DNA from: Erysipelothrix urinaevulpis
GTDB lineage: Bacteria > Bacillota_I > Bacilli_A > Erysipelotrichales > Erysipelotrichaceae
Assembly (NCBI RefSeq): GCF_009828835.1
Contig: NZ_WTTB01000004.1
Location: forward strand, 62,001-126,000
DNA length: 64,000 nt
Direction: 5' to 3'
This document shows, piece after piece, positions 1 to 64,000 of the stretch (positions are counted from its first letter, which is position 1; the number at the start of each line of letters is the position of its first letter). The notes under the pieces are model-generated. The model had not been told where the DNA came from and did not search any database. It saw nothing but the letters and a program-made list of their open reading frames with translations. The position numbers and the translations under genes are program-made.

Positions 1-190
1 TAGAAGTATTCTTTTTTATATTTATCATCTTTGTATAATCGACCATTTTATGTGCAACTACAGATTAGCATTACTACTACCGACAAGCTCCAACTTTTTA
101 GCTACAGTTTAAAATAATGTCCCATAGTCTTCTTAATAGTTTCAAAAAAAAAAAGCTAATTACATTATCTTATATTAATGCAAATAACGA

Positions 191-760
191 TTAAATTTCA
201 TGCCTAAAGCTATATTCTTTACCTGCTCCCAAAGGCTCAACGGATACTTCAACACTACCGAAATCTGCAGGAAATGGCTCATTTTCCTCCCCGCTTATTA
301 ATACTTCAATTATAAAATAATTTTCAGTCTCATCTAAGTAAATACGGCCCAATGTTTTATATTTTTTTTGAATTTTAAAGTAACTGTCGATAATTTCTAA
401 AGTCTTAGATAAATCATTAATCGCATTCATTTCCCATTTATCTAGACTTGATAAAATGATGTAGTTTATTTGGAGATTATTAACTGTATTTAAAAATTTT
501 GAATACTTTATATCAGTCTTATATAAACAGAAATAAGGTATAAGTATAACTATTTCGTAGTAAACTATATCTGAGCATAATTCAATAAAACTAAATCCAT
601 AATTATATTGATCTTTAATGATTAATAATACAGCAATAAGTCGATAAATAATAAAAACGTATCTTGTACGTGAAAAATTTTTATTTCTTGAAAAATAATA
701 GAAAAAATATAATGAAAAAATGTAAATAGTGGTTTCTAAAAGCATTAAAAACAATTCCAT
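191..760 (-). CDS. Small membrane protein, possible bacteriocin immunity protein (copy 2)
   Basis: This 189-residue protein has hydrophobic segments over roughly residues 1-20, 35-50 and 60-80, followed by a soluble C-terminal half of about 105 residues. I do not recognise a family. Size and layout (N-terminal membrane segments, then a soluble tail) match the 183-residue product at 2103-2654, with a similar central stretch around N-x-L/S-Q-I-N/S-Y and a region rich in I/E/K before the tail, so the two look like distant paralogues. It is the last gene of the bacteriocin operon, separated from the rest by an IS3 remnant. A GAGG-type ribosome binding site lies 5-10 bases before the ATG. Position after a bacteriocin gene suggests immunity, but that is inference from context only. 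Confidence 0.5.
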   Translation of the reverse strand: MELFLMLLETTIYIFSLYFFYYFSRNKNFSRTRYVFIIYRLIAVLLIIKDQYNYGFSFIELCSDIVYYEIVILIPYFCLYKTDIKYSKFLNTVNNLQINYIILSSLDKWEMNAINDLSKTLEIIDSYFKIQKKYKTLGRIYLDETENYFIIEVLISGEENEPFPADFGSVEVSVEPLGAGKEYSFRHEI

Positions 761-826
761 AAAGGACCTCTTTTCTTAAAGATGCTGAAGTGATAATGGA
801 ATGTCAACCTTGTTGTTGACACTCAT

Positions 827-1570
827 CTATATAACATTTTCTAAACGATACTGTACAGGCGTTAAGTAATTTAACGTTTGATGGTATCGTTTATTATTAA
901 ACCACCACACATACACTGACAACTCTTGTTTCAATTGCTGTGGTGTTTCGAACCTATTTGGATAAATAAACTCTGTTTTTATTGACTTAAAGGTCGCTTC
1001 AGCGACCGCATTATCATATGGTACTCCAGTTTCACTCAGTGATCTGGATATCCCAAATATATTAATGAGGTCTTCTATAAGAGAACTCTTAAACTTCATG
1101 CCTCTATCACTATTGAAGTATTGCACATTGTTTAAACTTCCATTAACTGTTGCGAATGCTTCTTTTACGAGCTGGGCCGTTTTTCTTGGACCTGCACTGT
1201 AGCCTATTATTTCCTACCCCAACGTAGGTGAGCTCACTTACGATGACTTCTTTTTGCTTTCTACCATTGAACTCTTGATTAACGATGTTCATGATTGCTC
1301 TCGGTTAACATTTTGCCTTTCTGGCTTGAACTGAACTACTGTATAACGTGATACAAGGCCTTCTTCTGCCATGATATGACCAATTCTACGTCGTGATAAA
1401 TTAATCCCTTGTTCCTGACAAGCACGCTTAATTTTGCGGGTACCATAGATTTGATTACTTTCATGAAATATCTTTATGACTAAGTCTGTATGAATATCTT
1501 TTTTCTTGGAGAAGTCTTTATCTCTATATTTATAATATCCGGATCTACTAATCTCTAAAATTCTACACAT
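827..1570 (-). pseudogene. IS3-family transposase OrfB, broken
   Basis: The N-terminal part (1289-1570) has the HTH_21 region with the I-Y-G-T-R-K-I motif. The C-terminal part has the integrase core with S-D-R-G and the catalytic Glu in A-V-A-E-A-T. Between them the reading frame fails twice. Near 1287 the frame shifts after N-R-E-Q-S, and the matching sequence N-I-V-N-Q-E-F-N-G-R-K continues in another frame. Near 1216 about 40-50 bases seem to be missing, and the frame moves again before E-I-I-G-Y-S-A-G-P-R-K. The first catalytic Asp, normally in S-D-L-T-Y, is replaced by Glu (S-E-L-T-Y). Three separate lesions make this an inactive remnant. Confidence 0.88.
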
Positions 1571-1605
1571 CTCGCTGACTGGATACTTGTGTTCATTTTA
1601 TTTCA

Positions 1606-1911
1606 TTACTTTGATTTTCGTCCCATAATCAGCGTCGCTTGCTTTAAAATATCGACCTCCATTCTAAGTTTTTGATTTTCTTCACGGAGTTTTCTTGACT
1701 CATCTATAGATTCTTTATTATCTACAGTAACATCATCATTTGAATTAGATCCATACTTTTTTTCTCCACTGATATATCGATGCGGGGACCAATCATACTC
1801 ATCAATTAGTTCAGCAGGAGATTTTCCTGACTCATACAAAGAAACCATTTGTTTCTTAAAATCTTCACTGTAAGTTCTTCGTTTCTTTGAACTCATAGTA
1901 TCATTCCTCAC
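1606..1911 (-). CDS. IS3-family transposase OrfA
   Basis: The 101-residue product has the N-terminal helix-turn-helix of IS3 OrfA proteins (R-R-T-Y-S-E-D-F-K-K-Q-M-V) and a C-terminal leucine-zipper-like segment (R-K-L-R-E-E-N-Q-K-L-R-M-E-V-D-I-L-K-Q-A). OrfA binds the IS ends and is joined to OrfB by programmed frameshifting in active members. Residues 6 onward (Met at 1896) may be the true start. The frame is intact although its OrfB partner is dead, so it could still bind inverted repeats of any active relative elsewhere. Confidence 0.85.
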   Translation of the reverse strand: MRNDTMSSKKRRTYSEDFKKQMVSLYESGKSPAELIDEYDWSPHRYISGEKKYGSNSNDDVTVDNKESIDESRKLREENQKLRMEVDILKQATLIMGRKSK

Positions 1912-2102
1912 TTACTCTCATTATAACATTTCGTTATATAGAGAAGTGTCTACCTGAGTGTAACCTTTCCACAGTTCAAATAATTATATTGCGATAATCA
2001 AACATTATTAATTATTACGATATAATTATTTGTTTTGTTGATCAAAGTGTGGCCCATTCTTATCAGAATTATTATCATTTTTGATTAGTCATCGATTTAT
2101 TT

Positions 2103-2654
2103 CTATAAGAATACAGTAATTTCAATTCCGTTTTTATATTGATCTATTTGTATTCTTAAATTTTCTTTATTAAAATCTAAATGGATTCGTTTTGCTTTTT
2201 CACCAATAATCCAAATTGTAATTTTTTCTTTACCTATATATCCTATATTAAGAAGTATTGGTGAAGTTATAATTTCATTTTCAACTACTTTAAGAGCTTC
2301 AATTACATCATAACAATCAACTTCTTCTAACTTGCTATATGATGTACTTAAAAAATAATTAATTACACTTGAGTTAATTTGATAGTATAATCTCTTTTTT
2401 TTCTTATCTTGATAATAGGTTCTACATAAAAAATATATATACGATAATTGTAGGTATGTAAAATACAGCACAAATTCGTAAGATATTTCATTTTTAAAAA
2501 TTGACGTGAATAGCAATAGTAATAACAACAATTGTAGCACACGTGCATATAGCTTTGTAATATTGAAATTTATATTTCTTAAAATAAAATATATTAAAGT
2601 TAGTAACTTTTCAATCACAAATAATTTAATAAAAACAACTAAATAATATTGCAT
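2103..2654 (-). CDS. Small membrane protein, candidate bacteriocin immunity protein (copy 1)
   Basis: This 183-residue protein has hydrophobic N-terminal segments at about residues 5-25, 38-52 and 58-80, then a basic stretch (D-K-K-K-K-R) and a soluble C-terminal region. No known family is recognised. It starts 50 bases after the bacteriocin stop codon, with AGGAG six bases before the ATG, and a strong hairpin (2669-2699) fills the gap. Bacteriocin genes of the double-glycine class are normally followed by a cognate immunity gene, usually a small membrane protein, so immunity is the leading guess. The 189-residue protein at 191-760 looks like a diverged second copy. Confidence 0.6.
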   Translation of the reverse strand: MQYYLVVFIKLFVIEKLLTLIYFILRNINFNITKLYARVLQLLLLLLLFTSIFKNEISYEFVLYFTYLQLSYIYFLCRTYYQDKKKKRLYYQINSSVINYFLSTSYSKLEEVDCYDVIEALKVVENEIITSPILLNIGYIGKEKITIWIIGEKAKRIHLDFNKENLRIQIDQYKNGIEITVFL

Positions 2655-2668
2655 AATAGTCTCCTAGA

Positions 2669-2699
2669 AATCATTTAGGAATTTAATCCCTAAATGATT
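2669..2699 (-). terminator. Hairpin between bacteriocin and immunity-like gene
   Basis: An 11-base-pair perfect stem (AATCATTTAGG pairing with CCTAAATGATT) with a 9-base loop lies between the bacteriocin stop codon and the next ribosome binding site. No T-run follows it on the minus strand, so it is more likely an mRNA-stabilising or attenuating hairpin than a full terminator. It could give more precursor mRNA than downstream mRNA. Confidence 0.6.
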
Positions 2700-2703
2700 G
2701 ATT

Positions 2704-3051
2704 TTACAATTTAATGTTGTACCCCGCTTTATTTCCTAGCCAAACAGCTCCTGCATATAGTGCAGTAACCACAAGTATACCTGCTAATGCAGAAGTTAGA
2801 GCTACAGTAACAAATGAACCAAATGTTCCTTTTAGTATTATTGCTTTTGCTATGGGTATAGCTTTTGAAGCAATTACACTTGCAACTTTAGCCAAAGATG
2901 CACCCGCTAATTCGCTGATAATTTTTCCACCAACAAACATTAGAGCTCCATGTAAAACGGCTTTATTTATTCTGAAACTTCTACCGCCATCCAAATACAT
3001 CATTTCTTCCTGATCTAACACTTCATAATTCATTGGCATTACTAATTCCAT
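2704..3051 (-). CDS. Bacteriocin precursor with double-glycine leader
   Basis: The 115-residue product has a leader of about 23 residues ending in Gly-Gly (E-E-M-M-Y-L-D-G-G), with the spaced hydrophobic and acidic residues recognised by C39 peptidases. Cleavage would leave a mature peptide of about 92 residues, rich in Ala, Gly, Val, Ile and Lys, with no cysteine and at least two strongly hydrophobic helix-like stretches (about residues 33-70 and 76-103). That fits an unmodified, pore-forming class II peptide, though it is longer than most class IIa/b members. GGAGG lies nine bases before the chosen ATG; Met5 and Met7 are alternatives. Upstream genes encode its peptidase-transporter and adaptor. 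Target range is unknown. Confidence 0.8.
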   Translation of the reverse strand: MELVMPMNYEVLDQEEMMYLDGGRSFRINKAVLHGALMFVGGKIISELAGASLAKVASVIASKAIPIAKAIILKGTFGSFVTVALTSALAGILVVTALYAGAVWLGNKAGYNIKL

Positions 3052-3157
3052 AATATTAATCCTCCTTTTTTTATATACTTAATATTATGTGTCATAAGAT
3101 AAACGAAATCTATATATACATCTTGCTCTATTTCCAAGCATCACCTCCTTTAAGTTT

Positions 3158-4606
3158 TCAATTTTTCAAGTTAAGCATATTAAGCATCCAGTCTAAATAT
3201 GTTTCTTTTTCGTAGACTATTCTTGCTTCAACCGGCATCGATGAAATAATTTCGATTGTCTCATCTTTGCTTTTTAAAATATAAGAATCCGAGTTTATTT
3301 TAACCCTATATAGAAGCATATTGCCTTCTTGAGACTCCTGGGAAATTGTTCCTGAATCTATAAATACAAGTTTCCCTTTTAACGTGCCAAACTTTGTCGA
3401 ATTAACTCCATTAACCGCTATATTTACATCATCATTTAAAGATATCTTCGAAATATCCGAAGCTAAAATATAGGCTTCAATAATGAACTTATCGATGTCT
3501 TGAGTAGAAACATCCGCAATAACTTGATTTTGCTGGAGTGAACTTCCAACCCTCATGGGATTTACATAATGTATAACTCCATCATGTGTAGCTTTAATTT
3601 GATATGTTTCTTTTTGTTCTAAAGAAAGTTTCAAGTTTGATTCTAGTTCAGTAATTTTTGTCTCAACTTGACTTCGATTTTTACCGAGTTCCATCATTAA
3701 CTGAGATTTCATTTGGGATGTTTGATTCATTGGGTTTTCAAACTGGTCTTTTAAAGAATCAAGTTCTTCTTTCATACCTTTAATTTCGTTAATTTTATTT
3801 TCGAGTTCTATCTCTAAATCACTCATTTCAATAATTTGGGTTTCAATTTGTTCCAAGTCATTTTGATGTTTGTTATCTAAATCTTTATATTTCTGTAAAC
3901 TCTTTTCAATTTCTGTTTTCTTATCTTCGTCTTGTTCTTGAGTAAATTCTTCGCCTAATTCATTAATCTTCTTCTGAGTGTTTTTTATATTCTTCTTTAT
4001 TTCATTTTTTTTTATTCTATATCCTGAAGACTTAAATCTATGAATGTCATTTTCCAAATCTTTAACTTCTTGAGATACTTTACTAAGATGTTTCTCTTTA
4101 TTTTTGATTTTCTTCGACTCAATATTATCAGAAAAATTATCAGATTCTTTTTGTTGTAAGTAATATTCCATATAACCAAAATATTCTTGTTCTAATCCTG
4201 AATTTTTCATGTAATTAACAGAATTAGTTAAAGACTCTTGATACTTATCCATTGCGTTGACCTTTTCATATGCCTGTTCCAATTGCTCAATGATTACTTT
4301 CTCTTGTAATGATTCTTTTCCATCAGATACTACAAGCAGAACATCATTTTCTTTTACTGTAGATCCTTCGCTTTTCATTACTTTCGTAACCATTCCATTG
4401 ACATTTGAAGAAATATACTGAGCATCACTCCCTCTAACAACACCCTGTGCCTTTACTATATAGGTTTTTTTAATAATGCTTGAAGCAACAAGTGAAGCTA
4501 TCAATAGAAATCCAATAAAAATAGAGAAATATGTTCCAAATTTTGGTGGTTCCTTATCAAAGAATATTCGACTATCTCTAAGTTCGTTTTTTGAATACAA
4601 CTTCAT
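3158..4606 (-). CDS. HlyD-type bacteriocin export adaptor
   Basis: The 482-residue protein has one N-terminal membrane segment (about residues 26-46), a short biotinyl/lipoyl-like region (V-V-R-G...V-T-K-V-M-K-S-E-G), a long charged coiled coil (about residues 140-335) and a C-terminal beta-barrel-like part. This is the layout of the membrane-fusion/accessory proteins that work with C39-peptidase ABC transporters in Gram-positive bacteriocin export (LcnD/MesE type). It overlaps the preceding gene by four bases, so translation is probably coupled, and it lies just upstream of the precursor gene. Confidence 0.88.
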   Translation of the reverse strand: MKLYSKNELRDSRIFFDKEPPKFGTYFSIFIGFLLIASLVASSIIKKTYIVKAQGVVRGSDAQYISSNVNGMVTKVMKSEGSTVKENDVLLVVSDGKESLQEKVIIEQLEQAYEKVNAMDKYQESLTNSVNYMKNSGLEQEYFGYMEYYLQQKESDNFSDNIESKKIKNKEKHLSKVSQEVKDLENDIHRFKSSGYRIKKNEIKKNIKNTQKKINELGEEFTQEQDEDKKTEIEKSLQKYKDLDNKHQNDLEQIETQIIEMSDLEIELENKINEIKGMKEELDSLKDQFENPMNQTSQMKSQLMMELGKNRSQVETKITELESNLKLSLEQKETYQIKATHDGVIHYVNPMRVGSSLQQNQVIADVSTQDIDKFIIEAYILASDISKISLNDDVNIAVNGVNSTKFGTLKGKLVFIDSGTISQESQEGNMLLYRVKINSDSYILKSKDETIEIISSMPVEARIVYEKETYLDWMLNMLNLKN

Positions 4607-5106
4607 AGTGTTTTTACCGGAACAAATAAGTCCATTATTAAGAGTTCTTCTTTTTCTTCAACGATTATGGAGTAAGTAACATCACTTGAAATGAGTTCTT
4701 TTTCATAGAAATGAAGATTTATCTTGTCATGAGCGAAATTTGAATATTGTGGGTGGTCAGAAAATCTAACGTATACACAATGTTCAGCAGTTAGTTTATC
4801 ATAGGTTTTGTATATATTTTTATACTGAGTATAATCATGTGCTTGGATCATAAGATCATAATTTGTTGTTAAATAACCTTCATCGCTTATATTTGTTCCA
4901 AAGTTTTTTGTGATTAAGGGACCAAATCCTTGTACTTTCAATACGTCAAGTTTGTTGATGAATCTATTTATTTCATCTTCTAAAGAATCCAAGGAAATAT
5001 CCCTCAATTCATGAACTAAAACATTTTTTAACACTAATTTTTTATTTTCTAATACTTCTAATTTAGCCATAAGTGATTTCTTCTCCTTCATAATTGTGTT
5101 CATCAT
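4603..5106 (-). CDS. Stand-alone GyrI/DUF5085-like protein within the exporter operon
   Basis: The 167-residue product starts with a helical, coiled-coil-like segment (residues 5-50) and continues into a region that reads like a GyrI/SHS2 effector-binding fold: G-F-G-P-L-I-T-K-N-F, later H-C-V-Y-V-R-F, and a final T-Y-S-I-I-V-E-E-K-E-E-L-L-I-M-D-L-F-V-P-V. There is no helix-turn-helix, membrane segment or signal peptide. DUF5085-type and BmrR-type domains have this pattern, but the match is from memory and weak. The gene overlaps the transporter gene by 44 bases and the adaptor gene by four, so it is made together with the export machinery. Role unknown; ligand sensing, chaperoning of the precursor or accessory immunity are possible. 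Confidence 0.55.
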   Translation of the reverse strand: MMNTIMKEKKSLMAKLEVLENKKLVLKNVLVHELRDISLDSLEDEINRFINKLDVLKVQGFGPLITKNFGTNISDEGYLTTNYDLMIQAHDYTQYKNIYKTYDKLTAEHCVYVRFSDHPQYSNFAHDKINLHFYEKELISSDVTYSIIVEEKEELLIMDLFVPVKTL

Positions 5107-7309
5107 ATTTATTTTTAACTTCTTCTATATCCATATGTGACATTTGCATATTGATCATCGATGCATATTTACCATTTAAAGCCATAAGTTCATGATGATT
5201 GCCACTCTCAATAACTTTTCCTTTATCAAGTAAGTATATATAATCACTATTCATTATTGTCGAAAGTCTATGAGCGATAATAATTGTTGTTTTCGATGTA
5301 ATTTTATTGAATATCAAATCATGTATTTTTCTTTCGCTAAAAGAATCTAGATTAGAGGTTGCTTCATCAAAAAGGAAAATCTCTGGTTCTTTTAAAAGTG
5401 CTCTTGCAATAGCTAATCGCTGTTTTTCACCACCAGATAGATTACTTCCACCTTCTTCAATGTATGATCCGTAGCGATTCGGCATGCTTTCGATAAAATC
5501 AGACGCGCCAGATAATTTGCATGCAGTTACAATTTCTTCATAGGTAGCAAGATTATTACCTACTTTTAAGTTGTCAATGATTGTTCCAGAAAACAATTCA
5601 ATATTTTGAGGAATATAAGCAATCTTATTTCTTAAGAATTGATGTCCAATGTCTTTAATGTTGTATCCCGTTAGTGTTATTTTCCCAGATTCATTTTCAA
5701 TGAACTTCATAATAAGTCTGGCTATCGTACTTTTACCTGCACCACTTTCCCCTACAAAAGCAACTTTTTTTCCACTTGGAATTGTTAAATTTAAATCGTT
5801 TATTACAGGTGGTCGTGATCCATAAGAAAAACTAACATTTCCAAAAACAATATCTCCATTAAGTGGAATATTAGTCAATAGATTTTTTGACTCGTCCTCT
5901 TCAACATCCAAGCTCATCAACTCACCTAAGCGTTTCATTGAAATTTGCGCTTCTTGAAATGTTATTTGTAATGAAACTAAATTTTGAATTGGTTCTGTAA
6001 AATATTGACTTAATGTTTGAAATACTAAAAGATCACCAATACTCATTTTTCCATCTATAATAAATAGTGCTCCTACCCCCATAAACAACACATTTCCTAA
6101 CGCACCAACAAAATTTGCAAGAAACCCTTGAAAATTTTGTAGAATACCTACTTTGTATTCAAGTTTCAATGCATTTACATATCTTGATTCTAGTTTACTT
6201 ATTTGAGAAGATTCATCTGACATTGATTTAATCGTCTCGATATTTTCTACTGATTCAATTAGTTGGGCATTCAACATTGCACTTGATTCCATTTGTTCAT
6301 AATTATATTTTTTATAAGGTTTCTTAAAGACATAAATTAAAATTATATTAATAATTACTATCAAGAGTAAAATGCCGAATAATTTCGAATTCAAATTCCA
6401 AAGTACAATTGCAGATATTACCGAAAGGAGTACATCCATAACTAACGAGATTGATAAAGAGGTGAATATTTCTTTAATTGTCATAGCATCTTGAAAACGC
6501 GTTAAGATATCTCCAACTTTTCTTGTAATAAAGAAAAAGTAAGGTAATCTTATAATATGATTGTAATACCCAAGTAATAAAGGTATATCAATTTTTCTTG
6601 ACAAATATAAAAGCACATGTTGACGAAATGCCGAAAGTAAATTTTGAACTAGCGAAACAAGAATAAAAAACAATAAAAATACATACAGACTCTTCTTTAA
6701 CTGAAATGGAATAATTTCATCCATTAATACTTTAGAAAACAAACTAGATAAAATCCCTAATAGACTTAATAATAACGAAATCAATATTGTTGTAAATAGA
6801 AGTCTCTTTTGTGGAAGTATCAAAACTTTAAATACTTCAAACATTGATTTGTCTTTTAAAGTTGACTCCTCAAATTCGCTCGTTGGAATGAGTACAATAA
6901 AAACGCCAGTAAACCACGAATCAAAATCTTCGTACGTTTGCTTACTGACTTCATTTGCTGGATCCGATATTATAAACTCATTCTTCTTAGTGATTTTGTT
7001 AAGCACAACAAAATGGTTAAGACCCGATTCTGTCTTAACTTGAGCAATTGCTGGTAATGTGATCTCTCTGGTTAAATCTTTTGTTGAAGTTCTAACCGCC
7101 TTAACATTGAACTTAAGCTTTTCAAAACCCTCAACGATACCTTTTACACTGGTACCATAAGCATCAGTTCCAATTATTTCCCTAACCTTCATGAGTGATA
7201 TTTCTTTTTTGTATTTTAAAAGTATCGTAGAAATTACTGCTGCAGCACAATCAGACGAATCGTGCTGTTTAACATTTGGATACTTTTTTAGTCTTATTTT
7301 TGATAACAT
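5063..7309 (-). CDS. C39-peptidase bacteriocin ABC transporter
   Basis: The 748-residue protein has the three-part layout of peptidase-containing ABC exporters. Residues 10-140 are a C39 cysteine peptidase with Gln15 and Cys21 in Q-H-D-S-S-D-C, and the His in N-H-F-V-V-L followed by the Asp of S-D-P. Six membrane segments follow at about 165-450. The nucleotide-binding domain has Walker A G-E-S-G-A-G-K-S-T, signature L-S-G-G-E-K-Q-R and Walker B F-L-F-D-E-A-T. It cuts the leader after Gly-Gly and exports the mature peptide. The usual Gly after the catalytic Cys is Ala here. The nearest Shine-Dalgarno sequence is 15 bases upstream, with a tiny overlapping ORF in between. Confidence 0.93.
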   Translation of the reverse strand: MLSKIRLKKYPNVKQHDSSDCAAAVISTILLKYKKEISLMKVREIIGTDAYGTSVKGIVEGFEKLKFNVKAVRTSTKDLTREITLPAIAQVKTESGLNHFVVLNKITKKNEFIISDPANEVSKQTYEDFDSWFTGVFIVLIPTSEFEESTLKDKSMFEVFKVLILPQKRLLFTTILISLLLSLLGILSSLFSKVLMDEIIPFQLKKSLYVFLLFFILVSLVQNLLSAFRQHVLLYLSRKIDIPLLLGYYNHIIRLPYFFFITRKVGDILTRFQDAMTIKEIFTSLSISLVMDVLLSVISAIVLWNLNSKLFGILLLIVIINIILIYVFKKPYKKYNYEQMESSAMLNAQLIESVENIETIKSMSDESSQISKLESRYVNALKLEYKVGILQNFQGFLANFVGALGNVLFMGVGALFIIDGKMSIGDLLVFQTLSQYFTEPIQNLVSLQITFQEAQISMKRLGELMSLDVEEDESKNLLTNIPLNGDIVFGNVSFSYGSRPPVINDLNLTIPSGKKVAFVGESGAGKSTIARLIMKFIENESGKITLTGYNIKDIGHQFLRNKIAYIPQNIELFSGTIIDNLKVGNNLATYEEIVTACKLSGASDFIESMPNRYGSYIEEGGSNLSGGEKQRLAIARALLKEPEIFLFDEATSNLDSFSERKIHDLIFNKITSKTTIIIAHRLSTIMNSDYIYLLDKGKVIESGNHHELMALNGKYASMINMQMSHMDIEEVKNKYDEHNYEGEEITYG

Positions 7310-7320
7310 AAAAATCGCAT
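7294..7320 (-). CDS. Eight-codon upstream ORF overlapping the exporter start
   Basis: A GGGGGGAGG sequence at 7325-7333 is well spaced for an ATG at 7320, which opens an eight-codon frame (M-R-F-L-C-Y-Q-K, stop). This frame overlaps the exporter start codon at 7309 in another frame. The exporter ATG itself is 15 bases from that ribosome binding site, which is far. Translation of the short frame could therefore tune or couple exporter translation. This is a reading of the sequence, with no evidence of expression. Confidence 0.35.
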   Translation of the reverse strand: MRFLCYQK

Positions 7321-7380
7321 TTAACCTCCCCCCGGAATTAAACTACAATTACATATTCACATTTATTTTAAACTATTTTA

Positions 7381-7409
7381 AATTTAGCATACATTACTTA
7401 GACTGTCAA
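7381..7409 (-). promoter_or_regulatory. Promoter of the bacteriocin operon
   Basis: On the minus strand TTGACA (7404-7409) and TAAATT (7381-7386) are separated by 17 bases. This places transcription start near 7374, about 65 bases before the exporter ATG. It is the only good sigma-A-like site upstream of the operon. Confidence 0.6.
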
Positions 7410-7973
7410 ATGTTTTCTATTTTTGATTGTGTAAAATGAATGGGGGAATACAAAAATAGCGATTCCGTAGATTTCGCAAGTTGCTGGTAGTTTTTTCTCA
7501 TCACATGGAGAGGGTTTACCGAATCAATAATAACACTCATACCTAAATTCAGGTTCTCCTTATGCCAGGTTCATTATGGCTTCGTATCGTTCTCCTCTTA
7601 ATCCTGTATCCACGTTAAGTTTATTAAAAGGTACCACTATACAATCTAACCGGAGGTAAACAAGTGATAATTCTTTTGCTAAGCCTTCGCTACCGTTGTT
7701 TTTCTTCTGCCCGGAAGCTCGGCCTTTATTATAAGTAAAGGACTTTTATTTCCAAGTTTAACGTTTGGTTGCATTCGTATCATAGCTCTTCTTTCATAAC
7801 ATTTTACTAAACATACTACGTAGCATTATTTTTTGATTTAATTGATTTCATTTTCTAATCCTTTGGATTAATATTACTTTTGTACCTTTTTTATGCTTAC
7901 TATATTCATTCAATTTGTAGACTTGTGTTATAAACATATCATAATTTATAACCCCTTTTAAATTACTTACCTA
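7410..7973. other. Unassigned stretch, possible remnant of a mobile element or structured RNA
   Basis: No intact gene is present. Bases 7445-7810 look unlike the AT-rich flanks: they are richer in G and C and, on the minus strand, carry coding-like fragments in more than one frame (for example N-V-D-T-G-L-R-G-E-R-Y-E-A-I-M-N-L-A and K-P-S-P-C-D-E-K-K-L-P-A-T-C) interrupted by stops. The mix of short purine-rich blocks and frame-broken pieces could be a decayed mobile element such as a group II intron piece, or a structured RNA. I cannot decide between these. Bases 7810-7970 are plain AT-rich spacer. Confidence 0.3.
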
Positions 7974-8005
7974 TAAAAAAAACAAGATGAATTGATTCAT
8001 CTTGT
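7974..8005 (-). terminator. Terminator after tRNA-Gln
   Basis: An 11-base-pair perfect stem (ACAAGATGAAT with ATTCATCTTGT, two-base loop) is followed on the minus strand by a T-run. It lies 18 bases after the tRNA-Gln gene. Confidence 0.85.
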
Positions 8006-8023
8006 CGTTATTTATACATTGGC

Positions 8024-8094
8024 TGGGCCACCTGGGATCGAACCAGGGAATGTCACAGTCAAAGTGTGATGCCTTACCGCTTGGCTATGGCCCA
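8024..8094 (-). tRNA. tRNA-Gln (UUG)
   Basis: A 71-base cloverleaf can be folded: acceptor TGGGCCA with TGGCCCA, anticodon stem TCACA with TGTGA and loop CTTTGAC (anticodon TTG), T-arm CCTGG-TTCGATC-CCAGG. The 3' CCA is encoded only as the last three bases of the acceptor strand, so the terminal CCA must be added afterwards, unlike the five tRNAs at 11.4-11.8 kb. Confidence 0.95.
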
Positions 8095-8159
8095 ATGTCT
8101 TTTCCTCTTGCTGCGAATTTAATTATAACACAAGGAAAAATGAATGCAAGGCTTTTTTA

Positions 8160-8203
8160 AAACTTTTTTAAAAGAATAGGCCTCAAGTTGATTTGAGGCC
8201 TAT
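8160..8203 (-). terminator. Terminator of the sugar ABC ATPase gene
   Basis: The stem ATAGGCCTCAA (8176-8186) pairs with TTGAGGCCTAT (8193-8203), just past the stop codon on the minus strand, followed by a T-rich stretch. Confidence 0.8.
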
Positions 8204-8209
8204 AGAATG

Positions 8210-9316
8210 CTATTTAATAACGTTTTCTGTTTCTTTATCAAAGAAGTGTCCCTTGCTAATATTGAATGCTAACTCAACTTTTTGACCTGGTGAGTATGAT
8301 TCATTGACACCCACCTTTGCAATAAATTCATGGTCGCCAATTGTAACATACAACATTGTTTCAGCTCCTAATAATTCCGCAACTGTAACTTCAGCATTGA
8401 CAAGTGATTCAGTCATAGAATCTAACACTAATTGCTCATTGTGAATATCTTCTGGTCTAATTCCAAAGATGACATCTTTACCAACGTATCCTTGTTCCTC
8501 CAAGACTGAATATTTTCCTTCTGGAATTCTTAATTTAACACCATCTGTCGTAATCAGATGATGATCTTCGATCTTGCAATCAAAGAAATTCATTGCTGGT
8601 GCACCAATGAATCCTCCAACAAAAACGTTGTTTGGATTATTATAGACTTCTTTTGGTGAACCAATTTGTTGGACAAATCCACCTTTCATAATAACAATTC
8701 TGTCAGCCATTGTCATCGCTTCAGTTTGGTCATGGGTAACATAAATTGTTGTTGTTTCTAAACGATGGTGTAGTTTTGTGATTTCTGCACGCATAGCAAC
8801 ACGCAATTTAGCGTCTAAGTTACTCAATGGCTCATCCATCAAGAAGACTTCTGCATCACGAACAATCGCACGACCTAAGGCTACACGTTGACGTTCTCCA
8901 CCAGATAACGCGGATGGCTTACGATCAAGATATGTTGCTAATCCTAAAATATCTGCTGCATTTTTAACAGCCTTATCAATCTCATCTTTAGGAACTTTAC
9001 GGATTTTTAATCCAAAAGCCATATTATCATAGACTGTCATATGTGGATAAAGTGCATAGTTTTGGAAAACCATGGCAATATCACGATCTTTAGGTTCTAC
9101 ATCATTAACAATACGATCGTTAATATAGATTTCACCTTCTGTAATATCTTCTAATCCAGCAATCATACGAAGAGTTGTTGATTTACCACAACCAGATGGA
9201 CCAACAAACACGATAAATTCTTTATCTTCAATCTCTAAATTAAAATCTGTTACTGAATAATTTGGGTTTTTATCATAACGCTTATAAATATTTTTTAATA
9301 CAATTTTCTTTGTCAT
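8210..9316 (-). CDS. ugpC: Sugar ABC transporter ATPase, MsmX/UgpC type
   Basis: The 368-residue protein has Walker A G-P-S-G-C-G-K-S-T, Q-loop in F-Q-N-Y-A-L-Y-P-H, signature L-S-G-G-E-R-Q-R and Walker B F-L-M-D-E-P-L-S-N-L-D, then a C-terminal TOBE/OB regulatory domain of about 130 residues (G-I-R-P-E-D-I near 293). Length and layout match the shared ATPases (MsmX, UgpC, MalK) that power several carbohydrate importers. No permease gene is nearby, consistent with a multi-task ATPase that serves transporters encoded elsewhere. It is divergent from the regulator at 9411; a cre-like sequence lies in the shared promoter region, so catabolite control is plausible. Confidence 0.93.
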   Translation of the reverse strand: MTKKIVLKNIYKRYDKNPNYSVTDFNLEIEDKEFIVFVGPSGCGKSTTLRMIAGLEDITEGEIYINDRIVNDVEPKDRDIAMVFQNYALYPHMTVYDNMAFGLKIRKVPKDEIDKAVKNAADILGLATYLDRKPSALSGGERQRVALGRAIVRDAEVFLMDEPLSNLDAKLRVAMRAEITKLHHRLETTTIYVTHDQTEAMTMADRIVIMKGGFVQQIGSPKEVYNNPNNVFVGGFIGAPAMNFFDCKIEDHHLITTDGVKLRIPEGKYSVLEEQGYVGKDVIFGIRPEDIHNEQLVLDSMTESLVNAEVTVAELLGAETMLYVTIGDHEFIAKVGVNESYSPGQKVELAFNISKGHFFDKETENVIK

Positions 9317-9346
9317 AAAATATCCTCCCTATGTAATTCCATTATA

Positions 9347-9360
9347 ATAAAGCGCTACCA
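9347..9360 (-). promoter_or_regulatory. Possible cre site between ugpC and the regulator
   Basis: ATAAAGCGCTACCA agrees with the cre consensus TGWAARCGYTWNCW at 12 of 14 positions (the first two differ). It overlaps TATAAT-like sequences on both strands (9341-9348) in the 94-base gap between the divergent genes, so CcpA bound there could repress either promoter. Confidence 0.4.
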
Positions 9361-9410
9361 TATATGATATAGTTAAAGTGACCAAAGTTATTGTGCAAGG
9401 AGTAATAAAT

Positions 9411-10235
9411 ATGAAAATTAAAGATTTAAAAAAAGTTTACCCAACGGCCATTGAATCAACAATGAGTAGTCCTAACCCTGCTCTTTTTAACTATTATGAC
9501 GGATTTAAATATTTGCATATATATAAGGATACAATGAATGAGAGCGAACAAAAAATTCTTACACTCTTAATGCAACCTGAAGAATCTCGATCGGTATGGT
9601 ATCAATATTTGATTCAAGACTCCAATATTCTTCCAGAAATAGATGGTGATTTTATGACCATTCATTTTCATGTAAAAAACTTAAATGAACAACAGGATGC
9701 TTGGTTAACATCATTTGAATCTTTCTTCCCTGGTGCTCGTGATACTTTTTTTGTGGATCGTGAGTATGGTGTTCTTATTGCTGATCAATATAATCAAAAC
9801 ATGGATCAGCTTTATGGTTTTATCTCGATGTTAGACGATGACTTCTCAACAACAACAACCTTATTTATTGGTATGATGTGTTCAGTTCATGTGCTTCGTG
9901 ATGTTTTCAATGAAGAACGAATTCTATTTTCAAAAAATATTAAAAGCGAAAGAGTCATTCAATACATTGATGCTTATGTTCCTTATTATATAGCCCCTAG
10001 TTTAAGTGAGAGCATCATCGCCCAAGAAATTAAACAGAAACTTGGACATGATGATGAATTGATTGCTCTTATTTCATCGTTATGGAAACATCAAGGGAAC
10101 ATTAGTGCAACGGCCGATGAGCTTTTCACCCACCGTAATACTATTAATTATCGTATTGATAAAGTAAGTAAAGATACAGGTCTTAACTTGAGAAACATGC
10201 AACAATTATTACTTTGTTATTTGTTAACACTTTAA
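9411..10235 (+). CDS. PucR/CdaR-type transcriptional regulator
   Basis: The 274-residue protein has no recognised sensor domain over its first 200 residues and ends in a PucR-type helix-turn-helix (L-W-K-H-Q-G-N-I-S-A-T-A-D-E-L, then H-R-N-T-I-N-Y-R-I-D-K-V). That C-terminal motif is typical of CdaR/PucR proteins, which sense metabolites and activate catabolic genes. The start is placed at 9411 because AGGAG lies eight bases before this ATG; an open frame extends upstream without a good ribosome binding site. It sits between a sugar ATPase and pta, so its targets may be these neighbours. Confidence 0.75.
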   Translation: MKIKDLKKVYPTAIESTMSSPNPALFNYYDGFKYLHIYKDTMNESEQKILTLLMQPEESRSVWYQYLIQDSNILPEIDGDFMTIHFHVKNLNEQQDAWLTSFESFFPGARDTFFVDREYGVLIADQYNQNMDQLYGFISMLDDDFSTTTTLFIGMMCSVHVLRDVFNEERILFSKNIKSERVIQYIDAYVPYYIAPSLSESIIAQEIKQKLGHDDELIALISSLWKHQGNISATADELFTHRNTINYRIDKVSKDTGLNLRNMQQLLLCYLLTL

Positions 10236-10237
10236 CT

Positions 10238-10255
10238 TGTGCAAACTAACACAAA
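10238..10255 (+). promoter_or_regulatory. Rex-like operator upstream of pta
   Basis: TTGTGCAAACTAACACAA resembles the Rex operator TTGTGAANNNNTTCACAA: both TTGTG and CACAA arms are exact, three inner positions differ. It lies 15 bases before a TATAAT (10271-10276), so it would cover the -35 region of the pta promoter. Rex is an NADH-responsive repressor of fermentation genes. Candidate only. Confidence 0.4.
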
Positions 10256-10298
10256 TTTCCTCAATTCATGTATAATAAGGAATGTATAGGAGGAAATT

Positions 10299-11276
10299 AT
10301 GGATTTATTTGAAGGTTTAAAACAAAAGATCGTTGGGAAAAAGATCAAAGTTGTTTTCCCCGAAGGAAATGATGAGAGAATTATCGGTGCGGCAGTTCGT
10401 TTAGCAGCAGATGACTTAGTGCATCCTATTGTACTTGGTGATGAAAAAGAAATTAATGAAATTGCTGCGAATATTGGGTTCATGACAGATCGTCTTGAAA
10501 TTATTAACCCTGAAACATATGACAATGACAAAAAAGAAGCAATGGTTAATGCTTTAGTTGAACGTCGTAATGGTAAACTAGATGCTGCAGGTGCTGCAGA
10601 ATGGATTAAAAATGTTAACTATTTCGGTACAATGTTAACTTATATGGGTGAAGCTGATGCCATGGTATCAGGAGCAATTCATTCAACAGGTGATACAGTA
10701 CGCCCTGCATTACAAATTATTAAAACAAAACCTGGTATTAGTCGAACAAGTGGTGCGTTTATTATTTTTAAACGTACTGAAACTTATTTATTTGCCGACT
10801 GTGCAATTAACATTGATCCAAATGCTCAAGAATTGGCTGAAATTGCAGTTGAGAGTGCAAAGACAGCTGAATTATTTGATATTGAACCAATTGTTTCATT
10901 AATGAGTTTCTCAACAAAAGGATCCGCAGCTGGTCCTCAAGTTGATAAAGTTGTGGAAGCAACAAAAATTGCTCAAGAGTTAGCTCCTGAGTATAAAATT
11001 GATGGTGAATTACAATTTGATGCCTCATTTGTTCCTGCTGTTGCTGGTTTAAAAGCTCCAGGTTCAGATGTTGCTGGAAAAGCACGTGTCTTTATCTTCC
11101 CTGAAATTCAATCAGGTAACATCGGATATAAGATTGCTCAACGTCTTGGTGGTTATGAAGCAATTGGACCAATCTTACAAGGTTTAAACAAACCAGTGTC
11201 TGACTTATCACGTGGATGTGTTGAGGAAGATGTTTACAAACTTGCGATCATTACCGCAGCTCAAACATTGATCTAA
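10299..11276 (+). CDS. pta: Phosphate acetyltransferase
   Basis: The 325-residue protein matches the short, one-domain Pta of Bacillota from end to end: V-V-F-P-E-G-N-D-E-R near the start, S-G-A-I-H-S-T-G-D-T-V-R-P-A-L around residue 128, and G-K-A-R-V-F-I-F-P-E-I-Q-S-G-N-I-G-Y-K near the end. It interconverts acetyl-CoA and acetyl phosphate, the step before acetate kinase makes ATP in mixed-acid fermentation. AGGAGG is six bases before the ATG and TATAAT is at 10271-10276. A single-gene unit closed by a terminator; no acetate kinase gene is in the window. Confidence 0.96.
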   Translation: MDLFEGLKQKIVGKKIKVVFPEGNDERIIGAAVRLAADDLVHPIVLGDEKEINEIAANIGFMTDRLEIINPETYDNDKKEAMVNALVERRNGKLDAAGAAEWIKNVNYFGTMLTYMGEADAMVSGAIHSTGDTVRPALQIIKTKPGISRTSGAFIIFKRTETYLFADCAINIDPNAQELAEIAVESAKTAELFDIEPIVSLMSFSTKGSAAGPQVDKVVEATKIAQELAPEYKIDGELQFDASFVPAVAGLKAPGSDVAGKARVFIFPEIQSGNIGYKIAQRLGGYEAIGPILQGLNKPVSDLSRGCVEEDVYKLAIITAAQTLI

Positions 11277-11299
11277 AAGCCTAGAAATAGGCTTTTTTA
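11276..11299 (+). terminator. Terminator of pta
   Basis: AAGCCTA pairs with TAGGCTT across a four-base loop, followed by TTTTT, directly after the pta stop codon. Confidence 0.85.
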
Positions 11300-11350
11300 T
11301 TAGGTTTTAAGAGCTTTTTAAAAAGTTTTTGAAATAATTGCATTTTAGTG

Positions 11351-11380
11351 TTGACACTTCATTGATACTCATGGTATATT
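11351..11380 (+). promoter_or_regulatory. Promoter of the tRNA cluster
   Basis: A perfect TTGACA (11351-11356) and TATATT (11375-11380) are 18 bases apart, with TG just before the -10 box. The first tRNA starts 32 bases further on. Confidence 0.85.
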
Positions 11381-11412
11381 ATTAAGGCGTTAAGGAAACG
11401 CATCAAGCAAAT

Positions 11413-11488
11413 GGAGATTTAGCTCAGTTGGGAGAGCATCTGCCTTACAAGCAGAGGGTCAGCGGTTCGAGCCCGTTAATCTCCACCA
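11413..11488 (+). tRNA. tRNA-Val (UAC)
   Basis: A 76-base cloverleaf with encoded CCA; acceptor GGAGATT/AATCTCC, anticodon stem TCTGC/GCAGA with loop CTTACAA (anticodon TAC), T-loop TTCGAGC. First of five tRNAs behind one promoter. Confidence 0.97.
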
Positions 11489-11491
11489 TTT

Positions 11492-11567
11492 GCCGACTTA
11501 GCTCAACTGGTAGAGCAACTGATTTGTAATCAGTAGGTTGGGGGTTCAAGTCCTCTAGTCGGCACCA
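11492..11567 (+). tRNA. tRNA-Thr (UGU)
   Basis: A 76-base cloverleaf with encoded CCA; acceptor GCCGACT/AGTCGGC, anticodon stem ACTGA/TCAGT with loop TTTGTAA (anticodon TGT), T-loop TTCAAGT. Confidence 0.97.
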
Positions 11568-11589
11568 TTTAAAATATATGACATTTATC

Positions 11590-11673
11590 GGGGAGATAGC
11601 GAAGTGGCTAAACGCGGGTGACTGTAAATCATCTCCTTAGGGTTCGGCGGTTCGAATCCGTCTCTCCCCACCA
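11590..11673 (+). tRNA. tRNA-Tyr (GUA)
   Basis: An 84-base class II tRNA with a long variable arm and encoded CCA; acceptor GGGGAGA/TCTCCCC, anticodon loop CTGTAAA (anticodon GTA), T-loop TTCGAAT. Confidence 0.97.
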
Positions 11674-11676
11674 TGG

Positions 11677-11752
11677 GACCCGTTAGCTCAGTCGGTAGAG
11701 CAACTGACTTTTAATCAGTGGGTCGTAGGTTCAATTCCTACACGGGTCACCA
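11677..11752 (+). tRNA. tRNA-Lys (UUU)
   Basis: A 76-base cloverleaf with encoded CCA; acceptor GACCCGT/ACGGGTC, anticodon stem ACTGA/TCAGT with loop CTTTTAA (anticodon TTT), T-loop TTCAATT. Confidence 0.97.
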
Positions 11753-11763
11753 TTCTGTCATAT

Positions 11764-11837
11764 GCGGGTGTAGTTTAATGGCAAAACTTCAGCCTTCCAA
11801 GCTGACTATGGGAGTTCGATTCTCCTCACCCGCTCCA
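11764..11837 (+). tRNA. tRNA-Gly (UCC)
   Basis: A 74-base cloverleaf with encoded CCA; acceptor GCGGGTG/CACCCGC, anticodon stem CAGCC/AGCTG-like with loop TTCCAAG region giving anticodon TCC, T-loop TTCGATT. Last tRNA of the cluster. Confidence 0.96.
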
Positions 11838-11850
11838 TTAAACATTGAAC

Positions 11851-11873
11851 ACAACCAATTTGGTTGTTTTTTT
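11851..11873 (+). terminator. Terminator of the tRNA cluster
   Basis: ACAACCA pairs with TGGTTGT, followed by a run of T, 13 bases after tRNA-Gly. Confidence 0.85.
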
Positions 11874-11895
11874 ATTATATTTTAAAGGAGTTACT

Positions 11896-12246
11896 ATGAA
11901 AATACTTGAACAATTACTTATAATATTTATATTCTCAATTATTGGAGATTTGATAAGTTCCGTTTTACCTTTTCCAATACCTGGAAGCATCATTGGACTT
12001 ATTTTACTTTTTGTCTCTTTAAATCTAAAGTTGTTGAAACTCGAAGATATTAGCGGAAGTGGTGAGTGGCTTAAAAATAACATGGCAATTTTGTTTGTGC
12101 CTTTGTCCGTTGGCATCATGAACTATTTCGATTTATTGATCGATAACGCTATAGCTTTAACACTGATCACAGTTCTTTCAACACTTGTAACTTATTTTGT
12201 GAGTGCAAAGGTCAGTGAATATATCTTAAAGAAAGAGGTCCAGTAA
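11896..12246 (+). CDS. lrgA: LrgA/CidA-family membrane protein
   Basis: The 116-residue protein has four hydrophobic segments and the family pattern F-P-I-P-G-S-I-I-G-L-I-L-L-F and W-L-K-N-N-M-A-I-L-F-V-P-L-S-V-G-I-M. LrgA proteins are holin-like; with LrgB they have been tied to murein hydrolase control, cell death and, in several Firmicutes, pyruvate uptake. The start at 11896 is chosen because AAAGGAG lies six bases upstream; the longer frame starts inside the tRNA terminator. Its stop overlaps the lrgB start (TAATG). Confidence 0.9.
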   Translation: MKILEQLLIIFIFSIIGDLISSVLPFPIPGSIIGLILLFVSLNLKLLKLEDISGSGEWLKNNMAILFVPLSVGIMNYFDLLIDNAIALTLITVLSTLVTYFVSAKVSEYILKKEVQ

Positions 12247-12938
12247 TGATAGAACATCCTTTATTCGGTATTTCGTTAACCATTCTAGTCTTTAGCCTAT
12301 TTAGGAAACTGCAGGTTAAAACTAAAATCAGTCTATTAAATCCACTGCTATTCTCATCCATCTTAATCATTCTAATACTCATTGTCTTTAATATTTCATA
12401 TGATGATTATAATGGTGGTGCCAAGATTTTTACATCGCTTATTGGTCCCGCTACCGTTGCATTAGCAATCCCTTTGTATAAACATCAAGATTTATTCTAT
12501 AAGAATATTAAACTAATCTTAATAAGCGTTTTAAGCAGTGCTATTGCACATGGTTTGGTCATTACATTATTAGTTTACCTCTTCAAATTAGACCTTAAAT
12601 TAGGGGCTAGTTTGATCCCTAAATCAGTCACAACAGCTATTGCGGGTGATGTTAGCACTGCATTAGGAGGCTACACAAACGTTACCGTCGCAATTGTCAT
12701 TATTACAGGAATTATAGGTGCAAGCTTAGCACCTTTGCTTAACAAAGTCTTTAATATCAACTCTCCTATTGCTCAAGGACTAGCCTTAGGATCCAGCGCC
12801 CATGCCGTAGGCACATCAAAAGCAATTGAACTGGGTGAGACACAGGAAACAATGGCCACCTTGGCTTTGATTTTAACGGGTATTCTAACCGTATTCCTTT
12901 CACCATTTATCTACTCTGCTCTCATGTATATCATTTAA
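12246..12938 (+). CDS. lrgB: LrgB-family membrane protein
   Basis: The 230-residue, highly hydrophobic protein has about seven membrane segments and the LrgB signature S-L-I-P-K-S-V-T-T-A-I-A and A-L-G-S-S-A-H-A-V-G-T-S-K-A. It overlaps lrgA by one base and would act with it as a membrane unit. Neighbouring pta and the pyruvate-uptake role reported for LrgAB relatives make a link to overflow metabolism attractive but unproven. No lytS/lytR regulator pair is nearby. Confidence 0.92.
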   Translation: MIEHPLFGISLTILVFSLFRKLQVKTKISLLNPLLFSSILIILILIVFNISYDDYNGGAKIFTSLIGPATVALAIPLYKHQDLFYKNIKLILISVLSSAIAHGLVITLLVYLFKLDLKLGASLIPKSVTTAIAGDVSTALGGYTNVTVAIVIITGIIGASLAPLLNKVFNINSPIAQGLALGSSAHAVGTSKAIELGETQETMATLALILTGILTVFLSPFIYSALMYII

Positions 12939-13006
12939 AACACCAACATTTGATGGGTTAATATCTAACTTTAGATATAGCCTTTCAACGTGTTGGTGTT
13001 TTTTTA
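12937..13006. terminator. Convergent terminator between lrgB and the regulator gene
   Basis: AACACCAACA (12939-12948) pairs with TGTTGGTGTT (12991-13000) around an inner hairpin (ATATCTA/TAGATAT). T-runs follow on the plus strand, and the structure also faces the end of the minus-strand gene at 13004. Confidence 0.75.
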
Positions 13007-14011
13007 ATATTCAATATTCTTTAATGCTAAGAAAGCCATCTGCTCATAATCATATTTTTTTATAATTGACATCGCAATTCCAGATGATATATGATCAAAC
13101 GCTTCTTTTTCTTTAATATGGGATTTAAACTCAAACATTTCTTTATAATCATGACTCATAATAAATAAACGATTGGAGTCATTAACACAAACCAGTACAG
13201 TTTTCGTGTTTAATAATTTTTTCATCTCTTTAAAAACACTCGACTCGTGTGTATCAACTAAACTAACCTTCTTTAATACCTCGATTGAACAATGAACAAC
13301 ATTTGCCTTTTCCATTAATAAAATCATTTTTTCATTATCAAAACCTTCGTAAAAACTCAACATTATTTTCTTGTCAGAATATCTCTCCAAAGCATATTCC
13401 GTTGCCTTAATATTAAAGTAGGAACCGATTAGGATCAAACTCGAATCTCTTAACAATCTATCCTGATTTAACAAATGATTAATAGGTAACGCATCCATCG
13501 CCTTATTATCATGAATCACTTGATGATAATCCCCTTCTCGGTCTAAACTCATACATAAATTATTGTAATCTTCTTTGGAAAAATATGAATACTTTAGATC
13601 AATCCCAATGCTGCTGCACCAGTTTTGAACTAATGTCCCAAAAAAACTATTTGGAACCGTAGTGATTAAATGACTTGTTATATTCTCTTGATGAAAATTT
13701 TGAGAAATTGTCATTCCACTTCCTTTAACACTAATATCGATTGTTTCTTTATTGCTTTCAACACTTAACATCCCATTTATTTCAACAATACTCTCTCCTA
13801 AAATGACAATATAACCTGTATCCTGGACAACATAACTTCTCCCTACAATTATCCCTTTACTCATTAAATTTGATATATGAACAGACACGGATGATCGAGA
13901 CATGTTAGCCCTGTAAGCAATTTCTTCTTGAGATAACATTGGATTTTCTAATAAAATATGATAAATTAACTTTTCTTTATTTGTCATATTATTTGAGTCA
14001 TTTATTTTCAT
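13004..14011 (-). CDS. HTH regulator with degenerate PfkB-kinase domain
   Basis: Residues 10-60 form a winged helix-turn-helix (N-P-M-L-S-Q-E-E-I-A-Y-R-A-N-M-S-R-S-S-V). The remaining 270 residues follow the order of HTH-fused PfkB/ribokinase proteins: I-V-I-L-G-E-S at the start of the fold, K-G-S-G-M-T-I-S-Q-N, then T-T-V-P-N-S-F-F-G. The catalytic GAGD motif near the C-terminus is not there; the matching place reads F-D-H-I-S-S-G-I-A-M-S-I. It is therefore probably a pseudokinase that binds but does not phosphorylate a sugar or nucleoside. It is the last gene of the sugar operon and likely controls it. Confidence 0.68.
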   Translation of the reverse strand: MKINDSNNMTNKEKLIYHILLENPMLSQEEIAYRANMSRSSVSVHISNLMSKGIIVGRSYVVQDTGYIVILGESIVEINGMLSVESNKETIDISVKGSGMTISQNFHQENITSHLITTVPNSFFGTLVQNWCSSIGIDLKYSYFSKEDYNNLCMSLDREGDYHQVIHDNKAMDALPINHLLNQDRLLRDSSLILIGSYFNIKATEYALERYSDKKIMLSFYEGFDNEKMILLMEKANVVHCSIEVLKKVSLVDTHESSVFKEMKKLLNTKTVLVCVNDSNRLFIMSHDYKEMFEFKSHIKEKEAFDHISSGIAMSIIKKYDYEQMAFLALKNIEY

Positions 14012-14023
14012 AATGGGTCACGA

Positions 14024-15514
14024 TTACTTTCTATACTCTTTTAGTTGCATGTTGATATCTTTAGTGTTTGAATAGATTTGCTTATATATTTTATATAGCT
14101 CATTATATTTTTTATGATTGGAAGGTGATGGAACATAGGACTCTCCATAAGATATGAAGCTTTTACCACATTCTTTTGCACTCTCAAACCATCTCAAACC
14201 CAACGCTGCAATCATAGCTGCTCCCATTGTCGGCCCTTCTGCACTTTGCAAAGTTTTAATTTCTACACCTAAAATGTCAGCTTGAATTTGCAACCATTCA
14301 ACACTTCTCGCTCCCCCTCCAGTCGATACAATTCTTTCTAACTCTATTCCATTCTCAAACATAATATCATAAGATTCTTTTAAAGAAAACGTAATTCCTT
14401 CAACAACAGCACGGGTGAAAGTTTTTAAATTATGTTCGGCACTCACACCAATAAATGAACCTCTAATCGTCGCATCTGTATGCGGTGTTCTTTCTCCATT
14501 CAAATACGGTGTAAACAATAAACCCGAAGAACCAATCGGAACTTCCGATATTTCATTCATCAAATCTGTGAACGAAATACTTTTAGCAAAGTTGTTTTTA
14601 AACCAAGAAAGACTATGGCCTGCCGAAAGAGTCACTCCCATCGAATAATAACTTCGTTCTATACTGTGGTGGAAATAGTGCAATTCTCCTTTATAATCAA
14701 CATCAATATCATCTTCAAAGGCTAAAATAACACCTGAAGTCCCGATACTTAACAATGCATCGCCTTTCTTAAATATCCCTGCCCCTAAAGCTGCAGCCGA
14801 GTTATCACCCGCTCCTGCAAACACTTTAGGAATGGTGAGTAAGCCTAGTTTTCTACATAATAATGCATCCATATGCCCAACAAAATCTGTCGAATTAACA
14901 ATTTTTGGCATAATCCCTAAGTCTAAATCAAAATGATTTAAAATTTCCTCACTCCAACATTCATGCTTGAAATCATAGATTAGTGTTCCACTTGCATCTG
15001 ATTTATCCATTACTTTATTTCCTGTTAGCCGGTAAACCATATAATCTTTTGGTAATAAGATTGTTTTCGTTTTCTTCCAGGATTCGAAATCATGTTCTTG
15101 TAACCATAAAATCTTGGGCAAAGTAAAACCTTCTACAGCTTTATTCTTTGTAATCTTTATAACATCTATTTCTTTTGTTATTCGTTCACATTCTTGTTTT
15201 GTACGTGTATCATTCCAAAGGATTGCATTACCAATCGCATTACCTTCATCATCCAATCTTACTAAACTATGCATCTGTCCTGCAAATGATATACCTTCAA
15301 TATTTCTGGATATATCAGGGGCATAGGATATCAATTCTTTGGCCACTTTACAAAATGCGTTATACCAGTCCACCGGATCTTGCTCATTATAACCACTTTT
15401 AATCGTAATTATACGATAGCTTTCACTTGCAGATGTTAGAACTTCACCTCGTTCATTAACTAAAATACCACTGAGTGAACTCGTGCCTACATCAATTCCA
15501 ATTACATATTTCAT
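14024..15514 (-). CDS. xylB: Xylulokinase-like FGGY sugar kinase
   Basis: The 496-residue protein has the FGGY-family start G-I-D-V-G-T-S-S-L-S-G, the Q-M-H region (S-F-A-G-Q-M-H-S-L) and D-N-S-A-A-A-L-G-A-G with the catalytic Asp, plus F-T-P-Y-L-N-G-E-R-T-P-H typical of XylB. It phosphorylates a ketose, D-xylulose in the classical case. No xylose isomerase of the XylA type accompanies it; the neighbours are a TIM-barrel epimerase/isomerase and a SIS isomerase, so a related ketose could be the true substrate. It lies 33 bases after the SIS gene in the same operon. Confidence 0.88.
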   Translation of the reverse strand: MKYVIGIDVGTSSLSGILVNERGEVLTSASESYRIITIKSGYNEQDPVDWYNAFCKVAKELISYAPDISRNIEGISFAGQMHSLVRLDDEGNAIGNAILWNDTRTKQECERITKEIDVIKITKNKAVEGFTLPKILWLQEHDFESWKKTKTILLPKDYMVYRLTGNKVMDKSDASGTLIYDFKHECWSEEILNHFDLDLGIMPKIVNSTDFVGHMDALLCRKLGLLTIPKVFAGAGDNSAAALGAGIFKKGDALLSIGTSGVILAFEDDIDVDYKGELHYFHHSIERSYYSMGVTLSAGHSLSWFKNNFAKSISFTDLMNEISEVPIGSSGLLFTPYLNGERTPHTDATIRGSFIGVSAEHNLKTFTRAVVEGITFSLKESYDIMFENGIELERIVSTGGGARSVEWLQIQADILGVEIKTLQSAEGPTMGAAMIAALGLRWFESAKECGKSFISYGESYVPSPSNHKKYNELYKIYKQIYSNTKDINMQLKEYRK

Positions 15515-15547
15515 TTTCGTTCCACATCCTTTTATACGTCAATATAT

Positions 15548-16099
15548 TTACTCTAGGTTTCTATGCTGTGCTTCTAATTCACTTGGGGTTAAATCAAGTG
15601 CTTCTTGAAGATCAATAATAATTATGTCAAATAATATTAACAATGTTTGTTCAAACAAGTTACCCATTGGTTGATAGGAATCAACAACCTTCGCATCACC
15701 AAGGTAGACTGCCGCTGGATTAAAAAGAATAAAATCAACAATCTTTGCTGTTTTCTTATACGGATCCCCTGTTACTAATGCTACTTTTGCTTCACTTTCT
15801 TTTGCTTTTTCCACTACATAATGAATGTGACCAATCTCTCCACAACCACTTGTCGCAATGAGTAAATCGCCTTTTCTTATAGAAGGTGTTGTTTCGTCCC
15901 AAATCCAATGGACATCTAATCCCAAATGCATCAAACGCATTGTAAATGCTTTCGTCATCAATCCCTCACGACCTACACCAATTAAAATAATACGATTTGC
16001 ATCTAAAATCAATTGTTTAAAAAGTTCGACATCTTCCCAATTAATCTCTTCAACAACTTGTTTATATTCTTCAATGTTTTTCAAGTAATTATTTTTCAT
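15548..16099 (-). CDS. SIS-domain sugar-phosphate isomerase (6-phospho-3-hexuloisomerase-like)
   Basis: The 183-residue protein is one SIS domain: I-L-I-G-V-G-R-E-G-L-M-T-K-A-F-T-M-R, then L-L-I-A-T-S-G-C-G-E-I, and a C-terminal L-T-P-S-E-L-E-A-Q-H-R-N-L-E like that of PHI proteins, with the His needed for catalysis. PHI converts 3-hexulose 6-phosphate to fructose 6-phosphate. No hexulose-phosphate synthase gene is present, so formaldehyde fixation is unlikely. It is one base from the epimerase gene upstream, so a role in handling a phosphorylated ketose is inferred. Confidence 0.8.
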   Translation of the reverse strand: MKNNYLKNIEEYKQVVEEINWEDVELFKQLILDANRIILIGVGREGLMTKAFTMRLMHLGLDVHWIWDETTPSIRKGDLLIATSGCGEIGHIHYVVEKAKESEAKVALVTGDPYKKTAKIVDFILFNPAAVYLGDAKVVDSYQPMGNLFEQTLLILFDIIIIDLQEALDLTPSELEAQHRNLE

Positions 16100-16100
16100 A

Positions 16101-16982
16101 TTATTCCCCTCTTAGATAAGCCAGTGATTTTTTTACACCTTCATATACAACTTCATCAGTTTCTTCAAATGCGTAGACAAATTCAAGGAACTGTACTAAA
16201 TCACTTGTGTTTGAATTGTTTGCAACTTCCTCAACAAGCTCTCGTGTAATGATACCCTCTTTTGTAAAATCCCAATGACGATCATAAATCCCATCGGTCT
16301 GTTGTAAGTGAACACCACCAACATTTCCTTTACAATCAATGAGCCACTTTTCCATATCTGCTTCTTCTTTTAAAATTGGCTCCATAATAGCGTGACCCCA
16401 ATCTACAATTAGTTCAAATGGAATGGGTGATGTTTCATTTAAATCATCAACCAATTTATTTGATACTTTTGGACTGTGTGGAAATTCAGTCAGTAAAGGT
16501 GTCGGTTCAATTAGAAATTTTTTAATCCCTTTGGCATGGGCATATTCTGCTAAATCTAAAAGTAATTTTAAAGCTTCGTCGTATCTTAGTTGTCGTAATT
16601 TTGGATCATTGGACTCAAAATTTGACATGCCACCAATCGGACTACCAATTACATCAACTCCCATCAACCGTGTCATATCTACAGCACGTTTAAAAAATTC
16701 TAGTGCGGCGAGACGTTGATTTTCATCAGGAGCTAAAAAGTGTGCGAATGAGTATGATGCTAATCCACCAAAACTACTTTCAATTTTGACATTATTTTTC
16801 TCAAATGCTTCTTTATATTTCAAGACCATTGGATCTCTATACTTTTCTGGCCACCAAGGGTCAATTAAATCCCAGGTAAATTGTACAACATCCACATTAA
16901 AATCGTCTTTGCACATGGCGGCTAATATTTCTGGTTCTAACCATCGTTTAACGGCAAATGATAAATTTAATCCATACTTCAT
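16101..16982 (-). CDS. TIM-barrel sugar (phosphate) epimerase/isomerase
   Basis: The 293-residue protein belongs to the xylose-isomerase-like TIM-barrel (AP-endonuclease 2) superfamily: metal-ligand candidates are the Glu in L-I-E-P-T-P (about residue 158), the Asp and His in V-D-W-G-H-A (about 194), the His in V-H-L-Q-Q-T (about 226) and the Glu in Q-F-L-E-F-V (about 266). The family includes tagatose/allulose 3-epimerases and erythrulose-phosphate isomerases; I cannot choose among them. Its start overlaps the permease stop by four bases. It probably links an imported sugar to the kinase or the SIS isomerase. Confidence 0.75.
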   Translation of the reverse strand: MKYGLNLSFAVKRWLEPEILAAMCKDDFNVDVVQFTWDLIDPWWPEKYRDPMVLKYKEAFEKNNVKIESSFGGLASYSFAHFLAPDENQRLAALEFFKRAVDMTRLMGVDVIGSPIGGMSNFESNDPKLRQLRYDEALKLLLDLAEYAHAKGIKKFLIEPTPLLTEFPHSPKVSNKLVDDLNETSPIPFELIVDWGHAIMEPILKEEADMEKWLIDCKGNVGGVHLQQTDGIYDRHWDFTKEGIITRELVEEVANNSNTSDLVQFLEFVYAFEETDEVVYEGVKKSLAYLRGE

Positions 16983-17953
16983 TTTTCTTTTCCTCCTGTA
17001 ATTTTATTTTTTCTCATTAATGCAATAGAGCTGAATGATATTGCTGCAACAACCACAATCCCACTTACAGCCGTTTGCCAATAAATATTTACACCGAATA
17101 ATACAATCATATTCTGTATAACAGAAATAATGGTTGCCCCTAATAACGCACCAGCTGGATTACCAATTCCACCGGTTAATGCTACACCACCAATAACAGA
17201 CGATGCAATTGAATTCATAGGCCAATTCTCACCAATCGCAGTTTGAGCAGATCCAAGTCTTGCAACATAAAGTATTCCTGCCAACGCAGATATCGTTCCA
17301 ACAATCATATAAATTTGTACTCGTATTTTATCAACATTAACACCCAATAAATCGGCAGCCTCTTTGTTATTACCGATAGCATAAATGTAGCGACCCGTCT
17401 TAGTTTTAAATACAATAAAAAGGATAATCCCTAAAACGATGAGTGTGAATATAAATGGAATCGGAATACCGAGAATATTTCCTTTTCCCAAGAAATGAAT
17501 TTGTTGAGGAATATTTGAAATTGCCTTCCCTTTGGTTATTACAAGGTTAATTCCACCATAAACTCCTGTCATTCCAATCGTTGCTACCATCGCATTTAGC
17601 TTTAATTTCGTTATGATGGTCCCATTCACAAATCCTAAGAATGTTCCTAGCAATATTGCAATTAAAATTGATAAATATGGATTTAAACCCATTGATGTCA
17701 TAAGGATTGCGCCAACAACTCCAGATAATGATGCAATCTTTCCTACTGATAAATCTAATTCACCAACTAATAGTGTCAATGATTGAGCGACACCAATCAT
17801 TCCTATAAACGCTAAATCACGGATTAACGCTTGTAAATTATAAGGCGTTAAAAAATATGGCGATATGATTGAAGTCGCAATAACTAAAATAACTAAAACA
17901 ATTGATATTGTAAATAAACTGCTGTGTCTGATTTTATTTATTAATGTTTTCAT
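16979..17953 (-). CDS. Ribose-type sugar ABC transporter permease
   Basis: The 324-residue protein has eight to ten membrane segments and the RbsC-family signatures L-V-G-E-L-D-L-S-V-G and A-D-L-L-G-V-N-V, with S-S-V-I-G-G-V-A-L-T-G-G-I-G before the last third. It forms the membrane channel for the substrate delivered by the lipoprotein encoded at 19478-20452. It overlaps the ATPase gene by 20 bases and the epimerase gene by four. Confidence 0.92.
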   Translation of the reverse strand: MKTLINKIRHSSLFTISIVLVILVIATSIISPYFLTPYNLQALIRDLAFIGMIGVAQSLTLLVGELDLSVGKIASLSGVVGAILMTSMGLNPYLSILIAILLGTFLGFVNGTIITKLKLNAMVATIGMTGVYGGINLVITKGKAISNIPQQIHFLGKGNILGIPIPFIFTLIVLGIILFIVFKTKTGRYIYAIGNNKEAADLLGVNVDKIRVQIYMIVGTISALAGILYVARLGSAQTAIGENWPMNSIASSVIGGVALTGGIGNPAGALLGATIISVIQNMIVLFGVNIYWQTAVSGIVVVAAISFSSIALMRKNKITGGKEK

Positions 17954-19424
17954 TTTCTTCCCTTCCCAAAATAGATGAAATTATTTTTTCTTTACTTACG
18001 CCATGATTGAAACTACTGATTGTCTTGCCATCATAGAACGTAACGATTCTATTTGAACATTTTATTAACTCATCCAGTTCAGAAGAAATCAAAATGATTC
18101 CAACGCCTGATTCTGCTAATTCTTTCATCATCTGATATATTTCATTTTTTGTACCAATGTCGATACCTTTTGTCGGTTCATCTAAAACTAAAATTTTTGG
18201 TTTCGTATTCATTGCTCGTCCAATAATAACTTTTTGCTGATTACCACCACTTAAAAACTTTATTTTTTGATCATAACTAGGAGTTTTTACATTATATTCA
18301 GCAATGATTTTATTTATTTCTACAACTTCTTTTTTTGAATTAACTTGACGTTTATCAATAATATCATCAAGATAAGCTAAACTTGCATTTTCACGAACGG
18401 ATAAATTTTCAAAAATAGCTTGCTGTTTGCGTTCTTCTGGAATATATACAAAACCGTTCTTAATATTCTCCTTGACACTTGAACTCATAGGTTTTTCTTC
18501 AATTTCAGCATGTCCTTGGACTATAGGTTTTGAGCCTAATAAAGCTTGCATCGTCTCACTTCTCCCAGATCCAACTAATCCATACAACCCAAGTATTTCT
18601 CCTTTAAATAATTCAAGGTTAACATTGGAAAATCCTACTCCCGCAAGATTAGTACACTTAAAAAGAAGGTCTTCACTTGTCTTTCGAGAAATATATACCT
18701 GTTCATTATCAATGCTTCTTCCTGTCATACTTGTAATAATCCAATCATGGTTAACTTTTTCTACAGCATCATAATTGGAAACTTTTCCATCTCTTAAAAC
18801 AAGAATGTCATCACTAATTTGCATAATTTCATCTAACTTATGAGAAATAAAAACAACCGATTTCCCATTTTTAGCAAGTTCTTTAATTATTTCAAAGAGA
18901 TGTTCAGTATCTTTACTCGTTAAACTAGTCGTCGGTTCATCGAGTAATATAATTTCGTAGTCTTTCTGAATCATTGCGCGTGCAATTTGTAGTAATTGTT
19001 TTTGAGAAATTGATAACGATGAAACTAATTGTTCTGGCTTAACATCGATCTTATACTTCTCTAAAATTGGTCTTGCTGTTCGTTTTAGTTCCTGGTTATT
19101 AATTAAGCCTGAGAACCCACTTCTCTCGAATGGCATAAATAAATTTTCCATAACCGTCATTTCTTCAAATAAATCTAGTTCTTGAGGTACGTAGGCAATT
19201 TTATTAAATAACTGTGGATTTGTTGAAACATCTTTCCCATCAATCGTTATCGTTCCGTCATTGGGTTGATAAACATTAGTTAAACATTTAATTAGAGTAC
19301 TCTTACCTGCACCATTTTCACCAATTATTGCGTGAATACTTCCTTTTTTAAACGTACATTCTACATTATCTAAGGCCATAACGCCTGGAAATTCTTTTGT
19401 TATATTTTTTGCTTCTAAAATCAT
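17934..19424 (-). CDS. Ribose-type sugar ABC transporter ATPase (two domains)
   Basis: The 496-residue protein has two ABC domains, as in RbsA/XylG/MglA. The first has Walker A G-E-N-G-A-G-K-S-T and L-S-I-S-Q-K-Q-L signature with I-L-L-D-E-P-T; the second has the usual weak Walker A (G-L-V-G-S-G-R-S-E) and L-S-G-G-N-Q-Q-K-V with L-V-L-D-E-P-T-K-G-I-D. It drives import by the RbsC-like permease. The ATG at 19424 is preferred over the GTG at 19433 because AAGGGTGA is six bases from it. Confidence 0.92.
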   Translation of the reverse strand: MILEAKNITKEFPGVMALDNVECTFKKGSIHAIIGENGAGKSTLIKCLTNVYQPNDGTITIDGKDVSTNPQLFNKIAYVPQELDLFEEMTVMENLFMPFERSGFSGLINNQELKRTARPILEKYKIDVKPEQLVSSLSISQKQLLQIARAMIQKDYEIILLDEPTTSLTSKDTEHLFEIIKELAKNGKSVVFISHKLDEIMQISDDILVLRDGKVSNYDAVEKVNHDWIITSMTGRSIDNEQVYISRKTSEDLLFKCTNLAGVGFSNVNLELFKGEILGLYGLVGSGRSETMQALLGSKPIVQGHAEIEEKPMSSSVKENIKNGFVYIPEERKQQAIFENLSVRENASLAYLDDIIDKRQVNSKKEVVEINKIIAEYNVKTPSYDQKIKFLSGGNQQKVIIGRAMNTKPKILVLDEPTKGIDIGTKNEIYQMMKELAESGVGIILISSELDELIKCSNRIVTFYDGKTISSFNHGVSKEKIISSILGREENENINK

Positions 19425-19450
19425 AATACTCACCCTTTTTATCTATTAAA

Positions 19451-19481
19451 GTAAAACAAAAACCAAAGGTTTTTGTTTTAC
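19451..19481 (-). terminator. Strong hairpin after the binding-protein gene
   Basis: GTAAAACAAAAACC and GGTTTTTGTTTTAC pair perfectly over 14 base pairs with a three-base loop, overlapping the stop codon of the binding-protein gene. Such hairpins often stabilise the first cistron and lower read-through, giving more binding protein than ATPase and permease. Confidence 0.7.
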
Positions 19482-20452
19482 TTCATAATTTCAATCCACT
19501 CTTTTACGTTTGATTCATCAATGAAATCAATTCCTGTATCAACAACTTTAGGAATTTCCATTCCCATTGCTTTTTGTAACAACATAACAATTGTCATTGA
19601 ACCTTGAATATGAGGTCTTGTTGATGATGATGCTTGAATGATCCCACTATCAACAAGGTTTAAAATATCAATTAAATTCTCTAATCCAACAACTTTAATT
19701 TCACCGACTTTACCTGCTTCTTCAACCGCTGCTCCGATTCCTACAGGTGCAGCTGCATCAGACATTAAGTATCCCTTTAAATCCGGATTAGCTGCAATAA
19801 TTGATGCTGCTTGTGTTTTGGCCTCTTCAATGCTGTCATTACTAATTCCCCCTTCAATGACTTCAATATTAGGAAATTGTTTTAGATATTCAAGCATTGA
19901 TTCGTAACGTTCGTTATGATTTGGTGCCGATGGGACACCTTGCATAACCGCAATTTTTCCTTTTTCATCAAGTAATTCAACCAATCGCTCTGCCGCTAGA
20001 ACTGCTTGTTCACCAAAATCATTTCCCACACTACTTAAATGTGAATTTTCTGGAGCTGGTGCATCAAAGATAACGACTGGGATACCTTTCTTTTCAATTT
20101 CTTCTATAACCGCTTTATTTCCTTCGTAGTCAATCGGATCGAGTGCAATTCCGTCAGGATTTGTTGCTGCCGCTTGTTCTAAAACTGAATTTTGTTCAGC
20201 AACATCAGCTGTACTTGGAGCACGATAATCAACTTTAATCTCTACACCCAAGTGTTCAGACATTTTCTCTGCTTGCTGTTGTGCACCTTTATTTACTTCA
20301 TCGAACCAAGCATGGACAGCTTTTGGTACAATAACAAAAGTGTATGAATCTTTTTTCCCATTTGCTTCTGGACCCTTTGTATCAGGACTACAACCAACTA
20401 ATGTAAGGACCAACATGACTGCTAATAATAAACTACTGAATGACTTTTTCAT
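19478..20452 (-). CDS. Sugar-binding lipoprotein of a ribose-type ABC transporter
   Basis: The 324-residue protein has a lipoprotein signal with lipobox L-V-G-C (Cys about residue 21) and a periplasmic-binding-protein type I (RbsB/AlsB-like) fold: A-W-F-D-E-V-N-K-G-A-Q-Q-Q-A-E, A-L-D-P-I-D-Y-E-G-N, V-I-F-D-A-P-A and S-D-A-A-A-P-V-G-I-G-A. It captures the sugar outside the membrane. It is the first gene of the operon, behind two cre-like sites, so catabolite repression is expected. The sugar cannot be told from sequence; the RbsB family covers ribose, allose, xylose and allulose. Confidence 0.9.
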   Translation of the reverse strand: MKKSFSSLLLAVMLVLTLVGCSPDTKGPEANGKKDSYTFVIVPKAVHAWFDEVNKGAQQQAEKMSEHLGVEIKVDYRAPSTADVAEQNSVLEQAAATNPDGIALDPIDYEGNKAVIEEIEKKGIPVVIFDAPAPENSHLSSVGNDFGEQAVLAAERLVELLDEKGKIAVMQGVPSAPNHNERYESMLEYLKQFPNIEVIEGGISNDSIEEAKTQAASIIAANPDLKGYLMSDAAAPVGIGAAVEEAGKVGEIKVVGLENLIDILNLVDSGIIQASSSTRPHIQGSMTIVMLLQKAMGMEIPKVVDTGIDFIDESNVKEWIEIMK

Positions 20453-20461
20453 TTTTCCTCC

Positions 20462-20475
20462 TGTAAACGCTTTCG
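20462..20475 (-). promoter_or_regulatory. cre site just downstream of the sugar-operon promoter
   Basis: TGTAAACGCTTTCG matches the cre consensus TGWAARCGYTWNCW at 13 of 14 positions. It lies 9-23 bases downstream of the -10 box (20485-20490) and eleven bases before the first start codon, a classic repressing position for CcpA. Confidence 0.75.
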
Positions 20476-20484
20476 CTTGACTCT

Positions 20485-20490
20485 ATTATA
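20485..20490 (-). promoter_or_regulatory. -10 box of the sugar operon
   Basis: A perfect TATAAT on the minus strand. No convincing -35 hexamer is at 16-18 bases, which suits a promoter that depends on an activator. Confidence 0.5.
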
Positions 20491-20552
20491 TTCTCTGCAT
20501 TCTCAAATAAATTCTATAATCTCTAAATTTTGTTTGCATTTGCAAAAGATAG

Positions 20553-20566
20553 TGTAAGCGCTTCCC
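20553..20566 (-). promoter_or_regulatory. Second cre-like site of the sugar operon
   Basis: TGTAAGCGCTTCCC matches the cre consensus at 13 of 14 positions and lies about 65-80 bases upstream of the -10 box. Between the two sites is another inverted repeat, TTTGCATTTGCAAA (near 20532-20546), which may be the operator of a specific regulator. Confidence 0.65.
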
Positions 20567-20654
20567 TACTGTGTTATTATCGTGAATTTGTGAATATTTC
20601 TTCTTTTTCATCATTATTTTATAAGTTTTTAATGAATTTCCTTAGTTTTTGCAA

Positions 20655-20678
20655 ATAAAAAACCAGTCGGTGACTGGT
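20655..20678 (-). terminator. Terminator of the phosphoesterase gene
   Basis: ACCAGTC (20662-20668) pairs with GACTGGT (20672-20678), followed on the minus strand by a T-run, 15 bases past the stop codon. Confidence 0.8.
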
Positions 20679-20693
20679 GTTAAACTTTATAAA

Positions 20694-21470
20694 TCAATAT
20701 TCAAGGACAACAATTTCTGGTCTAGCAAAGAATCTTAATGGAAAGAAAATCACTTTTCCACCAACACCTGAACTAACATAGACATCTGTTTTTTCTAATG
20801 CAACATGACCATATCTAAATTTTTGACCATATTTGCTTGTAACGGCAGGTGCAAATAAACCAAAGAACGTAATTTGACCTCCATGGAAATGTCCTGATAA
20901 AATTAGGTCAACTTTTTCATCGACCTTCATCGTAAAGTCTGGATTATGAGCAAGAAGAACTGTATAGTCATCACGAAGATCTTTAATAAGGGGTTTTCCT
21001 TCTTTAAAATCATCAATGCCATATATATTTAGACCAAACAGATTGATTGACTCATTTTTTAGTAAGTGTATTTTCGCATCTTCCAAACCCTTTAAGACTG
21101 TTTTTAAATCTCTATAATCATGATTACCCAAAATTGCATACTTTTCAATATCCATTTTTTCTAAATAATCAAAAATCATATGATTACACGGAGAATGATT
21201 ATGAATAATATCTCCTCCCAATAATAAAACATCTGCTTCTTGTTTTTCAAGATATCGAATTAAACGACGGGCAGCAAGATGATCAAAACAACCGATATGA
21301 TGATCAAATTGAATATCTGATATAAATATTATTTTTTTACCTTTAAACTCTACAGGTACTTGATGGTATCGTTGGTAATCACTTAATTTAATCGTTGTGG
21401 TTTTAAGATTATAATATTCAAACATTGAGTAAAAGAAAAAAATGATAAAACCAAAATAAAAATATTTCAT
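20694..21470 (-). CDS. Membrane-anchored metallophosphoesterase (YkuE/YaeI-like)
   Basis: The 258-residue protein has an N-terminal hydrophobic anchor (residues 2-17) and all calcineurin-type metal motifs: I-S-D-I-Q-F-D-H-H, G-G-D-I-I-H-N, G-N-H-D-Y-R and G-H-F-H-G-G-Q. Relatives act on lipid or UDP-linked phosphate substrates in the membrane; the substrate here is unknown. It overlaps the ECF gene by four bases (ATGA), so it belongs to the coaX1 operon, although no link between phosphoesterase and pantothenate is known. Confidence 0.88.
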   Translation of the reverse strand: MKYFYFGFIIFFFYSMFEYYNLKTTTIKLSDYQRYHQVPVEFKGKKIIFISDIQFDHHIGCFDHLAARRLIRYLEKQEADVLLLGGDIIHNHSPCNHMIFDYLEKMDIEKYAILGNHDYRDLKTVLKGLEDAKIHLLKNESINLFGLNIYGIDDFKEGKPLIKDLRDDYTVLLAHNPDFTMKVDEKVDLILSGHFHGGQITFFGLFAPAVTSKYGQKFRYGHVALEKTDVYVSSGVGGKVIFFPLRFFARPEIVVLEY

Positions 21471-22048
21471 GAAGTCTTAATCCGATTCAAAGCCGTTGTA
21501 ATTGGAACTGCAATCACAACACTGGCAACAACCTCCAAGAAACCATTTGTGACAATAGTCCCCCAAATGAATACTAAAACTGATGCTGGCATCGCAGACG
21601 TTAGATTGACATCGCCAGATTTCAAAATTAAGAAATACAATGGAATCAACACAAATACAGTATGTGCAACAGTGGACAATGATGCCGTTAAAGCGGCTCT
21701 TAATGAATAGTTAATGGTTATTTTTTCTAATAAATTATTGATAATTACGATTGTAAAACCAAATAATAGTCTCGGCAAAACTGAGACTAGAGGATTGACG
21801 AAGAATACATCTAAAGGCATCGTTGGTCTAATCGCTGAAATAAATAACGATGACAAACCAAATGCTAAAGCATTAATAATCGCTCCTTTTGGCCCTAAAA
21901 CTAAACCTGCAACAATCACAGGTATGTGCATGATTGTGATTGACACTGCACCTAAATGAATCATACCTAAGTTGGGTACTAAGGCCATTACGACAGTAAT
22001 CGCAATAAACAATGCATTCATTGTCATATCTTTTGTTTTACGATTCAT
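21467..22048 (-). CDS. ECF transporter S-component, probably pantothenate
   Basis: The 193-residue protein has about six membrane segments and the ECF S-component pattern: A-L-F-I-A-I-T-V-V-M, L-G-A-V-S-I-T-I-M-H-I-P-V-I-V-A-G-L-V-L-G-P-K-G-A. The H-I-P-V motif and the following G-P/S-K-G are typical of the PanT/pantothenate-like branch. The start at 22048 is chosen because AAGGAG is seven bases upstream. It overlaps coaX by 11 bases, and a substrate of CoaX is exactly pantothenate, so pantothenate import is the best guess. It needs the shared EcfAAT module from elsewhere. Confidence 0.78.
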   Translation of the reverse strand: MNRKTKDMTMNALFIAITVVMALVPNLGMIHLGAVSITIMHIPVIVAGLVLGPKGAIINALAFGLSSLFISAIRPTMPLDVFFVNPLVSVLPRLLFGFTIVIINNLLEKITINYSLRAALTASLSTVAHTVFVLIPLYFLILKSGDVNLTSAMPASVLVFIWGTIVTNGFLEVVASVVIAVPITTALNRIKTS

Positions 22049-22793
22049 ATAAACACTCCTTTTTATAGATAGCATAGAGTCCGTCATTGAGCAAGAAAGG
22101 ATCATAAATAAACCCTTCCAATTCATTTTCAATCAAGGCTCCATACCCTCCTGTAACTATTTTAACACACTTAATGCCTCGTTCATCTTCCATACGCTTT
22201 GCAATTCCTTCAATTTGCCCTATCAATCCATACATAATTCCAGATTGAATCGCATCAATAGTACTATTACCGATTGCATTCTTAGGAAGTTTAATGTCAA
22301 CCATTGGCAGATGTGGAATAAAATCATGCAGTGATTTAACAGATGTTCCAAGGCCTGGAAGAATTGCACCACCACAAAAATTACCATCTTCATCGGTATA
22401 AGTTAATTTTGTGGCACTGCCAACATCAGCAACAATAATAGGTTTATTGTATTTTTCCATTGCCCCCATACTTGTCGCAATAAAATCAGCACCAATATCC
22501 ATCGGATCTTCTAATAGAATAGTTAAGGACTTAACCGTCTTGGCACTCACAACAAACACAACCGATGCAAAAACAGACTTAAGTGCCTTCATGAGACCAT
22601 CGTGAACATGCGGAACTACACATGATACGACAACTGCCTCAACCTCAACCTCTATCCGTTCAAACATTTCTTTATAATATGTTTCGACTTTGTTTTTTTC
22701 AGTGATAATCCTTTGTTCATAAACTCGCGTTCCTTCATCATTATAGGCAACCATTACAGTATTAGAATTACCAACATCAATTGTTAAAATCAT
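22038..22793 (-). CDS. coaX: Type III pantothenate kinase (copy 1)
   Basis: The 251-residue protein aligns along its whole length with CoaX: T-I-D-V-G-N-S-N-T, V-V-S-C-V-V-P, D-I-G-A-D-F, A-D-V-G-S-A-T-K, G-G-A-I-L-P-G-L-G and I-Q-S-G-I-M-Y-G. It phosphorylates pantothenate, the first step to coenzyme A. Two usual residues differ: Arg of G-A-D-R is Phe, and the second motif has Ser for Thr. The start at 22793 follows GAGGTG. A second copy lies at 30729-31430, and each copy is paired with an ECF S-component. Confidence 0.88.
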   Translation of the reverse strand: MILTIDVGNSNTVMVAYNDEGTRVYEQRIITEKNKVETYYKEMFERIEVEVEAVVVSCVVPHVHDGLMKALKSVFASVVFVVSAKTVKSLTILLEDPMDIGADFIATSMGAMEKYNKPIIVADVGSATKLTYTDEDGNFCGGAILPGLGTSVKSLHDFIPHLPMVDIKLPKNAIGNSTIDAIQSGIMYGLIGQIEGIAKRMEDERGIKCVKIVTGGYGALIENELEGFIYDPFLLNDGLYAIYKKECLYES

Positions 22794-22814
22794 AAAAACA
22801 CCTCTTTTCAATCC

Positions 22815-22843
22815 TACAAAAAAGTGCAGGACCTTCCTGCACT
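22815..22843 (-). terminator. Terminator of the Tad-like cluster
   Basis: AGTGCAGG (22823-22830) pairs with CCTGCACT (22836-22843), followed on the minus strand by seven T. It separates the pilus genes from coaX1. Confidence 0.85.
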
Positions 22844-23168
22844 AGAATATCATATTTGTGAAGCTTTTTAAATGGATTGGAATTTTGAAATTAAAAAACA
22901 AAGTCTTAATTTCACCCTTTATTTCAATCTTATAACGATTTTCTTCTTTATAAACTACACTCTCACACCATTGACAAACGGGATTATTAATGGCAGATTT
23001 TTCAATTGTTTCATTATAGCCATGGTGATTGTCTATTTCATAAATTAAGTAATTTCTAAATTGATGAGCTTGATTTAATTGCTGGGTCAATGACGCCAAG
23101 TTAATCCCTGTTAATAAAAAGACACAGATGAGTAGCCATAGACCATAAAACTCAAGTGTTGCTTTCAT
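22842..23168 (-). CDS. Small TadE-like pseudopilin candidate
   Basis: The 108-residue protein has one N-terminal hydrophobic segment (residues 9-27) preceded by M-K-A-T-L-E-F-Y, in which the Glu at position 6 is placed as the conserved Glu5 of prepilin-like proteins. The C-terminal 80 residues are soluble and carry a C-x-x-C pair (C-Q-W-C). TadE/TadF-type proteins have this layout. It overlaps the 47-codon gene upstream by four bases (ATGA) and ends the cluster. Identification rests on layout and position rather than on a recognised domain. Confidence 0.55.
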   Translation of the reverse strand: MKATLEFYGLWLLICVFLLTGINLASLTQQLNQAHQFRNYLIYEIDNHHGYNETIEKSAINNPVCQWCESVVYKEENRYKIEIKGEIKTLFFNFKIPIHLKSFTNMIF

Positions 23169-23308
23169 TCTACTTCAGTCATCTCTTCCCATTGATCTAA
23201 AAGAGTGCCTTTTAAAATATCTTTAAATTCATTTGAAAAGACAATCATTCCAGTCGCAATAATTGTTACAACGAGCACTAAACCATACTCTTCAAAAAAT
23301 GCCTTCAT
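23165..23308 (-). CDS. Short Flp-pilin-like membrane peptide
   Basis: A 47-codon gene (M-K-A-F-F-E-E-Y-G-L-V-L-V-V-T-I-I-A-T-G) lies between tadC and the TadE-like gene. Its start overlaps the tadC stop (TAATG) and its stop overlaps the next start (ATGA). The product is a short charged N-terminus with Glu6/Glu7, a hydrophobic helix at residues 9-24 and a short acidic tail, as in Flp-type pilins or Tad accessory peptides. The two exact overlaps make it very likely to be a true gene. It could be the major pilin or a minor subunit. Confidence 0.68.
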   Translation of the reverse strand: MKAFFEEYGLVLVVTIIATGMIVFSNEFKDILKGTLLDQWEEMTEVE

Positions 23309-24036
23309 TAACAACACCCCCCTTCCATCATTTGATGCATAACCAAGTACATCATAAACATGAATAAAAAACTTACGATGAGCATTGGAATAAAAATAAT
23401 GAATGTTTTTTGATTTATCGCTTGCTTTTGCTTCTTTTTACGAGAAGTGTCCAACCATTCGCTGATTAATTTTGTAAGATTCAACAACCCTTCATCATCC
23501 TCACTTGCAATAAAATTGTGACGATAAAGATAATGCATAGCAGTTTTAATATTCCAGTTATCGAAATCTTTGAGAAACAACTCAAAAGCGGATAAATCGT
23601 TAGGAAAATCGTGAAGTTTTTTTATCAGTATTTCTAAATCATTTGAAATAATTACAGGCGCCCTACTCACTGATTTTTCCAATGCGTTCAAAACAGTATT
23701 AGATTGAAGAAGACAATGAACTTGATTCATCCAAATTGGAAATTCATAATCAATTTTCTCTTTAAGCACCTTGACCTTACTCTTTATTTTTAAATATGGA
23801 ATCATCATAACAAAACAAGCAACAAGCAAGGAATAAAGACCCATCTTAAAACTTGTCACTATCAAAACAAAAAGAGACAAAATCCAGAATGTTATCAGAG
23901 TGTGATCACATTTTTTAGGCTCTTCATTCAGCAAGGTTTGATGACGTTGAAATTGTTCCGTTCTCAGTATATTAAGGATGAGTTTTCTTCTAAAACCTGT
24001 TAATACGATTAGAAATAATCCAACCATTGCAATCAT
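23308..24036 (-). CDS. tadC: TadC-like type II secretion F-domain protein
   Basis: The 242-residue protein has membrane segments near the N-terminus (two), near residue 55-85 and at the C-terminus, around a cytoplasmic helical GspF-type domain (N-Q-V-H-C-L-L-Q, then V-S-R-A-P-V-I). TadB/TadC are the polytopic platform of Tad pili. The ATG at 24036 is used because AAGGAGG is seven bases upstream; an earlier ATG at 24042 is too close. It overlaps tadB by four bases. Confidence 0.78.
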   Translation of the reverse strand: MIAMVGLFLIVLTGFRRKLILNILRTEQFQRHQTLLNEEPKKCDHTLITFWILSLFVLIVTSFKMGLYSLLVACFVMMIPYLKIKSKVKVLKEKIDYEFPIWMNQVHCLLQSNTVLNALEKSVSRAPVIISNDLEILIKKLHDFPNDLSAFELFLKDFDNWNIKTAMHYLYRHNFIASEDDEGLLNLTKLISEWLDTSRKKKQKQAINQKTFIIFIPMLIVSFLFMFMMYLVMHQMMEGGCC

Positions 24037-24830
24037 AAACATTCCTCCTTAAAAACTGCCTTCGTCTTAAACACGGAGTGGTTTAATAACAAAATCATTA
24101 AATTGGATAATAGAAATAAGGTCATTGCCGTTTGATAGGAAGAATTTGAGTCCAAATTAATTGTTTGATTCAACATATTTTTACTTAAGAGTGCAAGGAT
24201 TGTACTTAAGCCTGTAGCTATGTCTAATTTCTTAACGAAGCTAAACAAATCTTTTTGAAAACTTCTAACGTTTTGACTTAACTTTAATATATCAGCCGTA
24301 ACACTTTCGATTCTTAAATCTAAATTTTGATCTCCATATTCTTCATGATTAAGGATAATGGTAACCAACGTCCGCCATAAATAATGGGAGTGAAATTGCA
24401 AGAGCATGCTGGTCTTATCTTGACTACAATCAAGGTCTTTCATCAATCTTTTTATTGGCTGAATTGTCCTGGTGAATTCATGACACCGTTTTAATGATGA
24501 TTCTAACCGTTGTTCTTCTTTAAAATAAAGACTAAGATGGATCATGAAATCATTAAAGTTTAATTGTCGATTAAAGTCATCGTTCCAAGCATAATACCAA
24601 ACCAGTGACTTTATTAAAATCAAACCATAAGCGATTAATACTACGACCATATTTTGATATTTTAACTTAAATTGCGTTACGAATACAATAAATAATATAC
24701 TTAACAAAACTAATTTAATTGCTAGACCTTTATCCAGGATTTGTTTGACGTTTTCTTGCCAAAAACGTTTCGTAAAAAGATCCTTACAAAAATAAACTAA
24801 ACAAAAAAGCAAGATACAATTTACAATCAA
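24033..24830 (-). CDS. tadB: TadB-like pilus platform protein
   Basis: The 265-residue protein has two N-terminal membrane segments (about residues 1-15 and 35-70), a cytoplasmic helical domain and two C-terminal membrane segments (about 205-255), as expected for TadB. The start is a TTG inside TTGA that overlaps the stop of the ATPase gene, with GGGGTG upstream. The sequence has little clear signature, so the call depends on the neighbours. Confidence 0.7.
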   Translation of the reverse strand: MIVNCILLFCLVYFCKDLFTKRFWQENVKQILDKGLAIKLVLLSILFIVFVTQFKLKYQNMVVVLIAYGLILIKSLVWYYAWNDDFNRQLNFNDFMIHLSLYFKEEQRLESSLKRCHEFTRTIQPIKRLMKDLDCSQDKTSMLLQFHSHYLWRTLVTIILNHEEYGDQNLDLRIESVTADILKLSQNVRSFQKDLFSFVKKLDIATGLSTILALLSKNMLNQTINLDSNSSYQTAMTLFLLSNLMILLLNHSVFKTKAVFKEECL

Positions 24831-25795
24831 GATTTCACCCCATAGAGTAATGCTTTCTCTTTAATAATTTGAGGAATTTTTCGTGCATCTTTTTTTTCAC
24901 GATAGTGGTAGACCAAGTTAATTTTATCTTCCTCATAAACCACAATTTCTCTAATTCTTCTTTGAATTCCTTCTTCATCGATATACATATCAATATGCAC
25001 TCCAACATCTAGCATCGTTTTGACGCTCTTCCTTAAGCCTGATGCTGCATTGGGAACCATTGACTCTAGTCTTTTAGGTATATCTTTTGCTGATTGGGCA
25101 TGAATTGTACTGATTAAATGAGTGCCCGAATTGACGGCATTAAGAAGATCAATAACTTCATGACCGCGAACTTCGCTTAGTAAAATCCAATCTGCTCGTT
25201 GTCGCAAACTCGCTTTAATCGCTTGATGATAAGAGAAATGGTTGTTGACTTTTAGCATAATGGCATCACGGGTTGGGTGCAAAGATTGATAATGTAGTTC
25301 ATAGCTATCTTCTATTGTAACCACTCGTTCATTTTCATCAATCGCATCGGTTAAAAATTTTAATAATTCTGTTTTTCCTGCTCCAGGAAGTCCTGAAATC
25401 ATGATATTAGCACGCGCTTGAATTGCATACTCTAAAAATTTTAACGCAGAACGACTGATATAGTTGTTGTTTAGAATCTCATCTGCTTTAAATCGTGTTT
25501 TTCGATAACTCTTGCGAATTGAAATGCTGACATTACCACACACTGAAGGGTGCAGAATACTAACCCTTAACACATCTAAATCAGCCTCTAATACAGGATT
25601 TTGACCATTAAACTGTTGATTGACACAATTAGCAATTCGTTCTGCCAAATGCAATGCTTCCTTTGCATCTAGCATATCACCATAAGTACAGCGTCCTTTG
25701 TCTAAATGATCGATCCAAACATCCGTTCCATTAAAATTGATATCTGTTACGTTTGGATCCTCCACAAAATCTTTTAATTTCCCAAAATCAATCAA
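24827..25795 (-). CDS. cpaF: CpaF/TadA-type secretion ATPase
   Basis: The 322-residue protein is a VirB11/CpaF-type ATPase: Walker A G-L-P-G-A-G-K-T, Walker B-like W-I-L-L-S-E-V-R-G, the His box G-T-H-L-I-S-T-I-H-A and V-T-I-E-D. It is shorter than most CpaF proteins because the long N-terminal extension is missing. It powers assembly of the Tad-like pilus. The start seems to be TTG at 25795 after AAGGTGGG; no ATG fits better. Confidence 0.9.
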   Translation of the reverse strand: MIDFGKLKDFVEDPNVTDINFNGTDVWIDHLDKGRCTYGDMLDAKEALHLAERIANCVNQQFNGQNPVLEADLDVLRVSILHPSVCGNVSISIRKSYRKTRFKADEILNNNYISRSALKFLEYAIQARANIMISGLPGAGKTELLKFLTDAIDENERVVTIEDSYELHYQSLHPTRDAIMLKVNNHFSYHQAIKASLRQRADWILLSEVRGHEVIDLLNAVNSGTHLISTIHAQSAKDIPKRLESMVPNAASGLRKSVKTMLDVGVHIDMYIDEEGIQRRIREIVVYEEDKINLVYHYREKKDARKIPQIIKEKALLYGVKS

Positions 25796-25806
25796 CGTAT
25801 CCCACC

Positions 25807-26433
25807 TTATCTAACACGACCCACAACAACAAGTCTTCCATTATTTTGCGCTGCAATAAAATCCTTTACTTTATCTTTTTTAACCGCCAATAAAACAGTT
25901 TTCGCACTTGTTTTTCCTGCTTCTACAGTCATTCCCTTCCGATCTTTGACACCAATCACTCGAATATTTTCAGCTACCAAGTCTTCTTTTTGATTCTTAG
26001 TATTTTTATAACTTGAAAAGATATCCACACGGTGTCCTTTCTTCAATGTTCCGCCTAAACTTTCTAAACTTCCCGCTTCAACACCAATCATACTCTCATC
26101 TGGTTTTAAACCTAAGAGGATATCCTCTTCATTGTTTTTCTTAATGATATTTTGTTTACTTAGCACATCTCCTGGGTAAATATGATGTTCTAAACGAACA
26201 TATTTATTGAGAACTTCTTCACGTTTTGTGTACTGGTTGTCATTCTTCATTGCCTTAGGTATTTCTATTGCAACAAGTTCATCAACCTCTATTTTTTCTT
26301 GTGGCTTTAACTCTTTGTTTACAGAATAAACAGTGATAGTTTGCACGTGATGATCAAAAATTACTTTGAACACTAACAATAACATCACCACACTCAATCC
26401 AAGTAAAGCAATCGACTTAATTTTTTTCTTCAT
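25807..26433 (-). CDS. cpaB: CpaB/RcpC-like pilus assembly protein with SAF domain
   Basis: The 208-residue protein has an N-terminal membrane segment (residues 5-25), then a SAF domain (K-E-L-K-P-Q-E-K-I, H-I-Y-P-G-D-V-L-S-K) and the RcpC-type region (L-K-K-G-H-R-V-D-I-F-S). CpaB proteins act in the outer part of Tad pilus assembly and may bind peptidoglycan. The ATG at 26433 follows GAGGAG at seven bases; the TTG two codons before is less likely. Confidence 0.8.
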   Translation of the reverse strand: MKKKIKSIALLGLSVVMLLLVFKVIFDHHVQTITVYSVNKELKPQEKIEVDELVAIEIPKAMKNDNQYTKREEVLNKYVRLEHHIYPGDVLSKQNIIKKNNEEDILLGLKPDESMIGVEAGSLESLGGTLKKGHRVDIFSSYKNTKNQKEDLVAENIRVIGVKDRKGMTVEAGKTSAKTVLLAVKKDKVKDFIAAQNNGRLVVVGRVR

Positions 26434-26770
26434 CAGCAATCTCCTCTACAATCGTTTGGTCAAATTCATAATCAGTATCTTTGTATTTAATTTTAAATTT
26501 TACACGTAATAGTCTTGGATTCATATGAAATCCTTTGACATCAATCCAATAACGACTATTTTTAGGCAAATACTCTTTTATCTCTTGGTCAAACATCTCT
26601 CTGATTGTTTCCTTATCCTTCAGATTTTCATGAACGGTTGTTTGAAGTGTTCGATGATAAAGGTGACTAAAATTATTATATAGATGTTGATGGTGTGCAT
26701 AGTTATTAATTTGAACTAAAATTGTGAGTACATAAATGATACACGCATATACAAGAATACTAAGTTTCAT
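26417..26770 (-). CDS. Small membrane-anchored protein, first gene of the Tad-like cluster
   Basis: The 117-residue product has an N-terminal hydrophobic segment (residues 3-20) and a mainly charged, soluble remainder. I recognise no domain. It overlaps cpaB by 17 bases and starts after AGAGGTGATAGAG, so it is translated with the pilus genes; a minor pilin or TadE/TadF-like subunit is possible. No separate promoter is visible between it and the leuS terminator. Confidence 0.6.
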   Translation of the reverse strand: MKLSILVYACIIYVLTILVQINNYAHHQHLYNNFSHLYHRTLQTTVHENLKDKETIREMFDQEIKEYLPKNSRYWIDVKGFHMNPRLLRVKFKIKYKDTDYEFDQTIVEEIADEEKN

Positions 26771-26811
26771 CTCTATCACCTCTACCAATTACTTTTCACT
26801 TGTATTTTTCC

Positions 26812-26842
26812 CTAAAAAAAAGCAAACCTGTATGGTTTGCTT
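26812..26842 (-). terminator. Terminator of leuS
   Basis: AAGCAAACC (26820-26828) pairs with GGTTTGCTT (26834-26842), followed on the minus strand by eight T. Confidence 0.88.
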
Positions 26843-26855
26843 TTCATGACAATTC

Positions 26856-29252
26856 TTATTTAACAACTAAATTAACAAGTTTATTCTTTACTAATATTTC
26901 TTTAACGACTGTTTTTCCTTCAATATGACGTTGAACAGCTTCATGCGCATACACTGTTTCTTTGATAATTGCTTCGTCTTCATCACGATTCATGGTTATT
27001 TTTGCTCTTAACTTACCATTCACCTGAACTACTAATTCAATTTCATTCAATACTAATTTTTCAGGATCAAATGTTGGCCATTCTTGATAAGTAATCCCTG
27101 TTTCACCACTCATCATTTCATATAACTCTTCGCCCAAATGTGGTGCGAATGTCGCTAACATTTTAATAAAGCCAAGTGCATAGTCTTTGTAGATAACTTT
27201 TGATTTATATGCTTCATTAACAAAAATCATCATTTGAGAAATTGCAGTATTCATCGCAAACGTTTCAATATCGTGGCTAACTTTTTTTACTGTTTGGTGA
27301 TAGACAAAATCAAGTGACCCATCATTTTCCTCAACAATTTTTGCTTCTTCTGTAAATAAACGCCAAACACGATCTAACCAACGACGTGTACCATCTAAAC
27401 TTTCTTCCGACCAGGATACAGTTCCATCAAGTGGTCCCATAAACATCTCGTAAACACGTAATGTATCTGCACCATGACTCTCTACAATATGATCAGGGTT
27501 AATGACATTACCACGTGACTTACTCATCTTCTCATTATTAGTTCCCAAAATCATTCCTTGATGATAGAGTTGTTTAAATGGTTCTTTCTGCGAAACAACA
27601 CCCAAATCATACAGAACTTTATGCCAGAAACGGACATAGAGTAAGTGAAGAACGGCATGTTCTGCTCCCCCTACATACAAATCAACCGGCATCCAATGAT
27701 CCAATAGTTTTTCATCCGCAATAACATCTTCATTTTTGGGATCTAAATATCTTAGGTAATACCAAGAAGAACCTGCCCATTGTGGCATTGTATTGGTTTC
27801 ACGACGTCCCTTACTTCCATCAGAAAAAGTTACTTCAAGCCAATCTTCTGCCTTAGCAAGTGGCGATTGACCATCACCAGCTGGTTTATAGTCCTCGATG
27901 TTAGGCAACTCTAATGGTAATTCATCTAATTGAATTGCACGCATTGTTCCATCTTCCATATGAATAATTGGAATTGGCTCTCCCCAGTAACGTTGACGTG
28001 AGAATAACCAGTCTCGCAGACGATAATTTACTTTCGCATTCCCTTTGTCATTATCTTCTAACCACTGATTCATTGTTTTAATTGCTTCATCTTTATTCAT
28101 GCCATCTAAGAATTCTGAATTAATATGAATGCCATCACCTGTAAAGGCTTCTTTACTAATATCTCCGCCATCCAAGACAGGAAGAATTGGTAAATCATAT
28201 TTCTTCGCAAATTCATAGTCACGCTCATCATGAGCAGGAACTGCCATGATTGCTCCAGATCCATAGGACGCTAAAACATAATCCGCAATATAAATTGGTA
28301 CTTTTGAACCATTCACTGGATTAATAGCATACGCTCCTGTAAAAAGTCCTGTCTTTTCTTTATTAAGTTCCGTACGTTCCAAATCACTTTTGTGTGAAAC
28401 GACTTCAACATAGTGATCAATTGCTTCTTTATGATCTGCTGTCGTAATTAAGTCAACAAAAGGATGATCAGGTGCTAACACACAATATGTTGCCCCAAAT
28501 AGTGTATCAGGTCGTGTTGTGAACACTGTAAAATCTAAATCATGGCCTTCAACACCAAAAATTACTTCTGCACCTTCTGAACGACCAATCCAATTGATCT
28601 GCATTTCCTTTGTTGAGTCTGGCCATTCTACTAAATCTAAATCTTCGAGAAGACGTTCAGCATATGCCGTAATTCTTAACACCCACTGACGCATCGGTTT
28701 TCGAATAACATCAAAACCACCCACTTCACTTTTGCCATCGATGACTTCTTCATTCGCTAACACTGTTCCAAGTTCAGGACAGTAATTAACAGGCTTTTCA
28801 TCAATATAGGCAAGATCCATCTCAAAGAGCTTTGTGAAGATCCATTGCGTCCACTTAACAAATGATGGATCTGTTGTATCGATTTCTCGATCCCAGTCAA
28901 ATGAGAATCCTAGTGATTTTAATTGTTTTGTAAATACTTTGATATTTTCTTGAGTAAATGTTCCAGGATGATTCCCTGTCTTAATGGCAAACTGTTCAGC
29001 TGGCAATCCAAACGCATCCCATCCCATCGGATGAAGAACGTTGTAACCTTTCATCCGTTTATAACGTGATAAAACATCAGTCGCTGTATATCCTCGTGGA
29101 TGACCTACGTGTAGACCATTACCTGAAGGGTAAGGGAACATATCTAAAACATAATATTTGGGCTTTGAAAAGTCGTATGTATCTGTTTTAAACGTCTTAT
29201 TTTCATCCCAATGCTTCTGCCATTTTCTTTCTATTTTTAAATGATTATACAT
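26856..29252 (-). CDS. leuS: Leucyl-tRNA synthetase
   Basis: The 798-residue protein has the class I signature ([14 protein letters not shown], a HIGH-type motif) near residue 42, the editing domain with [11 protein letters not shown] near 240, and K-M-S-K-S-R-G-N-V near 570. It charges tRNA-Leu. The start at 29252 follows AGGAGG at seven bases. Transcription is controlled by a T-box with a leucine (CTC) specifier. Confidence 0.97.
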
Positions 29253-29489
29253 ATTTATCCTCCTAAACATAAAAAAAAGTACCATCTAAGGGCGAATCAT
29301 TCGCGGTACCACCTTAATTCTCAAATTTACTTTGAGTTCTCAACCTCTTAACGCGAGTCACGAAAAAGTCTACTTTATTCAACCTTTTAGCTCAAAGGCG
29401 AGTTCTCAATCAGATCCTTAACGATTTTCACCAGCCACCGTCTCTCTAACAAGGTTCTTCTTAATACTACTCCTTCTCATTGCTTTATC
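29253..29489 (-). promoter_or_regulatory. Leucine T-box riboswitch leader
   Basis: On the minus strand the leader has the Stem I start with GAGAGAC-GGTGG-CTGGTG, the specifier loop GAACTCGCC with CTC at 29400-29402 (a Leu codon), the T-box AAGGTGGTACCGCG at 29302-29315, and a terminator (GTACC...GGTAC with GCGAAT/ATTCGC) followed by eight T at about 29271-29278. Uncharged tRNA-Leu stabilises the antiterminator and turns leuS on. Confidence 0.93.
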
Positions 29490-29495
29490 CCTATT

Positions 29496-29524
29496 ATTGT
29501 AAAGTTATCTCATAAAAAAGTCAA
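29496..29524 (-). promoter_or_regulatory. Promoter of leuS
   Basis: TTGACT (29519-29524) and TACAAT (29496-29501) are 17 bases apart on the minus strand, placing the start of the T-box leader near 29489. Confidence 0.75.
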
Positions 29525-29569
29525 TAGGAATACATTGAGTGAAAATTCATTCACATAAAACCTTTTCGA

Positions 29570-29597
29570 TTGACAGACGGCATAGACATACTATAAT
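29570..29597 (+). promoter_or_regulatory. Promoter of the thioredoxin-fold lipoprotein gene
   Basis: TTGACA (29570-29575) and TATAAT (29592-29597) are 16 bases apart, 20 bases before the start codon at 29618. Confidence 0.85.
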
Positions 29598-29617
29598 AGT
29601 TACAGTAGGAGGTTTTT

Positions 29618-30112
29618 ATGAAAAAACTATTAACAATCTTAAGTGTGCTTGTTCTTCTCACTGCATGTGGTCAAAAAGACATCATGAAAGGCTACAAAGG
29701 TCTTAAAGGTCCTGATCATCAATTCGTAAGTGAAGACTATAAAGCCGTAATGAAGAAAATTGAAAATAAAGAACCAGGATTATACTACTTTGGTTTTTCA
29801 GATTGCCCATACTGTCAAGATCTTGTCCCAGTACTCAATGAGACTTTAGTTGAACTTGATCAAAAAGCAATTTATATCGATGTCAAAAACTCAAGTTTCC
29901 AAGGAATATCAAAAGCATTCCAAGACTTTGAAGCGACATTACCACAAGACAAGCAAAGTGGTGGAGCATTCCCATATGTCATGGGCATTGATAAAGATGG
30001 CAATGTCAATACACACAAAGGAACCGTCCAAAGTCATAACCTTGATACGGGCTTAACAGAAGACGAAGCAAAATATATTAAGCTTAAGATTAAACAATTA
30101 ATCGGTCAATAA
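29618..30112 (+). CDS. Thioredoxin-fold lipoprotein
   Basis: The 164-residue protein has a lipoprotein signal with lipobox L-T-A-C (Cys17) and a thioredoxin-like domain with active-site C-P-Y-C (about residues 64-67) after Y-Y-F-G-F-S-D. It is attached to the outer face of the membrane. The C-x-x-C motif shows redox chemistry, so it may reduce or isomerise disulfides in surface or secreted proteins, or act in bacteriocin-like peptide control. AGGAGG is six bases before the ATG; the gene stands alone. Confidence 0.85.
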   Translation: MKKLLTILSVLVLLTACGQKDIMKGYKGLKGPDHQFVSEDYKAVMKKIENKEPGLYYFGFSDCPYCQDLVPVLNETLVELDQKAIYIDVKNSSFQGISKAFQDFEATLPQDKQSGGAFPYVMGIDKDGNVNTHKGTVQSHNLDTGLTEDEAKYIKLKIKQLIGQ

Positions 30113-30114
30113 AG

Positions 30115-30143
30115 TAAAAAACCTAGATCATCTAGGTTTTTTT
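30115..30143. terminator. Convergent terminator
   Basis: AAACCTAGA (30119-30127) pairs with TCTAGGTTT (30131-30139) with T-runs on both sides, so it serves the lipoprotein gene and the ECF gene from the other side. Confidence 0.88.
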
Positions 30144-30732
30144 ATTGCCCTAATTTAACTAAACGTTTATAAAGTGGTGGAATGATCATCAACGCAATCA
30201 GTGCTTCAATCATTCCATTGGTGAACACAATTCCCACTATGATTTTTATCAAGGATGAAGCGTTAACGTTCATCGCACTTGCATAAGCATTGGTAAATAA
30301 AATTCCAATAAGTGACAACACAAGTATCGTATTCAATAACGACCCACTTAAAACTGAGACAGATAAGGACTTCGTTTTATGGTATAAATAACCAGGTATC
30401 AAACCGACTATAATCCGTGGTATAAATACAATAATTAAAGCCAACCAACTCCCACTGCTCGTTCCAATAACAGGAATCATGGGTGAAAACGCAAAGGACA
30501 GTAAGCCTGGAGCCATGGTATTTTGAATTAAACTCATGAACCCAAAGATAAACCCCATCATCCCACCAAACTTAGACCCAAGCAAAAGGGAGGCAAAGAT
30601 TACAGGAATATGAACAAGTGTTGCTTTAATGGGTCCAACTTGAATAAAGCCCAAAGGCGTCAAACTCATCACTACAATGATCATTCCAAAAAAACTTATT
30701 TGAACAAGTTTTTTATTTGTTTGATTTTTCAT
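30142..30732 (-). CDS. ECF transporter S-component, probably pantothenate (copy 2)
   Basis: The 196-residue protein has about six membrane segments and the motif L-G-F-I-Q-V-G-P-I-K-A-T-L-V-H-I-P-V-I-F-A, close in design to the S-component at 21467-22048 (both have T-x-x-H-I-P-V-I followed by S-L-L-L-G). It is the last gene of the coenzyme A operon and overlaps coaX2 by four bases. As in the first copy, pairing with a CoaX implies a pantothenate or pantothenate-derived substrate. Confidence 0.78.
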   Translation of the reverse strand: MKNQTNKKLVQISFFGMIIVVMSLTPLGFIQVGPIKATLVHIPVIFASLLLGSKFGGMMGFIFGFMSLIQNTMAPGLLSFAFSPMIPVIGTSSGSWLALIIVFIPRIIVGLIPGYLYHKTKSLSVSVLSGSLLNTILVLSLIGILFTNAYASAMNVNASSLIKIIVGIVFTNGMIEALIALMIIPPLYKRLVKLGQ

Positions 30733-31430
30733 ATAAAATTTACCAATCCTTTTAATAACAAATCTTTATCAACAATGTGTTCTAATTTTAAATGTTGGTG
30801 CATCAATCCTGCATTACCCCCCGTTATAATAATTGTTTCAATATCATGAACTTTAACGATATTTTCCAACAAACTTAACTGTGATAAAATGACACCTGAA
30901 CGTATATTATCAACACTGTTATTGGCTTCATAACCAACATAACCATTCTTATTAATAAATGGGAGTTGACCTGTATTATGAGCCAGTGCTTTAATACTCA
31001 TCCCAATGCCAGGTAATATCATCCCACCCTTTAAACCATCATCCTGACCAATGATATTAAAAGTTGTTGCCGTGCCAAAGTCACACACCAAACGATTCCC
31101 ATGGTACCTCATAACAGCAGCATCAACGACCAACATACGATCAACACCCAGTTGTTCAAAATTGTAGTTGGACTGTTCAATATTGATATATTTACTATCA
31201 TGAGACTTAATTTCTACAACTTCTAAATGTTTAAACGATTCAATTCCTTGAATAAATTCAGCATGCTTAGATGGGACAACAGAGGCAATCATAATTTTAT
31301 CAATTTTGTTATAATCATAATAAGTCAAGAGTTCTTTCACTTCTCGGTGCTTTTTTGATGGTTGAACTTGCTTATTTTGATAGATTGCCGACCAAAGACT
31401 TGTATTCCCTATATTTAACAATAAAATCAT
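30729..31430 (-). CDS. coaX: Type III pantothenate kinase (copy 2)
   Basis: The 233-residue protein has CoaX motifs L-L-N-I-G-N-T-S at the start, G-V-D-R, D-F-G-T-A-T-T-F-N, G-G-M-I-L-P-G-I-G-M-S and the final I-I-I-T-G-G-N. The first Asp of D-x-G-N-T, which contacts phosphate in known CoaX proteins, is Asn. It keeps the G-x-D-R and T-A-T-T residues that copy 1 has lost. Overlaps with coaC and the ECF gene (four bases each) place it in one operon with the later CoA steps. Confidence 0.85.
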   Translation of the reverse strand: MILLLNIGNTSLWSAIYQNKQVQPSKKHREVKELLTYYDYNKIDKIMIASVVPSKHAEFIQGIESFKHLEVVEIKSHDSKYINIEQSNYNFEQLGVDRMLVVDAAVMRYHGNRLVCDFGTATTFNIIGQDDGLKGGMILPGIGMSIKALAHNTGQLPFINKNGYVGYEANNSVDNIRSGVILSQLSLLENIVKVHDIETIIITGGNAGLMHQHLKLEHIVDKDLLLKGLVNFI

Positions 31431-31963
31431 TGTTTAACCTGTTCAACTACTTTTACAATATCTTCAATCTCTGCTAAAGCACCAATCCCCACATCTTTAC
31501 AAGCAAGCAGACTTTCTTTAGGCTCTATTTCTTGCCAACCTTGCTCTTTTAGTGCTTTGATATTTTCTTGGACCAGTGGATTTAAGTACATTTGTGTATT
31601 CATAGCAGGTGCAATAATTTTAGATTTTTGATGAGCAACCAACGCAATATTACTGAGCATATTATCAGCTAAACCATAACGAAGTTTCGCAATCGTATGG
31701 GCAGTCGCTGGTGCAATTAAAAAGACATCAATTTTCTTAACAATTTCAACATGATAAATACTATTTGGTACTTCTTCATCAAATGTATCGACTAACACCT
31801 TATTTCCCGATAATATTTCTAGTGTCAGCGCTGGAATAAATTGTTGAGCGGACGCAGTCATGACAACATGTACATCCCAGCCTTTTTTCTTCAATTGACT
31901 CACCAAATCTGCTGCTTTGTAAGCTGCAATACTCCCTGTAACACCAATTACTATTGTTTTCAT
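31427..31963 (-). CDS. coaC: Phosphopantothenoylcysteine decarboxylase
   Basis: The 178-residue protein is a flavin-binding decarboxylase: G-V-T-G-S-I-A-A-Y-K-A, catalytic His in I-Y-H-V-E-I, A-P-A-M-N-T-Q-M-Y and C-K-D-V-G-I-G-A-L-A-E with the catalytic Cys. It makes 4'-phosphopantetheine from phosphopantothenoylcysteine. It is a separate gene rather than the N-terminal half of a fused CoaBC, an arrangement also found in streptococci and enterococci. Confidence 0.93.
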   Translation of the reverse strand: MKTIVIGVTGSIAAYKAADLVSQLKKKGWDVHVVMTASAQQFIPALTLEILSGNKVLVDTFDEEVPNSIYHVEIVKKIDVFLIAPATAHTIAKLRYGLADNMLSNIALVAHQKSKIIAPAMNTQMYLNPLVQENIKALKEQGWQEIEPKESLLACKDVGIGALAEIEDIVKVVEQVKQ

Positions 31964-32622
31964 TGCATTGTCCCTCTTTTCAAATATACATCAATAATTC
32001 CTTGAGCAATCTCTTCTTTTGTCGTAAAAGTTTGTATAAACCCTGTTTCGTCACATAAATAAGCTTTATGATTTTTTACTGAAACAAATTCTTTATGGTT
32101 AGCGATAACAAAGTCTGATTTTGCCTTTTTAATTTGTTCTATGCTTGCATTCAATAAATCTGAATCACTGGCATTCGCAAGTAATTTAAAACCAATCAAG
32201 GTTCCTTCAGAATATTGTTTAAAGTGATTTATAATTTTAGGTGCTGGTGCAAGTGTTAATTGTACAGGATAATCACTGGATATCTTTCCACTACCAACAG
32301 GTAGTGGGTCATTGTTTTGATACATTGATTCGATGTAAAAATCAGAAATCGCCATGGCATGAACAATGAGACTAAATTGTTCTTGTTTTAATATTTTTAG
32401 GATTTCAAGCTCTAAATCTTGAACTCCATAAACTTCTATTGTTTGACAAGATAAGGTCGGAAGAGCAGCATTGCTTCCATGAACATAGACAACATCATAC
32501 CCTAATTCAATAAAACGATCAGCAATTATCGACCCTAAGGTTCCACTCGCTGTATTTGTGATTGAGCGGACTGCATCAATTTTTTCTTCAGTACCACCTG
32601 CTGTAATTAAAATTTTACGCAT
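31960..32622 (-). CDS. coaB: Phosphopantothenate-cysteine ligase, separate CoaB
   Basis: The 220-residue protein has the CoaB start I-L-I-T-A-G-G-T-E-E-K-I-D-A-V-R-S-I-T-N and I-G-F-K-L-L-A-N-A, with K and S-S-D contacts for the nucleotide. It joins cysteine to 4'-phosphopantothenate using CTP or ATP. It overlaps coaC by four bases and the TetR gene by eight. Confidence 0.9.
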   Translation of the reverse strand: MRKILITAGGTEEKIDAVRSITNTASGTLGSIIADRFIELGYDVVYVHGSNAALPTLSCQTIEVYGVQDLELEILKILKQEQFSLIVHAMAISDFYIESMYQNNDPLPVGSGKISSDYPVQLTLAPAPKIINHFKQYSEGTLIGFKLLANASDSDLLNASIEQIKKAKSDFVIANHKEFVSVKNHKAYLCDETGFIQTFTTKEEIAQGIIDVYLKRGTMQ

Positions 32623-33196
32623 TATAAATGACCTCTTTAAGCGTATCCAGACTCGAGTCGATATCTGATTCTCGAATTGTATTAATAAGCAAACTGATGT
32701 TCAACCCCTCAATATAAATTAAAATATGTTCAACGAGTTCATTAGGATTGGTTGGCGTTAGTTCACCCTTTTTTTGTCCATATAAAATAATTGATTGTAT
32801 GGTTAGACGGGCATTATTTGCTTTTTGTCGATTAAAATCTGCATTGGCTTTCGTAAACTGATACTCATAGGATGCTTTTAAAAATGAATCATGAATGTTT
32901 TTTAAACGATCAGCCTGAATTTTTAAATAAGCATCAAGCAATTGATGAAAACTAACATCTTTCTTCATGAGTTGTTCAACATCATCAACTATCTTTCGTT
33001 CCCGTCGAGCAATAATCTCAATAAAGACTTCTTCAACAGATTGAAAGTAGAGGTAAATTCCACCTCGACTAATCGCTGATGCTTCAATGAGGTCTTTCAT
33101 TTTAACATTACTGTAACCTTTTCGACTGAAAACTGGCTTTGATGACTCAATGATATGCGTTTTTTTTGTTTCTCTCATTAGTTCGTTGTGTGACAT
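32615..33196 (-). CDS. TetR-family regulator of the coenzyme A operon
   Basis: The 193-residue protein has the TetR DNA-binding domain (S-K-P-V-F-S-R-K-G-Y-S-N-V-K-M-K-D-L, then I-S-R-G-G-I-Y-L-Y-F) at residues 14-58, followed by a helical ligand domain. It is the first gene of the operon with coaB, coaC, coaX2 and the ECF gene. A 16-base palindrome (33207-33222) lies between its -10 box and its start codon, so it probably represses its own operon. The ligand is unknown; a pathway intermediate or acyl-CoA is plausible. Confidence 0.88.
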   Translation of the reverse strand: MSHNELMRETKKTHIIESSKPVFSRKGYSNVKMKDLIEASAISRGGIYLYFQSVEEVFIEIIARRERKIVDDVEQLMKKDVSFHQLLDAYLKIQADRLKNIHDSFLKASYEYQFTKANADFNRQKANNARLTIQSIILYGQKKGELTPTNPNELVEHILIYIEGLNISLLINTIRESDIDSSLDTLKEVIYNA

Positions 33197-33206
33197 TTTC
33201 CCTCCG

Positions 33207-33222
33207 ATGACACTTGTGTCAT
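33207..33222 (-). promoter_or_regulatory. TetR operator
   Basis: ATGACACTTGTGTCAT is a perfect palindrome (seven-base arms, two-base centre) 8 bases downstream of the -10 box and 10 bases before the start codon, where a bound repressor would block transcription. Confidence 0.7.
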
Positions 33223-33230
33223 TGAGTAAT

Positions 33231-33258
33231 ATAATACTATATCTAAACTATTTGTCAA
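33231..33258 (-). promoter_or_regulatory. Promoter of the coenzyme A operon
   Basis: TTGACA (33253-33258) and TATTAT (33231-33236) are 16 bases apart on the minus strand. Confidence 0.78.
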
Positions 33259-33281
33259 GAAAAAAAGCGCCTAAGCGCTTT
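33258..33281 (-). terminator. Terminator of the acidic membrane-protein gene
   Basis: AAAGCGC pairs with GCGCTTT over a four-base loop and T-run on the minus strand; it overlaps the stop codon of the gene at 33281. Confidence 0.8.
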
Positions 33282-34594
33282 TAACGTTGACTGCAGGTAA
33301 AATTATTGTTTCTAAGTTCTTTCGTAATCGAGTCTAAACTTGCGTTTGATTGTTTTGGTCGAATTGTTTTCATCACCGATTCATCAATCACACCGTCTTT
33401 TAACACTAAATTTGTGTACCCATAATTATCAGCAAAGGCTTCGCCATCTAAATCGAATGAGAAGATAAACATCAAGGAACCTTGCTCATACCGTTGATTT
33501 GAGTTCGCATCTTTCGCGTTATCTTTATTTTGTGGTTCAGCAGTAAAGCAAACTGAATGCGTCACAAAGTTTTGATAATTTCCTTCTCGTGCTTGGTAAT
33601 CACTGATAATTTGACTCTTTGCCATTTCTTCTAATTCACTAAGATTACTGATTTCTTGTGTGTTTTCTGGAACTCTTTCTTTACTCTCAAGTGTTAACTC
33701 AATGCTTGTTCGTTTTAATTTCAAGCCATGATCAACAAGATACTTATCTAACTCTTTGGTTTCAATTACTTCAATGGTATAGTTTTCATTTGCTTTGACC
33801 AAGTTTTTTGGTAGTTTAAATGCCAAGAGTTCTTTTAATTCAAGATCAGATAACTGTGCTTCGACCGACACAATTCGATAACTATTTTTTTCTGATACCG
33901 TTTCTACGCTAAGGTCTGCAAGAACATCAATTTCTTCAACCTCATTTAACGCACCAACTTCATACTCTAATTTCATTGGCTTTAAACGAATTTTTTTATT
34001 ACTTAATTCCTTTTTATCATCATCACTAATCAAGACCTTAATGTCTCGTTTATCACCTTTGCTCAAGTTTTCATTTTTATGAATTTCAAAATCAATCTTT
34101 GCCATGATCTCTTCATCATCTTGAGTTTCATACGATTCAGGTTTAATTATTTCAAGGTATGCTTGGCCATCTGCTCCGATTTCTTTTATTTCAATGATAT
34201 CAAATGGATTCACCGTCGTGTATGAAAAATAAAATCTCCAAGATAGAAAGAGTCCTAAAGAAACAACAAGCAATAAACCAATTGCAATCAAGCCATTTCG
34301 TTTTGACTGTTTTGTTTTAGTTTTAACTGTTTGCTTTCCTTTTTTTCCATTACTTCTTTTTTTACTTTGTTTTTCAACGACTTTTTCAACGATGACCTCT
34401 TCAATTTCTTGAGGCTCTTCAACAATAATCTCTTCTAACTCTTCAATTGATTCGTCTAATTCATCATAATTTTCTTCATCCACTGATGAACCAAAGATAA
34501 TTGTTTCATCATCTTCCTTTTCAGGTAAGACATCGTCAGTTTCAATTTCTTCAAGGTTTTCTTCATTCTCAATTTCTAATTTCTTTTTCTTCAT
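33281..34594 (-). CDS. Acidic membrane-anchored protein of unknown function
   Basis: The 437-residue protein begins with a very acidic cytoplasmic segment (about residues 1-70, mostly Glu/Asp), a basic Lys-rich patch (72-95) and one membrane segment (about 99-118), then a large extracellular part of about 315 residues with two Cys near the end. No domain is recognised. The single anchor and charged N-terminus suggest a cell-division or cell-wall linked role, but that is a guess. Start at 34594 after AAAGGTGAGG; the longer frame has no ribosome binding site. Confidence 0.65.
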   Translation of the reverse strand: MKKKKLEIENEENLEEIETDDVLPEKEDDETIIFGSSVDEENYDELDESIEELEEIIVEEPQEIEEVIVEKVVEKQSKKRSNGKKGKQTVKTKTKQSKRNGLIAIGLLLVVSLGLFLSWRFYFSYTTVNPFDIIEIKEIGADGQAYLEIIKPESYETQDDEEIMAKIDFEIHKNENLSKGDKRDIKVLISDDDKKELSNKKIRLKPMKLEYEVGALNEVEEIDVLADLSVETVSEKNSYRIVSVEAQLSDLELKELLAFKLPKNLVKANENYTIEVIETKELDKYLVDHGLKLKRTSIELTLESKERVPENTQEISNLSELEEMAKSQIISDYQAREGNYQNFVTHSVCFTAEPQNKDNAKDANSNQRYEQGSLMFIFSFDLDGEAFADNYGYTNLVLKDGVIDESVMKTIRPKQSNASLDSITKELRNNNFTCSQR

Positions 34595-34680
34595 TGTCCT
34601 CACCTTTCTTTTCGCTACCTTCAATATACCATTATTTTTGCATAAAAAAAGTGTGAAATCCCCCACGATTCAAACAAGTA

Positions 34681-34708
34681 AAAAGGATAGCTTGGTTAAG
34701 CCATCCTT
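34681..34708 (-). terminator. Terminator of the peroxiredoxin gene
   Basis: AAGGAT-A-GCTT and AAGC-C-ATCCTT pair around a GGTT loop, with a T-run on the minus strand. Confidence 0.78.
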
Positions 34709-34715
34709 CTTTTAA

Positions 34716-35384
34716 TTATTGGTTAATGTCTTTATGAATAAACCACCAGTCAAGATACGTTACATCTTTACTGTCTTTTAAAGCTTTTCTTTCGTTTGCT
34801 AAATCAACATTATTTGCTGGTTTCATAATGACTTGATCTCCTAAGAAATCATTGTGTGGCCAGTTTTCTGGTATTGCAACTTCATGAATATCAGCTGCTT
34901 GCAATGCTTTTGTAGCACGCAATACTTCATCAATGCTACGACCAACTTCTTGTGGATAGTACATAATTAAACGTAAAATTCCTTTGTCATCGACAATAAA
35001 GACTGCACGAACGGTGTTGGTTCCTTTTGCTTCATGAATCATACCTAGTTCCATTGCTGTGCGTCCTAATTCATCAGCAATCACAGGGAAATTAACATCA
35101 ACGTCAACTTTTTCTTTGATCCATTCAATCCATTTCATATGTGAAAATACACCATCAATTGAGTGACCAATTAATTCAGTGTTGATTTCTTTAAATTTAT
35201 CGTGTGCTTTCGCAAATCCAATAAATTCTGTTGTACACACTGGAGTAAAATCACCTGGATGGCTAAATAGTACGAACCATTTTCCTTCATAGGCATCAGG
35301 TAAAATCATATCACCTTTTGTTGTTTGTACCTTTAATGTTGGTAATCTTTCTCCCAATACAGGGAATCCTTTATTCATTGTCAA
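34716..35384 (-). CDS. Peroxiredoxin of the 1-Cys/Prx6 type
   Basis: The 222-residue protein has the peroxidatic motif H-P-G-D-F-T-P-V-C-T-T-E (Cys at about 50) and a C-terminal extension (N-W-P-H-N-D-F-L-G-D-Q) typical of archaeal-type/Prx6 enzymes, with only that one functional cysteine. It reduces peroxides with an external thiol donor. A perfect Fur-type box (35418-35432) precedes it. The start may be TTG at 35384 (AGGAGG eight bases away) or the ATG at 35378. Confidence 0.93.
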   Translation of the reverse strand: MTMNKGFPVLGERLPTLKVQTTKGDMILPDAYEGKWFVLFSHPGDFTPVCTTEFIGFAKAHDKFKEINTELIGHSIDGVFSHMKWIEWIKEKVDVDVNFPVIADELGRTAMELGMIHEAKGTNTVRAVFIVDDKGILRLIMYYPQEVGRSIDEVLRATKALQAADIHEVAIPENWPHNDFLGDQVIMKPANNVDLANERKALKDSKDVTYLDWWFIHKDINQ

Positions 35385-35417
35385 AATAACTTCCTCCTCG
35401 TCTACTATCAGTATAAA

Positions 35418-35432
35418 TGATAATGATTATCA
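35418..35432 (-). promoter_or_regulatory. Fur-family operator
   Basis: TGATAATGATTATCA is an exact 7-1-7 Fur box, inside a 19-base perfect palindrome. It lies about 35 bases before the peroxiredoxin start, so Fur or a PerR-like relative probably controls this gene. Confidence 0.82.
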
Positions 35433-35453
35433 TTTCAAGGGCAAGTGTGGTTT

Positions 35454-36407
35454 TTACAATAAATCTTTAATTAATGTTGAGCGTGGCTTATCACTTAAAT
35501 CAGTTAAACTTAAATCAAAAATTGTGAATGCACCAAATCGTTTACTTTTGTTCATTTTAAAAGCAGCTCGAGCACAAACAATTAATACGGTTGCTGTGAA
35601 GGAAGGATTGTCCTCTAAATCTAAGTTAAAACTCATCGTTTGGTTAAAGTCACCTGTTTGGCCATACCGTGTAACAATTCCGCCGTGAGGTTTTCCATGA
35701 TGGTTTCTCTTTAGTTCTTCTTCACTAACAAAATAAACCAACGTTTTTGTGCCCGCGAAATAGTGGGGCATTGTGATGATGTCTTGTTTAATTCGATCAT
35801 GATCTTTTTCATCTGCCACAACATAGCAATGACGTTCATGTTTTTCTTCTTTATCGTATGATAAGCCGGCCTGAACTTTTTTTAGTGTTTCAGTGTTGGG
35901 AATCGTATATTGAACAGCTTTTTTAACACCTTCGACATTGAGTATCGCATTACTGTGTCCTTGACTTACTCCTTTACCCCAAAACGTTTCGCTAGTACCT
36001 ATTGGAGTAATTGTTTCAAACAAAAGACGTTGCCAACTGAATAGACCTGGATCCCAACCAACAGAAATTATCGATGTCTTTTTCGCACGTTTGCTTGTTT
36101 TGTCAACATTGTCTAAATGTTCTGGAATTAAACGATGAATATCAAAACTATCAATGCAATTATAATACTGACTTAATTCTTGAGTTTGACTCATCAAATC
36201 TTGATCAGAACTTCCACATAAAATACAGACGTCAATATCATGCTCACCGTTAAGCAACTCATCATAATGAAAACTTGGATAAATTTGTGTTTTTAAATTA
36301 TCTCGGCGGCTAAAAATTCCGATACATTGTAAATCTGGATAATTTTTTAAATGTGCTTCCACTGCTTTTCCAAGATTACCATAACCAACAATAGCTATTT
36401 TTATCAT
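35454..36407 (-). CDS. ddh: meso-Diaminopimelate dehydrogenase
   Basis: The 317-residue protein matches Ddh: V-G-Y-G-N-L-G-K-A-V nucleotide motif at the start, then S-V-G-W-D-P-G-L-F-S, W-G-K-G-V-S-Q-G-H-S and H-G-G-I-V-T-R. It turns tetrahydrodipicolinate directly into meso-diaminopimelate with NADPH and ammonia, so no acetyl or succinyl branch is needed. It is the last gene of the lysine operon and overlaps dapB by four bases. Confidence 0.95.
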   Translation of the reverse strand: MIKIAIVGYGNLGKAVEAHLKNYPDLQCIGIFSRRDNLKTQIYPSFHYDELLNGEHDIDVCILCGSSDQDLMSQTQELSQYYNCIDSFDIHRLIPEHLDNVDKTSKRAKKTSIISVGWDPGLFSWQRLLFETITPIGTSETFWGKGVSQGHSNAILNVEGVKKAVQYTIPNTETLKKVQAGLSYDKEEKHERHCYVVADEKDHDRIKQDIITMPHYFAGTKTLVYFVSEEELKRNHHGKPHGGIVTRYGQTGDFNQTMSFNLDLEDNPSFTATVLIVCARAAFKMNKSKRFGAFTIFDLSLTDLSDKPRSTLIKDLL

Positions 36408-37129
36408 TTGAAAATCACATCCTTAAAATCATAACGTCCACAAGGAGCCTTAAAAATAAATTCAGCTGCTTCGTAAGCGCCTTGAGCAAATACAGCTTTT
36501 GAATTGGCGTGATGTTTTATTTCAATTTGCTCATTCTCTCCAAAAAAGAAGACTTGATGATCCCCCACTACATGACCACCCCGTAGTGAATGTATTCCAA
36601 CTTCATTGACAAAACGGATTTCATCGTCCAAAGTTCTATCATAAATTGCGACTGCATCGTTTCGTACTCTTTTAACAGCATTAAATAACATCTCTGCACT
36701 GCCACTTGGTGCGTCTTTTTTGTATTGATGATGGGTTTCCGTTATCTCAATATCATAATTGGGTAAGCTTTGGGTCAACGTTTCTGTTATGCTCGCTAAA
36801 ATATTCATACCACGACTAAAATTACCTGTTTGTAGAATTGGAATGACTTCAGCTGCTTCATTAATATAGTTATGATGAATATCACTCAGCCCTGTTGTGG
36901 CAATAACAAGGGGTGTTTTTGTTCTAACTGCATAATCTATGATACCTTTCGTAAGAGAAAAATGACTGAAGTCAATGATGACATCAACATCAACATTCAC
37001 CTCATTAAGGTCATCAAACACTGGATAAGTGCTTGGTGATTTGCTTGGTGCATACCCTGCTGTTACATCGTAAAGTGAGGAGAATGTTTTTCCCATAGCA
37101 CCATCGTATCCACAAAGTAATAGCCTCAT
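36404..37129 (-). CDS. dapB: 4-Hydroxy-tetrahydrodipicolinate reductase
   Basis: The 241-residue protein has the nucleotide-binding start L-L-C-G-Y-D-G-A-M-G-K, the conserved E-T-H-H-Q-Y-K-K-D-A-P-S-G-S-A with the catalytic His, and A-T-T-G-L. It makes tetrahydrodipicolinate from the DapA product. Overlaps dapA and ddh by four bases each. Confidence 0.95.
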   Translation of the reverse strand: MRLLLCGYDGAMGKTFSSLYDVTAGYAPSKSPSTYPVFDDLNEVNVDVDVIIDFSHFSLTKGIIDYAVRTKTPLVIATTGLSDIHHNYINEAAEVIPILQTGNFSRGMNILASITETLTQSLPNYDIEITETHHQYKKDAPSGSAEMLFNAVKRVRNDAVAIYDRTLDDEIRFVNEVGIHSLRGGHVVGDHQVFFFGENEQIEIKHHANSKAVFAQGAYEAAEFIFKAPCGRYDFKDVIFK

Positions 37130-38004
37130 TTTATCTGGTACTCCTCTAATAATTGATTCATAATTTCAACATTCGTTTCCTCGAGTGGTAAAAGTGGTAA
37201 GCGAAGCACATTATCAATATAGCCCATTTCTGCGAGTACATATTTTACAGCTGTTGGACTTGGTTCAATAAACAAATGGTCAATAAGAGCTTGGTAATGT
37301 GTTTGCATTCTTTCTGCTTGAATCACATTGCCTTCAAGATAGTGCTCAACCATACGATGAGTTTCTTTCGGTAATATATTGGCTAAAACTGAAATCACAC
37401 CCACACCGCCTAATGCTAAGAAGGGAACGATTTGATCATCGTTGCCTGAGTATAATGCGAAATCATCATCACATAAGCGACGAATTTTTAAGATTTGAGA
37501 GAAATCTCCACTTGCTTCTTTTAAACCAACAATTCGCTCCATTTTTGATAACTCATAAACAGTTTCAGGTTCGATATTTACATTTGTTCTTCCTGGTACA
37601 TTATAAAGTAAAATTGGGGTAGAAGTCTGATCGTGAATCGTTTGGTAATGGGCAATTAATCCTTTTTGAGTTGCTTTGTTGTAATAAGGTGTAACAATTA
37701 ACAAGCCATCTACACCCATTTTTTCTGCTTCTTGGGATAAATAAAGGCTGTGCTGTGTATTATTGCTTCCAGTTCCAGCTATAACGGGAATTCTTTGATT
37801 CACTTCCTTGACAGTAAATCGAATAATTTCGAGTTGTTCTTCATCACTTAAAGTCGCCGTTTCTCCGGTTGTTCCAGCAATTATAATTGCATCGGTTTCA
37901 TTGTCAATATGGAATTCGATTAAGTTTTTCAATGCACTGTAGTCAATACTACCATCTTCATAAAATGGCGTCACGATTGCTACGCCTGATCCTGTAAATA
38001 ACAT
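37126..38004 (-). CDS. dapA: 4-Hydroxy-tetrahydrodipicolinate synthase
   Basis: The 292-residue TIM-barrel lyase has the Schiff-base Lys in I-V-G-L-K-E-A-S-G-D, the catalytic Tyr in L-L-Y-N-V-P-G-R-T and I-I-A-G-T-T-G-E-T-A-T-L. It condenses pyruvate with aspartate semialdehyde. One base separates it from asd. Confidence 0.96.
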   Translation of the reverse strand: MLFTGSGVAIVTPFYEDGSIDYSALKNLIEFHIDNETDAIIIAGTTGETATLSDEEQLEIIRFTVKEVNQRIPVIAGTGSNNTQHSLYLSQEAEKMGVDGLLIVTPYYNKATQKGLIAHYQTIHDQTSTPILLYNVPGRTNVNIEPETVYELSKMERIVGLKEASGDFSQILKIRRLCDDDFALYSGNDDQIVPFLALGGVGVISVLANILPKETHRMVEHYLEGNVIQAERMQTHYQALIDHLFIEPSPTAVKYVLAEMGYIDNVLRLPLLPLEETNVEIMNQLLEEYQIK

Positions 38005-38005
38005 T

Positions 38006-38992
38006 TTATATCCCTCTTTCTTTTAATAATAATTGTAATATATCGACTGAATTACTGGCTGCACCTTTTCGTATATTATCAGCAACGCACCAAAGGTTTA
38101 GCCCATTTTCAACTGAATAATCTTCACGTATTCGACCAATGAAAACATCGTCACATCCTTGGGCTTCTGAAGCAAGTGGATAAACATTATCCATTGGATT
38201 GTCCCTCAATTCAATGCCCGGAAATTGTTTGTATGCCTCTTTCAATCGTTTTAAATTGATGGATCTTTCGCATTCAACATTGATGGATACAGCGTGGGTA
38301 TTAGGAAGTGGTACTCGTGCGGTCGTTGCGGTAACAGGTAATGTGTCAATCCCTAATATTTTTTGTGTTTCTTCAATCATTTTCATCTCTTCTTTGGTAT
38401 AGCCATTATCTAAAAAGGAATCAATATGAGGAAGAATGTTCTCATGAATAGCATGAGGATAATTTTCTGACACTTTATTTTCTAAGTCATTGAGTCCTGC
38501 ATACCCTGAACCTGAAACTGATTGATACGTTGTATAAATAACTCGTTTCAAACTAAATAAATCATCAATGGCTTTTAAAGCCAGGACTGATTGAATCGTT
38601 GAACAGTTTGGATTAGCAATAATCCTACATTTATCATAGACTGCTTCAGGATTAACCTCTGGGACCACTAAGGGCACTGAAGTATCCATCCTAAATTGTG
38701 ATGTATTATCAATAACAGTAGCACCACTATCAACAAATACAGGGCTATATTGTTTGGATAAATCTCCTGAAGCTGCGAAAAAGACATAATCAACAGGATT
38801 GTTTTTTATCGCCTCTTCCGTTAATTCTAAAATTATATGCTCTTCTTTGCCTATAACTTTTTTTGAACCTGCTGACCGTTTTGAAGCAAACAATACAAGT
38901 GTGTCATATTGAATATTTCTTTCTTCTAGTATCTTTAAAATTGTTTCACCAACTAAACCACTTGCACCAACGACGGCTAAATTAATACTCAT
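38006..38992 (-). CDS. asd: Aspartate-semialdehyde dehydrogenase
   Basis: The 328-residue protein has V-V-G-A-S-G-L-V-G-E at the start and the catalytic Cys in A-N-P-N-C-S-T. It reduces aspartyl phosphate to aspartate semialdehyde. It overlaps lysC by 11 bases. Confidence 0.96.
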   Translation of the reverse strand: MSINLAVVGASGLVGETILKILEERNIQYDTLVLFASKRSAGSKKVIGKEEHIILELTEEAIKNNPVDYVFFAASGDLSKQYSPVFVDSGATVIDNTSQFRMDTSVPLVVPEVNPEAVYDKCRIIANPNCSTIQSVLALKAIDDLFSLKRVIYTTYQSVSGSGYAGLNDLENKVSENYPHAIHENILPHIDSFLDNGYTKEEMKMIEETQKILGIDTLPVTATTARVPLPNTHAVSINVECERSINLKRLKEAYKQFPGIELRDNPMDNVYPLASEAQGCDDVFIGRIREDYSVENGLNLWCVADNIRKGAASNSVDILQLLLKERGI

Positions 38993-40190
38993 GATGATCC
39001 CCTTTCTCTAAATCAAATGTCTTTGCTAAAGCAGTGACGATTTTTTCTTTATTACACTGATCAACAATATAAGAAATACTTATTTCTGAGGTTGAAACTT
39101 GATAAAACTTTACATCTTCATTTGTAAACACTTCATATACTTTGGCTGCAACACCAGATTGATATCGCATACCATTTCCGATAACTGATACTTTTATCAC
39201 ATCGTCTTTATATTGGTATTTATGATCTGTAAATTTTGAAATGACTGTTTTAACGTCTTCAAGATCCTCTTTCTTACTTGTGAATGAAATATCATCATTA
39301 AAGTTTTGACTAATAACATCGATATTAATGTCATTATTTGCGAAATATTCAAATAATTTTAGGACTTGTCGTGGTTCTTTTCCGAAGTTATTAACATTAA
39401 AAAGAACAACATTATCTAGAACTGATACATTATTTATTACATTTTCTTCTAACATGTCTTTTTTTCCTTTCTCTATGATTGTGCCTTGGCCCTGTCCTGT
39501 GTTGAGAGCAATCTTTATAGGAATACCAAATCGACTTCCTAAATCAACGGCGCGTGCTTCAATGACTTTAGCACCTAAACTTGCCATTTCCATACATTCT
39601 TCATAGGATATCCGTGAAATAACCTTGGCATTTTTCACAATTCTTGGATCTGCAGTATAAATTCCATCAACATCAGTATAAATCTCACACGGACAATTCA
39701 GTGCTACTGCTAGCGCAACTGCGGATGTATCGGATCCCCCACGCCCTAATGTCGAAATGTTATCGTCTTCGTCATAGCCTTGAAATCCGGCGACAATCAC
39801 AATTTTACCTCGTTGATGTTCTTGACTGATGCGGGATGTATCAATATCTTTGATGCGCTGTTTCATGCTGTTTCCGTAAGTTTTAATTCCAGCTTGCCAT
39901 CCTGTTAAGGAAATACTTTCTTGATCTAGAGAATGCAATGCCATGGAAAGAAGCGATATACTTACCTGTTCACCACTTGCCAAAAGAACATCCATTTCTC
40001 GTTTATTAGGGAGCAGTGAAATTTCATTGGCCATTTCGATTAATTGATTGGTTGTTTTCCCCATTGCAGAGACAACAACCACAACATTTTTCGTTTCTTT
40101 TTTTCTTTCGATAATCAATCGAGCAACCTCTTTAATTTTTTGGGTATCAGCAAGGGATGATCCACCAAATTTCATCACAATATGAGTCAT
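38982..40190 (-). CDS. lysC: Aspartate kinase
   Basis: The 402-residue protein has the aspartokinase start M-K-F-G-G-S-S-L-A, L-G-R-G-G-S-D-T-S-A and two C-terminal ACT domains (from about residue 260). ACT domains usually give feedback inhibition, most likely by lysine here because the gene sits in a lysine operon. It overlaps lysA by four bases. Confidence 0.96.
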   Translation of the reverse strand: MTHIVMKFGGSSLADTQKIKEVARLIIERKKETKNVVVVVSAMGKTTNQLIEMANEISLLPNKREMDVLLASGEQVSISLLSMALHSLDQESISLTGWQAGIKTYGNSMKQRIKDIDTSRISQEHQRGKIVIVAGFQGYDEDDNISTLGRGGSDTSAVALAVALNCPCEIYTDVDGIYTADPRIVKNAKVISRISYEECMEMASLGAKVIEARAVDLGSRFGIPIKIALNTGQGQGTIIEKGKKDMLEENVINNVSVLDNVVLFNVNNFGKEPRQVLKLFEYFANNDINIDVISQNFNDDISFTSKKEDLEDVKTVISKFTDHKYQYKDDVIKVSVIGNGMRYQSGVAAKVYEVFTNEDVKFYQVSTSEISISYIVDQCNKEKIVTALAKTFDLEKGDHHEY

Positions 40191-41479
40191 CTGATCACAT
40201 CCAAACGAACTAAATCTTCGAGTGTCTCTCGTTTGACCATCACTCTACTTTGTTTATTTTTCACGCCAACAATCGCTGGTTTTAGAATCTTGTTATAATT
40301 TGAACTCATTGAGTAAGTATAGGCACCACTTGCTGGTATAAGAAGTAAATCATCGGGCTGGACTTGTGGAAGTTGAGCCGTCTCTATCAACACATCGCCA
40401 GATTCACATAGCTTCCCTGCAACTGTATAATGTTCCAATTGTTTGCTTGCACTGCTTGTCCATGTCTCATAAACAGCTTCATAAAGAGCAGGACGAATAT
40501 TTTCTGACATACCACCATCAACAAAGACATAGTTTTTACCACCAATCGTATACTTACTTCCTCCTACAGTGTACAAAGTTGATACAACATCATTAATGAT
40601 TGAACGGCCTGGCTCAATAATCACCCGTTCAAGTTTTAAATGATACTTTTGCATTGCATCTTCAATCACATCAATATATTCTTTTAAAAATGAAGCCATT
40701 GCGAAGGGGGAATCCCCTTCGCTATAATAGACCCCGAACCCTCCACCTAAGTTAACCCAAGTTAAAGATGTTTTTAACTCTTTTTCAACCTTTGCTTGAA
40801 AATTTAGAACTGCATCACACGCTGCATAAAATGATTTTTTATCAAATATTTGTGAGCCGATGTGTGAATGAAACCCTCTAAAATCTAGCTTGGGATGGTC
40901 TATTAATTCTTGTATAAACATCATAATACGCTCATCATGAATTGATTCTCCAAATTTAGATGTGTTGGTACTTGTTTGAATATATCGATGGGTGTCTGTT
41001 TCAATCCCAACGTTTATTCTAAATAATACAGTTTGTTTGATTTCTTTGGTTTCAAGGACTTTACTTAAGCGATCAAGTTCATCGTAATTATCGATCACAA
41101 TTACACCTACACCACTTCGTACCGCATATTCAAGTTCTTGACTTGTTTTATTATTTCCATGGAAATAACAATGCTCTAGGTTAATTCCAGCTCGCTTTAA
41201 AACATAAATCTCTCCCATAGAAGCAACATCAAAGTGTAAGCCTTGTTCATCCAAGAGTTGTGCAAGTGGCATATTTAATAGTGCTTTTGAAGCATAAGCA
41301 ACTATTGTTTCAAATTGATTAGATTGGAACTGGTTTATAAATGTTTTGGCAGTTGTTTCTAACGCTTCTTCATCGACAATAAACAATGGTGTTCCATACT
41401 CTTTTTTTAGTGTCTTGAGTGCTACCCCACCGATTAGTAAATCATTAACTTGTGTTGTCATGGTTCCTCTTAATTTCAT
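40187..41479 (-). CDS. lysA: Diaminopimelate decarboxylase
   Basis: The 430-residue PLP enzyme has the Lys in A-Y-A-S-K-A-L-L, the glycine-rich V-N-L-G-G-G-F-G-V, E-P-G-R-S-I and the catalytic C-E-S-G-D. It makes lysine from meso-diaminopimelate. First gene of the operon, directly behind the lysine riboswitch. The start at 41479 follows GAAGGAG; a second ATG 6 codons later also has a weak ribosome binding site. Confidence 0.95.
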   Translation of the reverse strand: MKLRGTMTTQVNDLLIGGVALKTLKKEYGTPLFIVDEEALETTAKTFINQFQSNQFETIVAYASKALLNMPLAQLLDEQGLHFDVASMGEIYVLKRAGINLEHCYFHGNNKTSQELEYAVRSGVGVIVIDNYDELDRLSKVLETKEIKQTVLFRINVGIETDTHRYIQTSTNTSKFGESIHDERIMMFIQELIDHPKLDFRGFHSHIGSQIFDKKSFYAACDAVLNFQAKVEKELKTSLTWVNLGGGFGVYYSEGDSPFAMASFLKEYIDVIEDAMQKYHLKLERVIIEPGRSIINDVVSTLYTVGGSKYTIGGKNYVFVDGGMSENIRPALYEAVYETWTSSASKQLEHYTVAGKLCESGDVLIETAQLPQVQPDDLLLIPASGAYTYSMSSNYNKILKPAIVGVKNKQSRVMVKRETLEDLVRLDVIR

Positions 41480-41507
41480 TTTATGACTCCTTCTATCCCT
41501 TAAAAAA

Positions 41508-41542
41508 CAGAAAAAACTATAAGCAAAAGAGCCCATAGTTTA
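41508..41542 (-). terminator. Terminator of the lysine riboswitch
   Basis: AAACTAT and ATAGTTT pair across a loop containing AAGC/GCCC, followed on the minus strand by a T-run. When lysine is bound this hairpin is expected to form and stop transcription before lysA. Confidence 0.75.
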
Positions 41543-41735
41543 AAAAGTCGTCTTTTGCCCCAACATGAGAAGCGCTTCTAGGATAAGATTGGGCAACCTT
41601 ATCAAGACAGTGTTGGACCTTTCGATACAACCCCAACATCCTTATGGATGCTTCGGCAATGAACCCTTTCACATTACATGCTACTTTTGTTCACTGCGGC
41701 CTCTTCCTCATATTGTTTGTTTATTCAATTTTATA
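41543..41735 (-). promoter_or_regulatory. Lysine riboswitch (L-box) upstream of lysA
   Basis: The minus strand carries the L-box core: GAGGCCGCAG, AAAAGTAG, GTGAAAGGG, GCCGAAGC and TTGGGGTTGTATCGAAAGG with the closing TCCAACACTGTC. It lies between the promoter (41741-41768) and the terminator at 41508-41542. It senses lysine and controls the six-gene operon. Confidence 0.92.
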
Positions 41736-41740
41736 TTTAC

Positions 41741-41768
41741 AGTATAACACACCCACTTACAAACGCAA
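41741..41768 (-). promoter_or_regulatory. Promoter of the lysine operon
   Basis: TTGCGT (41763-41768) and TATACT (41741-41746) are 16 bases apart on the minus strand, just before the riboswitch. Confidence 0.6.
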
Positions 41769-41776
41769 ATTATTCG

Positions 41777-42946
41777 CTATACTGGTAAACTAATGCCGAA
41801 TAATATGGTGATTAAAATTAGGAGTGGTGCTGGAATTTTCTTACTTGCCAAAGAAATTGCTGAAGCAAATGTTATGACAAGCATTGGCAATGATAATGTA
41901 TTCTCAATAGCCATCGTGATCGCAGAACTCAGAATCATACCCGTTGCAACAGGCATAATTCCCATAAGGGCAGCTTGTAAATACGAAAAGGTTCTAACCT
42001 TTAACCAAAGAGGATAGACAAAAAGGATAAGTAATGTTCCTGGAATAAAAATAGTAAGACCTGAAACAAGGCCTCCGATAATCTGTTTCAAGCTTCCCAA
42101 ATCACTTGTTGCCATAGCGCCAAGGTAAGCACTAAAGCTAAACATCGGACCAGGCAGCCCTTGAACCAAACCATAACCATTCATAAAATCTTGATGACTC
42201 AATATTTGCGTCACCTCCACAAATTCTTGATACATCATTGGAATAACGACCTGTCCACCTCCGATTACGAGTGTTCCATATCGATAAAATGTTTCAAATA
42301 AATTCAAGAAAGGATTTTGTGACCATGCCTTAAACAAGATACTTAGAACAAACAATCCTAAAAAAATCAATAGATATCTCCATTCAATTTCAAGATCCAT
42401 CGCCAGTTTAAGTTCTTGACGTTTTGTTTTCAACAAAGCCAACAAACCACCGACAACAATAACAACTGGGTAGATCCATATTTCTTTAATAAAATAGGTT
42501 GCAAGAGTTCCAAATACCAATAAAAACAAACTGAACGTATCAACAATCGTTTTCTGTGACATGCGATAAAGGGCTAATACAATAAACCCTAATGCTACTG
42601 GACCAATGAATCTGAGTGCTTTATTCACAGTTGAAAGTGGTAATAAATTGGCACTTAGGAATGATATACCAATCATCATCAAAACAGCTGGAACAATCCA
42701 AACAAGAAGTGTTTGGAGCACAAGTGCCAGACCACCAACTCTATATGCAATAGCTGTTAACGTTTGGGTACTGCTTGGACCTGGTAAAACTTTACTCAAG
42801 GCAATCAACTCAATAAATTCTTCTTCGCTTAAATAATTTCTTTTCGTGACAAGTTGATCATTAAACACACCAAAGTGTGCTTCTGGACCACCATATGAAC
42901 CCAACGAACAAACAACGACATCCTTAATAAATTGACGATTTTTCAT
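41777..42946 (-). CDS. chrA: Chromate transporter family protein
   Basis: The 389-residue, mostly hydrophobic protein has two homologous halves typical of long-chain ChrA: S-Y-G-G-P-E-A-H-F-G-V-F and L-P-G-P-S-S-T-Q in the first, Y-G-T-L-V-I-G-G-G-Q-V-V-I-P and Q-G-L-P-G-P-M-F-S-F in the second, with about ten membrane segments. Family members expel chromate or related oxyanions. It is a lone gene with a start at 42946; the substrate has not been shown for this organism. Confidence 0.92.
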   Translation of the reverse strand: MKNRQFIKDVVVCSLGSYGGPEAHFGVFNDQLVTKRNYLSEEEFIELIALSKVLPGPSSTQTLTAIAYRVGGLALVLQTLLVWIVPAVLMMIGISFLSANLLPLSTVNKALRFIGPVALGFIVLALYRMSQKTIVDTFSLFLLVFGTLATYFIKEIWIYPVVIVVGGLLALLKTKRQELKLAMDLEIEWRYLLIFLGLFVLSILFKAWSQNPFLNLFETFYRYGTLVIGGGQVVIPMMYQEFVEVTQILSHQDFMNGYGLVQGLPGPMFSFSAYLGAMATSDLGSLKQIIGGLVSGLTIFIPGTLLILFVYPLWLKVRTFSYLQAALMGIMPVATGMILSSAITMAIENTLSLPMLVITFASAISLASKKIPAPLLILITILFGISLPV

Positions 42947-43024
42947 TCTTTCCTCATCTTTCTAAAATCTATTTTACCATAGCTGTTTATGATGTATGTT
43001 AACAATGATTAACATTATAAGTTC

Positions 43025-43053
43025 TTGCATCACTTTTTTTATCGTGGCATAAT
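43025..43053 (+). promoter_or_regulatory. Promoter of the AraC-type regulator gene
   Basis: TTGCAT (43025-43030) and CATAAT (43048-43053) are 17 bases apart, upstream of the start codon at 43073. An ATG inside the -35 region supports the later start. Confidence 0.6.
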
Positions 43054-43072
43054 CAAGAAAAAGGGGGATGTC

Positions 43073-43921
43073 ATGAGAATCGATAATCAACATGTTAATA
43101 AAGGATTGAACTATATTCTAAACAATTTATATCACGATTTGTCAGTCGATGATGTTGCAAACTACTGCAATATCTCCAAGTATCACTACAATCGTTTATT
43201 TAAAAAATCTACTGGCGAGAGTGTTTATGCCTTTATTCGACGCTTAAAAATAGAGAAGAGTACATTGCAAATTAAAATTGACCCTCACAAATCATTGACA
43301 CATATTGGTTATGATTTTGGTTATAGCCCTGGAAACTACAGTAAAATTTTCAAGAATCTTATGGAGCAAACACCCTCTAGTTTTAGACAAAAAACACTCG
43401 ATTACACCGTGAAATCTCCCTATAATAGAGGAACAATCCACTCGTTATATTCCTACGATGACTACAATAATTTAATCGAGATCAAAGAATTTCCTGACAC
43501 AAAGGTTTTATACCATCGTTACTTTGGTTCATATCAAGATATAAAATCTAAATGGAAAATTTTTACAGATACCTACAAAGAGTATTTAAGTAGTGATTCG
43601 CTTCTAATTGAAAGAACTTATGATGACCCAACAGTCACCAATAAGCAAAAATGTATGTATGATATATGTATGAGTATCCCCATGAATCTAGACCATGAGG
43701 ACAGCCAAATTATTCCTGGAGGACTGTATGCAGTCCTTCATTATGATGGTCCTATTGATCAAATGTATCTATCTTTTCAAGGTCTGTTTAGAGTTTGGCT
43801 CCCTAAAAGTGGTTATTATTTGGATAACCGCTATGGTTTTGATATTTATCGAGCTCATAATTCTAAAGCGATGACCATTAAATTTGATCTATGCATTCCT
43901 ATTTCAAAGAGCACGTTTTGA
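43073..43921 (+). CDS. AraC-family regulator with GyrI-like effector domain
   Basis: The 282-residue protein has two AraC-type helix-turn-helix units (Y-C-N-I-S-K-Y-H-Y-N-R-L-F-K-K near residue 40 and Y-D-F-G-Y-S-P-G-N-Y-S-K-I-F near 90) at the N-terminus and a C-terminal GyrI/SHS2-like part (I-K-E-F-P-D-T-K-V-L-Y-H-R, later F-D-L-C-I-P-I-S). Such regulators bind hydrophobic drugs or small ligands and switch on efflux genes. It is upstream of and in the same direction as the MATE pump gene. GGGGG lies seven bases before the ATG. Confidence 0.88.
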   Translation: MRIDNQHVNKGLNYILNNLYHDLSVDDVANYCNISKYHYNRLFKKSTGESVYAFIRRLKIEKSTLQIKIDPHKSLTHIGYDFGYSPGNYSKIFKNLMEQTPSSFRQKTLDYTVKSPYNRGTIHSLYSYDDYNNLIEIKEFPDTKVLYHRYFGSYQDIKSKWKIFTDTYKEYLSSDSLLIERTYDDPTVTNKQKCMYDICMSIPMNLDHEDSQIIPGGLYAVLHYDGPIDQMYLSFQGLFRVWLPKSGYYLDNRYGFDIYRAHNSKAMTIKFDLCIPISKSTF

Positions 43922-43957
43922 TAAGTTTTTTTATCCTAAACCCCATAAACTTAAAGA

Positions 43958-43972
43958 TGTAATATCATTACA
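43958..43972 (+). promoter_or_regulatory. Palindrome between the AraC-type regulator and the MATE gene
   Basis: TGTAATATCATTACA is a perfect inverted repeat (six-base arms, three-base centre), 25 bases before the MATE start codon. Likely an operator, but no regulator can be assigned from this sequence. Confidence 0.5.
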
Positions 43973-43996
43973 GATTAAAAGAAAGGGGTTTTTATT

Positions 43997-45313
43997 TTGA
44001 ATAGTCACGATCTTCAAAACAAGTTAAGTAAAACAATCTTAGTGTATTCTATACCATCAATCATCGCTATGCTTCTTACATCCTCCGTATCATTAGTTGA
44101 TGGTTACTTTATTGGCAACTATGTGAGCGAAGATGCACTTGCAGCCATCAATATGGGACTACCAATTTTATATTTATATCTCGGAGTTGGTTTAATGATT
44201 TCTGTTGGAGGTATCGCAATTGCAGGGCGCTATTTAGGGGCGAACAATATTGAAAAAAGCAATCAAGTTTTCAATCAAACCTTTGTAACTGCTTTGCTTA
44301 GTTCAATATTCGTTAGTTTATTATTTTTCATATTTCTACCAGTAATCACGCGTTTTCTCAATCCTACATTACAAGGTTATTTTAAAGACTATTATCTACT
44401 CATGTTGCTGGCCTACCCTATGATCATTCTTATCACTGGTTTTGGGATGTTTATTCGAGCAGAAGGTAAGCCGCAATTCATCATGTTCGTCAATGCATTT
44501 ATGCTATTAATTAATATAATTCTAGACTACATTTTTACACTAAAATTAGAATTGGGTATAAAAGGGGTTGCCTATGCTTCGATTATCTCTTTGTCCTTTG
44601 GAATGATCTTACTTATTTACTATATCCTAAAACTGTCAACTATTTTCAAGTTTAAGAAAACCGTATTTGATCGCTCTATATTAAGAGAGACACTCTTAAA
44701 TGGTGCTTCAGAGTTTATTGGACAAATGTCAATGGTTATTTCTATGCTTGCATTTAACGTTTCAATCATGAACTTGGAAGGAGTACAAGGGATCGCAGCT
44801 TTCACTGTCGTTGGTTATCTATCCTATATATTTAATATGATTGTCATTGGTTTTGGTCAAGGAGCCAGTCCGCTTATCAGCTTTTCATTTGGGGCAAATG
44901 AAAAAGAGTTAAGTATGAAAATCCGAAAAAAGACAACACAGTTTGTTTCGCTTGTTGCTTTTATTATGATTCTTATCGTTTATATTTTTAATCAAAGCTA
45001 TGCAACATTTTTCGTAAATAACCAAGAAATTGTGAATTTGATTCGACCTGGTTTGAAATTATTTGTCTTGTCGTTTATCTTTGCTGGCCTTAATACTCTT
45101 GCTTCTTTCTATTTTACATCGATTGGTAAAGCGAAAGAATCAGCAATCATTTCATTTGCAAGAGGTTTAGGATTTTTACTTTTGGCTATCTTAATTCTCC
45201 CTAGACTTTTCCAAATGAACGGTATTTGGCTTGTTCCGTTAGTCACTGAGTTTTTAACAAGCATCATCGTAATCTATTACTTAAATAACGATAAAAGAAG
45301 TATCAGCTTTTAA
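43997..45313 (+). CDS. MATE-family multidrug efflux pump
   Basis: The 438-residue protein has about twelve membrane segments in two halves and MATE-type motifs (S-L-V-D-G-Y-F-I-G near residue 30, G-L-P-I-L-Y near 50, G-F-G-Q-G-A-S-P-L-I-S-F near 290). It exports drugs or metabolites with Na+ or H+ as driving ion. The start seems to be TTG at 43997 with AAAGGGG upstream; no ATG fits earlier than residue 20. It belongs to the regulator-plus-pump pair. Confidence 0.9.
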   Translation: MNSHDLQNKLSKTILVYSIPSIIAMLLTSSVSLVDGYFIGNYVSEDALAAINMGLPILYLYLGVGLMISVGGIAIAGRYLGANNIEKSNQVFNQTFVTALLSSIFVSLLFFIFLPVITRFLNPTLQGYFKDYYLLMLLAYPMIILITGFGMFIRAEGKPQFIMFVNAFMLLINIILDYIFTLKLELGIKGVAYASIISLSFGMILLIYYILKLSTIFKFKKTVFDRSILRETLLNGASEFIGQMSMVISMLAFNVSIMNLEGVQGIAAFTVVGYLSYIFNMIVIGFGQGASPLISFSFGANEKELSMKIRKKTTQFVSLVAFIMILIVYIFNQSYATFFVNNQEIVNLIRPGLKLFVLSFIFAGLNTLASFYFTSIGKAKESAIISFARGLGFLLLAILILPRLFQMNGIWLVPLVTEFLTSIIVIYYLNNDKRSISF

Positions 45314-45326
45314 CTGATACTTCTTT
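45294..45326. terminator. Convergent terminator between MATE and Nudix genes
   Basis: AAAGAAGTATCAG pairs with CTGATACTTCTTT (13 base pairs) with a seven-base loop containing the MATE stop codon. It lacks a strong T-run on the plus strand, but the position between converging genes fits. Confidence 0.75.
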
Positions 45327-45328
45327 AG

Positions 45329-45772
45329 TCATCTAAAAACCCCACAACCTTTTTTATCAAGAGCATCTTCTAACCAAGATGGATCCATCGTCAAAAGATT
45401 ATCAGGGAGTTCATTTGGTTTAAAAAATCGGATGTCTACACTTTCTGATTCATCAATTCTTAATTTACCCCCGATAATTTCAGCTTCAAAATAATTTGTT
45501 ATAAAATGGGTCGTTTTTCCATTTGGGTAATGAATAATTTGGCTGGTTGGGTCTGAATACACACCAATCATTCTCGTAATGTTTACGATAAGCCCTGTTT
45601 CTTCCTTTACCTCACGAATGACAGCTTCCTTAACCGTCTCGCCAATCTCAATATGTCCGGAAATTAATCCCCATTGGTTTAAATCTTTTCTTTTTTGCAG
45701 TAGAATCTCATGGTTCTCGTTAAAGATTGCGACAGCAATAGCTGGATATACCCTATCAACATCATTGTACAC
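45329..45772 (-). CDS. Nudix hydrolase
   Basis: The 147-residue protein has a complete Nudix box, G-H-I-E-I-G-E-T-V-K-E-A then V-I-R-E-V-K-E-E-T-G-L (residues 40-62). It hydrolyses a nucleoside diphosphate derivative; substrate unknown. The start codon is GTG at 45772, inside the end of the preceding gene, so translation is coupled. Confidence 0.9.
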   Translation of the reverse strand: MYNDVDRVYPAIAVAIFNENHEILLQKRKDLNQWGLISGHIEIGETVKEAVIREVKEETGLIVNITRMIGVYSDPTSQIIHYPNGKTTHFITNYFEAEIIGGKLRIDESESVDIRFFKPNELPDNLLTMDPSWLEDALDKKGCGVFR

Positions 45773-46835
45773 TTTTTACATCTTCACCTTCATCAAAAAA
45801 TAATGAATGAAACATCTTTATATTATCGTCTACAAAACCAACTTGGTGTTTATTTTGAGCATGCATAACAAACTTAGCGAAGTTTTCTGGTTCGACAAAT
45901 CCGTTTTCATCGTATTCATAGATTAAATCAAGTGCTGTAATTTTTCTTCCACGTTTCTTCTTTCTTTCAGGCAATGGTTGATTTCCTATGAAGAGCATAA
46001 AAAGATGATTTGATTCTAAGAGATTGATCAAAAGTTTTTCATCACTTTCTAAGCGATAATACATACCAAGGTGACGTAAATAAGCCTGTTCATAATTTTT
46101 ATTCATTGCATCATGCAAACTTAGATATGCACTTGCCGTAACCTGTAAGAAATCTTCAGGTTCCAAATCAAATTGATCTATCTTACTCATATCATAGGAG
46201 CTCAAAGAATGCCCTCTGAGTATCCATAATTCCAGCCTTGATAGTTCATAGAACAACTGTCGATGCTTTAAACTGTGCTTCATGGCACGATACCGTGCGC
46301 CATCTAAATTACTCTGTTCATTGGAAAACCAATTGGTATAGACTAACAATAGATTGATAAACAACATGATATAAAGAAAGGGTGTACCTTTGTGAAATAT
46401 AATTATACCTGTCATAACAACACTCGTAATTATGTTAAATAAAACACCACCAAATAAAAATTGAAATAGCGGAGGATTATCCCTTTCCTCATGGATCATC
46501 CTGCAATGCCCCAATAAACCCTTAATCGGCATTATTCTAATGCTAAAATTACCAAACTCATCTTTAAAGAGTGTCCAAATCAAGATCCCAAAACCAATAA
46601 ATTCATAGCCATTAAGTAAGCCCATCACTAGATGACCCATTTCATGAATCCAGACAGTTAGTAAAAGCGCTGAAAAAACCAGCCCAACATTATTGATTAT
46701 TGTATCGATGATTGTATCTATCATAGTGTCAATATCGACATCCATAATTGGCGTAAGCACAGATAAGCCAATCCCAATCATGACGCCAATAACTATCGGA
46801 ACCAATTTACGTTTATCTTTTATTTTCTTTGCCAT
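45762..46835 (-). CDS. M50-like site-2-protease-type membrane protein
   Basis: The 357-residue protein has membrane segments at about residues 12-28, 40-62, 125-150 and 152-170, with the zinc-binding H-E-M-G-H in W-I-H-E-M-G-H-L-V-M-G at about 64-73 and a later L-D-G-A-R-Y-R that may hold the third metal ligand. M50 proteases cut membrane proteins within the bilayer. The long soluble C-terminal half has no recognised domain. It overlaps the GNAT gene by 16 bases and the Nudix gene by 11. Confidence 0.82.
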   Translation of the reverse strand: MAKKIKDKRKLVPIVIGVMIGIGLSVLTPIMDVDIDTMIDTIIDTIINNVGLVFSALLLTVWIHEMGHLVMGLLNGYEFIGFGILIWTLFKDEFGNFSIRIMPIKGLLGHCRMIHEERDNPPLFQFLFGGVLFNIITSVVMTGIIIFHKGTPFLYIMLFINLLLVYTNWFSNEQSNLDGARYRAMKHSLKHRQLFYELSRLELWILRGHSLSSYDMSKIDQFDLEPEDFLQVTASAYLSLHDAMNKNYEQAYLRHLGMYYRLESDEKLLINLLESNHLFMLFIGNQPLPERKKKRGRKITALDLIYEYDENGFVEPENFAKFVMHAQNKHQVGFVDDNIKMFHSLFFDEGEDVKSVQ

Positions 46836-47245
46836 TGCATTGTCATCTCCACTTCGTTATTTTCCTTATCAAGAGATTCGTTGATCACCATAAACCCTTG
46901 TCTATCATAAAACTCAACAGCTAAGTTATTATTTTTATACACATCTAAGCTTAAACAATCACGCTTACGTTTGACATAGTCAATTAATTGGTAACCAATC
47001 CCTTTATTTTGAGCCTTGCTGCTGACAAAAAGACCGGCAATGTATTCATTGACAAGTCCTATAAAACCAAGTATCTCATGATCATTTTCATAGACGTAAA
47101 GCTCTGCTTGAATGAGTGCTTCTTTAACCCTTGAATAGTTTTCTTTCCAATAAGACTCATTCACAAAATTATGGGCTTCTATATTACCATCTAACCAAAT
47201 TTTCATGATTTTTTCTAAATCACGTTCTCTAAATTTTCTTATCAT
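46820..47245 (-). CDS. GNAT-family acetyltransferase
   Basis: The 141-residue protein has the GNAT acetyl-CoA motif S-K-A-Q-N-K-G-I-G-Y-Q-L-I-D (about residues 75-88) and the following V-Y-K-N-N-L-A-V-E-F-Y. Substrate unknown. First of three overlapping genes with the M50-like protease and the Nudix hydrolase. Confidence 0.9.
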   Translation of the reverse strand: MIRKFRERDLEKIMKIWLDGNIEAHNFVNESYWKENYSRVKEALIQAELYVYENDHEILGFIGLVNEYIAGLFVSSKAQNKGIGYQLIDYVKRKRDCLSLDVYKNNNLAVEFYDRQGFMVINESLDKENNEVEMTMQWQRK

Positions 47246-47316
47246 AATCTAACCTTGAGTTCCTTAGTCATTATATACTCCGTTTCTTTCTCAATGTAAA
47301 TTGTAAATCCTAGGAT

Positions 47317-48042
47317 TTAGTTAATAATTTTTGAACCTTCTAGATACTTATCAAAATCATCTTTGTCACCTTTCCAAGTAAGCAATCCCATATTATCTTT
47401 ACTTGAATCAGCTCTTTGTTCAATAAGTTCTGCAGCGGTGTAACCATGAATTGCATAATGCATTTTATTCTGTACCGTCGCGAAGAAATCTTTAGTTGTT
47501 TTACTATCTTTTGAATAGTCGACAGCCGTTGCATAAATATCCGTAATCTTTTGATAAAAGCGTCTTTCACTGGCTCTTATTTCTTGAATTTCAGCAATTA
47601 AATGTTCAAAATAATCTTCATCGAAAATTTGTCCATTAATTAATCTGTTTTTATCTAAAATATATCCTTGCTTTGTAAAAGTATTTAAAACTTTAGTTGC
47701 CCACTGCCTAAACTGTAATGCTCTTTCAGAATTTGTACGATAACCAACGGCAATTATGGCTGATAAAGAATAGAATTTATATTGATAAGTTTTACCATCA
47801 TCCGCAGTATGTGCAAATTTTGCACATACTGAATCTTCTTCTAGTTCATCTGTTTCAAATATGTTTTTTAAATGCTTTGACACTACAGTTCTATCCACAT
47901 CAAATAACATAGATATGGATTTTTGGGTTAACCAGACATTACCATCTTGTACACGCACTTCTATGGAGTCACTTCCTGCATCTTTGGTGAAAACCATAAA
48001 ATCTACAGTACTATTGCGTATTTGTATCGTCTTACTTTTCAT
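47317..48042 (-). CDS. RhuM-family protein with shortened C-terminal region
   Basis: The 241-residue protein matches the first two thirds of RhuM: V-R-V-Q-D-G-N-V-W-L-T-Q-K-S-I-S-M-L-F with an HTH-like pattern, F-Y-S-L-S-A-I-I-A-V-G-Y-R and A-I-H-G-Y-T-A-A-E-L-I. After M-G-L-L-T-W-K-G the sequence jumps to D-F-D-K-Y-L-E-G-S and ends; usual family members have about 80-100 more residues in between. This suggests an in-frame internal deletion. The frame is open and has a start and a stop, so it may still be made. Function of RhuM is poorly known. Confidence 0.8.
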   Translation of the reverse strand: MKSKTIQIRNSTVDFMVFTKDAGSDSIEVRVQDGNVWLTQKSISMLFDVDRTVVSKHLKNIFETDELEEDSVCAKFAHTADDGKTYQYKFYSLSAIIAVGYRTNSERALQFRQWATKVLNTFTKQGYILDKNRLINGQIFDEDYFEHLIAEIQEIRASERRFYQKITDIYATAVDYSKDSKTTKDFFATVQNKMHYAIHGYTAAELIEQRADSSKDNMGLLTWKGDKDDFDKYLEGSKIIN

Positions 48043-48147
48043 CGTTCAATTCCTTTCTAAATAAATATATTTTTACATGAATGCATTTGAATATTCCCTA
48101 TTATTTAGGACAAACTCTTTCTCTTTTCTAGCTTAATTTTTGCTTAC

Positions 48148-49500
48148 TCAATGAGCTTTTTGTTGTAACAACACCACTGTTTCCACATGCAGTGTATGTG
48201 GAAACATATCGACAGCTTGAACCTTAACGACATCATACTTTTCACTCAGTTGTTTTAGATCATTGGCTAAGCTTTTAGGGTTACAACTCACATAGACAAT
48301 TCGCTCTGGTTCAGTTTCTAAAACTGCTTCAATAAATGATGGATGTAATCCTTTACGTGGGGGATCAACCATTAAGACATCCATGGCTTGTGTTTTAATA
48401 TATTCTTTCATAAAATTCTCAGCTTTATCTGCTACAAAACTGACATTATTAATCTTATTCAGGCGAGCATTTTCCTTGGCCATCTTGACAGCATCTTCTA
48501 CTATTTCAACACCATAGACATGCCTTGCTTGTTTAGCCATCATTAAGCTAATGGTTCCTATTCCTGAATAGGCATCCACAACGACATCCTCTTCTTTAAG
48601 TTCAGCAAACTCAAGTGCAGTTTGATATAGAACTTCTGTTTGGTCACTGTTCACTTGGAAAAAAGATTGACTTGATATTTTAAACGTTAAATCAAGTATC
48701 TTATCTTGGTAGGTATCATCGCCAAAAAGAACTCGTTTTTTTGTTCCTAAAATTACATTTGTTTGTTTAGTGTTGATATTTTGCACTAGGCTTACCAAAT
48801 TGGGAATTGTATCAATGAGCTCGTTAATAAAATCTTGATTTAAGCGATCTGTTGTATTCGTGACTAAAATAATCATTTGCTCATCGGTATGTTGGGCTTG
48901 TCTCACAACAATATTTCGTATTATTCCCTCATGAAACGTTTCATCATACGCTGATATATTATATTTTCTTAACAAATCACGAACAAGGAGCACGGTCTTG
49001 TCAATCCGTTTGTCTTGAATATAAAATTCTTCAATTGGGATCAATTGATGACTTCGTCTTCTAAAAAAACCAGTCTCTAAAACGCCATTCACTTCTCGAA
49101 CTGGAATTTGTCCTTTATTTCGGTAGTTCCATGGATTTTTCATACCAATAATTGGTAAAAACTCAATCTTGTCATCGACTATGTTCGTCGTGATGAGATC
49201 TTTTACTGTTTTTTCTTTAAACTTAAGTTGCGCTTGATAGGTCATATGTTGAAGGGGCATTGTGCCTGTAATCGTTGCTTTTTTATCTAAAATATCGATA
49301 CGATCATCGGATTGTTTTAATACTTCAACAAGAATTGCGATTGCAAAGCGTTTTTGGACGTTTATAATCTTTGCAATTACTCTTTCATTTGGTAATGCTG
49401 ATTCAACAAAAACTGTAAAACCATCCACCTTAGCAACACCAAATCCTTGATCACTAAGATCTATTATTTCTAATTCTATTTGCTCATTTTTTTGTAACAT
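48148..49500 (-). CDS. 23S rRNA (uracil-5-)-methyltransferase, RlmCD/TrmA family
   Basis: The 450-residue protein has a TRAM domain at residues 5-60, the SAM-binding V-D-A-Y-S-G-I-G-T-I-S-L-M near 310, D-P-P-R-K-G-L near 380, the catalytic Cys in Y-V-S-C-N-P and H-V-E-T-V-V-L-L at the end. The region that normally has the [4Fe-4S] cysteines (C-G-G-C-x-x-Q-H) reads I-T-G-T-M-P-L-Q-H, so the iron-sulfur cluster must be absent. The methylation site cannot be told from sequence. Confidence 0.92.
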   Translation of the reverse strand: MLQKNEQIELEIIDLSDQGFGVAKVDGFTVFVESALPNERVIAKIINVQKRFAIAILVEVLKQSDDRIDILDKKATITGTMPLQHMTYQAQLKFKEKTVKDLITTNIVDDKIEFLPIIGMKNPWNYRNKGQIPVREVNGVLETGFFRRRSHQLIPIEEFYIQDKRIDKTVLLVRDLLRKYNISAYDETFHEGIIRNIVVRQAQHTDEQMIILVTNTTDRLNQDFINELIDTIPNLVSLVQNINTKQTNVILGTKKRVLFGDDTYQDKILDLTFKISSQSFFQVNSDQTEVLYQTALEFAELKEEDVVVDAYSGIGTISLMMAKQARHVYGVEIVEDAVKMAKENARLNKINNVSFVADKAENFMKEYIKTQAMDVLMVDPPRKGLHPSFIEAVLETEPERIVYVSCNPKSLANDLKQLSEKYDVVKVQAVDMFPHTLHVETVVLLQQKAH

Positions 49501-49606
49501 TGTGATTTCCGCCTATCTATACGTACTATTATACTAAAAATTAGGTTCTTTTTAGTACTTCTTTAACATTTTTGCTTCTTTTTAAAATATTATCTTTTAT
49601 ATACGG

Positions 49607-49612
49607 TATAAT
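49607..49612 (+). promoter_or_regulatory. -10 box upstream of the ROK kinase gene
   Basis: A perfect TATAAT at 49607-49612, 45 bases before the start codon. The -35 region is weak. Confidence 0.45.
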
Positions 49613-49656
49613 ACTAACATAGAATGCATTAGAAAGTTAAAAGGGGTGAATTGTTA

Positions 49657-50538
49657 ATGCAGAAATATGCAATTGGTGTGGATATTGGTGGTACCGGAAT
49701 GCAGATTGCTTATATTGGGGAAAATGATGGAATTATTAAGAAAGTTCAGATTCCTACAGAAGCTAAAAATGGTGGCGCTGATATCATAGAGCGCTTGTCG
49801 ATTGAAATAGAAAATCTTTTGGATGAAAACATCATGGGTATTGGTGTTGGTACAGCAGGTCAGATTGATAATGAAGGTGTTATTCGTTCGTGTACTGCTA
49901 ACTTTAAAGATTGGAAAGGGATTAATTTAAAAACTGAGTTAGAAACTCGTTTTAACCTTCCTGCTCAAATTGTAAATGATGTTCAAGCGATGAGTCTTGG
50001 TGAAATGATTTATGGTTATAGTTATCCTAATATGATCTCATTAGCACTTGGTACAGGTGTTGGTGGCGCTATTATTAACAATGGTAAATTATACCGTGGA
50101 ACAAATGGATCAGCAGGTGAAATGGGACATGCTGTGCTTGTTCCTTTCGGTAAAGAGTGCCCGTGTGGAAGTCAGGGTTGTCTTGAAACTTATTTATCAG
50201 GAACAGCCATTGAAAAAAGATATCTGGAATTAAGTGGTGAAGAGAAAAAGGGACAAATCATTTTCAAGCAAGACGATGAATATTCTAAACAGGTTGTTGA
50301 TGAGTTTTTAGATTACTTAGCAATAGCAGTCGCTAATATTGCTAACACATTTGCACCGGATGCTGTTGTCCTGAGCGGTGGTGTTGTTGGTTCTTTAGAG
50401 CCTTTTATGGATGACATAAGAACACGCTCGTTACAATTTACACTTGAAGCGAATAAAGAGGTCAAAATCTTACGATCTAACCTTCTAAGCGATGCCATGA
50501 TTTTAGGTGCTGCAAGTACAATTTTTACTGAGGTATAA
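49657..50538 (+). CDS. ROK-family sugar kinase (glucokinase-like)
   Basis: The 293-residue protein has the ROK start G-V-D-I-G-G-T-G-M-Q-I, the zinc motif C-P-C-G-S-Q-G-C-L-E and G-T-G-V-G-G-A-I-I. ROK kinases with this layout phosphorylate glucose or N-acetylated sugars. The start at 49657 (ATG) is chosen because GGGGTGA is eight bases upstream; the TTG at 49651 is too close. It is followed by the hairpin shared with tpx. Confidence 0.92.
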   Translation: MQKYAIGVDIGGTGMQIAYIGENDGIIKKVQIPTEAKNGGADIIERLSIEIENLLDENIMGIGVGTAGQIDNEGVIRSCTANFKDWKGINLKTELETRFNLPAQIVNDVQAMSLGEMIYGYSYPNMISLALGTGVGGAIINNGKLYRGTNGSAGEMGHAVLVPFGKECPCGSQGCLETYLSGTAIEKRYLELSGEEKKGQIIFKQDDEYSKQVVDEFLDYLAIAVANIANTFAPDAVVLSGGVVGSLEPFMDDIRTRSLQFTLEANKEVKILRSNLLSDAMILGAASTIFTEV

Positions 50539-50562
50539 AAATCACATTAGTAGTATTAAATC

Positions 50563-50603
50563 AAATCACTCCTTATAATGAATAGGAAAAGGAGTGATTT
50601 TTT
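50563..50603 (+). terminator. Hairpin between the ROK kinase gene and tpx, with the tpx ribosome binding site in its stem
   Basis: AAATCACTCCTT (50563-50574) pairs with AAGGAGTGATTT (50589-50600) and is followed by a T-rich run. The 3' arm includes AAGGAG, the ribosome binding site of tpx, and the loop contains TATAAT (50574-50579). Read-through RNA would hide this site or stop, whereas RNA started from the loop would not contain the 5' arm. Confidence 0.6.
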
Positions 50604-50606
50604 ATT

Positions 50607-51095
50607 ATGCAAATTGCTAGAAAAGGTGTACCAACTACAATCGATGGGATTCAGTTAACTGTCGGTGACAAAATTAAACCATTTAACCTTGTCAACCGCG
50701 AAGGAACAAAGGTGAGTGAGAAAGATTTTGAAGGTAAAAACCTCTTAATTTCTGTATATCCTGATATCAACACTTCCGTATGTGATCGTCAAACACGACA
50801 ATTTTTCGAACTTGCAAGTTCGGTAGAAAACTGTGAAATTCTCAACGTATCAAATAATAGTTTGGATGCTTTAAATGAGTGGTGTGCTACCAGTGGTTTA
50901 GATGTTCAAATGTTATCAGCTCAAGATACAACATTCCAAGAAGGATTTGGCTTATGGATGCCTGAATTTGAAGTCTTAGCACGTTCGATTTTCGTTGTTA
51001 ACAAAGATGGAATCATTACATATAGCGAAATTGTTCCTGATATGGCTCAAGATCCTGATTACGAACAAGCCATTAAGGCAGCCAATAGTTTATAA
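50607..51095 (+). CDS. tpx: Thiol peroxidase
   Basis: The 162-residue protein has the Tpx peroxidatic motif I-N-T-S-V-C-D-R-Q-T-R-Q-F (Cys59) and a resolving-Cys candidate at A-L-N-E-W-C (Cys93), with L-L-I-S-V-Y-P-D upstream. It reduces hydroperoxides with thioredoxin. It starts at 50607 after AAGGAG, which lies in the stem of the upstream hairpin. A second peroxidase is at 34716-35384. Confidence 0.95.
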   Translation: MQIARKGVPTTIDGIQLTVGDKIKPFNLVNREGTKVSEKDFEGKNLLISVYPDINTSVCDRQTRQFFELASSVENCEILNVSNNSLDALNEWCATSGLDVQMLSAQDTTFQEGFGLWMPEFEVLARSIFVVNKDGIITYSEIVPDMAQDPDYEQAIKAANSL

Positions 51096-51096
51096 T

Positions 51097-51139
51097 CAAA
51101 AAAGATTGCTTACATTAAAATGTAAACAATCTTTTTTTT
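51097..51139. terminator. Convergent terminator between tpx and the SpaA-repeat adhesin
   Basis: AAAAAAGATTG (51098-51108) pairs with CAATCTTTTTT (51127-51137) and a TTACAT/ATGTAA inner stem adds to it; T-runs on both strands. Confidence 0.85.
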
Positions 51140-51147
51140 CGTATTTT

Positions 51148-54100
51148 TTAATCTTTTTTTAACTTTGAAACAACAAGAAGAATCATTCCAATCATTGTTA
51201 AAGCAAGACTGATATACAATGTTGTATTACCTAAACCTGTGCTTGGTAATGATGGAGTTTTACCTGCTCCTAGTGCTTCTTCAATTGAATGGTTAACAAA
51301 TTCAAGGGTTTCTGCTTCATAGACTCCTTCAAACGATTCTTGAATTTCAAATTCAAGGAATTCTGTTGAAAGTTCAAACCCTTCTGGTGCTTTTACTTCT
51401 TGTAGGAAGTAATGTCCAGGGGCTAAATTTTCAAGATGCAATACGCCCTCTATTGTGACTAGATTTTCGGTAATTATCTTCTTATCACGATCGAGTAAAT
51501 TAAATTCTGTGACATAGTCCGTAATTAATTCACCGTTTTCATCAACCTTTTTAATGTGAACTGACCCTTGATAGTTTACAAAATCTTCAAGTTCAATTTC
51601 TAATTTTCCAAGGTTTCGATCTGTAACTTCAAACGGTATTTCTTGACTGTTAAGAATATAACCTTCTTTAGCTTGGAGTTCTTTAAATACATAGCTTCCA
51701 GGTGCTAAACCGTCGACTTTAACAAGTCCTTGTTCATCGGATTCGACTTGAGTTAACAATGTGCCTTGAGCATCATATAAACCAAAGACAACACCATTTA
51801 AGCCATTACCATTTTGATCAACTTTATTAAACTGAACCATTGCCGTGTAGTTCATAAAGTCAGAAAGACTTAGGGTTAATTTACCTTCATGTTCAGTAGG
51901 GACATCCACCTCAATGACTTCTTCATTCACTAAATAACCATGACTTGCATGAGTTTCCTTGATTGTGTAATGTCCAGGAGCAACATTATTGAATAAAACT
52001 TTTCCAGTTTCATCAGAAACTGCTTCACGTACAATTTCCTGGGATTGATTTATTAATACAAATGTACTTTCCGCTAATATTTCTTTATTTTCATTAACTT
52101 TATTAAATTCAATACTTGCTTGATAGTTAATGAAGTCATCCAGTTTAATACTTGCTTTTCCTTCATTTTTTTCAGGAACTGTAAATAAAACTTTATGACG
52201 ATTTAATAAGTATTCACTTGGTGTTTTTACTTCAGTTACTTCATAATCACCTGGACTTAATTCAGTAAACTGGACCAAGCCATTCTCATCAGATTCACTC
52301 GTTTGAAGTAGGTTTCCTTCTGAATCTTTAAGTTCGAAGATCGAGCCAGCGATTGCCGTTCCTGCTTCATTTACTTTATTAAATTGAACATTTGCTTTGT
52401 GATTAATGAAATCAGCAATTTTAATGATTGGATTTCCATTGAATGTTGATGGGACTTCCACACTGACAACAGTTTCGTTGAGGAGGTAATCAACACTTGC
52501 TTCAAGTTCTTTAATCGTATAAAGACCTGGTTCTACATTCTTGAATGTTACTAAACCATTAACATCACTGATTGATTCAGTAACAATGTCACCTGTAGCA
52601 TCAATCAATGCAAATTTATTATCACTCAATACTTCGCCTTGACTATTTTTCTTCGTAAATTCTATTTGAGCCTTGTAATTAATGACATCATCAAGTTCTT
52701 TGATAAGTTTCCCTGAGAAAGACTCTGGGATTTCAAAACTAATTTCATTTGAATTTAAGATATAGCCTGAAACTGTTTCTAACTCTTTAATTGAATATGA
52801 ACCAGGTTTTAAGCCATCAACCTCAACCCGTCCTGCTTCATTGGATGTTAAAGTATCAAGCAATTCATCTTGTTGATTGTATAAACCAAAGACAACATCT
52901 TTAAGTGGATTTCCTGAAGCAGATTTCTTGTTAAAGCCAATCTTGGCTTGATAGTTTATAAAGTCATTTTCATTCAGTGTAATTTTTCCAGAAAATTCTT
53001 TAGGAACACTGACCTTGACGGTTTCTGTATTGATTAAGTAGCCATCACTTGCTTTCACTTCTTGAATTTCATAAGATCCAGGTTTAATATTCTCAAACAA
53101 GACCTTACCATTTTCATCAGATGTTGCTGTTTTAACTGAATCACCTTGTTCATCAATAAGTTCAAAGACACTGTTTGCTAATGCTTTTTGCTCTTCATTC
53201 ACTTTCATGAATTCAATGCTTGCTTGATAGTTCACAAAATCTTTAAGATCGATAATAGGTTGCCCTTCAAATTCTTTGGGTACAACAACATTGATTTTAT
53301 CTAAGTTAATTAAATGATTCTCATCAGACTTTGTTTCGCTGATTTGATAGTGTCCAGGACTCAGTTCTTTAAAAATAACTTGCCCTTTTGCATCGGATGT
53401 CGCAACAGCTACTAGCTCATTGTTTTCATTTCTAAGTTCAAATTCTGAATTGGCAAGTGGACGACCTGCTTCATCAATTTTAATAAACTTAATTTGTGCT
53501 TTATAGTTGATGAAATCATCAAGGGTTTTTTTAAGGCTTTGATTCGTTGATTTTGGTACAACGACATCAATCAATGTACTGTTTAAGACATAGCCATCTA
53601 AAGCACTAACCTCTTTAATTGTATATTGACCTTCATTAACATTTTTAAATTGTACATATCCTTCTGAATTACTTGTTGTGGATTGAATCACATTTTGATC
53701 TTCATCCACTAATTCAAATCTAACATTGCTTAAACCATTGTTTTTCTCATCCTTTTTAGAAAACTCTATGGATGCTTGGTAGTTTGTAGCTTCAACTTCT
53801 TTCACAACTTTTTTATCAGATTCATTTTCAATGGTAAATGTAATTTTTTCATTGTTGATTAAGTATGAATCAGGTGCCTTTACTTCTTGGAAGTAATAAT
53901 CACCAGGTGCTAAGTTATCAACATTTATTTTACCTTCAACATTCGTTGTGTAAGTTCCCACTAAGTGCTCATTGTGGTATAAGTTAAACTTAGCATTTTC
54001 CAAGAACTTCGTTGAATCTTCACCATCAACTTTAATTAATTCTACAAATCCTTGATGGTTTTCAAAAGAATAAGTAAAACTTTCTGTCACCTGATCAGTA

Positions 54101-57100
54101 TCAGAAATGACAAATTCTAGTTCACTTGTATTTAAAATATGATTTTCACTCGCTTTGATTTCTTTAACCTTATAAAAGCCAGGTAAGATTCCTTGTGAAT
54201 GATTATTGAAGGTAGCAAGACCATCAGCGCCTGTGACATTGGATGTCTCGATTAGCTTCCATGTTCCATCATCAAGTTTTGAAAAAAGTTCAAATTGAGC
54301 ACCATTTAGCTCTCCTTGACTCGATGATTCTTTTTTGATGTTGATTTTTCTAAATTTGTTTTCAACATGACCAAGATCATTTTCACTGTTTGTTTTAATC
54401 GTAATGTAGCCATTATGATCAGCAACTGGTTCTTCGAAGACTTTTTCAGAAATTACATGACCATCAACGGTTGAAATTTCTTTAATTAAATAACGACCTG
54501 CACGCATTTTGTCCGCTTTAACCATCCCTTGACTATCGGATGTTAATTCAGTGACAAAGACTTCTTTCCCACCTACCAGATAGTAAAATTCAAACTTAAC
54601 ACCTTCAAGGGCATTCCCGTTCTCACTTACTTTCTGAAAGCTCACTTGGGCATTCTTTGCAGTCGCTGCACCAGCAGAACTCAAATTACTACTTGTCACG
54701 CTATCCGTAACAGTAATGTCTTCACTGTCAACTGTATCTGCTTCCATTTTAACATCATTTTTTACATTGAATGAATGACCTTGTAGATTTTCAGGAGCTG
54801 AATACATGACTTGATAAGAAACGAAATAGGCTCTTTCGACTCTTGTTTTCCCATCAGGATGCAATTCAAGTGTAAAGGACTCATTTCCTTCAGTATCTGT
54901 GGTAAACACAACACTATAATCTGTTCCTTCTTGAAGGGCTTTCCCTTTTTCAAGCGCACCATTTGAAAATACGTTACTGTCATACACTTTAAGTGAATCT
55001 CTGACATAACTTTGATTCATATCCACTTGATCAATGACTTTAATATTTTCTAAAACAGACTGAGAAGCATTAATACGCATTTCCCAATTTAAGAATGGAG
55101 CAAGACCACCTGTTACTTGAGATTTACTCAAATGATTACCACTATTTGGAACCAAGACTTCTTCTTGGACCACGGTTGAGTTACCTTTATCATTCACCAA
55201 AATTGCTTTGTTAATGTAATCACCGGTGATTAATTTATCATTTAAATTTGCCTTGTATTTTAGTACAATACTCTCTTCTAATCCATGATCAACAGTAATC
55301 TTGAACTCTTTTTCATTTACTAATTCTTTGTCTGAAATGATTTTATCCGCCGACGTGTAAGCTAAACGCTCAAAGGCTAACGGATTTAAGTTCGCATTTT
55401 GATCATAATCAAATTTAGCATATTCAAAAATTAACGGTAACATAAAGTCTTGATTACCTGATAAAACGTCATATACTTTAGTACTTTCTGTTAATTTATT
55501 GGCATTAATGAATAAATACCATGTAATTTCTTTTGTCTCAGCATTATAGCGTCCAAATTTCGCCCCATCTTTTAATGAGTAATCAGAAATCGTTTGCTCA
55601 GCTGTCGATGATCCTTTGTAATGACCATCAGGCAAATCGCTATTTTCAAAATATAAATCAGCTTTATTGATCGCTTTTTTATCAAGTTTATAATCATTAG
55701 CATTGTTTGTATCTTCTGTATCAATCAAGCTCGTATCAAATGTTGAATAAAACGAGATAAAGAATTGACTATCACTTGATTCATTCATTTCAAGGGTAAA
55801 ACCAGCATCAGTTTCTTTTAAAATGTATTCAGATGCTTCAACACGTTCAATTTTTTCCGGTCGAATACCACGATTATCTTTCGTAATCTTTGTAACTTCG
55901 ATTGAATTTAAGTCAATATCATGACCTAAAGAAGCTAATGTGTCCGTAATTAAAATATTTTCCATCATTTGATAACTTTGGTTAATCGTAATTGTCCATG
56001 GAATTCTTTGATTTTTATAATCAACACGGCCAGCTCGTTTAACGATAAAACCATTATTTATTCCAGGTTTGGCACCCCCGATTTGAGTACCATCTAATTC
56101 AATCACGTTCATGAAATCATTAGGATTTGGATTAATGATGGTGTCTTTAATTTTTGTTTTATAAGTAATTTCAACAACATCTTTGATTTCTCCATAATTA
56201 AAATCAAAACCACCCTCTTTATTCTGGGTTAAATATTGTTGTGGGTTCTCAATCTTTTTACCGCCAATTTTAATTTCTAAACTTTCATCGATAAAATTCA
56301 TAACATCGCCATTAAAAACATCAGTTAATGATGGGTTTTTTATGAGACGTTTGTCAGAATTATAAACAATTTTCCATGTCATTTCACGGTTAGCCATATC
56401 GTATCCTAATGACGATTTATGAGCAATTGGAGCGAATCTTAACTGAGCTTGAGCCGATACACGTTGAACTTGTTCGTCTGTTTCACTGTTTTTAATCACT
56501 GCATGATTATGAATAACTTCAGGATTTTTCTCATTTCCGGTTAGTGGAATTTCTTTATTATATTTCGTTTTAACAATTATTTTATAGGCCTCATTAATCG
56601 TACCTAAGTCAACCTTAACATCTTGACCATCAATCATAATGCCTTCGTTGACTACAAGTGTCTCAACAATTTCTCCACGTGGGTTATAAATCAATTTATA
56701 AACCTCAACACCATCTGGTAAAATTGTTAAAGCAGGATCAATGCTATCTTCAACCACAATATTTTCTAATTTATCACCATTACGGTTGACATTAATAGTC
56801 CATTCGACAAATTCTTTGTCCTTAACTTGACTTGTTTTTGAGTTATTATTTGCGACACGTTCTTCATCAATTACAACTGAGACATAATCCTCTAAAGTAA
56901 ATGGATTTTTTATTTCAATTGTTTGTTTTTCTTCAAATAACTCTTCTTTCAGTTCAAACTCTAAATTAATGTGTCCTTCAACATCATTAAAAAGGTCACT
57001 ACTTTTTAATTTAAACATCAACTGACCATTCTCAACTAAATATTGGCCAATTATTTCACCATCCAACATGACGTTCTGAAGTGGTCCATCTTGATTCACT

Positions 57101-57573
57101 GACTTAATGTCAATAACATCTGGGAGTTTAAACGTAAAAAAATCTCCAGTCACTAAAACTAAATCTGGATTAATCGCCCAATCAACGATGTAATTTATTT
57201 TTTTATTTTTAAATGATCCTGGTGTTAAAACTGTTCCATCTTCAAGTTCTTTACCATCAATCAATAATTTAAAATTTGAAAACTTTACATTGTCTTGATT
57301 GTCCTGAAGGATATTTTCGGGATCACGAAGATTTAATTCAGTTTCTGTAACAATTTCTTCTTCTTGAATTGCTTCCTCACTTAATGTTTCTTCTATTTTT
57401 TGATTGTTTTCATTGTTATGTTCTTCCTTAACAGAGTCTTCTTTCTCTATATCTGGGGATAAAGCGTTGATATCGGTTGTGCTTGGGGCTTCGACATCAG
57501 CATAAACGCTCATTTGCCCAATAAGCAACATAAAAACAAGTGCTATAGTTAGCACATTCTTTTTCTTCATCAA
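51148..57573 (-). CDS. Giant LPxTG adhesin with SpaA-like repeats
   Basis: The 2141-residue protein has a signal peptide (K-K-K-N-V-L-T-I-A-L...Y-A-D-V), an acidic linker, a collagen-binding-like N-terminal region (about residues 95-960) with five modules that each start with a pattern like W-x-I-x-x-N (W-T-I-N-V, W-K-I-V-Y, W-T-I-T-I, W-Y-L-F-I, W-E-M-R-I), then twelve SpaA-type repeats of about 80-100 residues (residues 970-2090) and a sortase signal L-P-S-T-G with a membrane segment and K-L-K-K-D tail. SpaA/Cna-like folds often hold isopeptide bonds and form stiff stalks. No sortase is nearby. The paired neighbour is the Cna-B protein at 57786. Confidence 0.9.
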   Translation of the reverse strand: MMKKKNVLTIALVFMLLIGQMSVYADVEAPSTTDINALSPDIEKEDSVKEEHNNENNQKIEETLSEEAIQEEEIVTETELNLRDPENILQDNQDNVKFSNFKLLIDGKELEDGTVLTPGSFKNKKINYIVDWAINPDLVLVTGDFFTFKLPDVIDIKSVNQDGPLQNVMLDGEIIGQYLVENGQLMFKLKSSDLFNDVEGHINLEFELKEELFEEKQTIEIKNPFTLEDYVSVVIDEERVANNNSKTSQVKDKEFVEWTINVNRNGDKLENIVVEDSIDPALTILPDGVEVYKLIYNPRGEIVETLVVNEGIMIDGQDVKVDLGTINEAYKIIVKTKYNKEIPLTGNEKNPEVIHNHAVIKNSETDEQVQRVSAQAQLRFAPIAHKSSLGYDMANREMTWKIVYNSDKRLIKNPSLTDVFNGDVMNFIDESLEIKIGGKKIENPQQYLTQNKEGGFDFNYGEIKDVVEITYKTKIKDTIINPNPNDFMNVIELDGTQIGGAKPGINNGFIVKRAGRVDYKNQRIPWTITINQSYQMMENILITDTLASLGHDIDLNSIEVTKITKDNRGIRPEKIERVEASEYILKETDAGFTLEMNESSDSQFFISFYSTFDTSLIDTEDTNNANDYKLDKKAINKADLYFENSDLPDGHYKGSSTAEQTISDYSLKDGAKFGRYNAETKEITWYLFINANKLTESTKVYDVLSGNQDFMLPLIFEYAKFDYDQNANLNPLAFERLAYTSADKIISDKELVNEKEFKITVDHGLEESIVLKYKANLNDKLITGDYINKAILVNDKGNSTVVQEEVLVPNSGNHLSKSQVTGGLAPFLNWEMRINASQSVLENIKVIDQVDMNQSYVRDSLKVYDSNVFSNGALEKGKALQEGTDYSVVFTTDTEGNESFTLELHPDGKTRVERAYFVSYQVMYSAPENLQGHSFNVKNDVKMEADTVDSEDITVTDSVTSSNLSSAGAATAKNAQVSFQKVSENGNALEGVKFEFYYLVGGKEVFVTELTSDSQGMVKADKMRAGRYLIKEISTVDGHVISEKVFEEPVADHNGYITIKTNSENDLGHVENKFRKINIKKESSSQGELNGAQFELFSKLDDGTWKLIETSNVTGADGLATFNNHSQGILPGFYKVKEIKASENHILNTSELEFVISDTDQVTESFTYSFENHQGFVELIKVDGEDSTKFLENAKFNLYHNEHLVGTYTTNVEGKINVDNLAPGDYYFQEVKAPDSYLINNEKITFTIENESDKKVVKEVEATNYQASIEFSKKDEKNNGLSNVRFELVDEDQNVIQSTTSNSEGYVQFKNVNEGQYTIKEVSALDGYVLNSTLIDVVVPKSTNQSLKKTLDDFINYKAQIKFIKIDEAGRPLANSEFELRNENNELVAVATSDAKGQVIFKELSPGHYQISETKSDENHLINLDKINVVVPKEFEGQPIIDLKDFVNYQASIEFMKVNEEQKALANSVFELIDEQGDSVKTATSDENGKVLFENIKPGSYEIQEVKASDGYLINTETVKVSVPKEFSGKITLNENDFINYQAKIGFNKKSASGNPLKDVVFGLYNQQDELLDTLTSNEAGRVEVDGLKPGSYSIKELETVSGYILNSNEISFEIPESFSGKLIKELDDVINYKAQIEFTKKNSQGEVLSDNKFALIDATGDIVTESISDVNGLVTFKNVEPGLYTIKELEASVDYLLNETVVSVEVPSTFNGNPIIKIADFINHKANVQFNKVNEAGTAIAGSIFELKDSEGNLLQTSESDENGLVQFTELSPGDYEVTEVKTPSEYLLNRHKVLFTVPEKNEGKASIKLDDFINYQASIEFNKVNENKEILAESTFVLINQSQEIVREAVSDETGKVLFNNVAPGHYTIKETHASHGYLVNEEVIEVDVPTEHEGKLTLSLSDFMNYTAMVQFNKVDQNGNGLNGVVFGLYDAQGTLLTQVESDEQGLVKVDGLAPGSYVFKELQAKEGYILNSQEIPFEVTDRNLGKLEIELEDFVNYQGSVHIKKVDENGELITDYVTEFNLLDRDKKIITENLVTIEGVLHLENLAPGHYFLQEVKAPEGFELSTEFLEFEIQESFEGVYEAETLEFVNHSIEEALGAGKTPSLPSTGLGNTTLYISLALTMIGMILLVVSKLKKD

Positions 57574-57744
57574 TATTCTCCTTCTTCTAACTCTTTCGCA
57601 TTCAATACTATATCACTTTATTTTTTTAAAATCATCTTTATCGACTATCATCTTTTTCCTACTTTTAGTAATTTTTGATAATCTATTACTCTATGGTCAT
57701 GTTTTTCAGGAAATAATGTTTCATCATAATCACAATTTCTCAAA

Positions 57745-57776
57745 AGAAAAAGCATTAATCATTCGATCAATGCTTC
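57745..57776 (-). terminator. Terminator of the Cna-B repeat protein gene
   Basis: AAGCATT (57750-57756) pairs with AATGCTT (57769-57775), followed on the minus strand by TTTTTC. It separates the two adhesin genes. Confidence 0.7.
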
Positions 57777-57785
57777 TAATTCTCA

Positions 57786-60700
57786 CTACTTTTTACTTTT
57801 TCTCTTGATAATTAATCCAATCATTGAAAGTATTCCACCAAGATATATTTGTGTCGAGAAACCCATTCCAGTTCTTGGAAGAGTTGGTTCTTTTTCGGCT
57901 GCTAATACATCACTATCGCTAGGTTTTTCTGGTTCTTTCGATTCGGGTGAAACTTCTTTTGGTTTGTCTGGTTTTGCAGGTGTTATTTCAATATTATGAA
58001 GTACAAATCCTTCATCTGCATCTCCGGACAATATGACATCATAATTGTCATAATATTTTTCAACAATTGTATAGTCTATGACAACACCATTCTCATCATA
58101 ATCATTTAAATCATCAAGTGTATAAGTCCAATTTCCTTCATTCGTCAAGGTAACTGTATCGATCCATTTACCATTCGCGAGGATATCAACTTCCACACTT
58201 TCAAGTTGGGTTCCTTGCCATGTTTTTGTAATTTCAATTGAACGATTGCCATGATTTTTATTAATAATCTCAAAACTATTTTTTTCGTTTTCAATAATCT
58301 CTGCATTAAATAATTCTGCATCTATTTCTTCTATTGTATAGCTTATCTCTTGACCATTACTTTCATATCGATCAAGCCCCTCAAATTTATGCAACCATGA
58401 ATTGTCATCACTCAATGTGACCGTCTCTATCTTTGTTCCATTTGCTAAAAGATGAATGACGACCTCATTGTTTGCTTTACCAATCCATTGTTTCTTTACA
58501 CTAACTTCTGTTTGCCCTAAGTTTGTATTCGTAATAACAAAATCATTCTTACTTATTTCTTCGATTGTTGCATCATATTTCATCGCATCTTGTTCTTGAA
58601 CTGAGTACTTAATTTCTTGACCTGTTTTTGTATACTTTTGTAAATTTTCAAATGTATAGGTCCAGCCTGTCTCTGCATTCAAGCTTACTTGATCCACCAA
58701 TTTTTCATCCGCATACAAGTAAACTGTTGCTTCTTCTTTTTTCCCAATCCATTCCTTCGTAATTGAAACATCTGTTTCCTGAAGATTGTGATTAGTTATT
58801 TCATAGTTATTCAATGATACTTGAGTGACCGTGGCATTGTACAAATCACCATTTACTTCTTGAACTGTATAGTCAATTTCATGACCATCGGTATCATATT
58901 TATCGAGTTTATTGAATTCATGATGCCATGCATTTTCATCATTCAATTTAATTGTATCAATGAGTAAATCATCGGCAAATAAATTAATCTCTACAAATTC
59001 CTCAATTTTACCATTCCATATTTTTTTCACGTTAACGGAAGTTTCTTGAAGGTTCTTATTTGTTATTTCATATGAATTCTTTGCTGTTTCAACAACCTCA
59101 TAATCAAAGTTTTTGCCATTGACTTCATCCACGGTATAGATAATTTCATGACCATGCTTATCGTATTTATCTAATTGTTTAAACCCATGACTCCATGAAT
59201 TACTTTGATTGAGTTCAACTGTGTCAACAATATCCCCATTGGCCAACAAATTAATAATGACCGCGGACTCTTTTTTACCAATCCATCGTTTGGTGACGTT
59301 AACCTCAGTCTCTCCTAGGTTCTTGTTGGTAATTTTTGTGGTGTCACCAACAACTTTACTTGAAACATCAAAGGTTGCATCAAACACTTCTTTAATCTCA
59401 TAACGGATATGACTGCCATCTTTATTGTAGACGTCTAAGTTTTTGAAAACATAAGACCAAACATTGTCTTTTCCTAATGAAACTTCTTTATATTTGACAT
59501 TGTCTTTATAAAGTTCCACAGTAATTGGTCCCGTAATTTTACCAATCCAGTCTTTTTCAACTTTTCTTGATGTTGTTCCTAGATTTGTATTAATAATTTC
59601 AAAAGAATTAACATTTAATTCCTTGATTTCTGCATCAAAGTCTTGATCATTTAGCTCTTTAACAGAGTAAACGATTTCACGTCCGTCTTGATGATATTTA
59701 TCCAAATCAATGAATGTATACTTCCAATCATTATCTGGGCTGAGTGTTATGGTCGAAATTTCTTGAAGATCTGCCAGCAAAGTAATTTCAACATCATTTT
59801 CTGCTTTCCCAATCCATGTTTTCTTAACATCTACCTGAGTTTTTCCTAAATTAGTGTTTTCAACTTGGAAATGGTCAGGTGCAAGTTCTTTAATACTTGC
59901 ATTGTACTTCTCTGCATCCACTTCCTTAATGGTGTACTCTATCTTTTCACCAAGTCTAGTATACTTTTCTAGATTTTCAAAGGTATGTGTCCATTGATTT
60001 TCTTCTGATAATTTCATACTTTGAATTAAGTTATCATCTGCATAGAGTTCGATGGTTACTGATTCTTCTGCTTTCCCTTTCCAAAGTTTATCAACAGTTA
60101 CCTTGGTTTTACCAAGATTTGTGTTAGTGATTTCATAAGAGTTGTGAGCAATTGTTTCTATCTTCGCATTGAATAAATCTCCATTAGTTTCTTTGACAGT
60201 ATACGTAATTTCTTTTCCAGCCGCATCATATTTTGGTAGGTTCGTAAATGAATGTTTCCATTCATTCATATCGTTAAGATTCACTGTTTCAAGAAGTGTT
60301 TCATTCCCTAATAAATTGATTTCAACCTCTTCAGCTTTACCATTCCATACTTTCTTAACGTCTACTTGAGTTTGGCCTGTATTTGTATTAATGATTTCAA
60401 ATGATTGAGCAGCGATTTCTTTTATGGTGTAATCATAACGACTACCATCTACTTCATCCACTGTATATTTTATTAAATTTCCATCTGCATCGAATTTATC
60501 TAAATCATTAAAACTGTGGAACCAGTCGTTTTGGTCATTTAAAATCACTTTGTCAAGAATTTGTTCGTTCGCGTACAACTCAATTTCTACCTCGTTCACC
60601 GCTTTACCAATCCATGTCTTTTTAACATCTACTTTTGTTAAGCCTAAATTAGTGTTGGTTATCTCAAAGGTATTCGGTTTTGTTTCCAATGTAACAGCAT

Positions 60701-63700
60701 TGAATCGATTGCCATCCACTTCATGAACAGTGTAAGTAATTGTTTCACCATGAACGTCATATTTATCTAAGTGTTCAAATTTATGTTTCCATTGATTTGA
60801 AGCATTAAGAGCGACTGTTTCAATGACTTGGTCATTCGCTAATAGTTCAACATCTATTGACTCTTCAGCTTCACCAATCCATTTTTTGACGACTTCAACA
60901 GATGTATCTCCTAAATGTGTATTGATAATTTTATAACCATTGTCTTGTTCAATAATCTCAACATCAAATTGTTCACTATTCATTTCTTCAATCGTATAAA
61001 TTGCTTCGGTCCCATCGTGATTATATTTTTCAAGTTTTTCAAAAGTAAAGGACCAATTATTGTCTTGGCTTAATGTAACATCATTAATCCCATTACCATT
61101 TTTATAGAGTTTTACAACCACAGGTCCTTCCTGTTTCCCAATCCATTCTTTGTTAATGTGGAGGGAGCGTTCACCTAAATTTTTGTTTGTAATAACAAAT
61201 TCATGGGCTTTAATCTCTTCAATCAAACCCGAGTATTGTTCAGCATCTTTTTCTGCAACTGAATAATTAATTTCCTGCCCATTATCATCATAAAGACTCA
61301 AGTTATCGAAGTGATACTTCCAACCGTTTTCTTCTGATAAAGATACAGTTTTAATGACTTTCTCATTGGCAAGTAAGTCAACAACAACTTGTTCTGCTTT
61401 TGCACCAATCCATTCTTTTTTCACATCAACACTTGTTGAACCTTTGTTTGTATTAATCAGTTCAATATGATTAGTACTTTGTTGAACATTTTCAACATTA
61501 TATTTTTCGCCATCGACTTCTTCAATTGCGTAAACAATTTCAGTACCATCGTGATTGTACAGCGGAAGATTTTCAAATTCATAGAACCAAGCGTTCTCCT
61601 CATTTAAGATCACTGTCTGATTTACTTTATGGTCAGCTAATAAGTTAACCTTGACCAAGTCTTCTTGTTTTCCAATCCAAGTCTTACTGATTGAGAGTGT
61701 TTTTATGCCGGTGTTTGTATTAATGATTTCAAATTCATTTTCACTAATTTCATTAATTTGAGCATCGTATTGATCACCGTTTACTTCTTCAACCGCATAG
61801 TTAATGATATGTCCGTCATCATCATACTTTTCTAAATTTTCAAATACATGGCTCCAATTGTTTTGATCATTTAACAGAACCTGATTAACTTTGACATCAT
61901 TTGCCATCAAAGTTGCTTGAACTTCTTTTTCAGCTTTTCCAAGCCATGTTTTCTTGATACTAACGTTTGTTTTTCCCTTGTTTGTATTTGTTATGTTAAA
62001 AGTATTACCCTCTTGATTGATTTCAACTTTATACTGGTCACCATTCTCTTCGTCAAGAGTATAGTCAATGGTCTGTCCCATTGCATCATATTCATCAAGA
62101 TTGCTAAAAGTATGGGTCCAATTATTCTTATCATTTAACTTAACGCTATCTCTTAACTCAGCATTTGCTAATAAATGAACGATCACTTCTTCTTTTTTAC
62201 CAATCCATGATTTATTAATAACAATGTCTTTGCTTCCCAAATTTGTATTGATCACTTCAAACGAATTGTCACTTATTTTTTTAATTTTAGCATCGTATAA
62301 CTCACCATTGCTTTCAGTGATTGTATACTCAATAGGCGTTCCATTGTTATCATATTTATGGAGTGCATCAAACGTCGTTGACCAATTGTTTGAACTATTT
62401 AAGACATGTGTATCTTTTAGACTACCATTCGCCATTAAATTCACTTCTACTTCATCAATTGCTTTCCCAATCCATGTTTTTTTGACTTCAACATTGGTCA
62501 AGCCTAAATTAGTGTTCGTGACTTCATAATTATTTTCAGAAAGTTCGTTTATCTTCGCATCATAAAGGTGCCCATTGACTTCTTTAATTTCATAATAAAT
62601 CTTTGAACCATCATCATTATAGACCGGTTGGTTTTTAAACTCATGCATCCAATGATTACTTTCATCAAGTTGGACCGTTTCTATTTTTTTAGAATCTTTG
62701 TATAACTCAATGACAACATGATCTTCTTGTTGACCAATCCATTTTTTCTGTACATTTATTGATGTTTCCTTCAGGTTTGTGTTAGTAATTGTAAACTGAC
62801 CATTCACGTGTTGAATGTCAACTTTTTCAAATTGATCACTACCAAGTTCTTCAATCGTATACTTTATTTCTGTTCCATCTGGATTAAATTTTTCTAAATT
62901 ACTGAATGTATGGGTCCAATTATTATCGTGACTGAGTTCTATCTCCTTCAAACCATTTCCATTCTTAAATAACTTGATCGTAACAGGACCTTCAACATGT
63001 CCTCGCCATTTTTTATTCACTGTTAGATCTCTATCGCCAAGATTGGTATTAATTATTTCAAACGAATTTTTGTCTAATTCAACAATTTTTGCGTCATATA
63101 AATCACCATTTACTTCATTTACAGTATAGATAATCTCATTCCCTGCTGTGTCGTAAAGTGGTAAATCATCGAATCGATAATGCCAATTATTCGTATTATT
63201 TAAGACTGTTTTTGTTACAAATTGATTATTCCCCATTAGTTCAACTTCAACGAATTCACCAATTTCACCACGCCATGTCTTTGTGATATCAACATGTGTC
63301 TTACCAAAGTGTGTATTGATAAGTTTAAATCCTGTATCTGTTGATTCAATTTGATAGTTGTATTGCTCCCCATCAACTTCGTTCACAGTATATTTTATTT
63401 CTTCACCCTTTGCATCGTATGTATACAAGCCATCAAATACATGATGCCATTCATTATTCGGATTTAATTCAGCCGATTTTAAAACCTTCCCATTCGCCAA
63501 AAGCTCAACGATAACAGGTCCTTCAGCTTTTCCAATCCATTCTTTCGTTATTTCAATTTCTCTATCTACAAGATTTGTGTTAATAATTTCAAAGGAATTT
63601 CCTGATTGTATAATTTGCGGATTGTATTTTTCTGCATTAAGTTCTTCGACTTCGTAGACAATCGCTTTCCCTGCATTGGTTAACTTAGGAAGATTTTTAA

Positions 63701-64000
63701 AAACATGGTTCCATTGATTTGTGTCATCTAAAGTGACTGTATCAATAATTTTTTTATCTGCTAGTAAATTGACTTTAACAGCTTCACCTTGAAGCCCAAG
63801 CCATGTTTTTTTAACCGAAACATCGGTGATTCCGCGGTTATCATTAATAATGTCAAACCCTGTTGGAGTCTCTTTGATAACTGCGTTATATTTATCACTG
63901 TCGTGTTCCTTGATTGAGTATTCTATTATTCCCTTATCATCATACTCTGGTAGTTTTTCAAAAGTATAAGTCCAATTGTTTTCTTCTCGTAATTCAATTG
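57786..64000 (-). CDS. Giant LPxTG surface protein of Cna-B repeats (5' end outside the window)
   Basis: At least 2071 residues are encoded; the frame is open to the right edge, so the start codon and signal peptide are missing. The protein is almost wholly made of about 22 complete Cna-B repeats plus a partial one, each about 88 residues. Each repeat has K-x-W-x-G near its start (usually W-I-G-K), a W at the centre of N-x-W-x-H-x-F, K-Y-D-x-x-G-x-E-I-x-Y-T-V-x-E, and ends I-I/T-N-T-N-L-G. The Lys, Glu and Asn of these motifs suit intramolecular isopeptide bonds. The C-terminus has a proline-rich wall region and L-P-R-T-G with a membrane anchor. It forms a long stalk, whose ligand is unknown. 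Confidence 0.92.
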   Translation of the reverse strand, partial: IELREENNWTYTFEKLPEYDDKGIIEYSIKEHDSDKYNAVIKETPTGFDIINDNRGITDVSVKKTWLGLQGEAVKVNLLADKKIIDTVTLDDTNQWNHVFKNLPKLTNAGKAIVYEVEELNAEKYNPQIIQSGNSFEIINTNLVDREIEITKEWIGKAEGPVIVELLANGKVLKSAELNPNNEWHHVFDGLYTYDAKGEEIKYTVNEVDGEQYNYQIESTDTGFKLINTHFGKTHVDITKTWRGEIGEFVEVELMGNNQFVTKTVLNNTNNWHYRFDDLPLYDTAGNEIIYTVNEVNGDLYDAKIVELDKNSFEIINTNLGDRDLTVNKKWRGHVEGPVTIKLFKNGNGLKEIELSHDNNWTHTFSNLEKFNPDGTEIKYTIEELGSDQFEKVDIQHVNGQFTITNTNLKETSINVQKKWIGQQEDHVVIELYKDSKKIETVQLDESNHWMHEFKNQPVYNDDGSKIYYEIKEVNGHLYDAKINELSENNYEVTNTNLGLTNVEVKKTWIGKAIDEVEVNLMANGSLKDTHVLNSSNNWSTTFDALHKYDNNGTPIEYTITESNGELYDAKIKKISDNSFEVINTNLGSKDIVINKSWIGKKEEVIVHLLANAELRDSVKLNDKNNWTHTFSNLDEYDAMGQTIDYTLDEENGDQYKVEINQEGNTFNITNTNKGKTNVSIKKTWLGKAEKEVQATLMANDVKVNQVLLNDQNNWSHVFENLEKYDDDGHIINYAVEEVNGDQYDAQINEISENEFEIINTNTGIKTLSISKTWIGKQEDLVKVNLLADHKVNQTVILNEENAWFYEFENLPLYNHDGTEIVYAIEEVDGEKYNVENVQQSTNHIELINTNKGSTSVDVKKEWIGAKAEQVVVDLLANEKVIKTVSLSEENGWKYHFDNLSLYDDNGQEINYSVAEKDAEQYSGLIEEIKAHEFVITNKNLGERSLHINKEWIGKQEGPVVVKLYKNGNGINDVTLSQDNNWSFTFEKLEKYNHDGTEAIYTIEEMNSEQFDVEIIEQDNGYKIINTHLGDTSVEVVKKWIGEAEESIDVELLANDQVIETVALNASNQWKHKFEHLDKYDVHGETITYTVHEVDGNRFNAVTLETKPNTFEITNTNLGLTKVDVKKTWIGKAVNEVEIELYANEQILDKVILNDQNDWFHSFNDLDKFDADGNLIKYTVDEVDGSRYDYTIKEIAAQSFEIINTNTGQTQVDVKKVWNGKAEEVEINLLGNETLLETVNLNDMNEWKHSFTNLPKYDAAGKEITYTVKETNGDLFNAKIETIAHNSYEITNTNLGKTKVTVDKLWKGKAEESVTIELYADDNLIQSMKLSEENQWTHTFENLEKYTRLGEKIEYTIKEVDAEKYNASIKELAPDHFQVENTNLGKTQVDVKKTWIGKAENDVEITLLADLQEISTITLSPDNDWKYTFIDLDKYHQDGREIVYSVKELNDQDFDAEIKELNVNSFEIINTNLGTTSRKVEKDWIGKITGPITVELYKDNVKYKEVSLGKDNVWSYVFKNLDVYNKDGSHIRYEIKEVFDATFDVSSKVVGDTTKITNKNLGETEVNVTKRWIGKKESAVIINLLANGDIVDTVELNQSNSWSHGFKQLDKYDKHGHEIIYTVDEVNGKNFDYEVVETAKNSYEITNKNLQETSVNVKKIWNGKIEEFVEINLFADDLLIDTIKLNDENAWHHEFNKLDKYDTDGHEIDYTVQEVNGDLYNATVTQVSLNNYEITNHNLQETDVSITKEWIGKKEEATVYLYADEKLVDQVSLNAETGWTYTFENLQKYTKTGQEIKYSVQEQDAMKYDATIEEISKNDFVITNTNLGQTEVSVKKQWIGKANNEVVIHLLANGTKIETVTLSDDNSWLHKFEGLDRYESNGQEISYTIEEIDAELFNAEIIENEKNSFEIINKNHGNRSIEITKTWQGTQLESVEVDILANGKWIDTVTLTNEGNWTYTLDDLNDYDENGVVIDYTIVEKYYDNYDVILSGDADEGFVLHNIEITPAKPDKPKEVSPESKEPEKPSDSDVLAAEKEPTLPRTGMGFSTQIYLGGILSMIGLIIKRKSKK
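57990..64000 (-). repeat. Tandem Cna-B coding repeats, about 264-270 bases each
   Basis: About 22 full units and a partial one follow each other without linkers. Neighbouring units differ at many positions (for example W-I-G, W-N-G, W-K-G, W-L-G, W-R-G variants), so they are an old, diverged array, not recent exact copies. Some units look like near relatives, such as those with K-A-x-x-E-V after the W-I-G. Confidence 0.88.

Follow-up and report, generated by a model that had tools for sequence, protein, structure and literature searches.

The protein encoded between the two exporter genes of a double-glycine peptide operon of Erysipelothrix urinaevulpis, here called X, has a predicted GyrI-type fold, and our comparisons suggest that it helps the exporter to recognise the tag of its peptides. 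The operon lies in a stretch of 64,000 nt, referred to below as the window. Judged by sequence, the exporter is of the Rtg type described for Streptococcus pneumoniae. The best explanation for X, which we hold with middling confidence, is that of a dedicated subunit of such exporters, a cytosolic adaptor that would bind precursors by engaging their double-glycine leader.

The operon and the predicted fold of X

On the minus strand of the window the genes are ordered PCAT (peptidase-containing ABC transporter), X, HlyD and precursor, followed by two genes for membrane-like proteins:

5063..7309, minus strand: PCAT with C39, ABC membrane and ATPase domains (PF03412, PF00664, PF00005 and TIGR01193 above cut-off)
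4603..5070, minus strand: X, RtgX-like stand-alone protein of 155 aa with a predicted GyrI/duplicated-SHS2 fold, starting at a conserved ATG (5070)
3158..4606, minus strand: accessory/adaptor protein of the HlyD type (PF13437 above cut-off, NCBIfam HlyD models below theirs)
2704..3051, minus strand: double-glycine precursor, with the 23-aa leader MELVMPMNYEVLDQEEMMYLDGG and a 92-aa cargo
2983..3051, minus strand: leader of this precursor, with E-22, L-21, P-18, Y-15, L-12, M-7 and L-4
2103..2654, minus strand: possible immunity protein, membrane-like, proposed from location and hydrophobicity only
191..760, minus strand: second possible immunity protein, membrane-like and distantly similar to the first (23% over 166 columns, E 9e-4)

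An earlier note on this DNA had described an ORF at 4603-5106 (minus strand) as wedged between a C39 transporter gene and an HlyD adaptor gene, and this position was confirmed. The ORF call from 5106 is over-long: because the homologues begin at the corresponding codon, the start of X was set at the ATG at 5070. The overlap with the C39 gene, given as 44 bases when counted from the first ATG, shrinks to 8 bp with this start, and the overlap of four bases claimed for the HlyD gene was found as stated (4 bp). With starts of the same type, an overlap of exactly 8 bp between PCAT and X was seen in 16 of 20 loci measured (21 were submitted, and L079 yielded no row); of the other four, two had PCAT and X spaced by 9 and 18 bp, one had them overlapping by 13 bp, and one had no PCAT directly upstream. 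The genome (1.9 Mb) contains a second copy of X, 60% identical and in identical gene order. Since this copy has the same order and homologues occur across the Bacillota, the X gene is, on sequence grounds, not a chance reading frame.

The cargo of the window precursor is hydrophobic and contains glycine and alanine; Bacteriocin_IIc matched the precursor below the Pfam cut-off (E 0.03). The protein at 2103..2654 had no family in Pfam or NCBIfam and weakly resembles a similarly placed protein of locus L013 (28% over 74 columns, E 7e-7). Pieces of transposase ORFs, which we take to be IS3-like, are located at 827-1911 (minus strand) between the two possible immunity genes (HTH_Tnp_1, HTH_21 and rve_2/rve_3 in Pfam). 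A tRNA gene at 8023-8094 (minus strand, Rfam RF00005) lies upstream of the operon and was the only match in an Rfam scan of window positions 1-9400.

The structure model of X reached a pLDDT of 92 and represents a single duplicated-SHS2/GyrI fold (strand-helix-strand-strand, duplicated); a single-sequence AF2 model was of no use (pLDDT 33). A GyrI/DUF5085-like fold without a DNA-binding domain, as the earlier note had claimed, is supported by this model, by structure comparisons that agree with a GyrI-type fold and by a profile match. Alignment of X with DUF5085 by hhalign resulted in a probability of 95.4 with 15 X proteins (E 1.8e-8, 141 columns, collinear) and of 84.3 with 12 X proteins (E 7e-6, 138 columns), compared to at most 2.1 for shuffled controls (n = 20). 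By profile, X is a distant relative of DUF5085, and no curated family covers it. PF16895 (DUF5085) was not among the Pfam matches of the window X, of 11 X members or of the X of locus L075, and its search in 60 relatives gave a single sub-threshold match, in G017 and away from the X of that genome. The sole Pfam match of the window X was below threshold (EDR1, E 0.005), and the 11 members together matched ten families, none of them shared by two members (best E 0.0013). NCBIfam gave no match for the window X and two weak matches, each in one of 15 members; PHROGs gave five weak matches, each in one of 12 members (best E 0.018), and PADLOC gave none among 12 members. Sequence searches of the PDB with X yielded one match at E 0.34 in the first search and none in the second. 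A phage or plasmid origin of X was dropped, as two scans of viral contigs and two plasmid searches revealed no relative.

One candidate, in G678 (E 8.5e-4), was rejected as X: it is a DUF5085 gene among other DUF5085 genes and a gene of the FtsK/SpoIIIE family. We take this locus for a type VII one, and the X counts do not include it. A streptococcal locus (L076:4443-8800) combines three DUF5085-like genes with a FtsK/SpoIIIE-family gene; one of the three was below cut-off in Pfam and weakly GyrI-like as well.

Probable kinship with the pneumococcal rtg locus

The rtg locus of Streptococcus pneumoniae encodes a PCAT and an accessory protein (PMC7018657). Its substrates require leader residues -22 to -18, including P-18, and have Y, L, M and L at -15, -12, -7 and -4; the dependence on residues -22 to -18 is a property of RtgAB, and the contact was left to future work (PMC7018657). 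The window leader has P-18, Y-15, L-12, M-7 and L-4, matching the positions stated in that paper. Its Table 2 names rtgX as a "GyrI-like hypothetical protein", in a table row only and with no function given (PMC7018657, 2020). X is therefore not wholly undescribed, contrary to what the earlier note had supposed, since a gene of this kind was already listed for the pneumococcal locus. No published function of X or rtgX was found in the open-licence literature, and GyrI is absent from the main text of a review that mentions RtgAB.

In pneumococci the frequency of rtgX (21.1%) equals that of intact and disrupted rtgB together (18.6 + 2.5), and the peptides rtgT and rtgW are present at 83% (PMC7018657 Table 2). 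These frequencies suggest that rtgX and rtgB occur together strain by strain. That rtgX is as frequent as rtgB, and not as rtgT/rtgW, favours an exporter-linked leader adaptor, and so does the dependence of RtgAB on leader residues -22 to -18.

The Rgg regulator gene rtgR is located between rtgA and an arginine-synthesis cluster (PMC7018657). In locus L075 of Streptococcus G667, an Rgg-like regulator (HTH_3 above cut-off, Rgg_C below) and argininosuccinate lyase are followed by PCAT-X-HlyD and by peptides with ELVLP leaders, and 65 of 155 residues of its X are identical to the window X. No Rgg-like protein was recognised by eye among the ORFs of window positions 1-14000; the sole regulator there, at 13004-14011, is of a type other than Rgg. 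We infer that X belongs to the RtgX family, the link running through locus, leader, annotation and the X of L075 rather than through the sequence of pneumococcal rtgX.

Distribution of X, its exporters and leaders

Ten of 194 relatives contained X, at 11 places in total, as did 9 of 392 genomes from the phylum, 10 of 395 from the class and 5 of 127 from the S. suis genus (in one case as a fragment; a sixth match there was a DUF5085 gene). It was also present in 11 named loci, two of them from genomes already counted, and in one more in Rossellomorea. The genome samples overlap, and the 32 X loci considered below are distinct places. Named hosts are Stoquefichus, an Erysipelotrichaceae MAG, several Bacillus-group species, Streptococcus suis, a Paenibacillaceae MAG, Natronobacillus and Streptohalobacillus.

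A PCAT was located within the cluster in 25 of the 32 loci, counting intact and broken ones (broken in L033 and L055), and a recognisable double-glycine precursor within the fetched stretch in 25 (20 P-type, 5 B-type). The earlier note had proposed to look for the same gene order near C39 transporters; such co-occurrence proved to be repeated, and in other genomes, too, the protein with GyrI/SHS2 likeness stands beside a C39 transporter. Both the PCAT in 25 of 32 clusters and the same 8-bp overlap in 16 of 20 loci favour X as a leader adaptor of the exporter.

The usual order was PCAT-X-HlyD, in most cases followed by the precursor. G309 and G483 showed the order PCAT-HlyD-X-precursor, in which X adjoins the precursor after HlyD, Neobacillus the order PCAT-precursor-X-HlyD and the second Rossellomorea locus the order PCAT-X-precursor-HlyD. 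In L012, L017 and L018, PCAT-X-HlyD was present and no precursor was seen in the 16-18 kb fetched. Seven X loci had no PCAT in the cluster. The X of G186 is at a contig edge, and G656 carries an X fragment with an adjoining precursor. G322 and G541 kept X and a precursor, with no C39 match (E<=1e-10) genome-wide. G007 has X on a long contig without an adjoining PCAT. In G004, which is nearly a copy of G007, X and a precursor are present and the contig stops a short way beyond X; in L058, X was alone in 18 kb. Visual inspection of the ORF lists for the X loci and their surroundings revealed no EssC/LXG-like genes. For alignments, only the fragment of the frameshifted X of L015 was used, and the decayed locus of G159 (L037) was excluded. 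In the Bacillus-group loci L049, L052, L053, L055 and L057, HlyD is followed by another protein, 259-277 aa long and judged by eye to be membrane-like; that of L049 had no NCBIfam family.

C39 domains were detected at 68 places in 63 of 188 relatives. Of 30 loci fetched from these places, 25 served as X-less rows, after removal of five that belonged to X-positive genomes. All 20 X-linked PCATs taken into the trees (of 25), together with the PCATs of G186 and G419, whose X status is unsettled, fell on one side of a single branch. It split the X group from 25 X-less PCATs, an uneven sample with 20 rows from one family, with a branch support of 97/99 in the earlier tree. In the later tree, from which 13 X-less rows had been dropped (ten near-copies, three long branches) and to which nine PCATs had been added (one a piece of 141 aa), support for the split from 21 X-less PCATs was 97/95; the first tree had contained only two X-less rows. 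The window PCAT groups with the rtg-like PCAT of G667 and with those of S. suis and G652. The closest X-less group consists of Streptococcus PCATs (G667, G677, G728, G717), which we take as ComAB/BlpAB type, and one G419 PCAT; G667 has X elsewhere in the genome, only in its Rtg-type cluster. The separation of X-linked PCATs from the sampled X-less ones, including those of Streptococcus, also speaks for the adaptor.

The P-type leader profile matched the window precursor at E=1.2e-10 in its own genome, this sequence being itself 1 of the 16 profile rows. Among 395 class genomes, full-length matches (E<1e-8) were found in five, four of them X-positive. The fifth, G419, has a PCAT of the X clade and a P-type leader; X was not found there, the contig starting inside HlyD, and this genome may count against the adaptor. 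At E<=0.001 seven of the 395 genomes matched, the extra two (G053, G005) partially and without X. Of the other six X-positive class genomes, five have B-type leaders and G159 has none that was recognised.

In the S. suis genus, strong leader matches (E<1e-11) were seen in 8 of 127 genomes, including all five with X or an X fragment. Four of the eight (G630, G652, G667, G748) carry PCAT-X-HlyD, and G656 carries the X fragment and a precursor. G677, G728 and G717 (L111-L113, rtg-like with leader peptides) had no X genome-wide. No HlyD was seen in the stretches listed for L111-L113, and their C39 PCATs lie outside the X group, with no PCAT of the Rtg type. At E<=1, 49 of the 127 genomes matched, mostly by the leader part from -17 to -1; four of these genomes, with matches between E 8e-6 and 4e-4, were X-negative, and by eye no PCAT or X was present in the three stretches fetched for them (L114-L116). 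The predominant coincidence of strong P-type matches with X favours the adaptor, as does the joint lack of X, Rtg-type PCAT and HlyD in L111-L113. Because the leader regex accepted only sequences with P at -18, the 20 X loci that it picked out carry P-18 by selection; the five B-type loci lack it. A second leader class (e.g. YAMTLDNSWELMTEDEMYDVNGG) pairs with a second X subfamily in L021, L034, L035, L036 and L078, with the order PCAT-HlyD-X in two of these loci.

Possible functions of X and comparison with known systems

We compared the similarity of X between loci with that of leader, cargo and PCAT. The test was post hoc and small, with loci picked for having X and one precursor per locus. 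In the simple test with 20 loci, similarities of X and leader correlated with r 0.85 (-23 to -18) and 0.94 (-16 to -1), and those of X and cargo more weakly (0.32, p 0.0004). X and PCAT correlated at 0.95 (16 loci). This simple test and an unranked one preceded the ranked correlation test, which covered the 16 loci with a PCAT row and three subsets. With PCAT controlled, the rank partial r for X and leader was 0.56 (-23 to -18) and 0.73 (-16 to -1) in the 16 loci (permutation p<=0.001), and for X and cargo 0.08 (p 0.31). When X was controlled instead, PCAT added about nothing for the leader (-0.03, 0.06). The X-leader values with PCAT controlled were 0.33 and 0.58 for the 14 P-type loci, 0.28 (p 0.08; -23 to -18) and 0.50 (-16 to -1) for the closest 12 loci, and 0.45 and 0.69 with near-copies removed. 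For X and cargo the partial r was 0.19, 0.18 and 0.25 in three subsets (p 0.09-0.12). Within these data X follows the leader and not the cargo after allowing for PCAT, and this favours the leader adaptor.

The genome of the window contains two PCAT-X-HlyD modules and five precursors with the window-type leader: that of the window, three in L133 (one ending AGS, not DGG) and one in L134; a sixth, partial leader match is in L135. The cargoes of the five showed no clear likeness (raw local scores 22-40, without significance values). Five same-leader precursors without clear likeness of their cargoes, in a genome with two modules, would suit an adaptor that reads the leader. L133 (G000:C18:66000-74000) looks like a decayed operon copy, with a C39 fragment, an HlyD tail and its three precursors; the PCAT body and X are missing. 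A precursor of Rossellomorea (L079:8201-9036) is identical to a streptococcal one at 62 of 98 positions, and its X and PCAT are on another branch. Its leader ends EMEYVDGG, as in G487, a neighbour in the PCAT tree, and in G328, which is outside the tree. We read L079 as an apparent natural transfer of cargo, and the EMEYVDGG leader ending that it shares with G487 supports the adaptor.

Proteins of the DUF5085 family act on secreted toxins. TipE counteracts TelE, a toxin of the T7SS; the target of ExiA/ExiB is the glycine-zipper region of EsxX, and ExiB binds it with a cleft between its two helices that is adapted to protein binding (PMC10434224, PMC12744356). Because of these relatives, X is most simply a cytosolic precursor-binding protein. 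As an adaptor translated from a frame that overlaps those of PCAT and HlyD, it would bind the double-glycine precursor through the leader, perhaps in the cleft that holds drugs in other GyrI-fold proteins, and hand it to the C39 domain. Such a leader-reading adaptor or holdase would add selectivity for one leader class and would let one exporter serve several different cargoes. That X binds the leader, passes the precursor on to the PCAT and uses the cleft for this is predicted. More tentatively, X may be the reader of double-glycine leaders that Rtg-type exporters have so far lacked, a cytosolic targeting factor that chooses the precursors for the C39 ABC transporter, with a drug-binding fold turned peptide receptor.

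Several observations count against the adaptor. X occurs without PCAT in G322, G541, G007, G004 and L058, although this fits a precursor-binding role as well as cluster decay and does not fit a purely exporter-bound subunit. The simple correlation of X with cargo is removed only by the control for PCAT. The strongest signal is at -16 to -1, whereas a receptor for the distal motif predicts -23 to -18, and the five B-type loci lack P-18. In other PCATs the C39 domain binds the leader, and no X-like partner is known to take part. The rtg paper credits recognition of the leader to RtgAB (PMC7018657).

Of the three functions suggested in the earlier note, guiding the precursor fits best. Protecting the producer, for which DUF5085 offers a precedent, is the main rival and still a live one; ligand sensing draws on the fold alone. 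Protection would mean that X shields the cell from a hydrophobic, probably membrane-active cargo in the cytosol, as a self-immunity chaperone like TipE or ExiA/ExiB. We consider this doubtful, even though the profile alignment with DUF5085 and the action of TipE and ExiA/ExiB agree with it. The cargoes of X loci are hydrophobic with small-residue spacings, X and precursor persist without a C39 gene in G322 and G541, and the simple X-cargo correlation points the same way. However, this correlation vanishes once PCAT is allowed for, and one X serves several different cargoes. Precursors also persist without X in L111-L113, in L133 and L134 (X being elsewhere in that genome) and, by the frequencies of Table 2, in most pneumococcal strains (PMC7018657). 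Moreover, a different DUF5085 protein could not take the place of TipE (PMC10434224, PMC12744356).

It is less probable still that X is a structural or regulatory subunit on PCAT or HlyD, which would aid assembly or the ATPase cycle with no substrate contact. The gene overlaps on both sides of X, its close correlation with PCAT and the modules without a visible precursor (L012, L017, L018) would agree with such a subunit, but X tracks the leader better than PCAT does, adjoins the precursor after HlyD in G309 and G483, and is retained in G322 and G541, which have no C39 gene. Very improbable is a sensor of small molecules like BmrR, CTR107 or CtaZ that gates export or sequesters a ligand: identity to these proteins is about 12% or less, X has no DNA-binding domain and co-varies with the leader, and the fold does not show a ligand, since DUF5085 relatives bind proteins with the same fold.

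Among known systems, the stand-alone GyrI-like proteins CTR107, SAV2435, CtaZ and GyrI bind drugs or dyes, and their identity to X is likewise about 12% or less; we know of no exporter operon for them. The exporters labelled as ComAB/BlpAB type in our tree resemble the window system in having a C39 ABC transporter, an accessory protein and double-glycine substrates, but differ in that no X adjoins them.

The DUF5085 proteins (PF16895; TipE, ExiA/ExiB) share with X the fold class, by a Phyre2 prediction, and are small soluble partners of a secreted toxin (PMC10434224, PMC12744356). Unlike them, X accompanies C39 exporters or double-glycine peptides and, as far as the ORF lists show by eye, not EssC/LXG loci. 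If X is indeed the leader reader suggested above, it would form, together with DUF5085 of type VII secretion, a family of GyrI-fold secretion partners whose members bind toxins or peptides ahead of their export, and one small fold would link two unrelated secretion routes. As a conserved extra gene of the Rtg-type exporter group, X is a direct candidate for how C39 exporters discriminate between double-glycine peptides. No adjoining Rgg regulator was recognised at the window operon. In common with the Rtg system this operon has a PCAT with a HlyD/ComB-type partner, double-glycine peptides of the P-18 type and a GyrI-like small protein (PMC7018657).
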